Shown here piece after piece: positions 1 through 64,000 of a stretch of DNA of 64,000 bases (its first letter is position 1; every line of letters starts with the position of its first letter). The position numbers and the translations under genes are program-made. The DNA is from Bacteroidota bacterium (GTDB lineage: Bacteria; Bacteroidota; Bacteroidia; JABDFU01): contig JACPDY010000080.1 in assembly GCA_016183775.1 (NCBI GenBank), positions 1-64,000 on the forward strand. Reading direction: 5' to 3'. The notes beneath the pieces were generated by a model. It had not been told where the DNA came from. It saw only the letters and a program-made list of their open reading frames with translations, and did no database searches.

Positions 1-54
1 CTGGGATAATTCCTTCACACTCTCTTTGATGTGTATTGTTTTTGCGAATGACAT
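1..54 (-). CDS. 5' end of an unidentified gene running off the left edge
   Basis: On the minus strand an ATG at 54 opens 18 codons (MSFAKTIHIKESVKELSQ) that continue to the first base of the window. A close match to the Bacteroidota promoter lies just upstream (78-108, minus), 24 bases from the ATG, which is the main reason for calling this a gene. The fragment faintly recalls the N-terminus of IS630-type helix-turn-helix transposase proteins, but 18 residues are too few to decide. The product is unknown. Confidence 0.55.
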   Translation of the reverse strand, partial: MSFAKTIHIKESVKELSQ

Positions 55-77
55 ATTGTTATATTTATAGTTTAGTC

Positions 78-108
78 CAAAAATAATAAAAAAAATCTAT
101 TCTGCAAA
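78..108 (-). promoter_or_regulatory. Bacteroidota-type promoter for the gene leaving the left edge
   Basis: Read on the minus strand, TTTG (108-105) is followed after 19 bases by TATTTTTG (85-78). This fits the TTTG / TAnnTTTG consensus of the Bacteroidota primary sigma factor, at normal spacing and 24 bases before the ATG at 54. Confidence 0.6.
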
Positions 109-239
109 TATTGGACTGAATTTTATTTATAATTGGTATAAGAAATATTTTAAAAGGTCGGCCATCATTTATTTATAAATCCGGCCTTCAGAAATTTTCG
201 TGGCAAACAAAGGGCATCGGTTAGTGAGGGCTTGTGTAA

Positions 240-281
240 GCCTGCCTGCCGCCGCGCTGGCTTGTGCTTCGGCAGGCAGGC
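240..281. repeat. REP-like CCTGCCTG palindrome, copy 1
   Basis: A perfect 12-base inverted repeat, GCCTGCCTGCCG (240-251) with CGGCAGGCAGGC (270-281), encloses an 18-base loop. Shorter versions with the same arms lie at 32225-32243 and 44300-44319, always between genes, so it behaves as an interspersed palindromic repeat. Confidence 0.7.
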
Positions 282-319
282 GATTGCAGGTACGGGTAAA
301 GTACGTCAGCAGCGAACGC

Positions 320-422
320 CTGTGTGCGCCAATCGTGCGGCACCGATGGCCTGTAGCTTTGCCTGAAAATTTCTGTGAGCCTTGATTTTTTTGTTACTTT
401 TTTCATCAAGGAAAAAAGTAAG
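320..422 (+). repeat. Long interspersed intergenic repeat, copy 1
   Basis: The right end reads CTTGATTTTTTTGTTACTT followed by TTTTCATCAAGGAAAAAAGT, forming an imperfect hairpin. A second copy at about 54979-55072 has the same order: a GATG..GTAGCTT.G segment, then CTTGATTT, TTTGTTACTTTT and a self-complementary ATCAAG..AAAAGTAAG end. It is non-coding in both places. Confidence 0.6.
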
Positions 423-550
423 GCAAATAAGTTTTTAGGAATAAAATTGTATCGGTATCACTTCCCCTCACACAACCAGGTGTCTCTCCGCCAAGCGGGG
501 GATCGATATAATGCGGGTTTTGCCAATACTAATATGTATGCATCCGATCG

Positions 551-1864
551 TTACTCAAACTTAATTGATAAACTATGTTTAGTGCTTACAGCTCCCCCAT
601 CTCTTTTAGCTGGTTCCCATTTCGGCATTGCTTTTACAATTCGTAAAGCTTCTTCGCTCAGGCATTCACAGCCTGAAACACCTTTTAAAATCTGAGGATC
701 CCTCAGGTCGCCTTTTTCGCTTACAATAACTGAAACAGAAACCTCGCCTTTGCAGCCCGGGCAGTTTTTAAGATCAATAGTTTTATTAATAAATTTTTGC
801 TGCTCTGTTTCTCCTCCAGGAAATTTTGGTGCTGTATAAGGCGCGTCAACAACAGGACTTGCAGTAGTGGTCTCAGGTTTAGACGGCCTTGTTTCTGATT
901 CCCTTTTCATCATTTCTTCCTGTCTTTGTTCCTGTTTTGGTTCAGGTGCAGCTTTTTTGGCCTCGTCTTTGGCTTTATCCATAACTATACTTTCATCTTT
1001 TTTCCTGGATTTTTTATTGGTATCACCAAAGGCGTCATCTGCAGCTGAACGTTGGGCTGCTTTTTGTGCATCACCGGAAAGGCTTGTGTTGCCTGCCCCG
1101 GAAGGCTGTTTAAGTTCACTCTTGACTGATTTTTCTTCAGGTGTCGTTTGGGGTGGAGAAGGGGTCTCTGCCGACCCGGAGCCCTCATCCATCGCTTCTT
1201 TAGATTTTGCCGCTGATCTTTCGTCCGCACCGGATATATTTAATTCATCGGATCCGGTAGCTGCGCTGTTCGGGACAATTGTTTCACCAGCAGAAATAGA
1301 TTTCTTGTTCTTATCCGATCTGTTGTCATCTTCACTTTCCGACAACCTGTCACGGTTTGTTTCTGTTTTTTGAAGAGCTTCTTTTGTGGAACTTTCAGGC
1401 TGAATTTTGTTTTGCGTTTCTACGCCTTTCTCATCATTTAAAGGCGATGTTGGTTGAACAGTTTGTTTTTCATTGTTTTCAGTTTCCGCAGGAATTTTAT
1501 ACGCGACAACACTTTCATTTTTATTTAAAAAGTGGTTTACAACAAACAGGCCGCAGATAAGCAAAGCGACGGAAGCGGCGGCAAGCAGCTTGTAACTGAA
1601 ATTGAGCCGGATCACTTTAGGTTCTTTTTTTTGGTCTGCCGAAAAAGTAGCTTTCACCAGTTTTTTGGTGTCGGCAATAATGTTGCGGTTACTTACCAGG
1701 CTTAAGCCCTCCGTCGCGTCAACGCATAGTTCGCAATCAACAAGATGTTTTTCCACATGGTAACGCTGTTCCGGCGAAAGGTCATTGTCTATATAGTCCA
1801 ATAACGTTTGCTCCGATAAGCATTGGGTTTCATTGAATAAGTTCTTATGTAGTTGTTCGCTCAT
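551..1864 (-). CDS. Anti-sigma factor fused to a TonB-like C-terminal domain
   Basis: This is a 437-residue single-pass membrane protein. Residues 40-47 hold the HxxxCxxC signature of zinc-finger anti-sigma factors (H40, C44, C47). Residues about 92-110 form a membrane helix. A long Lys/Glu/Ser-rich, probably disordered stretch (115-340) follows, and the last 95 residues resemble the TonB C-terminal domain (PKFPGG at its start, then GEVSVSVIVSEKG and ALRIVKAMPKW). It overlaps the upstream ECF sigma gene by four bases (ATGA), so it most likely binds that sigma factor at the membrane. The periplasmic half could sense or contact an outer-membrane partner. The anti-sigma role is well supported by the zinc finger and context; the role of the TonB-like part is inference. 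The domain has four cysteines (CPGC, CEC), unusual for TonB. Confidence 0.8.
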   Translation of the reverse strand: MSEQLHKNLFNETQCLSEQTLLDYIDNDLSPEQRYHVEKHLVDCELCVDATEGLSLVSNRNIIADTKKLVKATFSADQKKEPKVIRLNFSYKLLAAASVALLICGLFVVNHFLNKNESVVAYKIPAETENNEKQTVQPTSPLNDEKGVETQNKIQPESSTKEALQKTETNRDRLSESEDDNRSDKNKKSISAGETIVPNSAATGSDELNISGADERSAAKSKEAMDEGSGSAETPSPPQTTPEEKSVKSELKQPSGAGNTSLSGDAQKAAQRSAADDAFGDTNKKSRKKDESIVMDKAKDEAKKAAPEPKQEQRQEEMMKRESETRPSKPETTTASPVVDAPYTAPKFPGGETEQQKFINKTIDLKNCPGCKGEVSVSVIVSEKGDLRDPQILKGVSGCECLSEEALRIVKAMPKWEPAKRDGGAVSTKHSLSIKFE

Positions 1865-2436
1865 GCTTGCCCAGTCATGTGTATTTTAATGTTTCGCTTA
1901 CCATTCTGAATATTACTTTTAACTGTATTCAATGAATAGCCCGTTAATACAGCTATTTCCTGGTACGATTTTTCTTTCAGGTAAAACAGGTCAATACATA
2001 TTTTTTGTTCTTCCTTTAAGCTGTTTATGGCCTGCTCCAATTGGTTAAGTTGTTTCTCTTTGTCGGGCTCGCTGTTAAGATGCAATTCGTAACCTGATTC
2101 CACAAAGCTTTTAAAATCTTTTTTCAACTCCTGCTGTTTCTCCGATAAAGACTTATCCGAACGCAACCGCATTAAACAGTGATTTTTAGCCACAGTATGG
2201 AGCCACCCCTTAAATTGTGTTATTTCATGTTTTTTAAGGTCGATAAGGAGTTTCTCAAAAATTTGCATAACGGCATCTTTCGCGTCATCTTCATTTTTGA
2301 GGTATTTCATACAAACACCGAACACTAAATGAGTGTATTTTTCAAACAAATGGCCTATAACCGCATTGTTGTCCGTTTTTTTATAAAGGGCAATAAGGTC
2401 GGTATCGTTATATTGGCTGTAGTTAGTTGTATCCAA
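1861..2436 (-). CDS. ECF RNA polymerase sigma factor
   Basis: At 191 residues this is the usual size for an extracytoplasmic-function sigma-70 factor. Region 2 is visible around residues 25-75 (YTHLVFGVCMKYLKNEDDA, the core-binding and -10 recognition helices), and region 4 near 150-185 has a helix-turn-helix (YQEIAVLTGYSLNTVKSNI). It directs RNA polymerase to a small regulon, probably including its own operon. Its stop codon overlaps the ATG of the anti-sigma gene, which fits coupled translation and stoichiometric control. The target genes cannot be read from this window. Confidence 0.92.
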   Translation of the reverse strand: MDTTNYSQYNDTDLIALYKKTDNNAVIGHLFEKYTHLVFGVCMKYLKNEDDAKDAVMQIFEKLLIDLKKHEITQFKGWLHTVAKNHCLMRLRSDKSLSEKQQELKKDFKSFVESGYELHLNSEPDKEKQLNQLEQAINSLKEEQKICIDLFYLKEKSYQEIAVLTGYSLNTVKSNIQNGKRNIKIHMTGQA

Positions 2437-2566
2437 TTGTTTTTATAGAAGCATAAAAGTAGAAATTATTAGCCTATGATAACCGTGCGATTTCGCTATG
2501 TTTAGCCACATAATTACGAACATAAAATAAACCATAAAAAATTTCATTAAAATAGGGCAAATTTCA

Positions 2567-2574
2567 TATATTTG
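2567..2574 (+). promoter_or_regulatory. -7 element upstream of the yfiR/SpoIIE operon
   Basis: TATATTTG matches TAnnTTTG and lies 64 bases before the chosen ATG at 2639. No clear TTTG -33 box stands at the expected distance, so support is partial. Confidence 0.4.
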
Positions 2575-2638
2575 GGAGGGATAAAAAGCTCACTTAAAAG
2601 CAGTTAGCATTTTGGTAAGAATTTTGTTTAATACCGTC

Positions 2639-3157
2639 ATGAAACATCTGGCATTAATAGCTGTGGCTTTGGTTTTTTTATCAGCGCAACGTATCGATCC
2701 CAAGGAAGATACAAATGCCAAGATAAAGGCGGTATATCTATATAATTTCTCAAAGTATGTCGAGTGGCCTGAAGACTACAAGAACGGGAACTTTGTTGTT
2801 ACCGTTGTGGGGCCGAGTTCATCATTATTGTCTGAACTCGATAAGATGGCACAGAAGAAAGTAGGAACTCAGCCAATTGCCGTTAAAAGTGTTTCTTCAC
2901 CCTCTGCCCTGGAAAAATCCAATATCATATTTATGCCGTTTGAAAGTTCAGCGCTTTTAACGGATGTAATTAATAAGGTCAAGGGGCAGAGTACTCTTAT
3001 TGTTACAGAAAAGGCGGGATTGACCAAGCAGGGCTCAGCCATCAATTTTATTATTAAGGATAATAAGCAACTGTTTGAATTGAGTAAATCAAATGCTGAA
3101 CGTTATAAGTTGAAAATAAGTTCAAACTTATACGCGCTTGCGATTAAAGTGGAATAA
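2639..3157 (+). CDS. YfiR-family (DUF4154) periplasmic protein
   Basis: The product is 172 residues from the ATG at 2639. A TTG nine codons earlier gives a worse signal peptide and is rejected. Residues 1-17 form a signal peptide (MKHLALIAVALVFLSAQ). The mature part opens with the family hallmark, an A/I-K-A-V-YLYNFSKYVEWP segment, and ends NLYALAIKVE. YfiR proteins are small periplasmic repressors; in Pseudomonas YfiR restrains the diguanylate cyclase YfiN. Here the downstream genes encode a TPR protein and a HAMP/SpoIIE phosphatase on the same strand, with gaps of 24 and 36 bases. YfiR probably gates that membrane receptor; this is inference from the known pairing. A second YfiR gene lies at 34300-34857. 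Confidence 0.88.
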   Translation: MKHLALIAVALVFLSAQRIDPKEDTNAKIKAVYLYNFSKYVEWPEDYKNGNFVVTVVGPSSSLLSELDKMAQKKVGTQPIAVKSVSSPSALEKSNIIFMPFESSALLTDVINKVKGQSTLIVTEKAGLTKQGSAINFIIKDNKQLFELSKSNAERYKLKISSNLYALAIKVE

Positions 3158-3181
3158 GTATATTTAAAACTATTATTTATC

Positions 3182-4066
3182 ATGATTAAAAAGATCATTG
3201 CCTTTCTCCTGCTTTTGTTTTCAGGTGGGATAATGAATGCTCAGCTTGATAAGCTCAGAGGCGCTTTTGTGCATACACAGGCCGGCAACCTCGATAGTGC
3301 CAAAATTTTAATTGACGCGGCGACTAAATATCCGGAAACAATGAATGACGGGCAAACCTGGTATGTAAAGGGTTTTATATACAAGGAGATATTTAAAAAA
3401 CGTCAACCTGCAGATCGCGACCTGTTGGTTGCTGTGGAAGCATATGATGCCTGCAAAAGATCAATAGAGTTAGATACAGCCATTGAGACTAAAAAGAATA
3501 ATCTCAGTATCATGAGAAGTTTATCGGCACTTGTAAATAACACTTTTGGCGAAACATTGGATACGGTTAACTATCAAAAATCCATTGAATGTATCAACGT
3601 ACAAAAGCAGTTTGTAAAATACCTGAAACCAAAGGCAAACATTGATTCTGTCGGAACATATTACTATGGCATTATGGGCTCGTATTTCCAAACTGCTTAT
3701 GAGAAAAATCCGAAGAAGAACATGAAGTTTTTGAAGATCGCGGAGGAATCATACAACAAAGTACTTATAGCTGAGCCGAATAATATTTCAGCCAATTATA
3801 ATATGGGCATTATCTATTATAACCAGGCCGTAAGCCTCATCATGAATAAACTCGACTATGATTTCGATCTGGCCACTCTGAATGACATACAGGACGAGGC
3901 TGTCGTTTGGTTTAAGAAATCATTGCCGTATATGGAAAAGGCATACCAGTTAAACCCGCGCAGGAAAGAAACCCTCATTGGCTTGTCGGGTATTTATTAC
4001 AGCCTGCATGATAATGATAAGTCGCAGCAGTTTCAAAAGCTTTCACAGGATCTTGATAAGCAGTAA
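3182..4066 (+). CDS. Secreted TPR-type repeat protein
   Basis: This 294-residue protein has a signal peptide of about 20 residues ending near NAQ. The rest is predicted helical. TPR-like pairs of helices can be seen at about 35-75 (GNLDSAKILIDAA) and 180-285 (AEPNNISANYNMGIIYYNQ, AYQLNPRRKETLIGLSGIY). It lies between the yfiR-like gene and the SpoIIE phosphatase gene and is probably cotranscribed with both. TPR proteins serve as protein-interaction scaffolds; here it could link the YfiR-like protein to the periplasmic helical domain of the phosphatase. The exact role is unknown. Confidence 0.75.
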   Translation: MIKKIIAFLLLLFSGGIMNAQLDKLRGAFVHTQAGNLDSAKILIDAATKYPETMNDGQTWYVKGFIYKEIFKKRQPADRDLLVAVEAYDACKRSIELDTAIETKKNNLSIMRSLSALVNNTFGETLDTVNYQKSIECINVQKQFVKYLKPKANIDSVGTYYYGIMGSYFQTAYEKNPKKNMKFLKIAEESYNKVLIAEPNNISANYNMGIIYYNQAVSLIMNKLDYDFDLATLNDIQDEAVVWFKKSLPYMEKAYQLNPRRKETLIGLSGIYYSLHDNDKSQQFQKLSQDLDKQ

Positions 4067-4102
4067 CCTGGTACAGATTCACATTACACGTAAATCAGCT
4101 AT

Positions 4103-5893
4103 ATGAAGTTTAGATTTTCAATAGGCAGGAAAATAGGTATTGGTTTTGCGATACTTATTTTGTTGACTATAAGCGCGTTTTATGTGACCCAATTAACAAT
4201 TGATCAGAGTCGTGACATTAATGATAAAATAAATAAGATATATGCGCCATCAGTAAGTAAGTTGGAGAATTTTAATTTGATTTTAGTTCGTTCAAAAATG
4301 CTTATCCTTAAATGGGTTTATTTTCAAAGCGGAGATGACCACACGGAGAAGAAAGAGTTGAGAAATTTGATTTATTCCGAATATCCTAAGTTGAAAAGAG
4401 AGATAGCGACTTTGTCTAAACAGTGGTCGAATGATGAACAGGATGCAATTGACCGTATTTTTGAAATAACAGAAGAGTTAGTTAAAAAGCATGAAGAAAT
4501 TATTCAAAGCATAATTTCTTGGGATTCTTATGATGATCCGAGTATAATGTTCTTAGCTAAAAATTCGGTTGACGAAAATGACATTGACGTTGGAACCAAA
4601 AGAGCATTGGATGAGCTTAAAAAATTAATTGAGATACAGCGGAAGAATTCTGTTCTTAGAAGTGATGATATGCTGGCCTCCTTCGATTTGCTCCAGACCA
4701 TTGTTCGTTGGGTTACAATTGTATTGCTGGTAGGTGGAGTGTTGATCGCATCCTTTACTGTACGTTCCATTGTTAAGCCGATCCGGGAACTTAAAAGTAT
4801 GTTATTGTCGATGGGACGCGGTGTTCTACCTATGTTCAGGATCAAGCAGCGTAATGATGAGATAGGTGAGATGTCGGATGCCTTGAATAACCTTATTGAT
4901 GGTATGGAAGGCACAACTCAGTTTGCCAAGGAAGTGGGTAGCGGTAACTTCTTCTCTGAGTATAAGCCACTCAGTGAGGAGGATTCATTGGGTCGTGCGT
5001 TGTTAAAGATGCGTGAAGACCTGCACACCAATGAGCAGATACTGGAGGCGAAAGTTATTGAACGTACGGAAGAGGTAGTTCGTCAGAAGGAAGAGATCGG
5101 GAAACAAAATGAAAAGCTGGAGGTTCTTTATAAGCATGTTACGGACAGTATTCGTTATGCAAAGCGTTTACAGGATGCCATTTTACCTCCGGGTAATTAT
5201 ATAAAGCAGGTTTTGCCAAATTCATTTGTTTTATTTAAACCAAAAGATATTGTAAGCGGTGATTTTTACTGGGTATCTCAAAAAAATGCCAAAACTATCT
5301 TTGCGGCTATTGATTGTACCGGGCATGGTGTTCCCGGCGCGTTCATGTCAATTGTAGGTCACAACCTGTTAAAGCATGTGTTGAATAATACACCGCACGC
5401 GGAGCCGGCATCCATACTTGATGAAGTGAATAAGGGTGTTGCCGAGACATTGCACCAGGGTATTGATGAAACATCCACGAAAGATGGGATGGACATTGCG
5501 ATGTGTGCCATTGATTACAAATCACTGGAGTTGCAGTTTTCAGGAGCTTTCAATCCTTTGTACTTGATTCGTGATGGAGCATTGCAGCAGATCAAAGCCA
5601 ATAAGTTCCCGATCGGTTTTTTTGTTGATGAGGATAAAAAGAAATTTACCAATCATAAAGTACAATTGCTTAAGGGCGATTGCATTTATATTTTCTCAGA
5701 TGGTTATTCCGACCAGTTTGGTGGTCCTAACGGGAAAAAATTCATGGTTAAAAAGTTTGACGAATTGATCACAAAGATCTGCAAATATCCGATGGATGAG
5801 CAAAAGTCGATCCTTGACAGAACGATTGAAGACTGGAAAGGTTCGCACGAACAGGTGGATGATATACTCGTGATGGGTGTTCGTATTGGTTGA
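4103..5893 (+). CDS. Membrane HAMP receptor with SpoIIE/PP2C-type phosphatase output
   Basis: The protein has 596 residues: TM1 at about 12-30, a helical periplasmic domain of about 170 residues, TM2 at about 201-222, a HAMP linker (223-275), a coiled coil (310-350) and a SpoIIE-type serine/threonine phosphatase domain (about 370-596). Catalytic metal-site motifs are present: SGDFYW, DCTGHGVPGAFMS, SDGYSDQFGG and a C-terminal QVDDILVMG. Such enzymes usually dephosphorylate anti-anti-sigma factors in partner-switching pathways, but no STAS or anti-sigma kinase gene is adjacent. It is the last gene of the yfiR-TPR operon and is the likely target of that periplasmic control. Confidence 0.9.
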   Translation: MKFRFSIGRKIGIGFAILILLTISAFYVTQLTIDQSRDINDKINKIYAPSVSKLENFNLILVRSKMLILKWVYFQSGDDHTEKKELRNLIYSEYPKLKREIATLSKQWSNDEQDAIDRIFEITEELVKKHEEIIQSIISWDSYDDPSIMFLAKNSVDENDIDVGTKRALDELKKLIEIQRKNSVLRSDDMLASFDLLQTIVRWVTIVLLVGGVLIASFTVRSIVKPIRELKSMLLSMGRGVLPMFRIKQRNDEIGEMSDALNNLIDGMEGTTQFAKEVGSGNFFSEYKPLSEEDSLGRALLKMREDLHTNEQILEAKVIERTEEVVRQKEEIGKQNEKLEVLYKHVTDSIRYAKRLQDAILPPGNYIKQVLPNSFVLFKPKDIVSGDFYWVSQKNAKTIFAAIDCTGHGVPGAFMSIVGHNLLKHVLNNTPHAEPASILDEVNKGVAETLHQGIDETSTKDGMDIAMCAIDYKSLELQFSGAFNPLYLIRDGALQQIKANKFPIGFFVDEDKKKFTNHKVQLLKGDCIYIFSDGYSDQFGGPNGKKFMVKKFDELITKICKYPMDEQKSILDRTIEDWKGSHEQVDDILVMGVRIG

Positions 5894-5909
5894 TGATTAC
5901 TTGCGGTAG

Positions 5910-7253
5910 ATGGTTAATTTTCAATTCCCTTTACGTTTACAAATAGCATACGCCTGCGGAATGCTGGGCTGGAGTATCCTTGTAAATATTGTAGGGGTAA
6001 TGCTTCCTTATTTTTATTTGCCTCCTTCCAATTCAGGTTTGATCAATTTAATTCCCCAGGTGGTTATTTTAGGAGTGTTCAACCTGTTGGCCATTATTAC
6101 TTCCGCAGGCCGTTTGTTTGATGCCTTTTATGACCCGCTTATAGGTCAGCTGAGTGATAGGAGCACGGGTAAGCTGGGAAGACGCATTCCATTCATGCTT
6201 GTAAGCGCCATACCTGCCATGGTTTTTTGCGGAATGATATTTCACCCCCTGACAAACACAGTGGATCAGTCAAACGCCTGGTGGCTCGTGATCACGCTTA
6301 TCCTGTTTTTTGTTTCGGCTACAACGTATATAATTCCGTATAATGCCCTTATGCCTGAGCTTGCGCATACTTCCGATGAAAAGGTTCGTTTATCAACCTT
6401 CCAGCAGGTTGGTTTTGTGTTGGGCATTGTGCTTTCATCATCCGTCAATAATATTGCGGATGTGTTTCAGCAAAGTCTTCAGCCGGGACAGCGAATTGTT
6501 GCGGTGCAGTATGCCGTATGGAGCTTATCGGCAGCGGGAGTTTTTTTTATGTTCATACCGGCTTTGTTTATAAGTGAGAAAAAGTATTGTAAAGCACACC
6601 CTTCCACTTTGTCGATAATTCCCGCTATGCGGCAGGCGTTTTCAAATAAGAATTTCAGATATTATATCGCGGCTGATTTTTCGTACTATATGGCACTTTA
6701 TATTATAACAAGCGGACTTCTTTATTTTTTAACTGTATTGTGTGGACTGCCTGAAGAGATGGGCGTTATATTAATGGCTACAATGGTTGGCGTATCACTT
6801 TTGTTTTATCCGTTAATTAATTTCCTTGCACATAAAATGGGGAAAAAGAAAATTGTGATGTACTCTTTTGTGATGCTTGCCTGCATTTTTGTTTTTATTT
6901 ATTTCCTGGGTAAAATGCCTTTTTCATCGACAATACAAATATATACTTTGGTTATATTGGCGGGATTTCCTTTGGCTTCGTTGGGCATATTGCCACCCGC
7001 TATTTTAGCCGAGATAGCTGAACTTGATGCCAAACGAACGGGGGAGAACAAGGAAGGTCTTTACTTCGCGGTTAAGTATTTTGCTGTAAAGCTTGGACAA
7101 ACATTTGGTATCGCGTTGTTCGCTACCCTTACACTTTACGGGAAAGATCCGGGTAATGATTTCGGGTTGCGCCTGAATGGTGTTTTTGGGGCAATACTAT
7201 GTATACTGGCAGCCGTTGTGTTTTCGGAATTTAAAGAGATGAAGTTGAAGTGA
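5910..7253 (+). CDS. MFS transporter, glycoside-pentoside-hexuronide:cation symporter type
   Basis: This 447-residue integral membrane protein has about twelve hydrophobic segments. The GPH-family signature follows TM2: GRLFDAFYDPLIGQLSDRS and then GRRIPFML. MelB-type members couple uptake of sugars or related solutes to Na+ or H+. The substrate cannot be told from sequence. It starts 16 bases after the phosphatase gene, close enough for read-through, but nothing links the functions. It converges with the FMN reductase gene downstream. Confidence 0.88.
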   Translation: MVNFQFPLRLQIAYACGMLGWSILVNIVGVMLPYFYLPPSNSGLINLIPQVVILGVFNLLAIITSAGRLFDAFYDPLIGQLSDRSTGKLGRRIPFMLVSAIPAMVFCGMIFHPLTNTVDQSNAWWLVITLILFFVSATTYIIPYNALMPELAHTSDEKVRLSTFQQVGFVLGIVLSSSVNNIADVFQQSLQPGQRIVAVQYAVWSLSAAGVFFMFIPALFISEKKYCKAHPSTLSIIPAMRQAFSNKNFRYYIAADFSYYMALYIITSGLLYFLTVLCGLPEEMGVILMATMVGVSLLFYPLINFLAHKMGKKKIVMYSFVMLACIFVFIYFLGKMPFSSTIQIYTLVILAGFPLASLGILPPAILAEIAELDAKRTGENKEGLYFAVKYFAVKLGQTFGIALFATLTLYGKDPGNDFGLRLNGVFGAILCILAAVVFSEFKEMKLK

Positions 7254-7263
7254 AAATAGCCGG

Positions 7264-7821
7264 CTATCTCATTTTTGCGCATGCTTCGGTTACCCACATT
7301 ACTTCTTTCATAAAAGAAGCGGCCCTTTTATCAATTGCGGCTTTATCAATGGGCTTGCCGGCTTCATCAAATATTTCTTCGACTTTCGCAACAGGGAATA
7401 TTGCCGGAACCGTTAATGCTTTCATTTTCCAGAGGACAAATTGCAATGATGTTACCACCTGGCTGCCTCCAAATGCTCCTGCAGAAACAGTGATAAACCC
7501 AATTGGTTTATGATACCATTCATCATTTAGCAGGTCAATTACATTTTTTAAGGCGGCCGGATAGCCTCCATTATACTCTGGTGTAACTATAAGAACAGCA
7601 TTCGCCTTTTTTATTTTTCCGGTAAACTCAAGGATGCTATCCGATGGAGCCTTCAGAAATTTCAGACGTTCATTGAATACAGGGAATTGGTATGTATCAA
7701 GATCAATGATCTCCGGAGTTGCAATCTTATTTTCTTCAATATAGTTCTTGAAGTATGCAGCAACCCGGTTGCTTTTACGTCCAGTGCGTACGCTGGCGGA
7801 TATTATGGATATAGTATACAT
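7264..7821 (-). CDS. NADPH-dependent FMN reductase (flavodoxin-like)
   Basis: The 185-residue protein belongs to the FMN_red family. The N-terminal phosphate-binding loop for FMN is at residues 7-18 (SASVRTGRKSNR), and the classic TPEYNGGYPAALKNVIDLL motif lies around 80-100. A third family segment, SAGAFGGSQV, follows near 113-122. Members reduce FMN, azo dyes, quinones or chromate with NAD(P)H in the cytoplasm; the physiological substrate is unknown. It appears monocistronic and converges with the MFS gene, ten bases away. Confidence 0.9.
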   Translation of the reverse strand: MYTISIISASVRTGRKSNRVAAYFKNYIEENKIATPEIIDLDTYQFPVFNERLKFLKAPSDSILEFTGKIKKANAVLIVTPEYNGGYPAALKNVIDLLNDEWYHKPIGFITVSAGAFGGSQVVTSLQFVLWKMKALTVPAIFPVAKVEEIFDEAGKPIDKAAIDKRAASFMKEVMWVTEACAKMR

Positions 7822-7911
7822 TTACTGGTTTTAACCGGGTGAAATTAACAAATATGTAAATGTAATATAAATAGAATAGAGAAGAGTTTAAAGGTGGGTA
7901 GCAATCCCGTT

Positions 7912-8382
7912 TCAATCCAGGTCCCAATGGTGATTGCTTCCATTTGAATTTTTAGACCCGCCAGGTCCAATAGGGAGTTTAAGGTAAACACCCGGAGACT
8001 TGAATGTGGTTTTCTCTATTCTGCGAATACGGAGATCAACCCCAAGAAAATAATTGCCCCATATGGAACCCTGTAATCCAAAGTGAGCACCTGATTTATT
8101 TAATTCAAATACAGGGCCGCAGGAAATGCCTGCCAATGCTATTCCTGTTTGGAATTCACTATATATTCTAAACCCGCCCGATTCAAATTCAATACCGCCA
8201 TCTATACTATATGGAAAATGCTCATAATTCCAATATGCACTTTCAATGGCATAAGAAGCATATATTTTTTCGCCGCCAAAATTAATGTGTACCATCGGGC
8301 CTATAGTCATGGCTTCCTGCGAAATTCCGGCATGAGAAGATCCTATGAAGCAAAATAGTAATACCAGTAATTTTTGGTTCAT
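7912..8382 (-). CDS. Hypothetical secreted protein, possible small outer-membrane barrel
   Basis: The product has 156 residues with a signal peptide ending near SHAG. Alternating hydrophobic and glycine/aromatic patterns (MVHINFGGEKIYASYAIESAYW, here quoted only to show the pattern length, and GAHFGLQGSIWGNYF) suggest amphipathic beta strands. I recognise no family. It sits six bases downstream of the pseudouridine synthase gene and may share its transcript. Confidence 0.6.
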   Translation of the reverse strand: MNQKLLVLLFCFIGSSHAGISQEAMTIGPMVHINFGGEKIYASYAIESAYWNYEHFPYSIDGGIEFESGGFRIYSEFQTGIALAGISCGPVFELNKSGAHFGLQGSIWGNYFLGVDLRIRRIEKTTFKSPGVYLKLPIGPGGSKNSNGSNHHWDLD

Positions 8383-8388
8383 TTTGTG

Positions 8389-9084
8389 CTATTTTAATAA
8401 GGAAAATAATTCCGTTAATTCCTCATCTGTCAGATCTCTCCACTCACCAGATTTTAACTTACCTAATTTTATATTCATTACGCGTACCCGCTGTAATTTT
8501 ATTACCTGGTAATCAAATGCGTTGCACATACGGCGTATCTGGCGTTTAAGGCCTTGTGTTAAAATGATCCTGAAGATACGCTTGGCGTTGGGTTCAAGAG
8601 TGGCTATGCAGGGTTTCGTTCTTTCACCCTGAAGCTCAACCCCCGCGCATATTTCTTTTAGAAATTGTTTACGTACAGGAAGGTTGAGGGTAACAATGTA
8701 TTCTTTTTCGTGCCCGTATTGAGAGTTGGCAATTTTATCTATTATCGGACCATTGTTGGTTAACAGTATCAATCCTTCTGAATCTTTATCCAGGCGGCCA
8801 ATAGGGTATATGTTTTGTTCATGGCCAATGGCATCAATAATATTATCAGTGGTTTTTTCGGAAGTGCATTCAACGCCTTTGGGTTTGTTATACGCAATAT
8901 ATGTTGGCACAAAATCTTTTACTTCCAGCTTTTTACCATCAATCAAAACAAGGTCGTTCTCATTTATTTTGGTACTGAATGTGGCTGTTTTGCCATTTAC
9001 CGTCACTCTTTTTTCTTCAATAAGAACACAGGCTTTCCGGCGCGATGTATAACCTGAATGGCCAATGTATTTATCGATCTTCAT
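8389..9084 (-). CDS. rluF: 23S rRNA pseudouridine synthase, RluF/RsuA family
   Basis: At 231 residues it has an N-terminal S4 RNA-binding domain (residues 1-50, INKYIGHSGYTSRR-like start and VTVNGK) and the RsuA/RluF catalytic motif GRLDKDSEGLILLTNNG near residue 97, whose Asp is the nucleophile. The following HEKEYIVTL and GLKRQIRRMC segments fit RluF (23S U2604) better than RsuA or RluB, though the target uridine is inference. It starts four bases after the upstream hydrolase gene ends, so the two are likely cotranscribed. Confidence 0.85.
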   Translation of the reverse strand: MKIDKYIGHSGYTSRRKACVLIEEKRVTVNGKTATFSTKINENDLVLIDGKKLEVKDFVPTYIAYNKPKGVECTSEKTTDNIIDAIGHEQNIYPIGRLDKDSEGLILLTNNGPIIDKIANSQYGHEKEYIVTLNLPVRKQFLKEICAGVELQGERTKPCIATLEPNAKRIFRIILTQGLKRQIRRMCNAFDYQVIKLQRVRVMNIKLGKLKSGEWRDLTDEELTELFSLLK

Positions 9085-9088
9085 TGGA

Positions 9089-9784
9089 TTAATTAGTGTT
9101 GGTATTAAAGAATAGGGCGACTTCTTCGGTTAATCTTTTGATGTTTACTTTTTCGATCGGATGCTGAGTGTTCGGCAAAACTATTAAGTTTGAGTTTTTT
9201 AGCTTCCGGTAAACATTAATTGTTTCCTCTAATGTAACCATTGTATCTTTATCACCGATCCCGATCAATACACTTTTTTCAATGCTTTCAAGATCATTCA
9301 GGGTTAGCGGATTTTTGTTGCCCATTTTGATCATCATTTCCGCGGTTTTATGTAAAACCGTTTTCCAATCGTTCGGAAGGTGCCGTTTTTCAAGCTGTTG
9401 AGCGAACGCGGGTATTTTTTCTTTGATCCTGGCAGCATCCAGCATTTTAATTTCGCGCTGCGCGATCTCGGGCGTCCATAAAAATTTGGTGGCCAATGTA
9501 AATACTTTGTTTATTTTTTCGGGATAATGTTTGGCCAGGTATAGTCCGACATATCCGCCCATACTATATCCGAAAATGTTGACCTTTTCAATTTTATTTT
9601 GTTGCAGGTATTTTAATACATCAGTTGAAAATTGTTCAATGGAGAATGTTTCAGGCATTGGTTCTCCCCCGTGGCCGCTAAAACTTAATGTGTGAACTGT
9701 GGACAATTCTTTCAGGTTTTCGGCCAGGGTTTGCAGTTGATCTTTTGCACCTATGGCTCCGTGTAACAGCAAAAGGTGTTGCAT
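9089..9784 (-). CDS. Alpha/beta-fold hydrolase
   Basis: This 231-residue protein has the alpha/beta hydrolase layout: an oxyanion-hole HG motif at residues 7-9 (LLHGAIG), the nucleophile elbow GYSMGG near residue 72, an acidic residue in IGDKDTMV near 176, and a late histidine in NTQHPIEKV near 206. The substrate is not apparent; short-chain esterase or MenH-like activity are options. It is probably cytoplasmic, having no signal peptide, and lies directly upstream of rluF. Confidence 0.85.
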   Translation of the reverse strand: MQHLLLLHGAIGAKDQLQTLAENLKELSTVHTLSFSGHGGEPMPETFSIEQFSTDVLKYLQQNKIEKVNIFGYSMGGYVGLYLAKHYPEKINKVFTLATKFLWTPEIAQREIKMLDAARIKEKIPAFAQQLEKRHLPNDWKTVLHKTAEMMIKMGNKNPLTLNDLESIEKSVLIGIGDKDTMVTLEETINVYRKLKNSNLIVLPNTQHPIEKVNIKRLTEEVALFFNTNTN

Positions 9785-9849
9785 AAATTAAATATTATAA
9801 GGGGATTTTATATTTACGAAAGTCAATATAGATGTTTTATCCTGTTTTC

Positions 9850-11661
9850 TTATACCAACTCATACTGCAACCTCACCAGGCTTTTGTAAAGTCCTTCATT
9901 ATTAAGCATGAGTTCTTCATGTGTTCCTGTTTCAATAACCTCACCTTTTTCGAGCACTACAATTTTATCGGCCTTGCGTATAGTAGATAAACGGTGGGCC
10001 ACAACAAAGGAAGTTCGTCCTTCCATAAGTTTATCCAATGCCTCCTGCACCACACGTTCCGATTCAGAGTCGAGTGAACTTGTAGCTTCATCAAGTATGA
10101 GGATGGAAGGGTCTTTCAATACTGCGCGCGCAATTGCAATCCGCTGGCGTTGTCCGCCCGAAAGTTGAATGCCGCGTTCGCCAACAATCGTGTCAAATTT
10201 TTCAGGGAAGCTCATGATAAAATCATAGGCGTTCGCTTTTTTTGCAGCTTCAACAATTTCACCGGGTGTTGCACCGGTTTTTCCATAAGCAATATTCTCT
10301 TTGATAGTTCCGCCAAACAATAATACATCCTGGGGCACAATGGCCATTTGTTCCCGCAATTCGGTCAAACTATAATCGGTCGACCTTTTTCCGTCAATAC
10401 TAATTTCCCCGCCTTGCGGCTCGTAAAAGCGAAGCAATAATGAAGTAAGTGTTGATTTACCTGATCCGCTTGGTCCCACAATAGCAATGGTTTCACCTTT
10501 TTTCGCTTCAAAAGAAACTTTTTTCAACACCTTAAATTCAGGGCGGGTTGGGTAATTGAATTCAATATTTTTAAATGCAACATTGCCTTCGAATCTTTTG
10601 CCGGTTTTTACATTTGTTACCAGTTTTATTTCTTCAGTTTCCCCATTTATCAATTCAAGTACGCGTTGTGTAGCACCAAGGGCCTTTTGTATCTGTGCGT
10701 ATTGTTCGGCGATACCCCCAATAGAAGCTGACACAAATACCGTATAGAAAAGGAATGACATCATATCTTTGGCCGGCAGGGCGCCGCTAATGGTTAGCTG
10801 GGTGGCATACCACACGATGTATACTATTGTACCAAGCAGGCAGAAAATAATAAACGAGAAGAATGTGCCGCGGGCCATTCCGCCTTTCATAGCCAGTTTT
10901 AATATATTGTTTGTGCTTGATTCATATCGTTGCGCCTCGTAAGCCTCGTTAGTGAATGATTTTACATTAGCGATTCCCTGAAGACTTTCGCCGACAATAA
11001 TATTTGATATGGCTACTTCGTCCTGCACACCTCTGGATATGGCCCTTATCTTTCGTCCGAAATAAACGGTTAAAACAGCCAGTAGCGGAATAGTAGCGAG
11101 CATAACTAAAGCAAGCTTAATTGATGTGACACAAATAATAGCAATGCCGCCAATAATAATAATGAGCTGGCGGATAAATTCAGCGATGTTTGTTGTAAAA
11201 GTATCCTGTATCTGGTTAATATCAGCGCTGATACGGCTGTTGAGTTCCGAAACCTGGTTTTTAGAGAAAAACACCATTGGCATTCGGATCAGCTGATTGT
11301 AAGCAGCGACTCTCAGGCCTTTTAGCATGTTTTCAGTCACATTTACGAACAGAATCACCCTGAAAAATGAGAAAACAGCCTGTAATCCGAATAAAACAAG
11401 AAGTTTAATACCAAGATCGTTAGCAATATTCTTCAGGTCGATTTTGCTGTAATCCTGGGTGCCTACAAGGCCCATCAGGTTCCCCATAAGTCGCGGGAAA
11501 ATAAGGGCAGTTGCTCCGGTAAGCCCAAGGAAAAGCATACCTAATATGAATTTCCATTTATGTGGCAGCAAAAACTTCAAAATACCCGAGGCGGAGGCGA
11601 GGTTTTCCTTATTTATCTTTGCTTTTGGGAGGTTATCGGTGTCTTTTTCTTTTTTGGCCAT
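9850..11661 (-). CDS. ABC transporter, fused permease-ATPase (MsbA/exporter type)
   Basis: In this 603-residue half-transporter, residues about 30-330 form a six-helix ABC transmembrane domain and residues 360-603 the nucleotide-binding domain. Walker A (GPSGSGKST, near 395), the signature LSGGQRQR, Walker B (ILILDEATSSLDSE) and the H-loop (VVAHRLSTI) are all intact, so it should be an active ATP-driven exporter. The substrate could be lipid, lipid-linked glycan or drug. As a homodimer it would be complete without another gene. It appears to be transcribed alone. Confidence 0.9.
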   Translation of the reverse strand: MAKKEKDTDNLPKAKINKENLASASGILKFLLPHKWKFILGMLFLGLTGATALIFPRLMGNLMGLVGTQDYSKIDLKNIANDLGIKLLVLFGLQAVFSFFRVILFVNVTENMLKGLRVAAYNQLIRMPMVFFSKNQVSELNSRISADINQIQDTFTTNIAEFIRQLIIIIGGIAIICVTSIKLALVMLATIPLLAVLTVYFGRKIRAISRGVQDEVAISNIIVGESLQGIANVKSFTNEAYEAQRYESSTNNILKLAMKGGMARGTFFSFIIFCLLGTIVYIVWYATQLTISGALPAKDMMSFLFYTVFVSASIGGIAEQYAQIQKALGATQRVLELINGETEEIKLVTNVKTGKRFEGNVAFKNIEFNYPTRPEFKVLKKVSFEAKKGETIAIVGPSGSGKSTLTSLLLRFYEPQGGEISIDGKRSTDYSLTELREQMAIVPQDVLLFGGTIKENIAYGKTGATPGEIVEAAKKANAYDFIMSFPEKFDTIVGERGIQLSGGQRQRIAIARAVLKDPSILILDEATSSLDSESERVVQEALDKLMEGRTSFVVAHRLSTIRKADKIVVLEKGEVIETGTHEELMLNNEGLYKSLVRLQYELV

Positions 11662-11780
11662 AATAATCAGGGAGTAAATGTACTATTTAATTTGGGCCCA
11701 TCCCTGCCTGAAATCACTGAAGCCGGTATGGATATGAAAGGAGGCTGTAATTGAGAAAGACGATTAATTAAACTAATTAT

Positions 11781-11810
11781 TTTGCCATTTGAAAAAGCTT
11801 CCTATCTTTG
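11781..11810 (+). promoter_or_regulatory. Promoter of rpmH
   Basis: TTTG (11781-11784), an 18-base spacer and TATCTTTG (11803-11810) match the Bacteroidota consensus at both boxes. The rpmH ATG follows 23 bases later. Confidence 0.75.
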
Positions 11811-11833
11811 CAAGCCTTAATAAAAATTAAGCT

Positions 11834-11995
11834 ATGGCACAACGTACCTTTCAACCTTCGAATAGAAAAAAGAGAAACAAGCACGGATTTCGGAAGAAAA
11901 TGGCCAGTGCTAATGGTCGCAGAACTATTGCTGCACGCAGAAAAAGGGGTAGAAAAAAGCTGACCGTATCAAGTACTAAACTTCATAAAGCATAA
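11834..11995 (+). CDS. rpmH: 50S ribosomal protein L34
   Basis: This short gene encodes 53 residues starting [20 protein letters not shown] and containing the family's conserved basic core ([18 protein letters not shown]). L34 is a small, highly basic protein of the large ribosomal subunit. The gene stands alone between a strong promoter and a hairpin terminator, so it is a single-gene transcription unit; it is not next to rnpA or dnaA as in many other bacteria. Confidence 0.97.
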
Positions 11996-12024
11996 ACATT
12001 GAAATTTCATTATAATCCATATTT

Positions 12025-12054
12025 AAACCCTCTCAATTTCGAGAGGGTTTTTTA
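12025..12054 (+). terminator. Rho-independent terminator of rpmH
   Basis: The arms CCCTCTC and GAGAGGG close a six-base loop, flanked by AAA on the left and a run of six T on the right, 30 bases after the rpmH stop. Confidence 0.85.
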
Positions 12055-12060
12055 TTGCTC

Positions 12061-12173
12061 CTCATCCTGCCCTTTCCAAGGGAGAGGATGCCGTTCACAC
12101 GAGCCAAAAATGTTTCATAAGGCTTTGTACTTAAGAACCTTCTCTTTTGGAGAGGGCAGGGTAAGGCAATGAG
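12061..12173. repeat. Inverted pair of a GAGAGGGCAGGG-type intergenic repeat
   Basis: The left unit (12061-12087, CTCATCCTGCCCTTTCC..GGGAGAGG) and the right unit (12138-12173, CCTTCTCTTTTGGAGAGGGC then AGGGTAAGG..ATGAG) are reverse complements with small gaps, around a 50-base centre. Each unit also forms its own small hairpin. A third, single unit lies at 50432-50464. No gene is present between rpmH and carB. Confidence 0.7.
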
Positions 12174-12246
12174 GATAAAATGTTGAAAATGTTCCCATAT
12201 GTACTGTATTATTAATCCTTATTTTCGTTCGTTTTAAACTTAAACC

Positions 12247-15063
12247 ATGCCAAGAGACAAATCAATAAAATCGGTACTTATAATCGGGAGTGGGCCAATT
12301 ATTATTGGCCAGGCCTGTGAGTTTGATTATTCGGGCTCGCAAGCGGCCCGTTCGTTAAAAGAGGAGGGTATTGAAGTAACACTTATTAACTCCAACCCGG
12401 CCACCATCATGACCGACAAGGTAACGGCCGAAAACATTTACCTGTTGCCGCTTACTACCCAATCAATTGTTAAAATATTGGAGGAGCGAAAGATTGATGC
12501 TGTATTGCCTACCATGGGCGGACAAACTGCTCTAAACCTCGCTATGAAGTGTGATGAGATGGGGATATGGAAAAAGTATGGGGTGCGAATGATAGGTGTG
12601 GATATTGAAGCCATTGAGGTTACCGAGGACCGCGACAAGTTCCGTGCCCGTATGGAAAAGATCGGCGTAGGTATGGCGCCATCGAAAATTGCACGTTCGT
12701 TTTTGGAAGGGAAAGAGATCGCCCAGGACTTTGGGTTCCCCCTTGTGATACGTCCTTCTTTCACTTTGGGCGGTAGCGGAGGTTCGGTAGTTTACATAAA
12801 AGAGGATTTTGATCCGGCGCTGAACCGCGGTTTACATACGTCACCTATCCACGAAGTACTTATAGATAAGGCTGTTCTGGGATGGAAGGAGTTTGAGCTG
12901 GAGTTGTTACGGGACAAGAATGATAATGTGACGATCATTTGTTCGATTGAGAATTTTGACCCGATGGGTGTTCATACCGGTGACTCGATCACAGTGGCAC
13001 CTGCGATGACGCTTTCTGACAGTACTTTTCAGAAGATGCGTACCATGGCCATTAAGATGATGCGTGCCATCGGAAATTTTGCGGGGGGCTGTAATGTGCA
13101 GTTCGCAGTTAGCCCCGATGAAAAGGAAGAGATCATTGCTATTGAGATAAATCCACGCGTATCCCGTTCGTCAGCACTTGCGAGTAAAGCTACCGGTTAC
13201 CCGATCGCTAAAATAGCTTCAAAGCTTGCGATAGGATATAACCTGGATGAGTTGATGAACCAGATCACGCAAAGTACTTCTGCTTACTTTGAGCCGACAT
13301 TGGATTATGTAATTGTAAAAATACCACGTTGGAACTTTGATAAATTCAAGGGCGCTAATCGTGAGTTGGGTTTCCAGATGAAATCGGTAGGAGAGGTAAT
13401 GGCCATTGGCCGAAGTTTTCAGGAAGCATTGCAAAAGGCTTGTCAGTCGCTCGAAATAAAGCGTAATGGACTGGGTGCCGATGGAAAAGAAGTCAAAAAC
13501 CAGGCCGAACTGCTTAAGAGTCTTGAACGGCCGAGTTGGAACCGTTTGTTCCATATTTATGACGCGATGAAATTAGGGATACCTGTAAAAACCATACAGA
13601 AATTAACTAAGATAGATCCGTGGTTTCTCAATCAGATCGAGGAATTGGTAATCCTCGAAAGTGAGATACATAAATACAAGATCGATGCTCTTCCCAAAGA
13701 TATTTTGTACGAAGCCAAACAAAAGGGCTATGCCGACAGGCAGATAGCGCATATAGTGGATTGCCTCGAAAGTGAAGTGTATAAAAAGCGCACGGAAATG
13801 AACATTAACCGGGTGTACAAACTGGTTGATACCTGTGCTGCCGAATTTGAAGCGCGTACACCATACTATTATTCCACATTTGAAGACGAGAATGAATCGG
13901 TTTGTTCGGATAAAAAGAAAATTGTGGTGTTGGGCTCAGGACCTAACCGGATAGGACAGGGTATTGAGTTTGATTACAGTTGCGTGCACGGAGTATTAGC
14001 GGCAAGAGAGTGTGGTTATGAAACGATCATGATCAATTGTAATCCGGAAACAGTGTCAACCGATTTTAATGTATCTGATAAGCTTTATTTTGAACCTGTT
14101 TTCTGGGAACATATTTACGATATCATCAGGCATGAGAAGCCGGTTGGTGTGATTGTTCAGTTAGGCGGACAAACCGCGTTGAAGCTGGCCGAGAAGTTGG
14201 AGCGTTATGGAATTAAAATAATCGGTACAGACTTCAAGTCGCTTGACCTGGCCGAGGACAGGGGAAGTTTTTCCAAATTGTTGAAAGAAAATAATATTCC
14301 TTACCCTAAGTTTGGTGTCATAGAAGATGCCGAGCAAGCGGTCGGGCTGTCGAAAGATCTGGGTTTTCCTTTGTTGGTGCGCCCTTCTTACGTGTTAGGC
14401 GGACAAGGGATGAAGATCGTTATCAACGAGCAGGAACTGGAACAGCATGTAGTGAATATGTTGAAGGATATTCCCGGCAATAAGGTTTTAGTGGATCATT
14501 TCCTTGAAGGAGCAATTGAGGCGGAAGCTGACGCCATTTGTGACGGTAAAGATGTTTACATAATAGGAATGATGGAACACATAGAGCCTGCGGGTATCCA
14601 TTCCGGGGATTCCTATGCTGTTCTTCCTCCCTTCGACCTTAGTGAAAAAGTGTTAAAACAGCTGGAAGATTATACTAAACGCATCGCTGTTGCGTTAAAG
14701 ACGGTTGGGTTAATTAACATACAGTTCGCGGTGAAAGATGAAATAGTATATGTTATTGAAGCAAACCCGCGCGCTTCACGCACTGTGCCTTTTATTGCCA
14801 AAGCGTATGATGAGCCGTATGTTAACTATGCCACAAAAGTAATGCTCGGGGAAAAGAAAGTAAAGGATTTTAAATTTACGCCCAGGAAAAAAGGATATGC
14901 AATTAAAATACCTGTGTTCTCCTACGAAAAATTCCCGGAAGTGAACAAGGAGCTTGGCCCTGAAATGAAATCAACCGGCGAAGCTATTTATTTTATTGAC
15001 GATCTTACCGACGAATATTTTCACACAATTTATTCGGAACGGAATTTGTACTTAAGTAAATGA
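12247..15063 (+). CDS. carB: Carbamoyl-phosphate synthase large subunit, short form
   Basis: CarB makes carbamoyl phosphate from bicarbonate, ATP and ammonia supplied by CarA, for pyrimidine and arginine synthesis. The 938-residue protein has the two homologous ATP-grasp halves: the first with IGSGPIIIGQACEFDYSG near residue 12 and EINPRVSRSSALASKATGYP near 300, the second with LGSGPNRIGQGIEFDYS near 561 and EANPRASRTVPFIAKA near 838. It stops about 130 residues earlier than the E. coli enzyme (1073) and lacks the C-terminal MGS-like domain that binds UMP and ornithine. This short form is known from Bacteroidota and suggests altered allosteric control. No carA is adjacent. Confidence 0.95.
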   Translation: MPRDKSIKSVLIIGSGPIIIGQACEFDYSGSQAARSLKEEGIEVTLINSNPATIMTDKVTAENIYLLPLTTQSIVKILEERKIDAVLPTMGGQTALNLAMKCDEMGIWKKYGVRMIGVDIEAIEVTEDRDKFRARMEKIGVGMAPSKIARSFLEGKEIAQDFGFPLVIRPSFTLGGSGGSVVYIKEDFDPALNRGLHTSPIHEVLIDKAVLGWKEFELELLRDKNDNVTIICSIENFDPMGVHTGDSITVAPAMTLSDSTFQKMRTMAIKMMRAIGNFAGGCNVQFAVSPDEKEEIIAIEINPRVSRSSALASKATGYPIAKIASKLAIGYNLDELMNQITQSTSAYFEPTLDYVIVKIPRWNFDKFKGANRELGFQMKSVGEVMAIGRSFQEALQKACQSLEIKRNGLGADGKEVKNQAELLKSLERPSWNRLFHIYDAMKLGIPVKTIQKLTKIDPWFLNQIEELVILESEIHKYKIDALPKDILYEAKQKGYADRQIAHIVDCLESEVYKKRTEMNINRVYKLVDTCAAEFEARTPYYYSTFEDENESVCSDKKKIVVLGSGPNRIGQGIEFDYSCVHGVLAARECGYETIMINCNPETVSTDFNVSDKLYFEPVFWEHIYDIIRHEKPVGVIVQLGGQTALKLAEKLERYGIKIIGTDFKSLDLAEDRGSFSKLLKENNIPYPKFGVIEDAEQAVGLSKDLGFPLLVRPSYVLGGQGMKIVINEQELEQHVVNMLKDIPGNKVLVDHFLEGAIEAEADAICDGKDVYIIGMMEHIEPAGIHSGDSYAVLPPFDLSEKVLKQLEDYTKRIAVALKTVGLINIQFAVKDEIVYVIEANPRASRTVPFIAKAYDEPYVNYATKVMLGEKKVKDFKFTPRKKGYAIKIPVFSYEKFPEVNKELGPEMKSTGEAIYFIDDLTDEYFHTIYSERNLYLSK

Positions 15064-15140
15064 ATTGTTGATTTGGAAATTTGTTGAGTTGGAGAATTAA
15101 ATCAATAATTCTCTGATCCAATAAATCTGCTATTTTAAAA

Positions 15141-15347
15141 ATGAGAGATATATTTTTTACAATACTGGCAGTTTGGATCGTTTACCGTATCTGGAACGGT
15201 ATACAAGTTGCCAACGCCAGAAATTTTAATGGCCGGAGTGAAGCTGAAAAGAGAGCAGGAGATGTATCAGTTGATTATGTTCCGCCCAAAAAAAACAACA
15301 AGGATAATGATGACGGGGAATATGTAGACTATGAAGAAGTAAAGTAA
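15141..15347 (+). CDS. DUF4834 small membrane protein
   Basis: The 68-residue protein begins with a membrane helix (residues 3-18, DIFFTILAVWIVYRIW) followed by a charged tail rich in Asp, Lys and Tyr (KKNNKDNDDGEYVDYEE). Size and pattern match the DUF4834 family, which in Bacteroidota is commonly found just upstream of yfhO, as here. The function is unknown. Confidence 0.8.
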   Translation: MRDIFFTILAVWIVYRIWNGIQVANARNFNGRSEAEKRAGDVSVDYVPPKKNNKDNDDGEYVDYEEVK

Positions 15348-15357
15348 GTTAAATGTG

Positions 15358-15448
15358 AAAATGGAACGCTGATTTTTATGATGGTTATGATTTATTATGA
15401 TTTGAATCTGCGTTAATCATAAAGATCATAATGATCTGTGTTCTATTA
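15358..15448. repeat. Imperfect long palindrome between DUF4834 and yfhO
   Basis: The segment from GGAACGCTGATTTTTATGATG through TTATTATGATTTGAATCTGC to CATAATGATCTGTGTTC folds back on itself imperfectly; ATGAT/ATCAT units recur through it. It resembles a class of intergenic hairpins in Bacteroidota. It could serve as a RNA hairpin between the two genes, but it lacks a T-run and so is not a normal terminator. Confidence 0.5.
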
Positions 15449-15502
15449 AATTTTATGAAAAAAACAATTTTGTAATTAAAGGCAATAATTAGTCATACTC
15501 AA

Positions 15503-18049
15503 ATGAACAATTTCAATTTTAAAAATTTTGTACCGCACATTATCGCGGTTGTTGTTTTCATACTACTTGCCTCTCTTTATTTTAAACCGGTATTTGAAGG
15601 GAAAAAGATAAAGCAGGGTGATATTGTTAATTACACCGGTATGTCAAAAGAGATCGCTGATTTCCGGACACTATATAAAGAGGAGCCTTTGTGGACGAAT
15701 TCAATGTTCGGTGGAATGCCGGCCTTCCAGATATCGGTCCTCCATCCTTCAAATTTGATCCAGTACGTAGACAAGATTTTTAAACTTGGATTACCACATC
15801 CTGTTAACCTGGTGTTTTTATATATGCTGGGCTTTTACATTTTGCTGCTGGTTCTTCGTGTTGATCCCTGGATGGGTATAATGGGTGCTATTGCGTTCGC
15901 TTTTTCATCTTATTTTTTTATTATCATAGAGGCCGGGCACAATTCTAAAGCTCATGCAATTGCCTATATGGCACCAACTGTGGCCGGAGCTATACTTGCA
16001 TTCAGAGGGAGGTATTTATTGGGCGGAGCGCTTACTGCACTTTTTCTTGCACTTGATCTCTACGCGAATCATCCCCAGATCACATATTATCTTTTCCTAT
16101 TCCTGATTATTTATGGAATTACAGAATTGATCAATTCTGTAAAACAAAAGCAACTTCAAAATTATGGAAAGTCGGTTGGTGTATTGGTGATCGCGGCTCT
16201 GCTTGCGGTTGGCACTAATGCCGGTAATTTGCTGGCCACTTATGAGTATGGAAAATATTCTACCCGCGGTAAATCGGAATTGACATTTAATAAAGAGAAT
16301 AAAACCAGTGGACTTGATAAAGATTATGCAACTCAATGGAGCTATGGAAAAGGAGAAACGATGAGTTTGTTGATCCCCGATTTTAAGGGTGGGGGGTCGG
16401 GGTCGATTGGTGCCACAAATAAGCAGGCATTAAAGGATGTTGATGGTCAATTCAAAGAGTATATCGCTAAAGCCGATCAGTATTGGGGTGATCAGCCTTT
16501 CACTTCAGGGCCTGTATATACAGGGGCGATCATTGTTTTCCTTTTTGTATTGGGCTTGTTTATTGTTGAAGGTTCTCTTAAGCAGGCATTGGTCATTGCA
16601 ACGGTATTGTCCATTTTGCTGGCATGGGGAAAAAATTTCATGTGGTTTAGCGAATTGTTTTTGGATTACTTCCCCGGTTATAATAAGTTCAGGGCCGTAT
16701 CCATGATATTGGTCATCGCGGAGTTTACAATTCCCTTACTTGCAGTACTGGCATTTGATAAGTTAATAAAGACGAAACAAGGGCTTGCTGAAAAAATAAA
16801 ATTGCCATTCCTGGCAAATCCTTCTTCGGTGAAGATTGCATTCTATATATCACTTGCGCTTACAGCAGGTTTGTCTTTGCTTTATTACCTGGCACCGGGC
16901 AGTCTGACTGCTTTTTTCAAAACTAATGAGTACAACGAATTCTATGACCAGATAACAAAAGGAGGCACTCCCGCCGATGTTGCCCAATCATTTTTAGATA
17001 ACCTGGAAGGAGCCCGTAAAGCTATTTTTAAGGCCGACGCTATCCGTACATTCTTACTTATCATTTTAGCCGCAGGTGTTATATGGTTGTATTTTAAATC
17101 GAAAATTGAACGCATTTATATTGTCATTACAGTATCTTTTTTTGTGTTAGCCGATATGTGGAGTGTTAATAAACGCTATGTGAATAACGATAATTTTGTC
17201 GCACCTGTCCAGGTATCGAATCCATTTCAGCAAACCCAGGCAGATGCTAAAATATTACAGGATAAGGATCCTGACTTTCGTGTTCTTAATTTAAGTGTGA
17301 GTACATTCAATGATGCAAGTACTTCTTATTGGCATAAGTCAATTGGGGGCTATCATGGCGCCAAGCTGAAGCGATATCAGGAGCTGGTTGATTTTCATAT
17401 CGACAGGAGTATTCAGGCTATTTCAAGTACACTGAAAAGCAGTCCGAATGATTCCGCTTTTCGTGCCACTTTTTCACAACAGCCGGTGTTGAACATGTTG
17501 AATATGCGGTATGTGATCTATAATCCTGAAGCGGATCCCCTGCAAAACCGATATGCACTGGGTAATGCATGGTTTGTAAATTCGATCAAATACGTGCCAG
17601 GTGCCGATTCGGAAATAACGGCGTTAAGTAATTTTAATCCGCGAACCACTGCAGTTATTGATGAGCGATTTAAGCTGGAACTGACCGGGTTTCAACATAA
17701 GAGTGATTCTTTGGCGAGTATTAAACTCACCTCTTACAAAGCGAATGAACTGGTATATGAGTCTAATTCATCAAGTGAACAGCTGGCAGTATTTTCTGAG
17801 ATCTATTATAAGGATGGCTGGAATGCATATGTCGATGGACAGCTTATGCCGCACGTAAGAGCTAATTATGTGTTAAGGGCTATGCGCATTCCGGCAGGTA
17901 AGCACACTGTTGTTTTTAAATTTGAGCCTGCGGTTTATAATACAGGGGAAAGTGTTTCGTTTGCTATGTCGGCTTTGTTATTACTGACTGTTGCCGGAGC
18001 GTTGTACCTTGATGGGAGAAAAAAGAATGCTATGGAAACTAAGGGCTGA
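15503..18049 (+). CDS. YfhO-family polytopic membrane protein
   Basis: This 848-residue protein has about twelve membrane helices in residues 10-550 and a large C-terminal extracytoplasmic domain (about 555-800) before a final helix near 820-838. The family belongs to the GT-C-like membrane glycosyltransferases; Gram-positive YfhO glycosylates lipoteichoic acid. Conserved-looking segments include FGGMPAFQIS, EAGHNSKAHAIAYMAP and WNAYVDGQ near the C-terminus. It heads a tight gene set with an epimerase and a glycosyltransferase (three-base gap to the next gene), so a role in surface-glycan assembly is likely but unproven. Confidence 0.88.
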   Translation: MNNFNFKNFVPHIIAVVVFILLASLYFKPVFEGKKIKQGDIVNYTGMSKEIADFRTLYKEEPLWTNSMFGGMPAFQISVLHPSNLIQYVDKIFKLGLPHPVNLVFLYMLGFYILLLVLRVDPWMGIMGAIAFAFSSYFFIIIEAGHNSKAHAIAYMAPTVAGAILAFRGRYLLGGALTALFLALDLYANHPQITYYLFLFLIIYGITELINSVKQKQLQNYGKSVGVLVIAALLAVGTNAGNLLATYEYGKYSTRGKSELTFNKENKTSGLDKDYATQWSYGKGETMSLLIPDFKGGGSGSIGATNKQALKDVDGQFKEYIAKADQYWGDQPFTSGPVYTGAIIVFLFVLGLFIVEGSLKQALVIATVLSILLAWGKNFMWFSELFLDYFPGYNKFRAVSMILVIAEFTIPLLAVLAFDKLIKTKQGLAEKIKLPFLANPSSVKIAFYISLALTAGLSLLYYLAPGSLTAFFKTNEYNEFYDQITKGGTPADVAQSFLDNLEGARKAIFKADAIRTFLLIILAAGVIWLYFKSKIERIYIVITVSFFVLADMWSVNKRYVNNDNFVAPVQVSNPFQQTQADAKILQDKDPDFRVLNLSVSTFNDASTSYWHKSIGGYHGAKLKRYQELVDFHIDRSIQAISSTLKSSPNDSAFRATFSQQPVLNMLNMRYVIYNPEADPLQNRYALGNAWFVNSIKYVPGADSEITALSNFNPRTTAVIDERFKLELTGFQHKSDSLASIKLTSYKANELVYESNSSSEQLAVFSEIYYKDGWNAYVDGQLMPHVRANYVLRAMRIPAGKHTVVFKFEPAVYNTGESVSFAMSALLLLTVAGALYLDGRKKNAMETKG

Positions 18050-18052
18050 AAA

Positions 18053-19144
18053 ATGAAAAAAAAAGTCCTCATAGTTGTTGGCACCCGTCCCAATATTATA
18101 AAGATCACGCAGTTTAAAAAACTGGCTGAACTTCATTTTCCTTCACTCGAAATAAAAATTGTCCATACCGGCCAGCATTCCAATGAAAAAATGTCGACCG
18201 TTTTTTTTGACGAACTGAATGTACACCCCGATTTTTTTATACATCTGACTGCTATAACACCTCTTTCACAGGTAGGAGAGATCATCGCTAAAATGGAGGA
18301 TGTGCTGAATTCATATAAGCCGGATATGCTGCTTGTTGTTGGTGATGTAAATTCAACTATGGCGGCGGCGATAGCTGCTAATCGTATGGGTATAAAACTG
18401 ACACATGTGGAGAGCGGTTTACGGAGTTTTGACCGGACAATGCCCGAGGAGATAAACCGTATCATTACAGATGACCTGGCCGATTACTTTTTTGTTACGG
18501 AACAAAGCGGTATAGATAATTTGTTAAGGGAAGGTAAAAGTAAAGAACAGATATTTCTTGTAGGTAATACAATGATTGATACGCTGGTGGCATTTAATGA
18601 TCAGATAAATTCATCAACCATACTCAGTACGTTAGGTGTTGTCTCTCAAAGCTATGTACTGATGACTATGCACCGGCCATCCAATGTAGATACGGCTGAA
18701 GGTTTAAGGAATATATTAGACCTGATCACTGAGCTTACTGTTAAATACAATGTTGTTTTCCCGATACACCCCCGGACCGCCAATAATCTTATGAAATTCG
18801 GATTGATGCAGGGGCTGGAGAATAATAAGAAGGTTATTTTGACCGAGCCTCAGGATTATTTTTCCTTTCAAAAACTTATAAAAGAGAGTGTAAAGGTGAT
18901 CACAGATAGTGGTGGAGTTCAGGAGGAAACAACTTTCATGAAAGTACCCTGCTTTACTTTACGTCCAAATACGGAACGTCCTGTAACCATTACTGTTGGT
19001 TCCAATGAACTTTTGCCGTTTAATGTTAAGTTGATAATGGAGCGGGTGTTAGCTGATAAAAAAGGGGGAGGTATACCACCCTTGTGGGATGGCAGATCTA
19101 CTCATCGTATACTTGAATTAATCGATCGCAAAATTCTTGCTTAA
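18053..19144 (+). CDS. wecB: UDP-N-acetylglucosamine 2-epimerase (non-hydrolysing)
   Basis: The 363-residue enzyme interconverts UDP-GlcNAc and UDP-ManNAc for surface polysaccharide synthesis. The family start is visible (VGTRPNIIKI, residues 6-15, then HTGQHSNEKMS near 38), with later HVESGLRSFDR, MPEEINRIITD, FPIHPRT and the UDP-binding TDSGGVQEE segment. It starts three bases after yfhO and overlaps the following glycosyltransferase by eight bases, which indicates one operon. Confidence 0.92.
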   Translation: MKKKVLIVVGTRPNIIKITQFKKLAELHFPSLEIKIVHTGQHSNEKMSTVFFDELNVHPDFFIHLTAITPLSQVGEIIAKMEDVLNSYKPDMLLVVGDVNSTMAAAIAANRMGIKLTHVESGLRSFDRTMPEEINRIITDDLADYFFVTEQSGIDNLLREGKSKEQIFLVGNTMIDTLVAFNDQINSSTILSTLGVVSQSYVLMTMHRPSNVDTAEGLRNILDLITELTVKYNVVFPIHPRTANNLMKFGLMQGLENNKKVILTEPQDYFSFQKLIKESVKVITDSGGVQEETTFMKVPCFTLRPNTERPVTITVGSNELLPFNVKLIMERVLADKKGGGIPPLWDGRSTHRILELIDRKILA

Positions 19145-20453
19145 GTTGAACAAGCGCGTACTCGTAATTACTTATTATTGGCCGCCCAGCGGAGGTTCTG
19201 GTGTGCAGCGTTGGCTGAAGACTGTGAAATACCTGAGGACTTTTGGATGGGAACCAATTGTATATACTGCTGAAGGCGGTGAAGCGCCTGCTATCGATAA
19301 TTCACTTCAAAAAGATGTTCCTGAAGGTGTTGAAGTCATCCGCTATCCTATCTGGGAACCATATTCATTATACAAAAAAATTATCGGTCAAAAGAAGGAG
19401 CAGCGCATCAATACGGGGTTTTTGTCGGAAACAGCTAAACCAAAATTTACCGAGAAGTTATCCGTTTGGATCCGCGGCAATTTTTTTATTCCCGACGCGC
19501 GCTGCTTTTGGATAAAACCTTCAATAAAATTTCTCGTAGAATACTTACAAAAGAACCCTGTTGACGCCATTGTGTCCACGGGTCCCCCGCACAGTATGCA
19601 TCTGATCGCGCAGGGATTGAAAGAGAAATTAAATATTCCCTGGTTAGCCGATTTTCGTGATCCCTGGACAGATATCGATTTTTACAGCCAACTCATGCTG
19701 ACTTCCCGGGCCGATGCAAAACACAAACGGCTTGAAAAGGGTGTGCTTACTTCTGCAGATGAGGTTGTTGCTGTTAGCTGGCATTGGGCTGAAGATTGCA
19801 AAAAGATAGCGAACAGGCCCGTGCAGGTAATAACCAATGGCTTTGACCAGGATGATTTTTCAAGTGAACCGGTTGATCTTTATAAAGGTTTCTTATTTCA
19901 CCACATTGGCGCGATGAATAAAGACCGTAATCCGCACAACTTCTGGAAGGCGCTGCGTGAGTTATGTACATCCGTACCGGGTTTCAGAGAGGATCTGAAA
20001 ATAAAGCTTACCGGTAAAAATGACATTACAGTTGTTCAGAGTATAAGGGATAACGGTCTGGAGTTCTGTACAGAACGTATTGATTATTTACCGCATCAGG
20101 AAGTTGTACAGAGTCTGCGCCGTTCTCCGGTCTTGTTGCTGCCCTTAAACGATACTCCAAATACGCTCGGGATCATACCCGGAAAACTTTTTGAATATCT
20201 TGCCGCCAGACGACCTGTATTCGCTATAGGAAGTCTGCAAGGTGACACAGCGCGGATCATAAATGAAGTAAAGGCAGGTAGTATTGTCGGATTCAATGAC
20301 TACGAATCTACAAAAAAGTTAATTTTGAAGTTTTATGAAAATTATAGAAACGGACAATTGAAACTGGAGTCAGAAACAATGATCGATAAATATTCGCGAA
20401 AAAACTGTACAGCTCAGATGGCGGATCTACTTAATAAAATTTCTTCAAAATGA
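19137..20453 (+). CDS. Glycosyltransferase, GT4-like (GT-B fold)
   Basis: The protein has about 438 residues. The N-terminal half shows the GT4 entry YYWPPSGGSGVQRWLK (residues 13-28), and the C-terminal half the donor-site region GIIPGKLFEYLAARRPVFAI near 350. No ATG is available near the 5' end; the likely starts are TTG at 19137 or TTG at 19146, both overlapping or touching the wecB stop. It likely adds a sugar to a lipid-linked glycan; donor and acceptor are unknown. It overlaps the next gene by four bases. Confidence 0.87.
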   Translation: MLKLNKRVLVITYYWPPSGGSGVQRWLKTVKYLRTFGWEPIVYTAEGGEAPAIDNSLQKDVPEGVEVIRYPIWEPYSLYKKIIGQKKEQRINTGFLSETAKPKFTEKLSVWIRGNFFIPDARCFWIKPSIKFLVEYLQKNPVDAIVSTGPPHSMHLIAQGLKEKLNIPWLADFRDPWTDIDFYSQLMLTSRADAKHKRLEKGVLTSADEVVAVSWHWAEDCKKIANRPVQVITNGFDQDDFSSEPVDLYKGFLFHHIGAMNKDRNPHNFWKALRELCTSVPGFREDLKIKLTGKNDITVVQSIRDNGLEFCTERIDYLPHQEVVQSLRRSPVLLLPLNDTPNTLGIIPGKLFEYLAARRPVFAIGSLQGDTARIINEVKAGSIVGFNDYESTKKLILKFYENYRNGQLKLESETMIDKYSRKNCTAQMADLLNKISSK

Positions 20454-21265
20454 ACAGGCTTGGATTAATATTACCTTTTTTAAGAATTCTTTTGACCAGG
20501 CCGTCAATTATTCTTAAATCATTGTACCATATTGTGATCAACACTAACAGGAAAGACCATGTGATCGGAAAATATAATATGCCAAATGGATTACCTCAAT
20601 TGGATATTCTTGATCTTTTGCCTGGTCTTAATGAAACCATCGATAACTATACTAACCTGGCAGGTACATCGTTTCCGATTGATATGGTTATTCTGAAGCA
20701 GCTCGCTAAAAAATATACCGATTGCGATTATTTTGAGATCGGTACCTGGCGCGGTGAGAGTATATCGAATGTTGCAAGTGTGGCAAAAAAATGTGTTTCA
20801 TTGAGCTTGTCTAACAAGGAGATGAATGAGCTGGGATACGGAGAAAAATTTACCCGTGTTCAGCGTTTTTTTTCTAAGGACCTTTCGAATGTTGAGCATG
20901 TTGAAGCCAACTCAAAAACATTTGATTTCGAAAAGTTAGGCCAAAAGTTCGATCTTATTTTTGTGGACGGAGATCATAGTTACGATGGAGTTAAGATCGA
21001 TACACAAAATGTATTTAATTTATTGAAAAATGAAAATTCAATAATTGTATGGCATGATTATGGTACCAGTTACGAAACTATTGATTGGGAGGTATTAGCC
21101 GGTATTTTGGATGGGACTCCTGAAGAAAAGCGTGGAAGTCTTTACCAGATAAGTAATTCTCTCTGTGCGATCTATATCAAAGGTGATTTTAAAACAAAGG
21201 TTTTGGATTACCCGACTTATCCCGACAAAAAATTTAAGATATCAATATCGGCTCAAAAAATATAA
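20450..21265 (+). CDS. Class I SAM-dependent methyltransferase
   Basis: The 271-residue protein carries the SAM-binding motif I (YFEIGTWRGES, near residue 94-104), an acidic motif, and FDLIFVDGDHSYDGVKID near 168, which fits the Methyltransf_24 group. The start overlaps the glycosyltransferase stop (ATGA), so it is the last gene of the yfhO-wecB operon. It probably methylates a sugar or glycan intermediate; this is inference from context. It ends three bases before a convergent gene. Confidence 0.83.
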   Translation: MNRLGLILPFLRILLTRPSIILKSLYHIVINTNRKDHVIGKYNMPNGLPQLDILDLLPGLNETIDNYTNLAGTSFPIDMVILKQLAKKYTDCDYFEIGTWRGESISNVASVAKKCVSLSLSNKEMNELGYGEKFTRVQRFFSKDLSNVEHVEANSKTFDFEKLGQKFDLIFVDGDHSYDGVKIDTQNVFNLLKNENSIIVWHDYGTSYETIDWEVLAGILDGTPEEKRGSLYQISNSLCAIYIKGDFKTKVLDYPTYPDKKFKISISAQKI

Positions 21266-21268
21266 TTG

Positions 21269-22123
21269 TTATTTTATTAAGTGTCCGAGATCAATATAGT
21301 ACAATTTCCCTCCAAACCACTTATACTTTTCATCCGTCAAATAAATGCTGGTGTTGTTTTTGAAGGTGATGCCTTCCTTTAGCGTAACTGGAATACCTGT
21401 TTTAGTATGTTGGCCGCCAAAGAAATCAGAGCCTTTGAAGTGGTTGAAAATATTCAGTTTGTTTTCGGATAACAGGATCAGTGTTTTATTATCAGGACTT
21501 AGCGCAGCGCCTGTTACCCATCGTTTTGTTATTGTGCTGTCAAGTAAAATCGCTGTGTGTACACCGGGCACATTCGGTAAACCATAGCGTTTGCAATACT
21601 GTGATTCACCTCCGTTTTTTGAAAAAAGAAATATAGAATCATTGAAAACGACAAAGGCTTCACAGTCAAAGTTCTGTTTTTCTTTCGGAGGTGGAAACTG
21701 GTACTGATCCGAAAAACTGAAGTGAATGATTTCGGGTATTACCGTATCACTACCTGAAGCTATAGCTGTGTGCGGGATCTTGTAAATGCATAGGTTTTGC
21801 CTCCTGTTAGCGTTGTTCCCGCAATCGCATACATATACATTGCCCTGATTGTCCTGTGATATCTCTTCGTAGTCAATTGCCGTGGCACCTTGTAAATAAA
21901 GAGTCTTGAGCAAGTGACCGAGTGTGTCGATTTTGTAAATAACCGGCCCGTCCCCGCTGTCATTATGTGTCCATAATGTTCCATCCCGGTTTGCTGTAAT
22001 TCCAGAGCTTTCGAAAATGTTTTTTGGTAGGTTAGCCAATGTTTTTAAATGTACTTTTTGCGACCACGAGGCGCTTACAGAAAGAATAACAGATATAAGT
22101 AAAATGTTTAAACGGATACGCAT
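21269..22123 (-). CDS. Secreted beta-propeller-like protein of unknown function
   Basis: The 284-residue protein has a signal peptide of about 21 residues (ISVILSVSASWSQ). The mature part contains repeated blade-like segments, such as ESSGITANRDGTLWTHNDSG and IDYEEISQDNQGNVYVCDCG, which resemble SdiA-regulated or phytase-esterase-like beta propellers. Two adjacent cysteines (CDCGNN) may bond. It appears to be a single-gene unit converging with the glycan operon. The substrate is unknown. Confidence 0.7.
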   Translation of the reverse strand: MRIRLNILLISVILSVSASWSQKVHLKTLANLPKNIFESSGITANRDGTLWTHNDSGDGPVIYKIDTLGHLLKTLYLQGATAIDYEEISQDNQGNVYVCDCGNNANRRQNLCIYKIPHTAIASGSDTVIPEIIHFSFSDQYQFPPPKEKQNFDCEAFVVFNDSIFLFSKNGGESQYCKRYGLPNVPGVHTAILLDSTITKRWVTGAALSPDNKTLILLSENKLNIFNHFKGSDFFGGQHTKTGIPVTLKEGITFKNNTSIYLTDEKYKWFGGKLYYIDLGHLIK

Positions 22124-22197
22124 GGACCGGGTTCAGGAATAGACTGTAAATATATGAACAATAGGCCTTTAGACTCGTAAACTAAGACGTGTAAATG

Positions 22198-22228
22198 TTG
22201 TTTAAATGTATGGTTAAGGTTAAATTTG
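22198..22228 (+). promoter_or_regulatory. Promoter of the fused acyl-CoA mutase gene
   Basis: TTG (22198-22200), a 20-base spacer and TAAATTTG (22221-22228) match the Bacteroidota consensus; the ATG at 22264 follows 35 bases later. Confidence 0.65.
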
Positions 22229-22263
22229 CACCTTATGCCACTAATATAATTTTTCGATAGAAA

Positions 22264-25200
22264 ATGGTAAAGACAGAACCTTACGTTTCAAAGAATAAAC
22301 TTCGTATCGCAACAGCAGCCTCTTTGTTTGACGGTCATGATGCGGCTATAAATATTATGCGACGGATCATCCAGGCCAGTGGAGCAGAGGTGATCCATCT
22401 GGGTCATGATCGCAGTGTAAAGGAGATCGTGGATTGTGCCATACAGGAAGATGTTAATGCCATAGCCATTACATCTTACCAGGGTGGACATATGGAATTC
22501 TTTAAATATATGCATGATCTGTTGAAGGAAAAGGATTGCGGGCATATTAAAATATTCGGCGGCGGGGGTGGAACTATTTTGCCGACGGAAATTGAAGAAC
22601 TGCATAAATACGGTATTACACGTATCTATTCTCCTGATGATGGCCGCTCCATGGGCCTGCAGGGAATGATCAATGATATGTTAAGTAAGTGTGATTTTGC
22701 TACCGGTGCTAATCTGAATGGAGAATTAAAGCATTTTACAACAAAAAATCCAAGATCGATTGCCCGCTTGATATCAGCAGCCGAAAATTTTCCGGAAGAG
22801 TCGAAAGTTGTATTAGATGAGGTTCGAAAGCTTGCGGTTAAATCTAAGTCTCCTATATTAGGTATTACTGGTACCGGCGGTGCAGGAAAATCATCATTAG
22901 TAGATGAGTTAGTTAGAAGATTTCTTATCGATTTTAAAGATAAAACGGTGGCCATCATTTCTGTTGATCCTTCCAAGCGTAAAACAGGCGGTGCCTTGTT
23001 GGGTGACCGTATCCGGATGAATTCGATCAATAATGATCGTGTATATATGCGTTCCCTGGCAACGCGTCAGAGTAACCTTGCACTTTCCAAATATGTAAAG
23101 GAAGCGGTTGATATAGTTCGTGCCGCCAATTTCGACCTTGTAATTCTTGAAACAAGTGGTATCGGGCAAAGTGATACGGAGATCATTGAGCACAGCAATA
23201 TGTCGCTATATGTAATGACTCCTGAATACGGTGCGGCTACACAGTTGGAGAAGATCGACATGCTCGATTTTGCCGATATAATAGCGTTGAATAAATTCGA
23301 TAAGCGCGGGGCGATGGATGCGTTGCGGGATGTGAAGAAGCAATACAAGCGTAATCACAAGTTGTTTGAAGTGGATGATGAAAAACTGCCTGTATTCGGA
23401 ACCATTGCTTCGCAGTTTAACGATCCCGGCATGAATCGTTTGTATAAAGTGGTAATGGATACGCTGGTGGATAAAACCGGCAGGACAGATCTTAAATCCG
23501 GTCTGGGAGCAAGTGATGAAATGAGTGAAAAGATCTATATAATTCCTCCCGCACGCACACGTTACTTAAGTGAAATTTCCGATAACAACAGAAAATACGA
23601 TAAGTGGACAACTGAGCAGGCCGAAGTGGCCCAACGTCTTTACGGTATTCATAAATCGATCGAGGTACTTAATGATTCTAAGATCGATGATAGAGATAGC
23701 CTGGTAAAAAAATTGCAGGAAGCTTACGCAGAACTTGAATTTAAGCTTGATCCGGGTAATAAAAAGTTGTTAGCCGATTGGCCGAAGAAAGTTAAAAATT
23801 ACAAAAACGAACATTATGTATTTAAGGTTCGTGATAAGGAGCTTAAAATTGAAACACATTACGAATCGCTTTCACATACCCAGGTTCCTAAAGTTGCAAC
23901 ACCCAAGTATGAAGCCTGGGGAGATCTGTTGAAATGGAGTCTGCAGGAAAATGTTCCAGGTGAATTTCCGTACACAGCAGGGGTGTTCCCATTCAAACGT
24001 GAAGGAGAGGATCCTACCCGTATGTTTGCCGGTGAAGGCGGACCGGAACGTACCAACAGGCGTTTCCACTATGTTTCCCTAGGTTTGCCTGCCAAACGTT
24101 TATCGACTGCATTCGACAGTGTAACGCTTTACGGACGTGATCCTGAATACCGTCCGGACATTTATGGAAAAATAGGTAATTCCGGCGTGTCAATTTGTTG
24201 CCTCGAGGATGCTAAAAAGCTGTATTCAGGTTTCAACCTCGCGGATACTAAAACATCTGTGAGCATGACGATCAATGGTCCATCTGCAATACTGACCGGT
24301 TTTTTTATGAATGCAGCTGTCGATCAGCAATGTGAACTTTATATTAAAAAGAACGGGTTGGAGTCAGAGATAAATAAAAAGATCACGGAGATATTTAAAA
24401 AACGCGGTGTAAGGCGTCCGCAATACCAGGGGCCACTCCCCGAAGGTAATGATGGTTTGGGTTTGATGTTATTGGGTGTGACCGGCGACCAGGTATTGCC
24501 TGCTGAAGTATATGAAAAAATAAAAGCGGAAACATTAGCCGCCGTGCGCGGAACTGTACAGGCAGATATTTTGAAAGAAGATCAGGCGCAGAACACTTGT
24601 ATCTTTTCAACAGAATTTTCTTTACGTGTCATGGGTGATATGCAACAGTATTTCATCGATAAGAATATCCGGAATTTTTATTCAGTTTCTATTTCTGGTT
24701 ATCATATTGCAGAAGCAGGAGCTAATCCTATTACACAACTCGCGTTTACATTGGCCAACGGATTTACTTATGTTGAGTATTATGTGAGCCGCGGAATGAA
24801 CATTGATAAATTCGCGCCCAACCTGTCCTTCTTCTTTTCAAATGGTATTGACCCTGAGTATGCTGTGATCGGCCGTGTTGCACGCAGGATATGGGCCAAG
24901 GCGATGAAACAACTTTATAACGCGAATGAGCGTTCGCAAATGCTGAAGTATCATATTCAAACATCCGGCCGTTCATTGCACGCCCAGGAAATTGACTTTA
25001 ATGATATACGCACCACCCTCCAGGCGTTATACGCCATTTATGATAATTGTAATTCACTGCATACAAACGCTTATGACGAGGCTATTACTACTCCAACGGA
25101 AGAATCTGTGCGGAGGGCTATGGCCATTCAGCTTATCATTAACCGTGAATTGGGTTTGGCGAAAAATGAAAACCCTTTACAGGGTTCGTTCATCATTGAA

Positions 25201-25647
25201 GAATTAACCGATCTTGTTGAAGAAGCTGTGCTGGCAGAATTTGATCGCATCACCGAGCGGGGTGGAGTATTGGGTGCAATGGAAACCATGTACCAACGCG
25301 GAAAAATACAGGAGGAAAGCCTGTATTACGAAACATTGAAGCATACAGGCGAATATCCGATCGTTGGTGTAAATACATTCCTTTCTTCAAAAGGTTCGCC
25401 GACAATTATTCCGCAGGAAGTTATTCGCGCCACAAAAGAAGAAAAGGAATACCAGATATCCATGTTGGACGAATTGCATAAGGGCAATGCCGATAGGTCG
25501 GTAAAGATATTGCGTGACCTGCAATTAACGGCTATTCAGAATAAAAATATTTTTGAAGGTATTATGGAAGCGGTAAAGTATTGTTCACTGGGACAAATTA
25601 CCGGCGCGCTGTTTGAGGTGGGTGGACAGTATAGGCGAAATATGTAA
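22264..25647 (+). CDS. icmF: Fused isobutyryl-CoA mutase-type enzyme with G-protein chaperone
   Basis: This 1127-residue protein has three parts in the IcmF order. A coenzyme B12-binding domain occupies residues 12-140, with DGHDAAI holding the cobalt-ligand His and GGGGGT near 99. A MeaB-like GTPase follows (P-loop GTGGAGKSS near 200-208, NKFDKRG near 350). The large acyl-CoA mutase domain covers about 550-1127. The segment [19 protein letters not shown] replaces the PYTRG..RPWTIRQY segment of methylmalonyl-CoA mutases and is typical of IcmF, which interconverts isobutyryl- and butyryl-CoA, or isovaleryl- and pivalyl-CoA, by a radical mechanism. The GTPase half loads and protects the cofactor. 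It is a single-gene unit with its own promoter. Confidence 0.92.
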
Positions 25648-25711
25648 GTTAAATCGTAATAGTTAAGTCTTGTCCTTACAGTTCTGGTTTTACTCAATAA
25701 GTTTTTTCGCA

Positions 25712-25785
25712 CGTTTCTCAAAGAATATTGATCAAATGGAAAGGCGATTCAGAGCAGATCGATGATGTGTTGTTGAAAGGGAGTG
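25712..25785 (+). pseudogene. Scrap of a SpoIIE-type phosphatase C-terminus
   Basis: Read on the plus strand, 25728-25784 gives LIKWKGDSEQIDDVLLKG, which lines up with the last residues of SpoIIE-type phosphatases; the gene at 4103-5893 ends EDWKGSHEQVDDILVMGVRIG with the last three residues beyond the match. Stops upstream and a different frame downstream show that no gene remains. It lies in the 148-base gap between the mutase gene and a convergent T9SS gene. Confidence 0.5.
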
Positions 25786-25795
25786 AGGGTCTGAA

Positions 25796-28700
25796 TTATC
25801 GGATAAGGCTAACATTGCCTTTAAGCCGCACTTCAGTATTTGTTTTGGTGCAATTTCCTTTCAGGTAATACACATAAGTCCCGGTCTCCATAGGATTACC
25901 TTTTTTTGTTCCATCCCAGCCATGGCTTTGGTCAAATGCTTCAAAGATCAGGTTACCCCAGCGATTGTATATTCCGAAATAAATATTTGTTAAGCCATTT
26001 CCTTCTACAAAGAGAATGTCATTTTTGCCATCATTGTTGGGTGAAAATATATTTGGTACAAATAGATCCGTTTCATCTTCGCAGGGTGTGCCCACAATGA
26101 TTTCAAATATCGTTGTTGTCTTGCATCCATTTGGATCAGTAGAGGTTACAGTATAAGTGGTAGAAACTATAGGGCTTGCAACAGGGTTTTGACAGTTTGT
26201 GCACGAAAGTCCGGTTGAAGGAACCCAGTTATATGAAAAGCCCCCTACTAAATTAAGGGAGACACTTCCTCCTTTATTTATAGTTTGTTTAAAGGGTAGA
26301 TCATTTTGTACAATTGTTGGCAACACTGTGACGAATTGCGTATGCTCAATACTGTCTTTTTTGCATAGGGTAATAAGGACTAACTTTCCAGAATACTTTC
26401 CGGATTTGTTATAAGTTACGACCGGATTTGTTTCGGTTGAGGTTAAGGGATTTCCATCCGGAAAAGACCATTGAAATTTGTACCCTGTAGTATCACAGGA
26501 ATGGCCTATGACAGAGGTGTATGTAATAGGCTTGTTTTCGCACAAACTTGTATTAGTAGTATAGTCTAAGGCAAGTGATTTTCCTTCACAAAAATTAATG
26601 CAGATTTCATTGATGAAGGCATCGGCACCACCATACCAAAGACCAGTATTAGTAGAACCAGGTGATGTTTGAAAAGCTCCCGTAGTCACCGGATAACCAC
26701 CATCTGTTGAAGCTGTTATGTATATGGAATTGCCAAATATGGTCATCCCTCCTCCATAGTCCATGTCATCTTCACCCGTTCCACCCAAATAAGTTGCGCA
26801 GACTTTTTGTCCTTTGGATGTAAATTTTATTATTAGCAGGTCCTCAACTGTTCCTCCAATTGGGTTACCAGAACCTCCGTTAAATATAGGTTGCCAGGTA
26901 CATGTGTCAACAAGAGAAGGTGTGGCAACATCTTCTGCCTCCATTAGTAAATAAATATTGTTTTTTTTATCAGTAGTTATACCCCATGCCCATTCATATT
27001 CAATAGTTCCATAAAAAGTACTCCATGCGGGAGTTCCAAGGGAGTCTAAATTTAATACAAACGCATCTGACCACCCGCCAGCCATAGCCATTTGGAATCC
27101 GTTTATTACAGGGAAATCGGCTGAGCTAGTATAGCCGGCTACAACAATGTTTCCCTGGCTATCAATAGCAATACTTTTGCCTTCCTCAACAGAAGTTCCG
27201 CCGTAATATGTTGCCCAAAGGCGTGAGCCGTCAGATTTTAGTTTCACTATGATTACATCTGCGTTTCCACCGTAATTAATTTGGAATGCTCCTGTTGTTA
27301 TCGGAAAATCAATTGAATTGGTGTAGCCTGAAAAAACAACGTTACCAGAAATATCTATAGTAACGCAATTTGCATAATCATCAGAAGTGCCACCATAAAA
27401 TGTGGCCCAATTTCTGCCACCTGTTGATTTTAATTTTACTATAAAAGCATCCTTGTTTCCACCCGCGTAAGTCATTTGGTATCCGCCCTGTACAGGAAAA
27501 TCAGAAGAAGCCGTGTTTCCGGAAATATATACGTCTTCTGATTTATCTGTAACGATTCCCCTGCCAATGTCGTCGGCGATACCACCATAGTAAGTTGACC
27601 AAGAGCGTGTTCCTGTCGGATTAAATTTTACAACAAAAATATCATAAGTGCCCCCTCCATGTGAAGTTTGAAATCCATTAACAATTGGTAAATCACTCGA
27701 ATCCGTATGGCCGGAAATCAAGATGTTGTTACTGAGATCTGAAGTAATACAGTTTCCGTAATCGAATCTGCTTCCCCCATAATAGGTTGCCCAAATTCGC
27801 GTACCGGTCGGATTGAATTTTACAACGAAAGCATCACTCAAGCCAGAATTTGTTGTTTGTGAAGCTCCCAGCATAGGGAAATTAAAAGATTCAGTAAATC
27901 CTGTTATTGCAACATTGCCCAAATTGTCATTAGTTATTCCAGCACTATAATCATTATTAGATCCCCCATAATACGTTGCCCAGGGGTCAATCACCAAAGG
28001 ATAGGAAGCGTTAAAATCAGCAAGCGAAAAATTAATAATTGCTTCACCTTCAGTAACAGGGGTTAAAACATATTTTGCTTTTACATCAACAATTTTACCG
28101 TTTATGTTTTGATATACTTTCGGTATTGATTCTGAAAATTCATTCACACTTGTTTTAATTATTAATGCTCCTTCACTATTTATGCGAATGCTTTCAGCAC
28201 CTTTCCAGTATAGTTTTATCTGATTAGGGTCGGCATGAGGTTGAACGATGATGTCGTATTTAATACCGGTTGCTCTGTTGCCGTAATAGATAACATCAAT
28301 ATTGTTATAAATATTTTTGCAGATTATTTTGTTGTATTGCTTTACATTGGTTATCCCTTGGGGGCAATGAGCGTAGTAGTAATTGTTATAGCCATCAACC
28401 TCATCCTCATTGATCGTACCTGTATTTGCATTGGATCCGGCAAAGTTCATATCCACACGATGTATTTTAATAGATAGCTTTTGCATTAACTCATCTTTCA
28501 TTTTTTGTTTTGTCGTGGGACTTACCTTGCCTGCTTTTTCAGCTTCTTCAATTTGTTCTTCTATTTCGTGCGTCACTTTGCTTACATCACTATATACATA
28601 GCTTATACCTGTTTTGCGTATATAGATATCCGCACCGCCACCATCGCCTTTGTACAAGACATCGGGGCAGAGTTTGCCATTCATGTCGGCGATTTGTCCT

Positions 28701-28849
28701 TTGTTGGGTGTAAATCGTAAGCCGCTGCCATTGAAACGTTCAGTAAATTGAGCTTGTTCTTTTTCGGTGGGTTTTTGTTTATGTGAATTGCTGTTCGCAA
28801 ACAAGTTGAAGGTAATAAGCAGGACAACCATATTAAATGCAATTCTCAT
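25796..28849 (-). CDS. SBBP-repeat surface protein with PKD-like domain and T9SS type B sorting domain
   Basis: The 1017-residue protein has a signal peptide (residues 1-20), an N-terminal domain typical of SBBP proteins (LRFTPNKGQIADMNG at about 49-63, then DPWATYYGGS near 293), and about eight SBBP beta-propeller repeats of roughly 52 residues (WATYYGGS.DD....I..D..GN...SG.T.S.DFP). A PKD-like domain follows (about 750-830; FQWSFPDGNP), then a gliding-motility C-terminal domain (about 925-1017: NIFSPNNDGKND, YNRWGNLIFE, W.GT..G). That last domain marks export by the type IX system with type B sorting. It is likely surface-exposed or released. The ligand is unknown. Confidence 0.92.
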   Translation of the reverse strand: MRIAFNMVVLLITFNLFANSNSHKQKPTEKEQAQFTERFNGSGLRFTPNKGQIADMNGKLCPDVLYKGDGGGADIYIRKTGISYVYSDVSKVTHEIEEQIEEAEKAGKVSPTTKQKMKDELMQKLSIKIHRVDMNFAGSNANTGTINEDEVDGYNNYYYAHCPQGITNVKQYNKIICKNIYNNIDVIYYGNRATGIKYDIIVQPHADPNQIKLYWKGAESIRINSEGALIIKTSVNEFSESIPKVYQNINGKIVDVKAKYVLTPVTEGEAIINFSLADFNASYPLVIDPWATYYGGSNNDYSAGITNDNLGNVAITGFTESFNFPMLGASQTTNSGLSDAFVVKFNPTGTRIWATYYGGSRFDYGNCITSDLSNNILISGHTDSSDLPIVNGFQTSHGGGTYDIFVVKFNPTGTRSWSTYYGGIADDIGRGIVTDKSEDVYISGNTASSDFPVQGGYQMTYAGGNKDAFIVKLKSTGGRNWATFYGGTSDDYANCVTIDISGNVVFSGYTNSIDFPITTGAFQINYGGNADVIIVKLKSDGSRLWATYYGGTSVEEGKSIAIDSQGNIVVAGYTSSADFPVINGFQMAMAGGWSDAFVLNLDSLGTPAWSTFYGTIEYEWAWGITTDKKNNIYLLMEAEDVATPSLVDTCTWQPIFNGGSGNPIGGTVEDLLIIKFTSKGQKVCATYLGGTGEDDMDYGGGMTIFGNSIYITASTDGGYPVTTGAFQTSPGSTNTGLWYGGADAFINEICINFCEGKSLALDYTTNTSLCENKPITYTSVIGHSCDTTGYKFQWSFPDGNPLTSTETNPVVTYNKSGKYSGKLVLITLCKKDSIEHTQFVTVLPTIVQNDLPFKQTINKGGSVSLNLVGGFSYNWVPSTGLSCTNCQNPVASPIVSTTYTVTSTDPNGCKTTTIFEIIVGTPCEDETDLFVPNIFSPNNDGKNDILFVEGNGLTNIYFGIYNRWGNLIFEAFDQSHGWDGTKKGNPMETGTYVYYLKGNCTKTNTEVRLKGNVSLIR

Positions 28850-28901
28850 TGTACTAATTTAAGTAATTGAAAATTTATATATGTGAGAATACAGCTTCCA
28901 T

Positions 28902-31184
28902 CTATTCCAGCGCCCTCTTATTAAATATAGTATACCCAAAGTGGAACAGGAAAGTTAAGGGGGCTTTTTCCCGGTCATAATAATTCATACTTATGCTGAT
29001 GGGTCCAACGGGTGTTGTGTAAACACCTGCGACAGTTGCAATGTAATGTTTGGTATCAAATGCTCCCCCATAATAGGCTTTTAAGTCGGAGCCTTTTAAA
29101 ATTGACTCATGCGGTAAAAACACATATCCTTCTATGCGCAATTCCAGGTTTTTTCTGAAACTGATAATATTTTTCAATCCCCCTGCTATATAGTTGTTGG
29201 CCCGGTAGTTTTCAAGGAACAGAGTCCGCGTTTCAGGCGTTGGTTGAAAGGCGGGAGCAATTAAAATGGTTGAGGCATAATTGACTGATAAGATCTGGTT
29301 GGAGTAAACACCTTCCATTCGTACGCCAAGTTTGATACGGCTCCGGTAAATGAAATAATTGTCATACACCGCTTTAAGCTGCACCCATTCTTTCAGCTGC
29401 CTGAATGTGCCAATATCAATACCTGTAGATCCCGGTTGGTTAAATTCTTCTCCTGTACAGTAGCGTGCTTTCAATAGGAAATAATGACCTTCACTCGGGT
29501 AAAGTTTTCTATTAAATGTATTTTTCTCATACATAATATACGACGTAAATAAGTTCAATTCATCTACATCAGCAGTATCCTGCTGTGTAAATTTGTCGGT
29601 TTGGTAATATTCGTTTACAATGGTCGCGTAAGATGCTCCTGCCAAAATTTTTCCATTGTAAACGGCAGGGGTGCCAATGTCCAATCCCGCATATTGATCA
29701 CCTTGTATAAGGTATGACGGTTTTACATCGGCAAAAAACAATTCACTGCTTTTATAATAATCCCAACGGTTATAGGTAATGGTCGGTTGTACGTAAAATG
29801 GAATGTGTGTGGGAAAATCAATACGGGCTTTTAGCTGGGCCGAACTGTATAAGCGGCCGAAATAAGTGTTGCCATAGATGCTTACGGCTGTTTTTCCCAG
29901 GAAATTGTATTGCAAACCTACAAAGCCCTCGCTGATAGGGCGGTTTGATAAATTGCCCCCGAAAAATGCTACAAGGTCTTTTTCTTTTTTTACTTTCAGC
30001 TGCAGGTCATAAAATCCGTTCTTTTCATTGAATGTGGCTTTCGGAAATATGTTTTTTATCTTATCATCGTTGATCAGTTTGAAATATTGTTTTTTCATTT
30101 GCGGAAGACTGAGTGGTTCATTTTTGTGTTGAATGCTTTTCTGAATATAGTGCGATTGGTTTTTATTTACCCCTTCCACAGTAATCTTGTCGAAAAACAT
30201 TTCATGCTGACCTTTCAAGAAAGTTGTACGTTTTTTATTCAGTTCGGTGTTGTCGGATCTGCGGCTTACGGCTTCTTTAATTTCATTTATTTTTCGTATT
30301 GTGCTCACGTAACCGCTATCGATAAGCTGTTGCGGGTTGTTAAAATCAAACGGACCAATATTTGTTTTTGGCTCAATTAAGGTGCCTGTTTCGCACATAA
30401 GTCCGAAGTTAGTGGTGGTCATCATCATGCTCCGGATCTGCGATACAATATTGTCATCGGTGGCAGGTGCCACATTGCCTGTAACGGTGCTTCCAATGAT
30501 ATAGTCGGGAAAAAAATCATTATACATTACATCAGAAGGAAAGTTGTTGTAAAGGCCGCCGTCAAATAGTAGTTTGCCATTTACTATAATGGGTTTCAGA
30601 TAAAATGGATATGAAATGGAAGCACGTATGGCTTCTCCCAGGTCGCCATTTTTAAAAACCACTGATTCATTGGCATCAATGTCTGATGCAACGCAGCGGA
30701 ACGGGATCATGAGGCTGTCGAAGTTATATTTTGCCGCGGCAGCGCTTTTTCCATATATTTCCATCAGGCCGAAATCGACAGGGAAGGAGTTAATGATGTT
30801 GGTTGGAAGCGAAGTTTCAATCCCTGAGTTAAACGAAATTTTGAATTGGATCCAGGAGGCGTTGTCATCATCCTTTTTAAAGTAGTAATTGTATTTGTTT
30901 TCGATCTTTCCAAGAGCCAGGTTTCGAAAGGTTTCCGATTTAACCAGTTTTTCAATTTGAGCAGGGGTATAACCTATAGCGTACAACGATCCAACCATAG
31001 CGCCGCTTGATGTACCGCATATATAATCAATCGGAATATTGTTTTCTTCCAGCGCTTTTAACACGCCAATATGCGCAAGGCCATTTGCACCTCCTCCACT
31101 CAGCACAAGTCCCACTTTTTGAGAGAAGCAATGGAAAGCAATAAAAAGCGTAAGGATTAAAAGATGAAGCCGTTTTGCCTTCAT
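28902..31184 (-). CDS. Patatin-like phospholipase with outer-membrane barrel (PlpD type)
   Basis: Residues 1-21 are a signal peptide. The patatin domain follows at about 24-270 with the oxyanion motif GGGANG (30-35), the nucleophile GTSSG near 58-62 and the catalytic DGG near 207-209 (DGGLYNNFPSD). A POTRA-like region (about 330-400) then leads into a BamA-type 16-strand barrel to the C-terminus (ends FGYTIFNKRALE). This is the type Vd layout, in which the barrel anchors or exposes the lipase. With Ser and Asp intact it should hydrolyse phospholipids. Transcription is opposite to the convergent mutase and probably starts at a TAGTTTTG box just upstream. Confidence 0.92.
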   Translation of the reverse strand: MKAKRLHLLILTLFIAFHCFSQKVGLVLSGGGANGLAHIGVLKALEENNIPIDYICGTSSGAMVGSLYAIGYTPAQIEKLVKSETFRNLALGKIENKYNYYFKKDDDNASWIQFKISFNSGIETSLPTNIINSFPVDFGLMEIYGKSAAAAKYNFDSLMIPFRCVASDIDANESVVFKNGDLGEAIRASISYPFYLKPIIVNGKLLFDGGLYNNFPSDVMYNDFFPDYIIGSTVTGNVAPATDDNIVSQIRSMMMTTTNFGLMCETGTLIEPKTNIGPFDFNNPQQLIDSGYVSTIRKINEIKEAVSRRSDNTELNKKRTTFLKGQHEMFFDKITVEGVNKNQSHYIQKSIQHKNEPLSLPQMKKQYFKLINDDKIKNIFPKATFNEKNGFYDLQLKVKKEKDLVAFFGGNLSNRPISEGFVGLQYNFLGKTAVSIYGNTYFGRLYSSAQLKARIDFPTHIPFYVQPTITYNRWDYYKSSELFFADVKPSYLIQGDQYAGLDIGTPAVYNGKILAGASYATIVNEYYQTDKFTQQDTADVDELNLFTSYIMYEKNTFNRKLYPSEGHYFLLKARYCTGEEFNQPGSTGIDIGTFRQLKEWVQLKAVYDNYFIYRSRIKLGVRMEGVYSNQILSVNYASTILIAPAFQPTPETRTLFLENYRANNYIAGGLKNIISFRKNLELRIEGYVFLPHESILKGSDLKAYYGGAFDTKHYIATVAGVYTTPVGPISISMNYYDREKAPLTFLFHFGYTIFNKRALE

Positions 31185-31204
31185 TAGGCCTGGTTAAAGT
31201 TTGG

Positions 31205-31212
31205 CAAAACTA
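31205..31212 (-). promoter_or_regulatory. -7 element upstream of the patatin gene
   Basis: On the minus strand 31212-31205 reads TAGTTTTG, a match to TAnnTTTG 21 bases before the ATG at 31184. I see no good -33 box. Confidence 0.4.
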
Positions 31213-31238
31213 CGAAAAATTAGGCTTATGAGCTTCTT

Positions 31239-31298
31239 ATACCAACTTGCCATCAAGTCTGATAAAATAAATCGTGAACTTGATGGCTTAGTTGGTAT
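31239..31298. repeat. Inverted repeat between the BtuF-like and patatin genes
   Basis: ATACCAACTTGCCATCAAG (31239-31257) pairs with CTTGATGGCTTAGTTGGTAT (31279-31298) with about two mismatches or one bulge, leaving a 21-base AT-rich loop. It could be a bidirectional RNA hairpin, a small mobile element remnant or a protein-binding site. TTGGTATTAT occurs again at 31331-31340. Confidence 0.55.
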
Positions 31299-31338
31299 TA
31301 TGCCCCGCGTATTTGGCATTCTTGTTGGCGGTTTGGTA

Positions 31339-32142
31339 TTATACGGTTAAGGATCCAATAAGCCTGATGAAATAGGAAGGAGCATATTGCAGCCGACTTC
31401 CATACCATGAGAAGAGCTCACCGTCAACCAGTTTTATAATAGCATTTGGACATGCTTTTTGAAATTCCGCCATATGTTTTTCTTTGAAAGGAAAGGGTTC
31501 TGACGACAATAATATAAGTTCAGGATCATTTTTTTTCAATTCATCTGCGGTTATTTCGGGATAGCGGCTATTACCCTTGTTCCGGAAAATGTTTTGAAAT
31601 CCGCACAGGCGAAGCATTTCATCAATAAAGGTGCCCGGGCCTGCGCACATAATTGGTTTGTTCCAGATGAGGTAAGCCGTCCGGATTTTTTTTCGTTTAA
31701 TATTAAGTCCTTTTAATTTTTCAAATTCTTTTATAATTGTGCCTGTCAATTTTTGCGCATTCTCTTTTTTATTGATTATTGAGCCTGCTTCCGTGATCAT
31801 ATTTATCGCATCATCCAGGTTTTTTATATCGCTCATCCAAACAGGGTAATGGCGCATTAATTCTTCTATCTGTATTTGTTCGTTCTCTTCTTTATTGCCA
31901 ATGATCAGATCGGGTTGAAGGACTTTAATCTTATCAAAGTTGAGTTGCTTGGTTCCGCCAACACGTGTTTTGTTTCTGAACCATTCATCGGGGTGGATAC
32001 AAAATTTTGTTATACCCAATACTTTTTCGCCGGCCCCCAGATCGTATAATAATTCTGTTTGCGATGGAACAAGCGATATGATACGTGTTGGAGCCTCTTT
32101 AAGTTCAATTGTTGTGCCCATTTGGTCAACCAGGCGAATCAT
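31339..32142 (-). CDS. BtuF-like helical-backbone substrate-binding protein without visible signal peptide
   Basis: The 267-residue protein has the periplasmic-binding class III fold: an N-terminal lobe starting RLVDQMGTTIELKEAPTRI, then SLVPSQTELLYDLG, a backbone helix near 110-130, and a C-terminal lobe with PEITADELKKNDPELILLSSE. Members bind cobalamin, haem or siderophores for ABC import. Here the ORF starts directly with the mature domain, and no export signal or lipobox is seen in frame upstream. No permease or ATPase gene is adjacent. The protein may be cytoplasmic, a situation known for some Bacteroidota family members. Confidence 0.82.
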   Translation of the reverse strand: MIRLVDQMGTTIELKEAPTRIISLVPSQTELLYDLGAGEKVLGITKFCIHPDEWFRNKTRVGGTKQLNFDKIKVLQPDLIIGNKEENEQIQIEELMRHYPVWMSDIKNLDDAINMITEAGSIINKKENAQKLTGTIIKEFEKLKGLNIKRKKIRTAYLIWNKPIMCAGPGTFIDEMLRLCGFQNIFRNKGNSRYPEITADELKKNDPELILLSSEPFPFKEKHMAEFQKACPNAIIKLVDGELFSWYGSRLQYAPSYFIRLIGSLTV

Positions 32143-32224
32143 GCTTGTTCTTTTTATTTTTTAAAGATAGGCTTTTTACTGTTTTTAGTTATACCGGTTC
32201 TTAGTCAATTTAAGGATTTTTCAT

Positions 32225-32243
32225 CTGCCTGACCGGCAGGCAG
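32225..32243. repeat. REP-like CCTGCCTG palindrome, copy 2
   Basis: CTGCCTGACCGGCAGGCAG is a near-perfect palindrome with the same arms as 240-281 and 44300-44319, in a 230-base intergenic gap that otherwise holds nothing recognisable. Confidence 0.65.
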
Positions 32244-32372
32244 GTTGGCTTAGAACCGTAAATGCCGCCTCGGAACTTTCTTAAACTGAAGTAGTGGCGG
32301 TATAAATAAGGGTATAAAATTTTGCTGTGGCGTAGGGAAATTATTTTAAAAATATTTTCTAAAGAGCTGTAG

Positions 32373-32771
32373 TTAAAAATATTTTTCTATTGTTTTTTGA
32401 GTTATTTCAACAGTCAGCGGTTTGTTCTGAAATTCGGTTACTTCATCAATCTCATTCGCTCTTTTTCGGTCATCGGGATTTAATGAAGTGCTTAGCATAA
32501 TAATCACCACTTTTGATTTTAGCTTCTTATCTAATTTTGCGTACTCTGCGAGAAAGTCAAAGCCGCTCATGCCAGGCATATTAATATCAAGATATATAAG
32601 ATCTGGTTTAGGAAGGAGTTCGGATTGATTTTTTATATAATTCAATCCTTCAATGGCATTGAGAGCAACTTGTATGTGATTACAAACATTAGCTTCTTTG
32701 ATGGTTAAAGTATGAAATTCATTATCGGCGGTATTGTCGTCTATCAGGAGAATGCAATTTATTTTTTTCAT
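32373..32771 (-). CDS. Single-domain response regulator
   Basis: The 132-residue receiver domain carries the acidic pair at the N-terminus (LLIDDNTAD, residues 8-16), the phosphoacceptor Asp in LIYLDINMPG near residue 64 and the switch Thr/Ser and Lys later (MLSTS, then NKPL). There is no output domain, so it acts by protein contact, as CheY or Rcp1 do. It follows the histidine kinase gene by 80 bases on the same strand and is its likely phosphorylation partner. Confidence 0.92.
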   Translation of the reverse strand: MKKINCILLIDDNTADNEFHTLTIKEANVCNHIQVALNAIEGLNYIKNQSELLPKPDLIYLDINMPGMSGFDFLAEYAKLDKKLKSKVVIIMLSTSLNPDDRKRANEIDEVTEFQNKPLTVEITQKTIEKYF

Positions 32772-32851
32772 TTGTATATATTTTTAGATGTTTAAAGGTC
32801 ATTTTCGGTTTGTTACCCCTTTTGGCGTGATTCATAGGAACGATGGTTTAT

Positions 32852-34291
32852 TTAGATCTTTTTTGAGATGCTGAAATAAAAAGTTACTCCTTCATTTAGT
32901 TCTGACTTCACCCATATTTTTCCATGATGTAAAGAAACGATCTTTTTGCAGGTAGACAGCCCGATGCCGGTGCCCGGATACTCAGTGGCCGGATGCAAAC
33001 GCTGAAAAATAATAAAAATTTTGTCCTGAAATTGTTTTTCTATTCCAATGCCATTGTCTTTTAATGAAAAAATATATTCGGTGTCTTTTTCTTCGACGGA
33101 AATTGTTATTTCAGGCGCAATATTTTTCTTGTGGAATTTTATCGCATTGCTGATTAGGTTCTGGAAAAGCCGCTTAAACTCCATTTCACTCCCTCTTAAA
33201 ACAGGCAGTACAGATGAGGTGATCTTTGCATTATTTTCGGTAATGGAAGCTTCCATGTCAGCAATAACTTCATTTAAAATTTTATTGCAATCAATGGATA
33301 CGAATTCGATGTTTTTTCCAACTCTTGAAAACTCGAGTAAATCCTTAATCAGGTTTTGCATTTTGTAGGAAGCAGCGACTATAAACGTGATATATTTATC
33401 AGTGTCCTTATCTGATTTTCCTGAATATTTTTTTTCAAGCAGTCCGATAAAATTGGAGATAGTCCGGAGAGGTTCCTGTAAATCGTGTGATGCTACATAA
33501 GCGAACTGTTCTAATTCTTTATTTGCATTTTCCAGCTCTATAGTCCGCGCTTTAACTTTTTGTTCTAGTTTCTGATTGAACTCATTTAAAATTTTAGTTT
33601 GCTCCTGAATTTGTGTCAACATTTGATTGAAAGCGTCAGTAAGTAAGCCCAATTCATCATTGCCCGACTTAGCAGCACGTACAGAATAGTCTTTTTGCTC
33701 GGAAATTATTTTAGCTGTTTTAGCCAGATCGAGGATAGGTGTTGAAATGCTCTTTTCAAGAATCCTGGAAAGCAGGTAAGTCAGCATAAAGGATATGATG
33801 ATCACCAGGGCCATAACTAAGCTATAGATAAGAAGTCGTTCATTGATATCTTTCAGGTCAGATTTCAGGTATAATGTACCGAGTTGTTTATTTCCTTCTA
33901 TAACGGGCTCAAAGCCTTCCAGGTGGGATTCCGAGAAACGATACCCTTCTGGTCCCGGCTTAACCGGGCAAGTGTTAATTCCGGTAGTGCCGGAATAGCC
34001 TGCAAAAAAAATACCGTTTTTATCATAAAGACAAGCTTCTACAATATGCGGTTCTGTTTTCAGTGAAGATAGAATTTCTTTGGCATTTTCAGGATCATTA
34101 AAGGCGATTGCTGCGGTACTGTTGGAAGAAATGATTTTTCCAATAGTGGAAAGTTTATTCATTATCGTTTTCCGGAACTTATAATATTCGTAAGCAAAGA
34201 ATGTGGTGCATGTTACAAACAAAACAGCTCCGCTGATTAAAATGATAATTTTTATCAGTTTTTTTTGTATGGGCAAATCTTTAAACGCCAT
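32852..34291 (-). CDS. Sensor histidine kinase with CHASE8-like, HAMP, HisKA and HATPase domains
   Basis: The protein has 479 residues: TM1 (about 12-30), a periplasmic sensor region resembling CHASE8 (35-150; SNSTAAIAFNDPE near 53), TM2 (about 156-175), HAMP (178-230), a coiled coil, HisKA with the phosphorylated His in ASHDLQEPLRT near 268, and HATPase with N box, DNGIGIE and GTGIGLS. It lies eight bases after the YfiR-like gene, and the operon order is TonB receptor, YfiR, kinase, receiver. The YfiR-like protein is the obvious candidate to regulate its periplasmic domain. Confidence 0.93.
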   Translation of the reverse strand: MAFKDLPIQKKLIKIIILISGAVLFVTCTTFFAYEYYKFRKTIMNKLSTIGKIISSNSTAAIAFNDPENAKEILSSLKTEPHIVEACLYDKNGIFFAGYSGTTGINTCPVKPGPEGYRFSESHLEGFEPVIEGNKQLGTLYLKSDLKDINERLLIYSLVMALVIIISFMLTYLLSRILEKSISTPILDLAKTAKIISEQKDYSVRAAKSGNDELGLLTDAFNQMLTQIQEQTKILNEFNQKLEQKVKARTIELENANKELEQFAYVASHDLQEPLRTISNFIGLLEKKYSGKSDKDTDKYITFIVAASYKMQNLIKDLLEFSRVGKNIEFVSIDCNKILNEVIADMEASITENNAKITSSVLPVLRGSEMEFKRLFQNLISNAIKFHKKNIAPEITISVEEKDTEYIFSLKDNGIGIEKQFQDKIFIIFQRLHPATEYPGTGIGLSTCKKIVSLHHGKIWVKSELNEGVTFYFSISKKI

Positions 34292-34299
34292 CGGTTTGC

Positions 34300-34857
34300 T
34301 TATTTTTTATCAGCGACAATAATTTCTGCCACCCGGAGTAGCTTTGAACTAATGTCCAGTTTGTCTGCTTTGACGGCATCAAGATTAATCTGAAGTTGGA
34401 TCTTGTTGTTTTTAGTGTAAAACCTGATCATTCCTCCCCGCTGTAAAAAGTTCGACGCATCACTTACCATGAGCATGTTTCTGCCTTTTAATTTTGGGAG
34501 AATATCGTCCCCGTTATTTATTGCTGTTTTATTGATGAAGAGTACATGGCACATTTCTATATCGTCTGAATTTTTATAATATTTAACTATCATTGGATGC
34601 CCATTCACTTTTTCGCCCGATACAAGATATTCCAGGTAAGAACCAAAGGGATTATCTCCTAAAACCCCTATGATAAATGGTGACTCTCCCGAACTAAAAG
34701 AGGCGTGGGGCCACTCAACAAACTGGGCGAAGTTGAAAAGAAAAGCTGCTTTTACCTGGTATTCATGGGTGACAGGTATTTGGGCAGGTAAAAGCGAGCG
34801 GTACGCAAGTATCGCTATGAATAGAATCTGTCGTATTATTTTTTTCAGAACCGGCAT
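34300..34857 (-). CDS. YfiR-family (DUF4154) periplasmic protein, second copy
   Basis: This 185-residue protein has an N-terminal hydrophobic export signal (about residues 8-25) and the family core: HEYQVKAAFLFNFAQFVEWP (residues 31-50), PFIIGVLGDNPFG, MCHVLFINK and GGMIRFYTKNNKIQLQIN. It overlaps the TonB-dependent receptor gene by 13 bases and is followed after eight bases by the histidine kinase gene. Known YfiR proteins are redox-sensitive periplasmic repressors of inner-membrane enzymes; this one likely controls the kinase. It shares only the family core with the copy at 2639-3157. Confidence 0.9.
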   Translation of the reverse strand: MPVLKKIIRQILFIAILAYRSLLPAQIPVTHEYQVKAAFLFNFAQFVEWPHASFSSGESPFIIGVLGDNPFGSYLEYLVSGEKVNGHPMIVKYYKNSDDIEMCHVLFINKTAINNGDDILPKLKGRNMLMVSDASNFLQRGGMIRFYTKNNKIQLQINLDAVKADKLDISSKLLRVAEIIVADKK

Positions 34858-36833
34858 TTAAGTCTTGCGTAAATACTTCTTGGTATTTTTGACGTGCTAT
34901 TTTCTCTATGATATTCTTCCAATAAATTTTGCCCGATAACAGAAATTTCGAATGCCTTTATTTGCCATCCTAACCGAACGTCAAAAGTAAAATATGCCGG
35001 GACAGCCGGAATGGTGGCTGATACTTCCGGAAGTTCGTCCGTATAACGGGCAACCAGGTCCAGCTGTATGCCTTTGCGGAAATCCAGAATAGATTGAAGC
35101 ATAAAGATGTTTTTTGGGTCTACGCTTTCGAATGCAACGCTTATCGGCAAAACTTTTTTGTTTGTAGGGTAAATAGTCCTGTCAAAATAGGTATAACCAC
35201 CGCGTAATTGCCACCATCCCGTTGCCTGGAATATACCTGAAAACTCAAATCCCCACGATTCAGCCTGCTGGCTGTTTCTTAATACAATAGGAGGACTTGC
35301 CGCTGAATCCAAACTGCGGAGATCGCTGTAGATATTGTAAAAAGTAGCAAAGGAAAAAGATAATTGTTCTATAGGGAGGATGCGATAGCCTAATTCATAA
35401 GCAATAACTTTTTCGGATTTGAATTTTATGTCGGTTACAGTAATATCCGCATCAAACCTCGTAGGTGTACGTACTGAGCGTGAAACGGACGTCCATACGG
35501 TGTTGTTTTCATTGGGAGTCCACCCTATGCGGGTACAGGGCTGAAATTCAAATCCTGTAAAAACATTGTGAAGGAATTTACTGCCAATGGTCAGCTTTAA
35601 TAACCCGGGGGCAACTGTAATTTCGTCTTGCACAAATCCACTATAGAGCGGCATATCCTTATTAAGGGGAATAAAAGTCCGGGCAGTTTGATCCTGCTGC
35701 AGCCGGTACCCAATACCATAAAGAACACTTTGCCTGCTACCGATAGCAAAACGATGCTGAATGTCTATATTATAAGTATTGAGGTTATAAAAGAACGGTA
35801 GGGTTGAAGAAGGTGTTTTTCGATACGTACGGTCATAATAGGCCTGTATTTTTAAATTTGATTTATCAGAAAAAAGGTGTGTGAAACTGGCCAGCACATT
35901 TTGTCCATCCGTTAATGTATATTTAACCAGGCTATCATTGTTTTCTTCTCCGCCATACAAATCGCTTTGTAAGGTGATAGTATTTTTTTCAGATGGATAA
36001 TAATCCATTCGAAATCCTCCCTGTATCATATTCCATCTGTCTTTAGCACTTTTCCCATTTCTTAGCGTTGTGCTGCCCTGCTTAAAATGTTGCGCGTATA
36101 TTCTGAAATAAAGATTTGAATCCCTCCTGCTGCGTCCGCCCTGACGAATTCCGCCATAATCATTTAATAATGAACCGGCAGCGCCTGATAGATATAATCC
36201 CTGGGTTTCTTTCGCACTTTTTGTTAAAACATTAATAACTCCATTCACTGCATTTGCTCCCCAAAGGGTTCCCCCCGGTCCGCTCACTACTTCAATTCTG
36301 TCTATATCTTCCATCAGTGTGTTTTGCACGTCCCAGTATACTCCGCCAAAAAGAGGGTTATAAACTAAGCGGCCATCTATCATCACCAGGAGTTTATTGG
36401 CCAATATGCCGCCTGATGAAGGGAGGCCGTTAAATCCGCGCGCGGTGATGGCCCAATCGTGGGAGTTTGTTTGTCCTATTTGAAGGTTTGAAACTAATCG
36501 TAGTGCTTCGGGAAGACGTATTACACCTGAGCGCTGTATGTTTTTTCCGGTAATAACCTGTATAGCCGATGCTGTTTCTGTTAGTTTTTCGGGGCGCATT
36601 GAAACGGATGTTACTTCAATATCCATAAGTTCTTCCAAACTTAATTTTTTCAACCTGGAGGAAGATAAAATACTGTCCTGCGAAAAGATAGCGTTAGATA
36701 CTATTAGCAGGATAATAGCTAAGAATATTGAATAAAAAGACCAGTAAGCCCTTTTATTCTTATACTCAGTTTTATTGACAATGTTATCATCTGAAGATCT
36801 ATCAATGACAACTAACTGATCCTGTAGGTACAT
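34845..36833 (-). CDS. TonB-dependent receptor
   Basis: In this 662-residue outer-membrane protein a hydrophobic export segment lies unusually far in (about residues 33-51, ending near FSQD), after a charged 30-residue leader; the true start may lie downstream at a non-ATG codon. The plug domain covers about 80-205 (IQVITGKNIQRSGVIRLPEA, RIEVVSGPGGTLWGANAVNG) and a 22-strand-type barrel fills the rest to a terminal ARLKCRF. It heads the operon with YfiR, histidine kinase and receiver genes. No SusD partner or siderophore genes lie nearby. A role in signal sensing rather than nutrient uptake is likely but inferred. Confidence 0.9.
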   Translation of the reverse strand: MYLQDQLVVIDRSSDDNIVNKTEYKNKRAYWSFYSIFLAIILLIVSNAIFSQDSILSSSRLKKLSLEELMDIEVTSVSMRPEKLTETASAIQVITGKNIQRSGVIRLPEALRLVSNLQIGQTNSHDWAITARGFNGLPSSGGILANKLLVMIDGRLVYNPLFGGVYWDVQNTLMEDIDRIEVVSGPGGTLWGANAVNGVINVLTKSAKETQGLYLSGAAGSLLNDYGGIRQGGRSRRDSNLYFRIYAQHFKQGSTTLRNGKSAKDRWNMIQGGFRMDYYPSEKNTITLQSDLYGGEENNDSLVKYTLTDGQNVLASFTHLFSDKSNLKIQAYYDRTYRKTPSSTLPFFYNLNTYNIDIQHRFAIGSRQSVLYGIGYRLQQDQTARTFIPLNKDMPLYSGFVQDEITVAPGLLKLTIGSKFLHNVFTGFEFQPCTRIGWTPNENNTVWTSVSRSVRTPTRFDADITVTDIKFKSEKVIAYELGYRILPIEQLSFSFATFYNIYSDLRSLDSAASPPIVLRNSQQAESWGFEFSGIFQATGWWQLRGGYTYFDRTIYPTNKKVLPISVAFESVDPKNIFMLQSILDFRKGIQLDLVARYTDELPEVSATIPAVPAYFTFDVRLGWQIKAFEISVIGQNLLEEYHRENSTSKIPRSIYARLKCRF

Positions 36834-36839
36834 ACCTTA

Positions 36840-37026
36840 TATTTAAGTTTTTCCGTTATACTTTTTTTATAGTGGATGTAAATTGGGGAAAAAGGTAGAT
36901 TTACTTTAGTTGCGTATAGCTTTTTTTCGATGAAGATGATTTTATCGCAGCCGAAAACTATAATAAAGGCAGTTTAAATAATCATGGAAAGCATATATAT
37001 TTAGAATCTATCTCAAAAATTACTTC
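36840..37026. other. Intergenic stretch without a recognisable gene
   Basis: AT-rich sequence between the TonB receptor start and the toxin remnant. A plus-strand frame is open from about 36930 to 37170 but has no plausible start, and much of it is the shadow of the decayed toxin gene on the other strand. Confidence 0.5.
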
Positions 37027-37264
37027 TCAACCAAAAAAAGTGCGTTTGATCGAAATAAGCCCTGAATTCTTTTTCTTGTCTTGTAATTTATCAGTTTCGC
37101 AAATGAGCGGATTTTCACTTGTATTATTTATCCCTGATAAAACACCTTCTTTTATGATCTTTGGAGCTTGATTACTTTACGTGGATAAATAAGTGAGTAG
37201 TTCTTTAAAATTATCGAGTGCTATTCTATTCCAAACAATTTTGACTCGTTTTTTGTTTTACCAT
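37027..37264 (-). pseudogene. Decayed RelE/ParE-family toxin gene
   Basis: On the minus strand an ATG at 37264 overlaps the antitoxin stop. After five codons the frame is lost; removing one A from an A-run gives KRVKIVWNRIALDNFKELLT, the typical N-terminus of a ParE/RelE toxin. An in-frame TAA then interrupts YLST-SNQAPKIIKEG, and the match continues (NPLICETDKLQDK) before the C-terminal part degenerates and stops at 37027. A frameshift, a nonsense codon and a broken C-terminus mean it is not functional. Confidence 0.7.
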
Positions 37265-37494
37265 TTTGATAATTCCTTAAGGGAATCTTTATGAGAAACA
37301 AAAGCACCATTTTCAATTCGGGAAACAGCCTCGTTGATTTTCTTGTTATATTGTTTTCGCGAAATTCGTTTTATTTCTTTTCGTTGCGGCATAAAGCTTT
37401 TCCACAACTCAAAAGTTTTATTGTTGGCTAAGCTCATTTTAATTCGTTTTGCCCAATAGTTTCTTTTCGGCTAGATTTTGACCGGCGGTTCCAT
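37258..37494 (-). pseudogene. GyrI-like remnant joined to an antitoxin-like C-terminus
   Basis: The minus-strand start at 37494 reads MEPPVKI, then after one-base shifts AEKKLLGK and RIKMSLANNKTFELWKSFMP, then QRKEIK. These are the first 45 or so residues of AraC-effector (GyrI-like) domain proteins. The rest of that domain is missing. Instead the frame continues with RKQYNKKINEAVSRIENGAF and then VSHKDSLKELSKW before a stop. This tail resembles the C-terminus of small antitoxins paired with RelE/ParE toxins, and the broken toxin follows with a seven-base overlap. An intact short frame of 59 codons (ATG at about 37437) survives and could still make antitoxin, but probably does not. Confidence 0.6.
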
Positions 37495-37500
37495 GAAAAA

Positions 37501-37895
37501 TCATGCACTCATAATCGGTTGAAGTATGCTTACCCGGTTTCCTTCTGTATCAAAAAATGAAACATACTGTCCGATTCCCGGAATTTCCATAGGCTCTCCA
37601 AGTACTTTACCCCCGGCTGCGGAAACTTTTTAATATGTTCTTTAATGTCATCAACCGCTATTACCACCGAAGGATACTGAGCTGGTTGATTCGCTTCCTT
37701 TGGATAAAAACCTCCGTTAATAGCACCTGGAACTGTCGGCCTGCCATTTTTATTGGCTTCGGTTGTGGAAACAACTACATAGTTTCCCATCTCTTTGCCC
37801 ATAGACTGGGTATGCCAGCCAAATACATTTGTGTAAAAATCACTCATTCGTTTTGTGTCTTCTGCGGGTATTTCAAAATGTACTACTGGGTTCAT
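37501..37895 (-). pseudogene. VOC/glyoxalase-family protein with a frameshift
   Basis: The first 90 residues (MNPVVHFEIPAEDTKRMSDF, then YTNVFGW) are a normal VOC metal-dependent fold half. At about 37621-37628 the frame slips: the continuing frame ends in an unrelated 30-residue tail at 37530, while the alternative frame reads AAGGKVLGEPMEIPGIGQYV, then SFFDTEGNRVSILQP, the standard family ending, to a stop at 37501. Adding one base restores a 131-residue protein. Either the gene is broken or the assembly lost a base. The family includes glyoxalases, dioxygenases and resistance proteins; the substrate is unknown. Confidence 0.8.
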
Positions 37896-37978
37896 TTTTT
37901 TATGGTATTAATTTTTTAGGGTTTTACAAGCAAGGGTGAATGGGTAAGGGTATTTGTTTTTGAGGCATAGTTTTTAAA

Positions 37979-38830
37979 TTATTTCTTCTTTTTACCCTTA
38001 CTCTTTCTCACTTCTTTTAATACTTTTTTATTTTCTCCATCCAGCTTACGTTGTACCTTTTTCACATCATCGGCTACGGGTAAGTTTTCCGGTTGAATTC
38101 CTCTTTGTAAAAGCATTTTTCTTACAGCAGTACTATTATCAACATGTTCCTTTTCAATTGGAGTGTAACCTTTCAGGTCTTTATTTTGTACGTTCAGACT
38201 GGTCATTTCAGCAGCAAGATCTTTAGCTTTAATACCTATCGTGGGGAGAAAATCAGCTATAGGCCTGTTATCGGGCATACCCATTTTTCTTTTTAATTGT
38301 GATGTTGATAATCTGAAAAGAGCTTGATCGCCTTTTGAACGGATAATCGCAAACCCCTGGTTATCCACTCCACGTTCATAAAGAACTCCGGAGAGTTGTT
38401 TTTCTGTTTGGCTGAGTTTTTCACGTGCCTTAACACGTTCAAATTCCAGCATTCTTTGTTCAACTATTTCTGCACGACGGGTTTGAACAGCAAAGTAGTT
38501 TTGTGCAAAAGCAATTTCGGGTTTCCGGCTGTCACCATTTTGAGCGACGAGGTAACATCCATAACGTGTAAGCGCAATATCTTCAATGTTTCTCTCCGCT
38601 TCCGAACCTATTTCGACCATTTTCCTGACGTCAGGAAAATGGTTGGAGATTTCTTCACCGGCATGTTTACAGGATTCTTTCGCTTTATTAATTACTTTTT
38701 CAAAGTTCTCCCATTTACTATAACCCAATAATTGTTGAAGCTCTCGTCCACTCCAGCACTCTATACCTTCAATTTCCAATGCTGCGGATTCAAATTGTGC
38801 AAAAAGTTGTTGTATTTCTTCGGTTTTCAT
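37979..38830 (-). CDS. dinD: DNA damage-inducible protein D (DinD) family
   Basis: The 283-residue protein starts with a BRO-N-like domain (residues about 20-115: IECWSGRELQQLLGYSKWENF and then IEDIALTRYGCYLVAQNGD), followed by a helical region with VKAREKLSQTEK and a conserved KLGM-like region (LSTSQLKRKMGM, PIADFLPTI, KDLAAEMTS). E. coli DinD is SOS-induced and limits RecA filament activity; homologues occur in mobile regions. The protein ends in a lysine-rich tail (RKSKGKKKK). It stands alone, separated from the mks operon by a strong terminator, so it is unlikely to be part of that transcript. Confidence 0.88.
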   Translation of the reverse strand: MKTEEIQQLFAQFESAALEIEGIECWSGRELQQLLGYSKWENFEKVINKAKESCKHAGEEISNHFPDVRKMVEIGSEAERNIEDIALTRYGCYLVAQNGDSRKPEIAFAQNYFAVQTRRAEIVEQRMLEFERVKAREKLSQTEKQLSGVLYERGVDNQGFAIIRSKGDQALFRLSTSQLKRKMGMPDNRPIADFLPTIGIKAKDLAAEMTSLNVQNKDLKGYTPIEKEHVDNSTAVRKMLLQRGIQPENLPVADDVKKVQRKLDGENKKVLKEVRKSKGKKKK

Positions 38831-38976
38831 TTTTTCTATTTTTTATGGTTCATCAATTGAAATAACTCCATCGCTAAAGAATAGTAGGTGGGGGACGGGT
38901 AAGGGGGATGTGTTTTTTGGCATAATGGAAGTTATATATTTTGTTCCATTTACTTGGTAATAAAAGTGTATTCCAA

Positions 38977-39013
38977 AACAAAAGCCATCCGCAACTGCAG
39001 GATGGCTTTTGTT
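38977..39013. terminator. Bidirectional-looking terminator at the end of the mks operon
   Basis: AACAAAAGCCATCC and GGATGGCTTTTGTT form a perfect 14-base stem around a nine-base loop, with T-rich tracts on both strands. It starts 14 bases after the stop of the SMC-like gene (minus strand) and isolates that operon from dinD. Confidence 0.85.
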
Positions 39014-39027
39014 ACCTAAACAACAAT

Positions 39028-39903
39028 TTAATTATTCGTTATATCCGTATTTTCCGAGTTTTTAGCGGCTTTGCTATCCGTTTCAACTTCGGTGATATAA
39101 TCTTTCAGCAACTTCTTGGTATTCTTGGTTTTGAAGAAACTCATCGGCTGGTAATTGATGTCCTTGTCTTTTCCGCGCACCAGCATGTGCAGGAACCAAT
39201 GGTCTTCGGTATATGTACCGAAAGGTTTTGGTGTCATTGTCAGGAGCTGATAACCGAAATGCTCTGCTATTTGAGGGAACAGCCCGAAATTGGTATCATC
39301 GATGTTGGAAAGCTCCTCGATGATGATGAACTTAACACCCGGACGATCTTTTTCACGCTGAATAACTGACAAACGGCCTATACACAACAGTGCAAGCGCA
39401 GTGTAAGCCTGTCCGCCGGAGCCTGAGTATTTATTGCCTTTATCGTCAAACAGACCTACTTTAAGTTCGAAATAATATTTCGGGTTGAGGAGGTCTTCCA
39501 ACTCACAGTTACGTGCCTGGCTGAATGCCTGCGCGATGCTGATGATCAACGCATCCGGTGAGCTGTCGTTGGTGTTAATGCCTTGTATGTCGCTGAACAG
39601 GTCGGCACCAAAGCGTTGTACTTTGGCACGCTCGCGCATTTTCGATATCCAGTCGATGCTGATGTCTTTGCGGTCGTTGAAGTCGATTCGGAACGAGTAC
39701 CCGTGGCTGATCTTGTTCTCCTGGAAGAAGAAGTTCAGTTCAGTCACCAAACGGCGCAGGTTGGTGTATTGTTTCTCCACCTGCGAGAATACATTGATGA
39801 TGATGGCTACCTGAAGGTCGCCGAATTTCTTGATCTCTTCGTTGAGTTTAACAAGCTCAGGGGCCATGCCTTCCAGGGCCAGTTTGCCGCAAAGTATGCG
39901 CAC
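39028..39903 (-). CDS. mksB: MksB/JetC-like SMC ATPase, C-terminal part (after frameshift)
   Basis: This frame gives the C-terminal ATPase half of the SMC-like protein. In frame it reads back past the GTG at 39903 to about 39945 (NPELENDRFNFHTLVRILCGK), where it joins the upstream frame. The ABC-signature equivalent SGSGGQAYTALALLCIGR is near 39405-39435 and the Walker B segment KFIIIEELSNID near 39301-39335; note Glu-Glu rather than the usual Asp-Glu. With the N-terminal part the protein would have about 1085 residues. This part alone has no Walker A and cannot work as an ATPase. If the one-base shift is an assembly error, the two entries are one gene. Confidence 0.85.
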   Translation of the reverse strand: MRILCGKLALEGMAPELVKLNEEIKKFGDLQVAIIINVFSQVEKQYTNLRRLVTELNFFFQENKISHGYSFRIDFNDRKDISIDWISKMRERAKVQRFGADLFSDIQGINTNDSSPDALIISIAQAFSQARNCELEDLLNPKYYFELKVGLFDDKGNKYSGSGGQAYTALALLCIGRLSVIQREKDRPGVKFIIIEELSNIDDTNFGLFPQIAEHFGYQLLTMTPKPFGTYTEDHWFLHMLVRGKDKDINYQPMSFFKTKNTKKLLKDYITEVETDSKAAKNSENTDITNN

Positions 39904-42284
39904 AAGGGTATGGAAGTTAAAGCGGTCGTTCTCAAGTTCAGGGTTTTTCTGATCTTGCTTTCAGCTAACAGGTCTTCGAACTTAAATTCGGTTTCTGTTT
40001 CAAGCGCTTTACGTTTCTCTTCAAATATTTTGGCGAGTTTGTCAATTTCAACGCTCAGTTGTTTCTTGCGTTCTTTCGCGCTTTCAATAATCCCTTCATT
40101 CGAAATAATATTACGCTCGGCATTCTCTTTGCTTTCAATTAACAGCTCGATTTGGTTCCAGGTTTCGCTTTTGCGCGTTTTCAGGTCTTCAATACTTCTG
40201 TCAGCAAGAGTGGCCTCCAGGTCTTTGTTAGACTTTTTCGCGCTTTTGTAATTGCCGTCTAAGTAAGAAATATAGGTGATAAGGTCTTTGTTCACCACAT
40301 CCAGGTCAATGCGTAATTCCGTCTGGCGCTTGGTCAGTGAAGTAGCTTCATCGTTAGCCGACTTGTATTGTTCAGAAAGCGTATCGAATTTTTCAAGACT
40401 GCTGATGTTGTTCTCAATAAGCGGAACAATAGTTTCGTTCAACGCCTCATCAAATTCAAAGTTTTCAATTTCCTTGCGGTTATTATAGGCTTCAAGAGCT
40501 TCGGTATTAAATCCGATTTCGGTTAACTCGCGGTTAAGCGTGGTAATGGTTTCAAATTCAGTCTGTGCTTCTAAAATCTGCGATTTCAAATCAGTGCTGT
40601 CTTTTTGAATGGATGATTTGAGCGATTTGGCATTGTCGAATTTTTGCTTGGTAACAAAAGGAACAAACTCACGCAGTTCGCCCATAACCAACCAAACACC
40701 TTCTTTGGTCTCTTCAAAGCTGTTCATCAGTTTACCCGCATTGGTGGTGTAAACAGAGCCGGCTTCATTCTTTTTAGGTTTGCTGAGCATGATGTCTTTT
40801 AAGTGCATCAGCACAGTTTCCTGTCCTATTGTTAAAGCTTTCTTTTGATCAATTGCCCAATGTAAAAAGGTATCGGCGCCGGTGTCGCTTTGGTAAATGT
40901 CTAACAGGTTTTTGAGCGAAGCAATGGTTTGTGGAAGCTCGATGAGCTTTTGTTGGTAGGTCTCGTACGCTTCAGTATAGTTCTTTACCCATTCTGATTT
41001 TTCAAACGCTTCAAAACTTGAAATGCTTTTCAACGCGTCCAGCTTTTTCTTTTGTTCACGGATGCGTGCCTGGTCGGCCAGCTTTTTCTGGATCGCTTTA
41101 ACGTTTTTATATTTCTTGAAAACAGGAGCGATACTTTCCAACTGGCTCACAAGCCCCCAAAGCTTGTTGGCTTCCATACGCCTGATATCAATCTTCTCAT
41201 CTGTCAGGGTTGGCAGTTCATTTTCGAGTTTGTCTTTTAAAATATTTGTGGTCGCGATGATCTCCTGGTGCAGGCGGAGGATTGATTCGGCCTGCATTCT
41301 CACTTCATTCTCACTTTTCTTATAGCTGGTTAAAGCCGTATTCAGGCGGACCTCATTGTCTTCCGTGATATTTTGAGCGTCTAAATAAGTCAGTGAAGCA
41401 ACAACCGCATCCGCTTTCAGGTAATCGATCTTGCTGGTTGAAAAGCGTTCAAAAAGCACCTGCAGCGAAGTGAGTTTTGTTTGTTTCACTTCCAATTCGT
41501 CAATAAGCCGGCGGTTCTTGTTGTACTGGCGTATATAGCTTACCAGCTGATCTTTTTGTTCTTCAAAAATTTGTTTGATGATATCGTTGTCTTCAAACAA
41601 AAAATTCTGGAGGCTGCGGGAGTTATTGATATCAAGAGTTTTCGCACGCGCGAATGATTGTAAGATCTTCGCGTAGGTTTTCAGGTTGTTCTCTTTTGTC
41701 AGGTCGATGGGCACGAGTTGATTTTTGTACAACATCTCATAATACAGCTGGATCTCATCGTGGTTAACGAAATCTTTCAAATGAACATCATACTTATGCA
41801 ATAGCTGATCCTTAATTTGTTTCAGATCGAGAACCTGTTTTGCTTCATTTATGAAATCGGTTGCCTTTAAAGGTTTGCTGAAAGAGATCAGTGTTTTACT
41901 TTCAAAATCATCACCTTTTTGCACAATGAAAGGACGTACAGGCAAGCGTGAGTTTTTCGGTATATAGGCACCAATGGTAATGAAGTGCCCCTGGTAGCGC
42001 TCAATGTTTATAAAAGTGTAGGCATGGGTAACATAGTCTTTATTAAGCGGTATACCTTCAATACGGCGGTCGTTTTTGCCAACGCCTTCGGTACCGGGTT
42101 TCCACATGTCGCGCTTGGGAACAAAAATAAGCTGCATTAAGTCAGCAATGATGGATTTACCCAATCCGTTGTCACCGGTAAAGTCGGTGCGGGTGTGGTG
42201 AAGCAGGTAATCCGCATTGTTATGCTGGCGCACGCCAACTGTTGACAGCGAATAGATCCGGGGGTACTTGTTGTTCATTTCCAT
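39807..42284 (-). CDS. mksB: MksB/JetC-like SMC ATPase, N-terminal part (before frameshift)
   Basis: This frame of 825 residues has Walker A GDNGLGKS at residues 37-44 near the N-terminus, then long coiled-coil arms (about 230-470 and 560-760) around a hinge-like centre (about 475-560), as in MukB, MksB and JetC. It ends FEDLLAESKIRK followed by about 38 out-of-frame residues. At about 39945 one extra A in the run AGAAAAACCC would join it to the C-terminal ATPase half. These motors load onto or extrude DNA with a kleisin (MksF) and MksE. The gene follows mksE by 43 bases and ends the operon. Confidence 0.87.
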   Translation of the reverse strand: MEMNNKYPRIYSLSTVGVRQHNNADYLLHHTRTDFTGDNGLGKSIIADLMQLIFVPKRDMWKPGTEGVGKNDRRIEGIPLNKDYVTHAYTFINIERYQGHFITIGAYIPKNSRLPVRPFIVQKGDDFESKTLISFSKPLKATDFINEAKQVLDLKQIKDQLLHKYDVHLKDFVNHDEIQLYYEMLYKNQLVPIDLTKENNLKTYAKILQSFARAKTLDINNSRSLQNFLFEDNDIIKQIFEEQKDQLVSYIRQYNKNRRLIDELEVKQTKLTSLQVLFERFSTSKIDYLKADAVVASLTYLDAQNITEDNEVRLNTALTSYKKSENEVRMQAESILRLHQEIIATTNILKDKLENELPTLTDEKIDIRRMEANKLWGLVSQLESIAPVFKKYKNVKAIQKKLADQARIREQKKKLDALKSISSFEAFEKSEWVKNYTEAYETYQQKLIELPQTIASLKNLLDIYQSDTGADTFLHWAIDQKKALTIGQETVLMHLKDIMLSKPKKNEAGSVYTTNAGKLMNSFEETKEGVWLVMGELREFVPFVTKQKFDNAKSLKSSIQKDSTDLKSQILEAQTEFETITTLNRELTEIGFNTEALEAYNNRKEIENFEFDEALNETIVPLIENNISSLEKFDTLSEQYKSANDEATSLTKRQTELRIDLDVVNKDLITYISYLDGNYKSAKKSNKDLEATLADRSIEDLKTRKSETWNQIELLIESKENAERNIISNEGIIESAKERKKQLSVEIDKLAKIFEEKRKALETETEFKFEDLLAESKIRKTLNLRTTALTSIPLCAYFAANWPWKAWPLSLLNSTKRSRNSATFR

Positions 42285-42327
42285 TGATATAGTATTTCTA
42301 TAATTTACTTATACGGTTTACGATCTG

Positions 42328-42984
42328 TTAAAGAACTTGTTCGTGAATATATTCACTCATCAATTCAACATTTGCGATTTCATTCGCATATAATTTTCCG
42401 ATGCGCTCAATGGATGGCATGATCTCAAAATGAATATTTGTAGGGTCTATCCATTGTATCCATCCCAATTTGTCAAAAAGGTTAAGTGTGTGTTCGGCTC
42501 TGCGTTTTACTTCTTCTTTTTCGTGAGGAGTGTAATTGCGTTTCACTTCACCATAAAGCAGCTTTTGCCATAACTCACGGCTTTCGCTTTCGTCAAAAAG
42601 CTGCTCCAGGTTTTCCCATTTCATCTCTTTCTTTTCGAACATACGTTCCTTATAAACATTCAGGAGAAGGATGCCGAATATAACATGGCGGGGATCAAGT
42701 TCTTTGTAGCGGTCTTTTACAAAACGGCCATGACCATCTTCGGGGAAATCAAGATAAAAGTATTCATCGCGGTCATTGTTTTCTTTGCGCAGATATACGC
42801 CGAATAACTGCTCATAATATTTCGCGAGATCTTCATAATTGTCGTACAAATAGTCGAACAATTTTGAGTCAGCGCCATACTGTTGTATGTGGCGGCCTTG
42901 TTTCAACGTAAAGTCGGTTTCGGCAAAGTATTTTACCGCCGCTTCGCGTGTTAAGAATTCGAAGTTTGAATTTTCATTTTCCAT
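42328..42984 (-). CDS. mksE: MksE/JetB-like condensin subunit
   Basis: The 218-residue protein is acidic and mostly helical, with winged-helix-like segments; visible features include FLTREAAVKYFAETDFTLKQ near 9-28, a YF.LDFPEDG strand region near 75-85 (DEYFYLDFPEDGHGRFV) and a terminal ELMSEYIHEQVL. Size and position between the kleisin-like gene and the SMC-like ATPase fit MksE, the dimeric accessory subunit. It overlaps the upstream mksF gene by 34 bases. Assignment rests mainly on gene order and general similarity. Confidence 0.78.
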   Translation of the reverse strand: MENENSNFEFLTREAAVKYFAETDFTLKQGRHIQQYGADSKLFDYLYDNYEDLAKYYEQLFGVYLRKENNDRDEYFYLDFPEDGHGRFVKDRYKELDPRHVIFGILLLNVYKERMFEKKEMKWENLEQLFDESESRELWQKLLYGEVKRNYTPHEKEEVKRRAEHTLNLFDKLGWIQWIDPTNIHFEIMPSIERIGKLYANEIANVELMSEYIHEQVL

Positions 42985-44282
42985 AGTGCCAGGTCTTCTT
43001 TAGGGTAAAAAGGTTTTGTTTTATCAATTACAAATTCAATGTCTTTGTTTTTTCCATACCGCTGGATAAGTCCGAAACAAACGTCTATCGGAACTTCGAG
43101 ATTTTTCTCTTTTGCATAAATATTTTTGAACCAATCGTCAAACAGGATAGACTTACCTGCCATGAGGTCTTTGTTAATACTTTCAAGCCACATGGAAATA
43201 CTTTCCTGGCGGGCGAGCAGGTTGTAGTTTTGTTGTTCTTTCACTTTCAGGTATTCCGCATCGACAAGAAAGTCAGGTACATCCGCAGGTTCCACATTCG
43301 CGAAGTCGAGTTTAGGTATTTGTGGCAAGCGTGAACGATGATAAGGTATGCGTTTAGCCTGCATTGGTTCAGGTAATTTAAGATCTCCGTTCTCATCAGC
43401 TTTGGTGCCGCGTAACATGAACATAAGCAGTTTTTCCATTTTCAGTTTATACAGCTGCTTATACTGGAGTGTATCGTAAAGGGCTTTGAGGCGGCTAACT
43501 GACAGTTGAATGCGATCGTTGATAGAAAGCATGCGGTTATCAATGTTCTCAAAGAAACGCTCAATTTCCGAACGTATGCGGGTGTATTTTTCCCAAGCAT
43601 CTTTTTTATCAAGAAAATTTACTTCAGCGGCTTTAATGCTGTCGAAAATATTTTGTTTGAAGGTAAGCGTCTGCGTTAATCCTTCTGACTGGCGGCCAAG
43701 CTCTTCGAAAATATTAATGAAACTGGTGATGAGTCCTTTTGTGTTCTCAATATTATTCTTCATCAACTGGCGAAGCGCGATGGTGCGGTCGTCAACCATA
43801 CGTTGCAGATTTTCGGTATGTGAAAGCACCACTCTCCTGGAGGGTTGGTAGTGATTCAGGTACCAGTATTCGAATGTTTGTATGGACTTAAGGTCTTCGT
43901 CAACAAGCTGCAGGGTGCGTTTAAATGTGTGGATCAGTTCGATGTTCTCAAACTCAGGCTGGATTTCCTGAAGCATGATCCGAACCAGGTCGGTAGCGAA
44001 AACAGTAAGCTGGTAGCGGTATTCATTGCCGCGTTTAAGTGTTGTGTAAAAGTACTGGCTTAATTTTTTAGAGATATTCTCCGCTTGTATTTGCTTGTCC
44101 CGTGATATCGCTTCACTCACTTCGGCAACAGCCTGTTCAAAATCATGTTGTGTGAAGGCTTCATCGATCTCGTTGTTTTGTATTTTCCTGTACAACGCGA
44201 CAAGTATGAGTATCGGCTCCTGGCTTTGAGGTATTAAGGCCTCATAATGGGTCGAAACACTGCGTAAAAGGGTGTCTTGCAT
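42951..44282 (-). CDS. mksF: MksF/JetA-like kleisin subunit
   Basis: The 443-residue protein is nearly all helix. It opens MQDTLLRSVSTHYEALIPQS and carries several long coiled segments (about 60-120, 150-290), then a linker rich in Pro near 320-350 (KRIPYHRSRLPQIPKLDF) and a C-terminal winged-helix-like region with ICFGLIQRYG-like sequence (VCFGLIQRYGKNKDIEFV). Kleisins bridge the SMC dimer heads; MksF or JetA is the first gene of condensin-type Mks and Wadjet operons, as here. A TAAATTTG element (44297-44290, minus) lies eight bases before the ATG and could give a nearly leaderless transcript. No nuclease gene precedes or follows it. Confidence 0.8.
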   Translation of the reverse strand: MQDTLLRSVSTHYEALIPQSQEPILILVALYRKIQNNEIDEAFTQHDFEQAVAEVSEAISRDKQIQAENISKKLSQYFYTTLKRGNEYRYQLTVFATDLVRIMLQEIQPEFENIELIHTFKRTLQLVDEDLKSIQTFEYWYLNHYQPSRRVVLSHTENLQRMVDDRTIALRQLMKNNIENTKGLITSFINIFEELGRQSEGLTQTLTFKQNIFDSIKAAEVNFLDKKDAWEKYTRIRSEIERFFENIDNRMLSINDRIQLSVSRLKALYDTLQYKQLYKLKMEKLLMFMLRGTKADENGDLKLPEPMQAKRIPYHRSRLPQIPKLDFANVEPADVPDFLVDAEYLKVKEQQNYNLLARQESISMWLESINKDLMAGKSILFDDWFKNIYAKEKNLEVPIDVCFGLIQRYGKNKDIEFVIDKTKPFYPKEDLALWKMKIQTSNS

Positions 44283-44299
44283 AAAGTTACAAATTTACG

Positions 44300-44319
44300 C
44301 CTGCCTGACGGTAGGCAGG
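44300..44319. repeat. REP-like CCTGCCTG palindrome, copy 3
   Basis: CCTGCCTGACGGTAGGCAGG, a palindrome with one mismatch, lies 18 bases upstream of mksF. Same arms as 240-281 and 32225-32243. Confidence 0.65.
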
Positions 44320-44451
44320 ATTTAACAGTTCATTTCGGAACTGAACAAAAGTGCGAAAACACTGATACTTTGGTAGTTTTTCAGATACCGTACTTATCAG
44401 CAAGATATTAACAGAATTGGAATTTTGTGGATAAGGTGTTGATAACAATAG

Positions 44452-44580
44452 GTTCCGGGTTTAACGTTCCGGGTTCAAAGTTCAAGGTTCAATGTTCTGG
44501 GTTCAGAGTTCAAGGTTGGTGGGTTAGCAGTATTGTTAATTGAGGTTAAACCTTGAACTTTGAACCCGGAACTTTGAACT
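44452..44580. repeat. Degenerate heptamer array (GTTCAAA type) with inverted partner
   Basis: From 44467 the sequence runs in sevens: GTTCAAA, GTTCAAG, GTTCAAT, GTTCTGG, GTTCAGA, GTTCAAG. The complementary version (CCTTGAA, CTTTGAA, CCCGGAA, CTTTGAA) follows at about 44550-44580, so the whole can fold into a long hairpin. It fills most of the gap between mksF and the WbqC-like gene. Confidence 0.7.
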
Positions 44581-44583
44581 TTT

Positions 44584-45192
44584 TTATAAATACTCTAAAC
44601 TCCTTGGCCCGTGGTTAAACAGCAGGTCGACAATACTCAGATTCGGTATAAAACCATGCCTGGTATCAAACACCTGGGAGTATTTTTTCATAATGAAAGT
44701 TTGATCAAGACTTAAATCTGTTTTGGGAGAAATAATATTTCTATAGTCGTTTACGTTTGGATATGTTTTTTCATAATCAGAAGTGAACCGGTATTTAACA
44801 TTTATTTTGAGTAATGAATTGATGAACATCATCAACTCCATATTAAGGTCAATTAAAAACTCGTGTTTTTTTTCTTTATAAAAAGGAGCAAGATCATCTT
44901 CGTAATATTCAAAATAGGGAGAGCGTCTATAGGCTGCTTCCATCGATCGCCAGTGCATCATTTGCCAGGGATCATTGTAACAGATACGAATGTCTTTTGT
45001 AATCGTTCTTTCGGTTCGGTTTTTTAAAGGAACAGTTAATATCTGTTTTCCATTCGGACTGTATACATAAGCGCGATTGCGATAGGTTTGTTTTGGAAAG
45101 TGTTCGAAATGCTCAATGGTAACTTCCGGGCAAGCAATAAGCTTTGAATAATATTGAACAGGAGGGAGGTAGGCCGTTGGTAATAATGACAT
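44584..45192 (-). CDS. WbqC-like family protein
   Basis: The 202-residue protein begins LLPTAYLPPVQYYSKLIACP and contains YRNRAYVYSPNGKQILTVPL and MMHWRSMEAAYRRSPYFEYY, the conserved blocks of the WbqC family. Members occur in O-antigen clusters and, in Bacteroidota, just downstream of lepB, as here (89-base gap). The biochemical role is not established. It may be the last gene of a desaturase-lepB-wbqC unit. Confidence 0.88.
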   Translation of the reverse strand: MSLLPTAYLPPVQYYSKLIACPEVTIEHFEHFPKQTYRNRAYVYSPNGKQILTVPLKNRTERTITKDIRICYNDPWQMMHWRSMEAAYRRSPYFEYYEDDLAPFYKEKKHEFLIDLNMELMMFINSLLKINVKYRFTSDYEKTYPNVNDYRNIISPKTDLSLDQTFIMKKYSQVFDTRHGFIPNLSIVDLLFNHGPRSLEYL

Positions 45193-45281
45193 GTTACTTA
45201 CTGGTATAGTTTTTACCTTTTACTTTCTTCGCGCCTTTGCCGGCAAATTTTGCCACAAGCCTTAAAGAATGAAAAGTGTGT

Positions 45282-46340
45282 TTATTCGATCTTCGTAAAC
45301 CATCGGCTCCACCTGCTTCCGCCGGTACTTCCTTTATTCATCGAAAATAAAATACAGGTCGCTTTTCCGACAATATGATTCTCCGGTACAAAACCCCAGA
45401 AGCGTGAATCGGCAGAGTTGTGACGGTTATCACCCATCATAAAATAATAATTCATTTTAAAGCAGTAGCGTGCCGCGTATTTGTCATTAATGAAAATGGA
45501 ATCGTTGCGTACCTCCAGTTTATTGTTTTCGTAAACACTTATAATACGGCGGTATAATGGCAAAACGGTTATCCCTATATTAACAGAATCGCCTTTGCGC
45601 GGTATCGCAACAGGTCCGAACCAATCAACGTTCCATTTTATTTTTTCATCGTTTGGAAAAATGAAATCGGAAAAACTTCCCTGCTTTTCACAGAACATTT
45701 CCACAACAGAAATAGCGGACATGTTTTTAAGTTTCTCCGCTTTCCTGCGGGTCAGACTAAATGAGTAATCGCCATTCTTCGATATTTTACCTCCCTCGGT
45801 AATATCAAGGGAATCAAGCAACAGCTGGCTAAGGCCACCTTTGTTGGTTTTAATATGGTAATTATACTGGAGATTTTCAGGTTCTGCAATTAATGTGTCA
45901 TTTATATAAACTGCACTTTTTCGTATTTCAAGTGTGTCGCCTGGCAAGGCTATACATCGTTTTATAAAGTGTGTGCGTTGATCAACAGGATGTTCATCTT
46001 CGTCAGGGTAATTAAAAACTACCACGTCGTTGTGTTTGATCTCCGAAAGACCCGGAATACGGAAATACGGCAATTGTATCCAGTCGAGATAGGATCGCAT
46101 GCCTGTTGTAAAGGGATAGGTCTGATGAGTAAAGGGGAAAGTAAGTGGTGTTATTGGAATGCGCGGACCGTAATCCAGTTTATTAATTATAATAAAGTCG
46201 CCCGGCTGGAGAGTTTTTTCCATGGATGGGGTAGGGATGGTAAAAGCTTCAAAGAGGAAGGCCCGAAGCAAAATGACAACAATAAGCGCGAGCAAAACAG
46301 CGCTGATCCATTCACGTAAATGACTTTTGTGTTTTTTCAA
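45282..46340 (-). CDS. lepB: Signal peptidase I
   Basis: The enzyme removes signal peptides from exported proteins at the outer face of the inner membrane. The 352-residue protein has one N-terminal membrane helix (about 12-30) and the S26 motifs: [13 protein letters not shown] with the nucleophile Ser near 39, [14 protein letters not shown] with the general base Lys near 128, and [17 protein letters not shown] near 300-316. The region between boxes C and E (about 150-290) is longer than in E. coli, which is common in Bacteroidota. It starts 12 bases after the desaturase gene. Confidence 0.95.
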
Positions 46341-46352
46341 ACCATCAGGGTA

Positions 46353-47090
46353 TTAAGTTTTTCTTAACCTTATAACGCCCAACAGGTGTAGGGATCTGAC
46401 AATATAATAACCCGGATCGAACTCAAACCATTTTCTTGCAAAGTTAGGACTGTTTGGACTTTTATGGTGGTTGTTCTGGAAAAGTTCGCCCATCATTAAA
46501 AAATCGACCGGTAACGTGTTTTTACTGCGATCCTTATTGTCATAATTCTCATAGCCGTATTTATGGCCACACCAGTTTACAATGGCACCGTGTATTGGTC
46601 CCATAAAAAAATGAACAGGCAGTAATAAAAACACCCATCCCGTAGCCGCAGAAATAAAATGTAAATAAAAAGCAATGTATGCTCCGGCAAAAGTGATACG
46701 CGTTACCCACATATCACTTACCTTATCCATAAATGGCCACAAAGGGTAACGGTCTTTGAATTCAGGTTCGGGTTGGAGTTTGTTGAGCACATATTGACGG
46801 TAAATGTCTTTTGTTCGGAGCATCAATCCCCATACATCCTTTATAAAGTATGGTGAGTGAGGATCTTTTTCAGTATCGCTGTACGCATGGTGCATACGGT
46901 GTATAATAGCATAGGCCCGCGGATTCAAAAACGATGAACCCTGTGTGATAAATGTAAAAAAGTAGAAAAACCGCTCCCAGCCCTTCGTCATGCTGAACAT
47001 TTTGTGTGAACAGTACCTGTGCAGGAAAAATGTTTGAGAAAAGAGCGACAAGAACCAATGCGCAACAAAGAAAATAAGAATAGTTTTCAC
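46353..47090 (-). CDS. Acyl-CoA/fatty-acid desaturase (membrane di-iron)
   Basis: The 245-residue protein has four or so membrane helices and the three histidine boxes of integral desaturases: HRYCSH at residues 24-29, HRMHH at about 64-68 and NNHHKSP near 208-214, which bind two iron atoms. It is short for the family, being only the catalytic core. It likely inserts a double bond (delta-9 type) into membrane fatty acids. It sits directly upstream of lepB, with a 12-base gap. Confidence 0.87.
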   Translation of the reverse strand: MKTILIFFVAHWFLSLFSQTFFLHRYCSHKMFSMTKGWERFFYFFTFITQGSSFLNPRAYAIIHRMHHAYSDTEKDPHSPYFIKDVWGLMLRTKDIYRQYVLNKLQPEPEFKDRYPLWPFMDKVSDMWVTRITFAGAYIAFYLHFISAATGWVFLLLPVHFFMGPIHGAIVNWCGHKYGYENYDNKDRSKNTLPVDFLMMGELFQNNHHKSPNSPNFARKWFEFDPGYYIVRSLHLLGVIRLRKT

Positions 47091-47104
47091 CCGTGCTTAT
47101 TTTT

Positions 47105-47395
47105 GGTTTTCAATTGTCAGGTGGAATAGTCATAATATTCATTTCTGCTTGTCACGCCTTTTGGCGCGATGACTATTTTATACCTGAATTCAAAAATACA
47201 TAATCAAAGAAGGGGAACTTTAAATAGTTGTTAAATTTTTTTACACGTTGATCTACCCCTGTTTTTTGTTGTCTGTTGTTAATTGCCAGCCCTTTTAGCG
47301 ATCACCAATCACCTTCCTCTTACCACTTTCCCGTTTCCTATTCTCCCATCTCCTGACTTCCAACTTCCTGCCTCCCTCTCCTGACTCCTTTTTAC
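47105..47395. other. Gene-free stretch with a CTTCC-type pyrimidine heptamer run
   Basis: No gene is apparent between the divergent desaturase and UspA genes. From about 47300 to 47395 the plus strand is almost pure pyrimidine with degenerate seven-base units (CTGACTT, CCAACTT, CCTGCCT), related to the array at 63577-63650. A TATTTTTG element on the minus strand (47198-47191) may serve the desaturase gene. Confidence 0.6.
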
Positions 47396-47403
47396 TATAT
47401 TTG
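47396..47403 (+). promoter_or_regulatory. -7 element upstream of the UspA gene
   Basis: TATATTTG matches TAnnTTTG exactly, 23 bases before the ATG at 47427. The -33 region lies inside the pyrimidine heptamer run and has no clear TTTG. Confidence 0.5.
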
Positions 47404-47426
47404 ACCTCTGACAAAACACAATTAAA

Positions 47427-48308
47427 ATGGATTATAACAAGCTTAAAAAACGTCCTTCTTTTCCGATAGAAACGATCGCGGTGGCCATTGCTTTTTCACC
47501 GCGTTTAGATGGCTTACTCTCTGAAGCCAATCGCCTGCGTAATTACCTTGGAGCAGCTATGATATTGATACATGTGGGTGAAAAAACAGCGGACAAGGAA
47601 GAGGCATTGGATAAGAGCATGAAAACTGCAGGTATCGATCAGGGAAATTGCCGCATCATCTGGATGGATGGAGATCCGGTAGAGACGATCTTAAATGTTT
47701 GTAAGTTAAATATTGTGGACCTGTTGGTACTTGGAGCTATACAAAAAGAGAATCTGTTTAAGTTTTACCTGGGTTCTGTGGCCCGTTCCATCAGCAGAAA
47801 GGCAAAAACCTCTGTCTTTCTTATTACAGAGCCCAAAGTCGAATCGCATAAGGTGAAAAAAATTATTGTAAATGGCGTTGATAATCCAAAGACTATTCAC
47901 ACGATTAATACTTCACTCTATATTGCTAAACACCTTGGTGCAAAGGAGGTAACAATAGTAACCGAAGTTCACAACCCCGCATTAACTATGACGATGGCCG
48001 ATAGCAGCACCGCTCCTGAGGCCAGTAAAATTAAAAAGGATATAACGGAAGAGCAGGCCTCCAGGTTGCATCCGATCATTGAAGAGAGTCATAAACAATA
48101 CCCGGATATTAAGATCAAAGAAAAGATTGTTCAGGGAAGGCCGGGTTATGCTATAAGCAGTTATGCTAAAAGTAAAAATGCGGATCTGTTGGTCATTAAT
48201 TCGCCCGATATTCATCTGAACCTGCTCGATCGGATATTTACACATGATATCGAGTACGTTTTGCAAAACCTTCCGTGCAATGTGCTGATTGTTCACTCGC
48301 GCTTATAA
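47427..48308 (+). CDS. Tandem universal stress protein
   Basis: The 293-residue protein consists of two UspA domains (about 13-138 and 145-293), each with an alternating strand-helix pattern. The second ends with a typical GRPGYAISSYAKSKNADLLV and NLPCNVLIVHSR. The ATP-binding G-2x-G-9x-G-S/T motif is not well preserved in either, though the first has LGSVARSISRKAKTSVF. UspA proteins often regulate transporters; this gene is followed after one base by a cation:proton antiporter gene, suggesting it modulates that carrier. Confidence 0.9.
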   Translation: MDYNKLKKRPSFPIETIAVAIAFSPRLDGLLSEANRLRNYLGAAMILIHVGEKTADKEEALDKSMKTAGIDQGNCRIIWMDGDPVETILNVCKLNIVDLLVLGAIQKENLFKFYLGSVARSISRKAKTSVFLITEPKVESHKVKKIIVNGVDNPKTIHTINTSLYIAKHLGAKEVTIVTEVHNPALTMTMADSSTAPEASKIKKDITEEQASRLHPIIEESHKQYPDIKIKEKIVQGRPGYAISSYAKSKNADLLVINSPDIHLNLLDRIFTHDIEYVLQNLPCNVLIVHSRL

Positions 48309-48309
48309 A

Positions 48310-49554
48310 ATGTTAAAATTCACACATACTGATCTTGTACTGTTGTTAATCGCCCTTGGCGTTATTCTTATCCTTTCGCGTTTTATGGCAGAATTAGGAA
48401 AGAAGTTCAAAATGCCGATCGTAATGGGAGAAATATTTATCGGGATACTGCTTGGTCCATCTGTATTGGGCAGGCTTTGGCCCGATATGTTTACTGCCAT
48501 ATTCCCCCGTATCGGTGCTGAAAAGATTGCGTTTGATGGTATTGTTTCGCTTGCCGTAATTATGCTGCTATTTGTGGCCGGACTTGAAGTTCAGCTCAAC
48601 ATTATTTTAAAACAGGGGAAGGCCGCTATTTATACCAGTGTAACAAGTATGATCATTCCTTTTGTAATAGGATTTGCGGGAGTTTGGATGTTTCCACAGG
48701 TGCTTCAATGTGATGGGCAGGATAAATCGATCTATGCATTGTTTTTTGGTACAGCTATGGCCATTTCTGCTTTACCTGTAATTACACGCATTTTGATGGA
48801 TCTGAATATGTTTAAAACAAAGGTTGGCATGGTTATTATTTCTGCTGCAATATTCGATGACCTTACTGGCTGGCTTGTTTTTTCATTGATTTTAAGTTTG
48901 ATCGGGCAGGAAGGAGAGATACACAATATATGGAATACAATAGGTATGGTATTGGGGTTCGGTTTGTTTATGCTGCTTATTGGTAAGCGCATCATTGACA
49001 GAACACTGCCCTGGATACAGACTAAACTTTCATGGCCGGGCGGAGTGTTGTCTATTTGCCTTGGTTTTTGTTTTCTTGGTGCCGCATTTACAGAAAAGAT
49101 AGGGCTGCATGCTATATTGGGGGCCTTTATCATGGGTATTGCTTTTGGCGATTCGGTGCATTTGCACGAGAAAGCACGGGAGATCATTCACCAGTTTGTA
49201 ACCAATGTTTTTGCTCCTTTGTTTTTCGTTTCGCTCGGATTGAAGGTTGATTTTATCCGGAATTTCGACATTCAATTAGTGCTTATTGTATTGGCCATTG
49301 CGATATTTTGCAAATCATTTGGTGCCAGCCTTGGAGCATACCTTGGCGGTTTAACAAAGCGTGAATCATTGGCAGTTGGCTTTGGCTTAAATGCAAGGGG
49401 AGCAATGGAGATCATACTGGGTACGCTTGCTTTGAATGCCGGATTGATCAATGAAAAAATGTTTGTCGCGCTCGTGGTGATGGCATTGGTTACAAGCATG
49501 ATCAGCGGCCCGATGATGAAATATTTTGTAGGCGACCAAATAGCTAAACAATAA
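48310..49554 (+). CDS. Cation:proton antiporter, CPA2 (KefB/NapA-like) family
   Basis: This 414-residue protein starts at ATG 48310; an earlier in-frame TTG at 48289 lies inside the uspA gene and is rejected. It has about twelve membrane helices and the CPA2 features PIVMGEIFIGILLGPSVLG (residues about 36-54) and FDDLTGW near 184 (double Asp of the ion site). It probably exchanges K+ or Na+ for H+. There is no RCK/TrkA-N domain at the C-terminus, so regulation may rest on the neighbouring UspA protein. Confidence 0.92.
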   Translation: MLKFTHTDLVLLLIALGVILILSRFMAELGKKFKMPIVMGEIFIGILLGPSVLGRLWPDMFTAIFPRIGAEKIAFDGIVSLAVIMLLFVAGLEVQLNIILKQGKAAIYTSVTSMIIPFVIGFAGVWMFPQVLQCDGQDKSIYALFFGTAMAISALPVITRILMDLNMFKTKVGMVIISAAIFDDLTGWLVFSLILSLIGQEGEIHNIWNTIGMVLGFGLFMLLIGKRIIDRTLPWIQTKLSWPGGVLSICLGFCFLGAAFTEKIGLHAILGAFIMGIAFGDSVHLHEKAREIIHQFVTNVFAPLFFVSLGLKVDFIRNFDIQLVLIVLAIAIFCKSFGASLGAYLGGLTKRESLAVGFGLNARGAMEIILGTLALNAGLINEKMFVALVVMALVTSMISGPMMKYFVGDQIAKQ

Positions 49555-49555
49555 C

Positions 49556-50137
49556 ATGCTGGGATTAAAATTACCTACTGACCCCCGTTGGGCAAATATA
49601 GCCGAATCCAATCTCGAAGAGATTTTAATTGATCACGCCTGGTGCGAACAAAAGGCGACCTCAAATGCCATTTCTATGGTGGTTAGTTATCCCGATTATA
49701 CTGAAATGGTGGATGTGTTACTGAAGATCGCGCAGGAAGAACTTTCGCACTTTGAAATGGTTCACCAAAAGATAAAAGCAAGGGGATTTAAGTTAGCTCC
49801 GGAGCGAAAGGACAGCTATGTGAATGAACTCTATAAGTTTATGCGTACAGGTTATCGCAGGGAGATCGTCCTTATGGATCGCTTATTGTTCTCGGCGATG
49901 ATAGAGGCGCGCAGTTGCGAGCGGTTTAAAGTGCTGACTGAAAATATAAAAGACAAAGAACTTGCTGATTTTTACCGTGAGCTGATGATCAGCGAAGCGG
50001 GGCATTACACTACGTTTATCCAACTTGCCAGGAAACATCTTAATCCTGAAGAGGTTGATAAGCGCTGGAAAGAGTGGCTCGATTTTGAATCAAAAGTGAT
50101 CGCGAATTACGGCAGGAGTGAAACTATTCATGGTTAA
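49556..50137 (+). CDS. miaE: tRNA-(ms2io6A)-hydroxylase MiaE-like
   Basis: The 193-residue helical di-iron protein has ligand-bearing segments LIDHAWCEQKATSNAIS (residues 22-39), AQEELSHFEMVH (60-72), and MISEAGHYTTF near 143-153. MiaE hydroxylates the isopentenyl group of modified adenosine 37 in tRNAs. It starts one base after the antiporter gene, so it shares the transcript, without an obvious functional link. Confidence 0.9.
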   Translation: MLGLKLPTDPRWANIAESNLEEILIDHAWCEQKATSNAISMVVSYPDYTEMVDVLLKIAQEELSHFEMVHQKIKARGFKLAPERKDSYVNELYKFMRTGYRREIVLMDRLLFSAMIEARSCERFKVLTENIKDKELADFYRELMISEAGHYTTFIQLARKHLNPEEVDKRWKEWLDFESKVIANYGRSETIHG

Positions 50138-50357
50138 GCTGAATGGATTTGTATTCGCTTTCTGTTATAACCTCCCAGTGCTCTTCATAGTTGTGTAACA
50201 TGTCAGAGATGAAATTTCGATCGGGTAATATTTTCGCGTTGAATTGATATAGAAAATATTTCCCGCCGGTAGCTCTGATCTCTTCAAATGTATCGGGGGA
50301 ACTTATTTTGAAATAACTTTTATTATTCTTGTATTTGCGGTACTGCGGGTAATTCAC
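50124..50357 (-). CDS. Small conserved-looking hypothetical protein
   Basis: The 77-residue protein (starts MNYPQYRKYKNNKSYFKI) is charged and aromatic-rich with no signal peptide. Its 3' end overlaps the end of miaE by 14 bases on the other strand. Composition, the in-frame ATG and the reading continuity make it a likely real gene. It resembles short uncharacterised proteins of Bacteroidota; function unknown. Confidence 0.65.
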   Translation of the reverse strand: MNYPQYRKYKNNKSYFKISSPDTFEEIRATGGKYFLYQFNAKILPDRNFISDMLHNYEEHWEVITESEYKSIQLNHE

Positions 50358-50431
50358 GTCCTTGTGGTGTTTTTATAAGTGACAAAAATAGTACTAAATT
50401 TATTTGAATTCTTTAGGAAGTGAATAATCTG

Positions 50432-50464
50432 CTCCTTCTCCAATTGGAGAAGGGTGGGATGAGG
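50432..50464 (+). repeat. GAGAAGGGTGGGATGAGG-type repeat, single unit
   Basis: CTCCTTCTCCAATTGGAGAA followed by GGGTGGGATGAGG matches the right-hand unit at 12138-12173 and contains an 11-base self-complementary hairpin, just before the AddB-like gene. Confidence 0.65.
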
Positions 50465-50475
50465 CCTGATATATT

Positions 50476-53283
50476 ATGCAAACCTTTCTCGATCACGTAG
50501 CCGAGTATGTTTTTAAAACTTATCCCGATAAGATGAGTGAATTGTGCCTTGTTTTTCCAAATCGCCGGGCGGGTTTATTCTTTAAGGCTGCGTTGGCAAG
50601 GCGAATGGACAGGCCATTCTGGTCGCCCGAAATTTTTTCTATATATGAGGTGTACAGGGATTCCGAAAAGGATAAAGCTGAAAGTTTTGATGAGTTCACG
50701 AAATGGGGGCAAATATTATTGAGTGACTTTAATGACATTGATAGTTACCTGGTAAATGCAAAGGATCTGTTCGGAAATCTGAGAAATATAAAAGAGTTGG
50801 AGAGCTGGAGTCTTTTGGGGCCTGATCTTACACCCTTTCAACAGGATTATCTGCATTTCTGGGAATCGACCGGAAAATATTATACCGGCTTCACTGAAAG
50901 GTTGCTTAAAAGCAAGAGAGCCTATCAGGGCCTGGCGTATAGGGTCGTTGCCGGGCAGGCCGGTGAAAAAATAAAACAACACAATTGGCATAAAATAATT
51001 TTTGCCGGCTTTAATGCACTGAATGCGGCGGAAGAAAAAATTTTCAGAGAGTTGATTAGTCTTGGTAAAGCCGAAACGCTATGGGATGCCGATTCATATT
51101 ATATGAATGATAAGATGCAGGAAGCCGGAAGGTTCCTTCGAAGACACAAGGAGACGGACTTATTCAAGATAAATAGCAAAAATGAGTTCCAGTGGATTGG
51201 GAATGACCTGAACACTGATCAGAAAAGAATAACTGTTACGGGTGTTTCAAAAAACATTGCTCAGGCAAAGCTGGCGGGCCAGCTGATCGGCGATCTTTTA
51301 AAAGACAATCCGCAAACCAATTTAACACAAACCGCTATTGTGCTTGCGGACGAAAATCTGTTGTTTCCTGTGTTACATTCCCTGCCGGAGCAGGTGAGTA
51401 ATGTGAATGTAACAATGGGTTATCCATTGAAGAATACACCAATCAGCGGTTTTAGTGAATTGCTGTTTCAGTTACATGAAAATGCGCGGCGACTCAACCG
51501 CAACGCGCAATTTTATCACCATGATGTGATTAATTTGCTTAATCATCCGTATACTAAATTGCTTTTAAATAGCGGGACAGAAGCTATTACACAAAAGCTG
51601 GTCAACTATTTGCAGGAAAAGAACATTGTGTTCTGTACGCTTAAAACGTTCGATCCGGTGCTTGGTGCATCTGTATCAGAGAAAACCCGTCTGCTGAATG
51701 TGTTTTTTAATAAGTGGTCAACTGTCGGGTCGATCTTCGATTGCCTGTATTCACTCATGGATTCTTTGAAAGAACGTTCTGTTGAACAATGGAATAGAAA
51801 ATATAACACTGATACTTCGAAAACCAATCTCGAATTGGAATATCTTTTTGCGTATTCTAAAATCATAAAACGTATAAGATCTTTAACGGAAAGTTATCCG
51901 GCAATTACGGATATTAAAACCTTTCATGGTCTTTTAAAACAATTGATACGCGCCACCAATCTTTCATTTTATGGTGAACCTGTATCGGGGCTGCAGGTAA
52001 TGGGAGTGTTGGAAACCCGTACACTTGATTTTGAGAATATTATTTTGCTGTCCGTTAATGAAGGGTTGTTGCCGTCCGGCAAAACACAAAACTCATTTAT
52101 CCCTTTTGATGTAAAGCGGGTATTTGGTTTGCCAACATATTCGGAAAAGGATTCGATCTTCGCCTACCACTTTTATCGTTTGCTGCAACGCGCTAAAAAT
52201 ATTCATATCATATATAATACGGAGTCGGATAATCTTGGGGGAGGGGAAAAAAGCAGGTTTTTGACCCAATTATTATATGAGTTTCCGCAGGTTAATAAAG
52301 GAAGTACTATAAATGAACAATTGCTTGAAGTAAGTATTGAGCAACAGGCCGGTGAAACGCCAATAACTATTAGAAAAACCGATGATATACTGGAGATCAT
52401 CAATAAAAAGGGTGAAGAGGGTTTTTCTCCTTCACTTTTGAATATTTACCGTAATTGCTCACTCAGATTTTATTTTCACCTTGTAGGTCAATTGAAGGAA
52501 ACCAATGAAGTAGAAGAGACCATTGGAGCCGATACTCTTGGAAATGTTATTCATAAAACGCTGGAAGAATTTTATAAGCCAATTATTGGCAAAGCATTAG
52601 CCGTAAGTGATCTGAAGGCGATGAAAGAACAAACTGAACAAATACTAAAGCAGAATTTCGAATCCTATTATCCTGCCGACGATCTCGCATATGGAAAGAA
52701 TTTGTTAACCCTTAAAGTCGCGAATAAATTTATTCAGGGCTTTTTGGACAAAGAGATTGAAATGCTGGGTGCATTAAGTGAGCAAAAGAACAGGTTGATC
52801 ATAGAGAAGCTGGAGCAAGCTTTTGAAAGTGAGATCACAGTAGGTAGCAAAATTGTTAAAACCAGGGGCAAGATCGACCGCGTTGATATGTTTAACAACA
52901 CTTCAAGGATCATTGATTATAAGACCGGCAGAACAGAGGATAAAGAGCTGAATGTGAAAGAATGGGAATTGCTGAAGCACGACCTCAACTTAAACAAAAG
53001 CTTTCAGTTATTAATGTATGCATGGCTTTATCATAAAAATAGTGTCGTTAAAAATTTCAATAGTGTTCAGTCGGGTATAATTAGTTTCCGCCAGCTGAGT
53101 GCCGGATTAAAAACTGTTAAAATTGTTGATAGTGATAAAATCACTACTGACCATCTGCAGAAATTCGAAATAGTGCTTAAAAGTATATTGGAAGAAATTT
53201 ACGATCCCGCTGTTTCGTTCAACAAAACGGAAGATAAAGCCGTCTGTGAGTATTGTGATTTTAAAACGATTTGTAGCCGATAA
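50476..53283 (+). CDS. AddB-like protein with C-terminal PD-(D/E)XK Fe-S nuclease
   Basis: The 935-residue protein has a degenerate helicase-like region (about 1-620; LCLVFPNRRAGLFFK near 22-36, VMGVLETRTLDFENIILLS near 509) and a PD-(D/E)XK nuclease domain (about 640-935) with GNVIHKTLEEFY, KTRGKIDRVD and RIIDYKTGR. Four cysteines, C661 and the C-x2-C-x5-C at C924, C927 and C933, fit the iron-sulphur staple of AddB nucleases. It is probably one half of a double-strand break repair complex; an AddA-type UvrD helicase partner is not in the window. It appears monocistronic. Confidence 0.9.
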   Translation: MQTFLDHVAEYVFKTYPDKMSELCLVFPNRRAGLFFKAALARRMDRPFWSPEIFSIYEVYRDSEKDKAESFDEFTKWGQILLSDFNDIDSYLVNAKDLFGNLRNIKELESWSLLGPDLTPFQQDYLHFWESTGKYYTGFTERLLKSKRAYQGLAYRVVAGQAGEKIKQHNWHKIIFAGFNALNAAEEKIFRELISLGKAETLWDADSYYMNDKMQEAGRFLRRHKETDLFKINSKNEFQWIGNDLNTDQKRITVTGVSKNIAQAKLAGQLIGDLLKDNPQTNLTQTAIVLADENLLFPVLHSLPEQVSNVNVTMGYPLKNTPISGFSELLFQLHENARRLNRNAQFYHHDVINLLNHPYTKLLLNSGTEAITQKLVNYLQEKNIVFCTLKTFDPVLGASVSEKTRLLNVFFNKWSTVGSIFDCLYSLMDSLKERSVEQWNRKYNTDTSKTNLELEYLFAYSKIIKRIRSLTESYPAITDIKTFHGLLKQLIRATNLSFYGEPVSGLQVMGVLETRTLDFENIILLSVNEGLLPSGKTQNSFIPFDVKRVFGLPTYSEKDSIFAYHFYRLLQRAKNIHIIYNTESDNLGGGEKSRFLTQLLYEFPQVNKGSTINEQLLEVSIEQQAGETPITIRKTDDILEIINKKGEEGFSPSLLNIYRNCSLRFYFHLVGQLKETNEVEETIGADTLGNVIHKTLEEFYKPIIGKALAVSDLKAMKEQTEQILKQNFESYYPADDLAYGKNLLTLKVANKFIQGFLDKEIEMLGALSEQKNRLIIEKLEQAFESEITVGSKIVKTRGKIDRVDMFNNTSRIIDYKTGRTEDKELNVKEWELLKHDLNLNKSFQLLMYAWLYHKNSVVKNFNSVQSGIISFRQLSAGLKTVKIVDSDKITTDHLQKFEIVLKSILEEIYDPAVSFNKTEDKAVCEYCDFKTICSR

Positions 53284-53472
53284 ACCTGTTCTATTGGGTT
53301 TTGCTGTATGAACGAGATCAGAATTAGTTGTGAGAACCTGGATTGACCGGTTGTACATAATACGGAGTAGATCGTTGCATTTATGCTGAAATTTATCCCG
53401 TTCACGATATAGTATTGAGCGCGATTTAGTTGGGTATAATTCGTACTTTAGTTGATATAAATACCATTGAAC

Positions 53473-54159
53473 ATGAGAAAATTATTTGTCATCATTCCTT
53501 TTTTATTCGTTGGCATTGCTAATGCACAGGACCTGGAACCAACCCTCACAGAGGCTTGCTTAACAGTTAATGTAGCTGATAATAAAAAGAAACCCCAGGC
53601 CGGTGAAGCGGTAACTTTTGAAAATACCACCACTAAAAAGCAATATAGCGGTATTACAAAAGAAGATGGGAAATTTAAAATACTTGTTCCTAAAGGAGCG
53701 ACCTATAAGTTGAAGTATAAAGCCTTCAGCACGAATGTTGATTATTCAACACTTACACTGCTTGTTTCAAAAGATACGCTTGTAAGTTTTGATGTGAACA
53801 TTATTTTTGATCTGCCGAAAACCTATACACTCGATAATGTTTTTTTTGATACCGGCAAAGCCTCTTTGCGGCCTGAGTCATCAAAAGAGCTGAATGAATT
53901 GGCTGAATATATGATGCTTAAAAAATCGCTTGTTATTGAGATCGCGGGCCATACTGATAATGTGGGGGCTAAGGATGTCAACCAGAAGCTTTCAGAAGAT
54001 CGGGCCAAAACCGTTCGGGATTACATAATAAAAAAAGGTGTTGCTCCGGATCATGTTACTGCCAAAGGATACGGGGATGCACAGCCTGTCGCGGATAACA
54101 GTACAGATAAAGGCAAGCAAAAAAACAGGAGAACGGAAGTCAGAATAGTTAAGGAATAG
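53473..54159 (+). CDS. OmpA-family outer-membrane/peptidoglycan-binding protein
   Basis: The 228-residue protein starts at ATG 53473 (the earlier TTG is two codons upstream). A signal peptide ends near NAQ (residues 1-18). A carboxypeptidase-like beta domain (about 25-110; VTFENTTTKKQYSGITKEDG) leads into an OmpA C-terminal domain (about 115-228) with FFDTGKASLRPES, IAGHTDNVGAKDVNQKLSED, RAKTVRDYI and a final GKQKNRRTEVRI. Such domains bind peptidoglycan and tether the cell envelope. It converges with the response regulator gene. Confidence 0.92.
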   Translation: MRKLFVIIPFLFVGIANAQDLEPTLTEACLTVNVADNKKKPQAGEAVTFENTTTKKQYSGITKEDGKFKILVPKGATYKLKYKAFSTNVDYSTLTLLVSKDTLVSFDVNIIFDLPKTYTLDNVFFDTGKASLRPESSKELNELAEYMMLKKSLVIEIAGHTDNVGAKDVNQKLSEDRAKTVRDYIIKKGVAPDHVTAKGYGDAQPVADNSTDKGKQKNRRTEVRIVKE

Positions 54160-54165
54160 AGTTGT

Positions 54166-54864
54166 CTATTCTGTAAATTTATACCCCACGCCTCTTATTG
54201 AATGGAAATGTTTTGGTTCCTTCGGATCTCTTTCAAAGTATTTCCGGAAAGCTAAAATATAATTATCTATGGTTCTCGTTGATGGGTAAACATCAACTCC
54301 CCAGACGGTTTCAAGGATCTGTTCACGTGACACAACTTCTCCTTTGCGATCAATAAGTAATTTCAGTAACATCACTTCGCGTTTACTGAGCTGTTGTCTT
54401 TGTCCCTGAACACCTGTAATTTCGAATGTTAAAAAATTAATATTGCTTTCGCCAAAGGTATAGGTGTCGGCTGTTTTGTCAGCGTGATATGTTTTCTCAG
54501 AGCGTTTTAATAAAATTTTAATACGAAGTAAAAATTCTTCCAGGTTAAATGGCTTGGCTAAATAATCATCAGCTCCGAGCTTCAGGCCCTTTATCCTGTC
54601 ATCACTCCCGGCCTTAGCCGTTAAAAATAAAACAGGAACAGTTGTGTTTTCCAATCGTATTGTTTCGCAAAGCGTATAGCCGTCCATTTCGGGCAGCATT
54701 ACATCCAGCACAAGCAGATCATATCGCGCAGAACGGAATTCCAGCAAGGCTTTTTTACCATTGTCGGCCGTCTGAACAAAATAACCTTCCAGCTCAAGAT
54801 TAAGTCTCAGCATATTACGAAGGTGTTCTTCGTCTTCAACTATTAATATTCGTTTTGTGGCCAT
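54166..54864 (-). CDS. OmpR/PhoB-family response regulator
   Basis: The 232-residue protein combines a receiver domain (1-120; LIVEDEEHL near 7-15, phosphoacceptor Asp in LLVLDVMLPEMDG near 54, KPF near 104) and a winged-helix DNA-binding domain (about 135-230; LSKREVMLLKLLIDRKGEVV, then RTIDNYILAFRKYFE and SIRGVGYKF). It controls transcription when phosphorylated. No histidine kinase gene lies beside it, so it is an orphan here. Confidence 0.95.
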   Translation of the reverse strand: MATKRILIVEDEEHLRNMLRLNLELEGYFVQTADNGKKALLEFRSARYDLLVLDVMLPEMDGYTLCETIRLENTTVPVLFLTAKAGSDDRIKGLKLGADDYLAKPFNLEEFLLRIKILLKRSEKTYHADKTADTYTFGESNINFLTFEITGVQGQRQQLSKREVMLLKLLIDRKGEVVSREQILETVWGVDVYPSTRTIDNYILAFRKYFERDPKEPKHFHSIRGVGYKFTE

Positions 54865-54978
54865 TGTTTTGCTTCGGTATAAAGTTAATAATAAGTAACT
54901 TTGTATTAGCCGGGGCGTTATAAGTAGAATTTAAAAATAATTGCGGAATTTTTGTTGATCTGAGCGGGTCGGGAGTGA

Positions 54979-55072
54979 CAAAACGCGATGCCGGGTAGCT
55001 TGGTGGGGAGGAATCGTTTTGTCTTGATTTCTTTTGTTACTTTTCTTGATCAAGCAAGAAAAGTAAGTGAAG
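54979..55072 (+). repeat. Long interspersed intergenic repeat, copy 2
   Basis: Shares with 320-422 the order GATG..G.GTAGCTTGG, then TCTTGATTTCTTTTGTTACT, then a palindromic CTTGATCAAG followed by AAGAAAAGTAAG. It occupies the gap between a response regulator gene and mqnE. Confidence 0.6.
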
Positions 55073-55100
55073 AATTTCAAAATGCTTAAATGAATCTAAT

Positions 55101-56264
55101 ATGGAGAATATTCAACAACTCATCGCTTCTACAGCATTACCTGAGGAATTAAAGATAATTGCCGAAAAAATTCTGAATAATGAGCGTATCACCATCGATG
55201 AAGGAGTAACACTGTATTACAAAGGCGAGTTAGGTTTTGTTGGCACACTCGCCAATCACATCCGCGAACAAAAACACGGTAACAAAACTTTTTTTAACCG
55301 CAACTTTCACATTGAGCCAACTAATATCTGTGTATTCGACTGTAAGTTTTGTTCCTACTCACGCTTGTTAAAGCAAAAAGAAGGATCATGGGAATTAAAT
55401 GAAGAGCAGATACTGGACATTATAAAAAAGTATGATGGACAACCTGTAACTGAAGTACATATAGTGGGAGGGGTTCATCCCAAAATGGGATTAAAATATT
55501 TTGCCGATCTGATTAAAAAGATAAAACAGTATCGTCCCGATCTGCACGTTAAAGCCTTTACCGCTGTAGAATTGGAATACATGTTCCGCAAAGCGAAAAT
55601 GAGTTATGAGGAAGGTTTGAAATACTTTAAGGATTATGGACTTAATTCATTACCCGGAGGCGGCGCCGAAATTTTTGATGAAGAAGTGCGCAAACAAATT
55701 TGTGAGGATAAATGTACCAGTGCGCAATGGCTGGAGATACATGAAACGGCCCACAAATTAGGTATTCCCTCAAACGCGACCATGTTATACGGGCATATGG
55801 AAAAATTCGAACATCGTATTGACCACATGAATCGTTTGCGTACACTGCAGGATAAAACCAATGGGTTCAATACATTTATTCCGCTAAAGTTCCGGAACAA
55901 GGATAATCAAATGAGTCATTTACCGGAAGTAAGTGTGGTTGAAGACCTCCGCAACTATGCCATCGCCCGTATTTTTATGGATAATGTTGCGCATTTGAAA
56001 GCGTACTGGCCGATGATCGGGCGAACCACAGCACAGTTGTCCCTGAGTTTTGGTGTGGATGATATTGACGGCACTATCGATGATAGTACAAAAATATATA
56101 CTATGGCCGGTTCTGAGGAGCAGAATCCCGCTTTAACTACTCAACAGTTAGTTGAACTCATCAAACAAGTAAATCGCCAGCCCGTTGAACGCGATACTTT
56201 GTATAATGTAGTCCGGGATTATTCTGCCTGTAATTTTTCCGATAAAGCGGAGGTGGTTCAGTGA
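55101..56264 (+). CDS. mqnE: Aminofutalosine synthase (radical SAM)
   Basis: MqnE joins SAM to 3-[(1-carboxyvinyl)oxy]benzoate in the futalosine route to menaquinone. The 387-residue protein has the radical SAM CxxxCxxC motif (CVFDCKFC, near residues 76-83), then EVHIVGGVHPKMGL near 123, SLPGGGAEIFDEEVR near 181-195 and a C-terminal region with WPMIGRTTAQLSLSFGVDD. These fit MqnE; MqnC is the close paralogue. Other mqn genes are not in the window. Confidence 0.92.
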   Translation: MENIQQLIASTALPEELKIIAEKILNNERITIDEGVTLYYKGELGFVGTLANHIREQKHGNKTFFNRNFHIEPTNICVFDCKFCSYSRLLKQKEGSWELNEEQILDIIKKYDGQPVTEVHIVGGVHPKMGLKYFADLIKKIKQYRPDLHVKAFTAVELEYMFRKAKMSYEEGLKYFKDYGLNSLPGGGAEIFDEEVRKQICEDKCTSAQWLEIHETAHKLGIPSNATMLYGHMEKFEHRIDHMNRLRTLQDKTNGFNTFIPLKFRNKDNQMSHLPEVSVVEDLRNYAIARIFMDNVAHLKAYWPMIGRTTAQLSLSFGVDDIDGTIDDSTKIYTMAGSEEQNPALTTQQLVELIKQVNRQPVERDTLYNVVRDYSACNFSDKAEVVQ

Positions 56265-56282
56265 ATTCTTTCGTCCTGCTTT

Positions 56283-56448
56283 AGAGGTTGTTTGAAATTT
56301 ATCCCTGCATTTTGCTATGGCGCCTTTTTTCCTCATACTTCGTTACTTTTTTCGGCAAGAGGTCGCTGAGCTATTGCCTGTAAAAGTGCCTCGTCTGAGA
56401 AAAAAATGCGCTCATATAAATTTACAGGTATAAATTTAAACAACCTCT
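56283..56448. mobile_element. MITE-like element with 24-25-base terminal inverted repeats
   Basis: The left end AGAGGTTGTTTGAAATTTAT.. (56283-56307) and the right end (56425-56448), whose reverse complement is AGAGGTTGTTTAAATTTATA.., match over 24 bases with one gap. The inner parts also pair (GGCGCCTTTTTTCCTCAT with CTGAGAAAAAAATGCGC), so the whole 166-base segment folds into one long hairpin. It contains no gene. It ends at the stop codon of the dehydrogenase gene. No transposase or clear target duplication is seen. Confidence 0.6.
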
Positions 56449-57356
56449 TAAATATGGGGAAGAACCTGTTTTCTGAATCCGTCAGCAACCACTAATTCTT
56501 TTGATCCCGCAGCGTATTTGTAAAATCCGTTCCCGCTCTTAACACCAAGGTGGCCTGCAGTTACCATATTTACCAATAACGGACATGGAGCATATTTCGG
56601 ATTTCCAAAACCTTCGTGTAATACTTTTAAAATTGACAGGCATACATCAAGCCCGATAAAGTCCGCCAATTGCAATGGTCCCATAGGATGAGCCATTCCC
56701 AGTTTCATTACGGTATCAATTTCTTCAACCTCCGCCACACCTTCATACAGCGAATAGATAGCTTCATTTATCATTGGCATTAAAATACGGTTCGCTACAA
56801 AGCCGGGGTAGTCATTCACTTCAACGGGTACCTTGTTCAGTTTTTTTGAAATTGCAAAGATCAGTTCATTCACTTCATTTGAAGTAGAGTAACCACGGAT
56901 CACTTCAACCAGTTTCATTACCGGTACAGGATTCATAAAGTGCATGCCTATCACTTTGTCGGGACGTTTGGTAACGGAACCGATTCTGGTAATTGAAATA
57001 GATGACGTGTTAGATGCTAAAATTGTGTTAACAGGACAAATTTTATCCAGCTCACGGAAAATATTCAGTTTTGTTTCAATGTTTTCTGTCGCGGCTTCTA
57101 CAACGAGGTCAGCATTTTTTGCACCTTCTGTAAGTGTTGTAAACGTTTTAATATTTTTAAGTGTGTTGACTTTATCGGTTTCGGTAACAGCGCCTTTCGC
57201 AACCTGCCGGTCAATGTTTTTTGAAATTGTAGCCAGTGCCTTGTCCAGGGCCGGCTGTGAAATATCAACCAGTGACACATTAAATCCAAATTGCGCGAAC
57301 GTATGAGCAATCCCATTGCCCATTGTTCCGGATCCGATAACGGTTATGTTTTTCAT
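56448..57356 (-). CDS. 3-hydroxybutyryl-CoA dehydrogenase
   Basis: The 302-residue enzyme oxidises (S)-3-hydroxyacyl-CoA with NAD(P). The Rossmann fingerprint is VIGSGTMGNGIAHTFAQFG (residues 5-23). The catalytic region shows SNTSSISIT near 114, GMHFMNPVPVM with the catalytic His near 140, and the C-terminal dimerisation domain with PMGPLQLADFIGLDV. Size and motifs fit the short single-function HBD. It may serve short-chain fatty acid or butyrate metabolism, possibly with the IcmF mutase at 22 kb; that link is speculation. Confidence 0.93.
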   Translation of the reverse strand: MKNITVIGSGTMGNGIAHTFAQFGFNVSLVDISQPALDKALATISKNIDRQVAKGAVTETDKVNTLKNIKTFTTLTEGAKNADLVVEAATENIETKLNIFRELDKICPVNTILASNTSSISITRIGSVTKRPDKVIGMHFMNPVPVMKLVEVIRGYSTSNEVNELIFAISKKLNKVPVEVNDYPGFVANRILMPMINEAIYSLYEGVAEVEEIDTVMKLGMAHPMGPLQLADFIGLDVCLSILKVLHEGFGNPKYAPCPLLVNMVTAGHLGVKSGNGFYKYAAGSKELVVADGFRKQVLPHI

Positions 57357-57472
57357 ATTACTACAATATTACTATTAACTATAAATTGCGAATTATTTAC
57401 GAATGTACAAATTACGAATTGTTGAAGAAACCAGATTCGTAAATTCGTTTTTTTATTCGCTATTCGTTGATA

Positions 57473-58894
57473 TCACTTCCCTCTGCCCTGGATCACAATC
57501 AGCACCGTATAGATGAGGATCTTGAAATCGAGCGCGAGGCTCATGTTCTCAATGTAAATGATGTCATACTTAAGGCGTGCCACCATTTGTTCAACGTTTT
57601 CGGCATAACCGTATTTTACCTGTCCCCATGAAGTGATGCCGGGTCTCACTTTGTGCAGATGCTTGTAGTGAGGAGCCTGTTTAACAATCTGGTCAATGTA
57701 AAACTGGCGTTCCGGGCGGGGTCCAACGATCGACATTTCACCGATCAGCACATTGAAAAATTGCGGGAACTCATCCAGCCGTACTTTACGCAAAAAGCGC
57801 CCTAATGGCGTTATGCGCGGATCCAATTTCCGTGACAGGGCAGGCCCCTGTTTTTCCGCATCAATATACATGGAGCGGAATTTATGAATAAAAAAAGGTT
57901 TGCCGTGCCAGCCTATGCGCTCATGACTATAAAAGGCGGGCCCTTTTGAAGTGCTTTTAACAAGTATTATAAGTATGATATATAACCACGAAAATCCGAT
58001 CAGTACAAATAACGATACGACCACATCGAACATGCGTTTAAAGGATTGCTGCCATACCGGCATTATCTCACGTGAAATCTCAATAAGCGGCGCGTCGAAA
58101 ATGGAGGTCATGCGTACTGAACCGGATAAAATATCATACATATCCGGGATGATCTTTATCATCAGCCCGCCGTCATCGATCTCGTTAACGATATGCCCGA
58201 TATGTTCGTGTTCGGAGGTTTCTATGGCAATAATAACTTCTTCAATAGCGTATTCATGTACTATCTTTTTTATTTCGCTCAGTTCGCCCAGATGCGTAAG
58301 ATTTTCTTTAAGTTGATGAGAATAGCCATTCTTGTTATCCACATGAACGAAGCCTGCAAATTTATTTCCCGATGATTTGGGCTGTGTTTGCATTTCGTTG
58401 AATAGTTTTAACGCGTTTTCGTTGCTGCCAATTAAAACGGTGTTAAATCCGATTATGCGGTTATGGATCCTGTTGTTTGTTATCGACGATAAAATAAGAC
58501 GGGGAATGAATGTCAATCCAAAATGCAATCCAAATAATACGAGCAATGATTGATAATAGGTTTTGTATGAAACCACTTCATCATCGAGCAGGAGTATGAA
58601 AAATATTACAATTACACCGACCATGCTGATGAAAAGGGTTTGCCCCATTTCTTTAAGTCGCGATTTTCTGTAGGGATTTAAATAGTAGCCTGTCAGATAA
58701 TAAAACAGGATCCAGAATATAGTGATGGCAATGAGGCTATAGTAAAACTTGGAGTTGAATTCCACAGGAACAGATCGTCCGAATTTTTCGGGCTCGATAT
58801 AAACTTTGCGGTACAGGAAGAAAAGGGTCCAGGCCAAAGCCGCGCTTAGCGCGTCAAACAAAAGATACTTGCTGGCTTGTAACCTTTTATTCAT
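57473..58894 (-). CDS. Polyprenyl glycosylphosphotransferase (exopolysaccharide initiating sugar transferase)
   Basis: This 473-residue protein has five membrane helices: four in the N-terminal 130 residues, a CoA-binding-like domain at 140-270, then a fifth helix and the bacterial sugar transferase domain (about 285-473: KRMFDVVVSLFVL, SHERIGWHGKPFFIHKFRSM, RKVRLDEFPQFFNVLIGEMS, IVGPRPERQFYI). It transfers a sugar-1-phosphate to undecaprenyl phosphate to start a capsule, exopolysaccharide or O-antigen unit. It lies downstream of a lipoprotein gene and a sugar dehydrogenase gene on the same strand. Confidence 0.94.
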   Translation of the reverse strand: MNKRLQASKYLLFDALSAALAWTLFFLYRKVYIEPEKFGRSVPVEFNSKFYYSLIAITIFWILFYYLTGYYLNPYRKSRLKEMGQTLFISMVGVIVIFFILLLDDEVVSYKTYYQSLLVLFGLHFGLTFIPRLILSSITNNRIHNRIIGFNTVLIGSNENALKLFNEMQTQPKSSGNKFAGFVHVDNKNGYSHQLKENLTHLGELSEIKKIVHEYAIEEVIIAIETSEHEHIGHIVNEIDDGGLMIKIIPDMYDILSGSVRMTSIFDAPLIEISREIMPVWQQSFKRMFDVVVSLFVLIGFSWLYIILIILVKSTSKGPAFYSHERIGWHGKPFFIHKFRSMYIDAEKQGPALSRKLDPRITPLGRFLRKVRLDEFPQFFNVLIGEMSIVGPRPERQFYIDQIVKQAPHYKHLHKVRPGITSWGQVKYGYAENVEQMVARLKYDIIYIENMSLALDFKILIYTVLIVIQGRGK

Positions 58895-59014
58895 TCGAAG
58901 CCGAATTTAATTTTAATAGTCAAATTTTCTGCCGGCGGCAGATATGGAACTCAATGAATGCAAAATGCGTACGCCTCTTTTTTTATATGTCGCAATCGTG
59001 TTCGTTTCATGAAT

Positions 59015-59860
59015 TCAGCGGTGAATAAGTTTTATATTATCCAGGTACAATTCGGCCTGTGAAACGGCGGCGTCCCTGCTCATGCTAAAAAAAACAGCGT
59101 AAGAGGTTGATGGTACCAGTTGCGTAATAGTACTCAGGTTCACATAAATTTTATTCCATTGCGCGCTTGGCTTAATGGTTAATGCAGGGATAGGCACACC
59201 TGAACTGCTTGCATAAATCCCTACGGTAAAAGCATTATTTGTCTTATAATTCAGTTCAAGAAATACATCATCGCCATTGTTCGGGAGTGCAAATGAGGAA
59301 GATGAAACACCTTCAAAATAATTTCCTGGAAGATAAACTACGCCGCAGCTGCTGCCTTCAAATGCATTCGGGAGTCCTGCTTTTTGTATGACGGTATCAC
59401 TTCCTGTCCCTTTGATCATGGAGATGCCAATGGTTTCAAAGTCCTCTTTCCAGGGAAAACTAAGGCCGGTTAAATAGTTTACAGTTGGAGTTAAGTTTAT
59501 TTTTTCTCCGCGTTTCAATGTTTGATTTTGTATATATGGCCCGTAAAAACCATAGGCGCCGCGATTCGCCGATATACCGTTTATTTTTATTCCGGCACCA
59601 ATACTCACATTGCTCAAACCCTCTTTCAGAACAGGAACCGTTGCGGGAAGCTCAAAGGTTCCGATATACTGGTCCCCTACATAAACCCATGCATCCGTAA
59701 TTTTTGATGAGGAAGTTCCTTCTGCTGAATAGGTGGTGGTTAAATTGATCTTGTCAATATGAACGTAGGAAGGAATTTGTGTTGCAGGGTCAATTGAACT
59801 ACACGCTGATAAAAGAGTAATAGCCGGTAATAGCACAAAAATATATGCTGATCTGTACAC
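59015..59860 (-). CDS. Lipoprotein of unknown function with jelly-roll-like C-terminus
   Basis: The 281-residue protein has a lipoprotein signal (lipobox LLSACSS, Cys near residue 20). The N-terminal half (about 28-130) is beta-rich (DAWVYVGDQYIGTFELP, a PEGA-like pattern), and the C-terminal half (about 165-281) looks like a carbohydrate-binding-type jelly roll (FLELNYKTNNAFTVGIY, ELYLDNIKL). It lies between the sugar transferase gene and a Gfo/Idh/MocA gene, 27 bases from the latter. A role in glycan export or attachment is possible but unsupported by known homology. Confidence 0.7.
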   Translation of the reverse strand: MYRSAYIFVLLPAITLLSACSSIDPATQIPSYVHIDKINLTTTYSAEGTSSSKITDAWVYVGDQYIGTFELPATVPVLKEGLSNVSIGAGIKINGISANRGAYGFYGPYIQNQTLKRGEKINLTPTVNYLTGLSFPWKEDFETIGISMIKGTGSDTVIQKAGLPNAFEGSSCGVVYLPGNYFEGVSSSSFALPNNGDDVFLELNYKTNNAFTVGIYASSSGVPIPALTIKPSAQWNKIYVNLSTITQLVPSTSYAVFFSMSRDAAVSQAELYLDNIKLIHR

Positions 59861-59887
59861 TGATAATTTAACGTTGTTCTTTAAAGG

Positions 59888-60889
59888 TTATTGTCCGTTG
59901 TTAATATCTTCCGTAACCGAGGATAACTTTATTTTATCAATGATCAGGTGGGCCACATCGAGTGCCTTATACCCGTCTTCGATAGGTACAGGAGTTGAAG
60001 TGTTATTAAGAATAGCATTGGCAAATGCTTCAAGTTCCAATTTAATGGCGTTGTTAGGTTCTGCTGTTTTATTTTCAAAAAATATTTGCTTCATACCTTT
60101 GTTTTTACCCAGATCAATTGTTATTGCGAGCGGATCAACATCACCCATAACAGGTTTAAGCCTCACCATCTCCACCTTCTTATCTAAAAAATCAACGGAA
60201 ATATACGCATCTTTTTGAAAAAAGCGGGTTTTACGCATATTCTTCAGCGAAATACGGCTCGAAGTAAGATTAGCCACACATCCGTTATCGAATTCGATCC
60301 GCGCGTTGGTAATGTCGGGTGTATCACTAACAACTGCCACTCCGCTGGCGCTCACCCGTTTAATATTTGCTTTAACAATACTTAGCACAATATCAATATC
60401 GTGTATCATTAGGTCGAGTACTACCGAAACATCCGTACCCCGCGGATTGAATTGCGCGAGGCGGTGTGTTTCAATAAATAATGGTTCAGAAATATAGGGT
60501 GCTGCAGTTAAAAAAGCCGGGTTAAAACGTTCCACATGGCCCACCTGTATTTTTACATTCGCCTCGTTGGCCAGGGTAAGTAGTTTTTTGGCTTCCTTAA
60601 GTGTATGTGTCAATGGTTTTTCAATAAATACATGTCTTGTTTTTTTCAGCGCTTTTGACGCGCATTCAAAGTGTGTGATGGTAGGCGTTACAATATCAAT
60701 CGCATCACAATCTTCTATAAGCTCATCAATAGAAGCGTACGGCTTCACATTTAATTCATTTGCAATTTTTTTTGCTGTAAGCGGGTCTGCATCATAAAAG
60801 CCGACCAGTCCGAATTGCGGAAGTTGTTTTATGATCGACAAATGTATTTTGCCCAAATGGCCGGCTCCTAAAACCCCGATCTTTACCAT
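59888..60889 (-). CDS. Gfo/Idh/MocA-family oxidoreductase
   Basis: The 333-residue protein is read from the ATG at 60889 (MVKIGVLGAGHLGKIH); a GTG six codons earlier would extend it without adding a domain. The NAD-binding Rossmann motif GVLGAGHLGKIH (residues 4-15), VFIEKPLT with the conserved EKP near 90-100, and VGHVERFNPAF near 120 are in place. Members oxidise or epimerise sugar nucleotides, inositols or N-acetyl sugars. Proximity to the sugar transferase suggests making an unusual nucleotide sugar. Confidence 0.9.
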   Translation of the reverse strand: MVKIGVLGAGHLGKIHLSIIKQLPQFGLVGFYDADPLTAKKIANELNVKPYASIDELIEDCDAIDIVTPTITHFECASKALKKTRHVFIEKPLTHTLKEAKKLLTLANEANVKIQVGHVERFNPAFLTAAPYISEPLFIETHRLAQFNPRGTDVSVVLDLMIHDIDIVLSIVKANIKRVSASGVAVVSDTPDITNARIEFDNGCVANLTSSRISLKNMRKTRFFQKDAYISVDFLDKKVEMVRLKPVMGDVDPLAITIDLGKNKGMKQIFFENKTAEPNNAIKLELEAFANAILNNTSTPVPIEDGYKALDVAHLIIDKIKLSSVTEDINNGQ

Positions 60890-60907
60890 ATAATTTTTTA
60901 GTTTCAC

Positions 60908-61225
60908 AGAGGTTCACTGAGAACCACAGCGTTTTATTTTTTCTCCGTGCAACTCAGTGTATTCTCTGTATGTCTCCGTGCCTGCACACCGGAGTGTTTT
61001 GGCACGTAGGTGTGTAATTCTTAAAAAGCGCAAACCACAAAGTTAGCTGCTCATTATATGCAATAATCAATTCTGAAATTCAGATTTGAACATTGCATTG
61101 TTACTTTTATTCAAAATGCAATATATAATGTATAATACTGCGGGCTACTTTTGTGCATACTGAGTACTTCGTAGCATATCCTACATTACTTTGTTAAGTC
61201 GTTATTGATGTTAGTGCGTTTAATG
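60908..61225. other. Gene-free stretch with CTCTGTG-type repeats
   Basis: From 60905 to about 60985 the sequence has degenerate units on alternating strands (CACAGAGGTTCACTGAGAAC, CTCAGTGTATTCTCTGTATG, CTCCGTGC), a hairpin-forming repeat. A TAACTTTG element (61045-61038, minus) with TTG candidates at 61063-61061 or 61070-61068 may be the promoter for the gene at 59888-60889. TACTTTTG (61146-61153, plus) may serve pcm. Confidence 0.5.
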
Positions 61226-61259
61226 GGTGAAATTTCGCCCCGGTAATAAGCATAGAAGT

Positions 61260-61916
61260 ATGGAAGATAGTTATAGGCACAAAGGTTTGCGTAAGCAACT
61301 GGCCTTGCAGGTAAAGGAGAAGGGTATAAGTGATAAACAGGTGCTTAAGGCCATAGAAACTATTCCGCGGCATTTATTCCTCGATAATGCTTTTGTCGAA
61401 TTCGCTTATCAGGACAAAGCTTTTCCAATAGGTGAGGGACAAACTATTTCACAACCACATACTGTAGCTTTTCAAACCGAACTGTTGGATATTAAAAAAG
61501 GAGACAAAGTACTGGAGGTTGGTACCGGCTCCGGTTATCAAACATCGGTTTTACTTGAAATGGGGGCTAAAGTATTTACCATTGAGCGACAAAAGATGCT
61601 TTTTGACCGGACAAGTTCGCTTTTACCGAAATTAGGGTATTTACCTAAGTTTTTTTACGGAGATGGCTTTAAAGGCTTACCCGCATTTGCTCCTTTTGAT
61701 AAGATTATTGTTACCGCTGGCGCCCCGATCATACCCCCTGATCTTGTAAGTCAGTTAAAATCAGGTGGTTTAATGGTTATACCTGTTGGCGGCGAAAATG
61801 ATGCGTATGTTATGAAAAGACTTGTAAAAGCAAACAATTCTGATATTCAGATAGTTAGTTTCGGTGATTTTAGATTTGTACCCTTGTTAGAAGAGAAAGA
61901 ATGGGGTAGAAAGTAA
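61260..61916 (+). CDS. pcm: Protein-L-isoaspartate O-methyltransferase
   Basis: The 218-residue enzyme methylates isoaspartyl residues with SAM so that damaged proteins can be repaired. The start is placed at ATG 61260 (MEDSYRHKGLRKQ); an upstream GTG at 61227 would add 11 residues. The PCMT blocks are clear: AFPIGEGQTISQPHTVAFQT near 65-85, motif I VLEVGTGSGYQTSVL near 97, and IIVTAGAPIIPPDLVSQLKSGG-type C-terminal block. It forms a single-gene unit. Confidence 0.92.
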   Translation: MEDSYRHKGLRKQLALQVKEKGISDKQVLKAIETIPRHLFLDNAFVEFAYQDKAFPIGEGQTISQPHTVAFQTELLDIKKGDKVLEVGTGSGYQTSVLLEMGAKVFTIERQKMLFDRTSSLLPKLGYLPKFFYGDGFKGLPAFAPFDKIIVTAGAPIIPPDLVSQLKSGGLMVIPVGGENDAYVMKRLVKANNSDIQIVSFGDFRFVPLLEEKEWGRK

Positions 61917-62050
61917 GATATTGTTAAAAGCATTAAAATGTACTTTTTTAACAATTTTAGCGGTTTTTTGAGTTTACTTAACCTGCTTATTAACAAATGA
62001 TTGTTAAAAATAAAGAAAATGTTCATAAACTTTTGCGTTAAAATTCGCTT

Positions 62051-62058
62051 TATATTTG
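62051..62058 (+). promoter_or_regulatory. -7 element of the outer-membrane barrel gene
   Basis: TATATTTG fits TAnnTTTG; TTTTG at 62031-62035 may be the -33 box but the 15-base spacing is short. The ATG at 62116 follows 57 bases later. Confidence 0.5.
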
Positions 62059-62115
62059 CAGCGTTAAATTTTGAAAACGATTAATCCTAAACAATTAAAC
62101 TAAACAACAAAATCT

Positions 62116-62919
62116 ATGAAAAAATCAGTATTAGTAGTGGCTTTAGCAATCGGTGTAACCGCTGCTTTCGCTCAAGACTTGACATCTAAAAAAGGTGAAA
62201 AGTATTTGCCAGAAGCTAACGATTGGTCTATCGGCTTTGATGCCGTACCTGCGTTAAATGCTGTTGGTCGTGTTATGGGTGGTTCTCAGGGAACAACAAT
62301 GACAAACCCTGCAGGTTCAACTCAGTACATTGTTGGAAAAATGTTCAAAGACGAAAAAACAGCATACCGTGCTGCTATCGGTTTGAATTTTGGTTCAACT
62401 ACATCAAAAATGCTTGTAACTGACGTAACTTCAACTGCAACTCCTCCTGCACAGGTTACTGATGAGCACAAATCAAGCAGCAATGACATTATCATTGGTG
62501 CCGGTTTGGAAAAAAGAAGAGGCACTACCCGTTTGCAAGGGTATTATGGTGGTATGCTGATGATCATGTTGGGCGGTGGTAAAGACACTTACACTTATGG
62601 TAATGCTCTTTCTGCTACTAACACTTCTCATACTAATTCATTCGGACAAGGTGCTGGTGTTACTTCAAATAAATCAGGAAGCACTTTTGGTTTAGGTTTG
62701 AATGGTTTGATCGGTGCTGAATACTTCATCGCTCCTAAAATTTCTGTAGGTGCTGAATATTGGTGGGGTATCAACTTCAGCTCAACAGGCGAAGGTGAAA
62801 TGTCATCTGAGTCATGGTCAGGAACTGCAGCTACAACAACAACTACAAAAACTGCAGGTGGCAGCTCTTTTGGAATTGGTAACAGCGTAAGCTCTATCAT
62901 GGTTAACTTCCACTTCTAA
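62116..62919 (+). CDS. Outer-membrane beta-barrel protein
   Basis: The 267-residue protein has a clear signal peptide (MKKSVLVVALAIGVTAAFAQ, cleavage after residue 19 or 20). The mature chain has alternating strand patterns with many Gly, Ser and Thr (AAIGLNFGSTTSK, GLNGLIGAEYFIAPK, ISVGAEYWWGINFS) and ends in an aromatic residue (MVNFHF), typical of OMP barrels of about eight strands. Its own promoter and terminator and its use of frequent codons suggest high expression. Function unknown. Confidence 0.85.
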   Translation: MKKSVLVVALAIGVTAAFAQDLTSKKGEKYLPEANDWSIGFDAVPALNAVGRVMGGSQGTTMTNPAGSTQYIVGKMFKDEKTAYRAAIGLNFGSTTSKMLVTDVTSTATPPAQVTDEHKSSSNDIIIGAGLEKRRGTTRLQGYYGGMLMIMLGGGKDTYTYGNALSATNTSHTNSFGQGAGVTSNKSGSTFGLGLNGLIGAEYFIAPKISVGAEYWWGINFSSTGEGEMSSESWSGTAATTTTTKTAGGSSFGIGNSVSSIMVNFHF

Positions 62920-62940
62920 GTCGAAGAAAATAATAAAATT

Positions 62941-62974
62941 AAAAGCCCTTTCTGAGAGATCAGAAGGGGCTTTT
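62941..62974 (+). terminator. Rho-independent terminator of the barrel gene
   Basis: AAAAGCCCTTTCTGA pairs with TCAGAAGGGGCTTTT (one G-T pair) and is followed by AATTT; it lies 21 bases after the stop. Confidence 0.85.
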
Positions 62975-62980
62975 AATTTG

Positions 62981-63075
62981 GTTTCAGGTTTGAAAAGGTT
63001 TCAAGTTTGTTGGTTTCAGGTTCAGCTTGTAACAACTTGAAACTTGTAACCTGAAACTCTTTCAAACCAATTTGA
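62981..63075. repeat. GGTTTCAAGTTT-type repeat with inverted copy
   Basis: GGTTTCAGGTTTGAAAAGG and TTTCAAGTTTGTTGGTTTC run into a centre at about 63030 and then appear as the complement (CTTGAAACTTGTAACCTGAA, then CTTTCAAACC), so the segment can form a long hairpin. It belongs to the same style of degenerate short-unit repeats as 44467-44580. Confidence 0.6.
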
Positions 63076-63077
63076 AC

Positions 63078-63530
63078 CTATTTAAACCTTCTCTGGGTTT
63101 CCCTTTCCAGGTCGCGTTTTTTAATATCGTCGCGTTTGTCAAACACCTTCTTTCCCTTTGCCAACGCTATTTCCAGCTTGGCAAGTCCTTTGTCATTAAT
63201 AAATAAGCGAAGCGGGATCACGGTCAGTCCTTTATCTTTTAACTGGTATTGTAATTTGTCCAGCTCGCTTTTATTAAGCAGTAATTTACGGTCGCGCTTG
63301 GTTTGATGATTGTTATAAGTGCCTTGTTTGTATTCGGCAATATGCATATTCCTGACAAATAATTCATTGTCAATAAACGTACAAAAGGCCTCGTTGATGC
63401 CGGCCTGGCTTTCGCGGATAGATTTTATTTCAGTACCGTACAGTTGAATGCCTGCAACATAAGTGTCAATAAAGCTGTATTCAAACGAAGCTTTTTTATT
63501 TTTTATAGTTATATTTTCTCTGTCTGCCAT
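63078..63530 (-). CDS. smpB: SsrA-binding protein SmpB
   Basis: SmpB brings tmRNA to stalled ribosomes. From ATG 63530 it has 150 residues; a TTG at 63545 would add five. The conserved blocks are KKASFEYSFIDTYVAGIQL, GTEIKSIRESQ, FVRNMHIAEYKQGTYNNH (the RNA-contact loop) and RDRKLLLNKSELDKL, with a basic C-terminal tail (KGKKVFDKRDDIKKRDLERE). No ssrA gene was recognised in the window. Confidence 0.95.
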   Translation of the reverse strand: MADRENITIKNKKASFEYSFIDTYVAGIQLYGTEIKSIRESQAGINEAFCTFIDNELFVRNMHIAEYKQGTYNNHQTKRDRKLLLNKSELDKLQYQLKDKGLTVIPLRLFINDKGLAKLEIALAKGKKVFDKRDDIKKRDLERETQRRFK

Positions 63531-63576
63531 AAAGTGTCTCGCCAAATTTACTATTTAATAACGTTTTACGTAGCAT

Positions 63577-63650
63577 TTCCAACTTCCCACTTCCCACTTC
63601 CGACTTCCGACTTCCGACTTCCGACTCCTGACTTCCAACTTCCACTTGTC
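63577..63650. repeat. Heptamer array (ACTTCCG/C)
   Basis: About ten seven-base units run in series: ACTTCCC, ACTTCCC, ACTTCCG four times, ACTCCTG, ACTTCCA, ACTTCCA. It is non-coding and lies upstream of smpB. A related but more degenerate run is at about 47300-47395. Confidence 0.8.
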
Positions 63651-63771
63651 AGCTAAATTTTGAGAGGAGTAAATTGGTTAATTTAACTATCATCCGGGGC
63701 CTGTTTAATATCGATTGAATTATAATTTTAACCTAACACCGGTGAAATATGCAAGTTTCTGACTTTCAGCG

Positions 63772-63808
63772 GCTAACTTTGAACTTTGAACTTCGAACTT
63801 TGAACATT
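63772..63808. repeat. Short GAACTTT-type heptamer run
   Basis: CTTTGAACTTTGAACTTCGA then ACTTTGAAC gives four to five seven-base units, the same unit as the inverted half of the array at 44467-44580. Otherwise 63651-63906 holds nothing recognisable. Confidence 0.65.
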
Positions 63809-63906
63809 TAAAGGCTTGTATTCTTTCGAAATAAATACTTTTTATTTAAAATTATTTGTTATTTTAGCGCCCGTTATTAAACCAAACGCCTAAACCAACT
63901 ATCCTC

Positions 63907-64000
63907 ATGAAAATTACAAAACTAGCCTTCATTGCACTGGCAAGTGTTATTGTTTTTTCTGTTAGCGCTTTCGCTCAAAAAAACTTTATAAAAGATGCAG
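63907..64000 (+). CDS. 5' end of a secreted protein running off the right edge
   Basis: An ATG at 63907 opens MKITKLAFIALASVIVFSVS, then AFAQKNFIKDA, a textbook signal peptide with cleavage after AFAQ, and the frame stays open to the end of the window. The mature protein cannot be identified. Confidence 0.8.
   Translation, partial: MKITKLAFIALASVIVFSVSAFAQKNFIKDA

Follow-up and report, generated by a model that had tools for sequence, protein, structure and literature searches.

Dimers of the MksB ATPase form an ATP-driven DNA loop extruder together with the subunits MksF and MksE. In the Wadjet systems (JetABCD or MksBEFG), the role proposed for this motor is to reel in small circles and to trigger the JetD nuclease (PMC10586767). 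The MksBEF of Pseudomonas aeruginosa contributes to the organisation and segregation of the chromosome (PMC7485682, PMC10586767). A review considers that it probably originated from JetABCD through the loss of JetD, and suggests an origin in Wadjet-like defence for both MukBEF and MksBEF condensins (PMC10586767). MksBEF complexes have been described as sporadic, typically occurring alongside SMC-ScpAB or MukBEF (PMC7485682). As the example of P. aeruginosa indicates, a nuclease-free MksBEF is, as a kind, already known.

Here, we describe an mksF-mksE-mksB operon found in a stretch of 64,000 nucleotides from a Bacteroidota bacterium (assembly GCA_016183775.1, contig JACPDY010000080.1), referred to below as the window. 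The operon shares with the P. aeruginosa MksBEF the same three subunit families and the lack of MksG in the operon, but the latter coexists with Smc-ScpAB, whereas neither an SMC hinge nor ScpB was found here. Its likeness to Wadjet lies in the gene order F-E-B and in the closest outgroup loci, where mksB is immediately followed by a gene for a JetD-type toprim protein; unlike Wadjet, no JetD was found in either the operon or the genome, and occurrence is fixed and not sporadic. The MukBEF complex is approached through the MksB head and MksE, which match MukB and MukE by profile, and through MksF, which matches MukF by fold, although the proteins have diverged very far (the structural matches of MksF share 10-15% identity with it). 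With Smc-ScpAB, the operon would share a presumed analogous role as chromosomal condensin, but its genome gave no match to the corresponding profiles (PF06470 and PF04079). What is apparently new is a family-wide conserved and seemingly sole MksBEF in Bacteroidota, set amid JetD-bearing relatives and with more than one nuclease-free origin; a literature search found no description of such a Bacteroidota MksBEF, which is not proof of absence.

The operon and its subunits

The three genes occupy positions 39028-44282 of the minus strand, in an order also kept in relatives, with these features:

42951-44282, minus strand: mksF, kleisin subunit, 443 aa (open reading frame; AlphaFold model resembling MukF)
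42328-42984, minus strand: mksE, KITE subunit, 218 aa (Pfam PF21980 MksE, 5.8e-18; family profile against MukE structures, 1.5e-11)
39957-42284, minus strand: 5' part of mksB, 776 codons still in the native frame, encoding the N-terminal ATPase head and coiled coil (family profile resembling the MukB head, 4.6e-8)
42153-42176, minus strand: Walker A of MksB, GDNGLGKS
39955-39957, minus strand: deletion junction where 109 bp present in the same-genus genome G002 (locus L013) are missing, causing a frameshift (gapless alignments of 4335 bp and 957 bp on either side)
39028-39954, minus strand: 3' part of mksB in its native frame, 308 codons and stop, C-terminal ATPase head (GTG-start open reading frame from 39903)
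39409-39426, minus strand: ABC signature of MksB, SGSGGQ
39313-39330, minus strand: Walker B of MksB, FIIIEE, with Glu replacing Asp (present in relatives with and without JetD)
38975-39013, minus strand: intrinsic terminator 3' of mksB (hairpin and T run; z-score -4.44)

A sequence-only reading of the window had reported the 443- and 218-aa reading frames, a 34-base overlap between mksE and mksF (42951-42984), a gap of 43 bases between mksE and mksB, and the three ATPase motifs listed above, and all of these were borne out. The surroundings are also as it described, with a strong terminator (z = -4.4) and dinD downstream, and a repeat array and a WbqC gene upstream. This array (44450-44525, between WbqC and mksF) is one of three heptamer-type tandem repeats noticed in the window, the others lying at 63577-63647 and 63775-63805; their units are GTTCAAA-like, TTCCGAC and AACTTTG. 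The dinD gene (37979-38830; NCBIfam 1.1e-99; PADLOC candidate PDC-S13) belongs to about 1 kb of DNA that is inserted between a glyoxalase gene and the terminator of mksB, and that L013 lacks.

The identity of the subunits had been proposed from the letters alone, and was upheld by profile and structural searches. MksE scores 66 bits against PF21980 (cut-off 27), and MksB combines the motifs with the match to MukB. For MksF, there was no Pfam match above cut-off and no usable match at the sequence level, and its AlphaFold model (pLDDT 75, pTM 0.41) finds MukF as its best structural match (Foldseek E 5.1e-8, probability 1.00). The matches were to MukB, MukE and MukF, so that the refuting case named by the sequence-only reading, an ATPase matching RecN/SbcC-type proteins only, does not apply. 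Curated models do not reach these proteins: the MukE models of Pfam and NCBIfam gave 16.8 bits (cut-off 25) and 14.6 bits (cut-off 250), those of MukB and MukF gave no match, and the PADLOC models of Wadjet did not recognise the subunits of this operon. Judging from the profiles and the predicted fold, all three subunits can be placed in the MukBEF/MksBEF superfamily.

An interrupted mksB under purifying selection

The sequence-only reading took the ATPase for one reading frame and overlooked a frameshift. In relatives MksB is a single polypeptide, and the three same-genus genomes G001, G002 and G003 each encode it in one open reading frame of 1118-1123 aa (1121 aa in G002), whereas in this assembly mksB is made of two, in different frames (39807-42284 and 39028-39903). 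The window aligns to L013 without gaps over 4335 bp and 957 bp, and the 109 bp between these two blocks are absent. The N-terminal reading frame continues out of frame to position 39807, so that some 49 residues of its product are out of frame, and some 36 residues of the native protein are lost. A programmed frameshift at the junction was ruled out, since the 109 bp missing relative to G002 are more than a frame slip.

All three genes are under very strong purifying selection. A comparison of the window with G002 gives dN/dS values of 0.014 for mksF, 0.009 for mksE, 0.018 for the N part of mksB and 0.002 for its C part, where a single nonsynonymous difference stands against 84 synonymous ones. 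This range of 0.002-0.018 lies below the values of the adjacent patatin (0.042) and FecB-like (0.124) genes, and at or below that of the mutase gene (0.020). When amino-acid changes were polarised with G001 and G003 as reference, the N part of mksB showed four changes in the window and four in G002, and the C part none in either; changes are therefore rare, with no excess on the branch of the window. Because of this selection, we take the 109-bp deletion to have arisen either very recently or through an error of assembly. The neighbouring glyoxalase/VOC-like gene (37504-37934) is also frameshifted when compared with L013, by a single-base indel within an A run, which suggests that there are indel errors in this assembly.

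The JetD nuclease in the window's relatives

The absence of a nuclease next to the operon, claimed earlier for the immediate neighbourhood, extends to the whole genome, where neither JetD_C (PF09983) nor our own JetD profile found a match, so that the idea of a hidden JetD elsewhere was rejected. In all, the JetD profile found nothing in 24 genomes (the window's, five of the same genus, and 18 with MksE and no neighbouring JetD), and recovered eight of the eight JetD-bearing genomes, which are its own source genomes.

A JetD-type toprim gene does lie directly 3' of mksB in more distant Bacteroidota relatives. This fourth gene encodes some 280-325 aa, matches JetD_C in seven of the nine members scanned as well as the JetD1/JetD3 models of PADLOC, and keeps the E...DxD toprim residues; its product is predicted to fold like Corynebacterium glutamicum MksG (8b7f, 5.6e-6) and P. 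aeruginosa JetD (7til). The Wadjet-like loci of this kind in Bacteroidota are L020, L022, L067-L072, L089, L090, L094-L096, L099 and L101-L103. The MksF, MksE and MksB proteins tested from them had no match in PADLOC, and tools of this type probably miss such loci. In Saprospiraceae, L094 has a gene on the opposite strand between mksB and jetD, and L095 and L096 have unrelated genes between mksFE and mksB. L089 is a typical Bacteroidota MksFEB-JetD locus, but its contig (MTER01000033.1) bears the label Candidatus Altiarchaeales archaeon and is probably misbinned.

No consistent fourth gene adjoins the nuclease-free loci. A 643-aa reading frame 3' of mksB in G011 is not JetD-like, the JetD profile being negative in that genome, and is absent from other loci. 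The only traces of a JetD remnant near nuclease-free loci were two weak tblastn matches (E 0.014 and 0.036), which are not credible. The unusual Walker B was also dismissed as a mark of nuclease loss, since the Glu is found in the JetD-bearing L020, L067, L089, L090, L094-L096, L099 and L101-L103.

History of the probable nuclease loss

The phylogeny of 43 loci, obtained from concatenated MksF, MksE and MksB by a quick search, is unrooted and has long branches. The relatives of the window group together in a nuclease-free clade with 17 loci (SH-aLRT 100). The loci next to it carry JetD, come from Saprospiraceae, Dysgonomonadaceae and other groups, and connect with a support of 88-92. The sequence-only reading had raised the case of a toprim gene that is always present in homologous operons and was lost only here; such a gene is indeed present in more distant relatives, but its absence spans the whole 17-locus clade, so the loss would be older than this genome.

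A second nuclease-free clade elsewhere and two single nuclease-free loci bring the changes on the 43-locus tree to four, and a reduced tree needs three. A single nuclease-free clade, and with it one single loss of JetD, was rejected by the AU test (p 0.0004), with the caution that quick, long-branched trees call for. Since the nuclease-free loci do not form one clade, JetD was probably lost repeatedly; the direction of change is our inference, as the root is not fixed and gain of JetD is also compatible with the tree. JetD distances correlate with those of MksFEB (r 0.85, Mantel p 1e-4), which would fit an old partnership followed by later losses.

Occurrence and genomic context

Two related families have the nuclease-free operon in all or almost all of their genomes, at conserved loci, whereas operons with JetD are sporadic. 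The nuclease-free operon occurs in seven of seven genomes of one family and in 11 of 12 of another, the single miss being 66% complete; the absence of JetD was checked in most of these genomes, not all. JetD-bearing loci are scattered over about seven of 31 genomes of their families, a figure resting on minimum denominators. The contrast between the two sets is significant (Fisher p 3e-6), with the proviso that genomes of a same family are not independent. Within the window's genus, four of six genomes have the operon, and MksE was not found in the other two, which are 56% and 72% complete. Families f44 and f27 each hold one complete genome without MksE.

In family f15, a dapF-like gene followed by the operon is seen in every genome whose flank is visible. 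In the window's genus the operon lies near glyoxalase, FecB-like, patatin and methylmalonyl-CoA mutase-type genes (names assigned by reading the sequences), and the mutase gene is also found near mksB in another family (G011). The search for plasmid-borne relatives gave no match in a plasmid collection that may hold few Bacteroidota plasmids, and so says little.

Some loci depart from the common layout. Family f37 (L021, L060-L065) harbours two different nuclease-free lineages: genus g135 has clade A, and genera g37 and g111 have clade B. This pattern suggests that one lineage was replaced by the other. In G159, mksFE and mksB sit on different contigs (L066 on C53 and L121 on C112) with unrelated genes after mksE, and the operon appears split.

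Other SMC complexes in the class

Neither the SMC hinge nor ScpB was found in the window's genome or in the nuclease-free genomes tested, and as a control ScpB was detected in seven of seven hinge-bearing genomes tested. MksBEF is thus apparently the only SMC complex recognisable in this genome by profile searches. In a survey of 396 genomes of the class, MksE occurs in 26, the SMC hinge in 96, and both in only one (G044, which has JetD); a profile of the MksB C-terminal head retrieves essentially the same genomes as MksE. An overlap of one genome, where about six were expected (p 0.006), is phylogenetically clumped, so that mutual exclusion of Mks and Smc is not taken here for strong evidence. 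Moreover, 275 of the 396 genomes have neither hinge nor MksE, and seven of the eight surveyed JetD-bearing genomes also lack Smc; absence of Smc is so common in the class that the notion of MksBEF having replaced Smc is weakened. The 275 genomes with neither system are in line with Hi-C work noting that no condensin has been identified in Bacteroides (PMC10197239).

A condensin derived from a defence system?

The best reading of these data, to which we give a probability of roughly 0.7, is that of a Wadjet-derived, nuclease-free MksBEF that now serves as the sole recognisable chromosomal condensin. MksF as kleisin and MksE as KITE subunit would close a dimer of the MksB ATPase to give an SMC complex of the MksBEF type, whose JetD-bearing, Wadjet-like ancestor would have lost its nuclease. 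Its present role would be that of a condensin that forms loops in the host chromosome, in a lineage where Smc-ScpAB is not detected. We infer both the loop extrusion and this chromosomal function; a motor without JetD could organise a chromosome, as reported for P. aeruginosa MksBEF.

The sequence-only reading had left a choice between a nuclease-free condensin and a defence system with an unknown effector, and the comparative evidence favours the former. Silencing or compaction of foreign DNA without cutting is a proposal made for Smc5/6, and the operon could likewise act against plasmids or phages in that manner, or through another effector encoded elsewhere. The motor belongs to the same family as that of Wadjet, JetD-bearing and JetD-free members have their ATPase motifs in common, and the nearest outgroups carry JetD directly 3' of mksB. 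We nevertheless consider such a defence role unlikely, because the operon is fixed across whole families and not sporadic, its neighbourhood is conserved, its dN/dS is very low, no consistent fourth gene accompanies it, no JetD homologue lies elsewhere in these genomes and no other SMC complex was found.

The broken mksB raises two further explanations. To one of them, a complex functional in relatives and dead here as a decaying remnant, we grant a slightly smaller chance than to defence: the deletion has clean edges, flanked by sequence that aligns without gaps, and leaves mksB as two reading frames, but neither the halves of mksB (four and zero changes) nor mksE and mksF show relaxation on the window branch, the A-run indel in the glyoxalase gene suggests errors in the assembly, and the searches revealed no further SMC complex as a possible substitute. 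That the two polypeptides assemble into a working split MksB is hardly credible, given the out-of-frame tail and missing native residues of the N part and the single reading frame in same-genus genomes, even though the reading frame of the C-terminal head, with its GTG start codon at 39903, shows extreme conservation, and P. putida is reported to have a split mksB (PMC10123090).

Returning to the nuclease-free condensin, its extension to the phylum is an even bet: in Bacteroidota, an anti-plasmid defence complex may have become the only chromosomal condensin, through at least two independent losses of JetD, in lineages without Smc-ScpAB. One class offers relatives with and without JetD, the latter fixed in families and apparently without Smc, and therefore the switch from defence to condensin becomes testable in related backgrounds.
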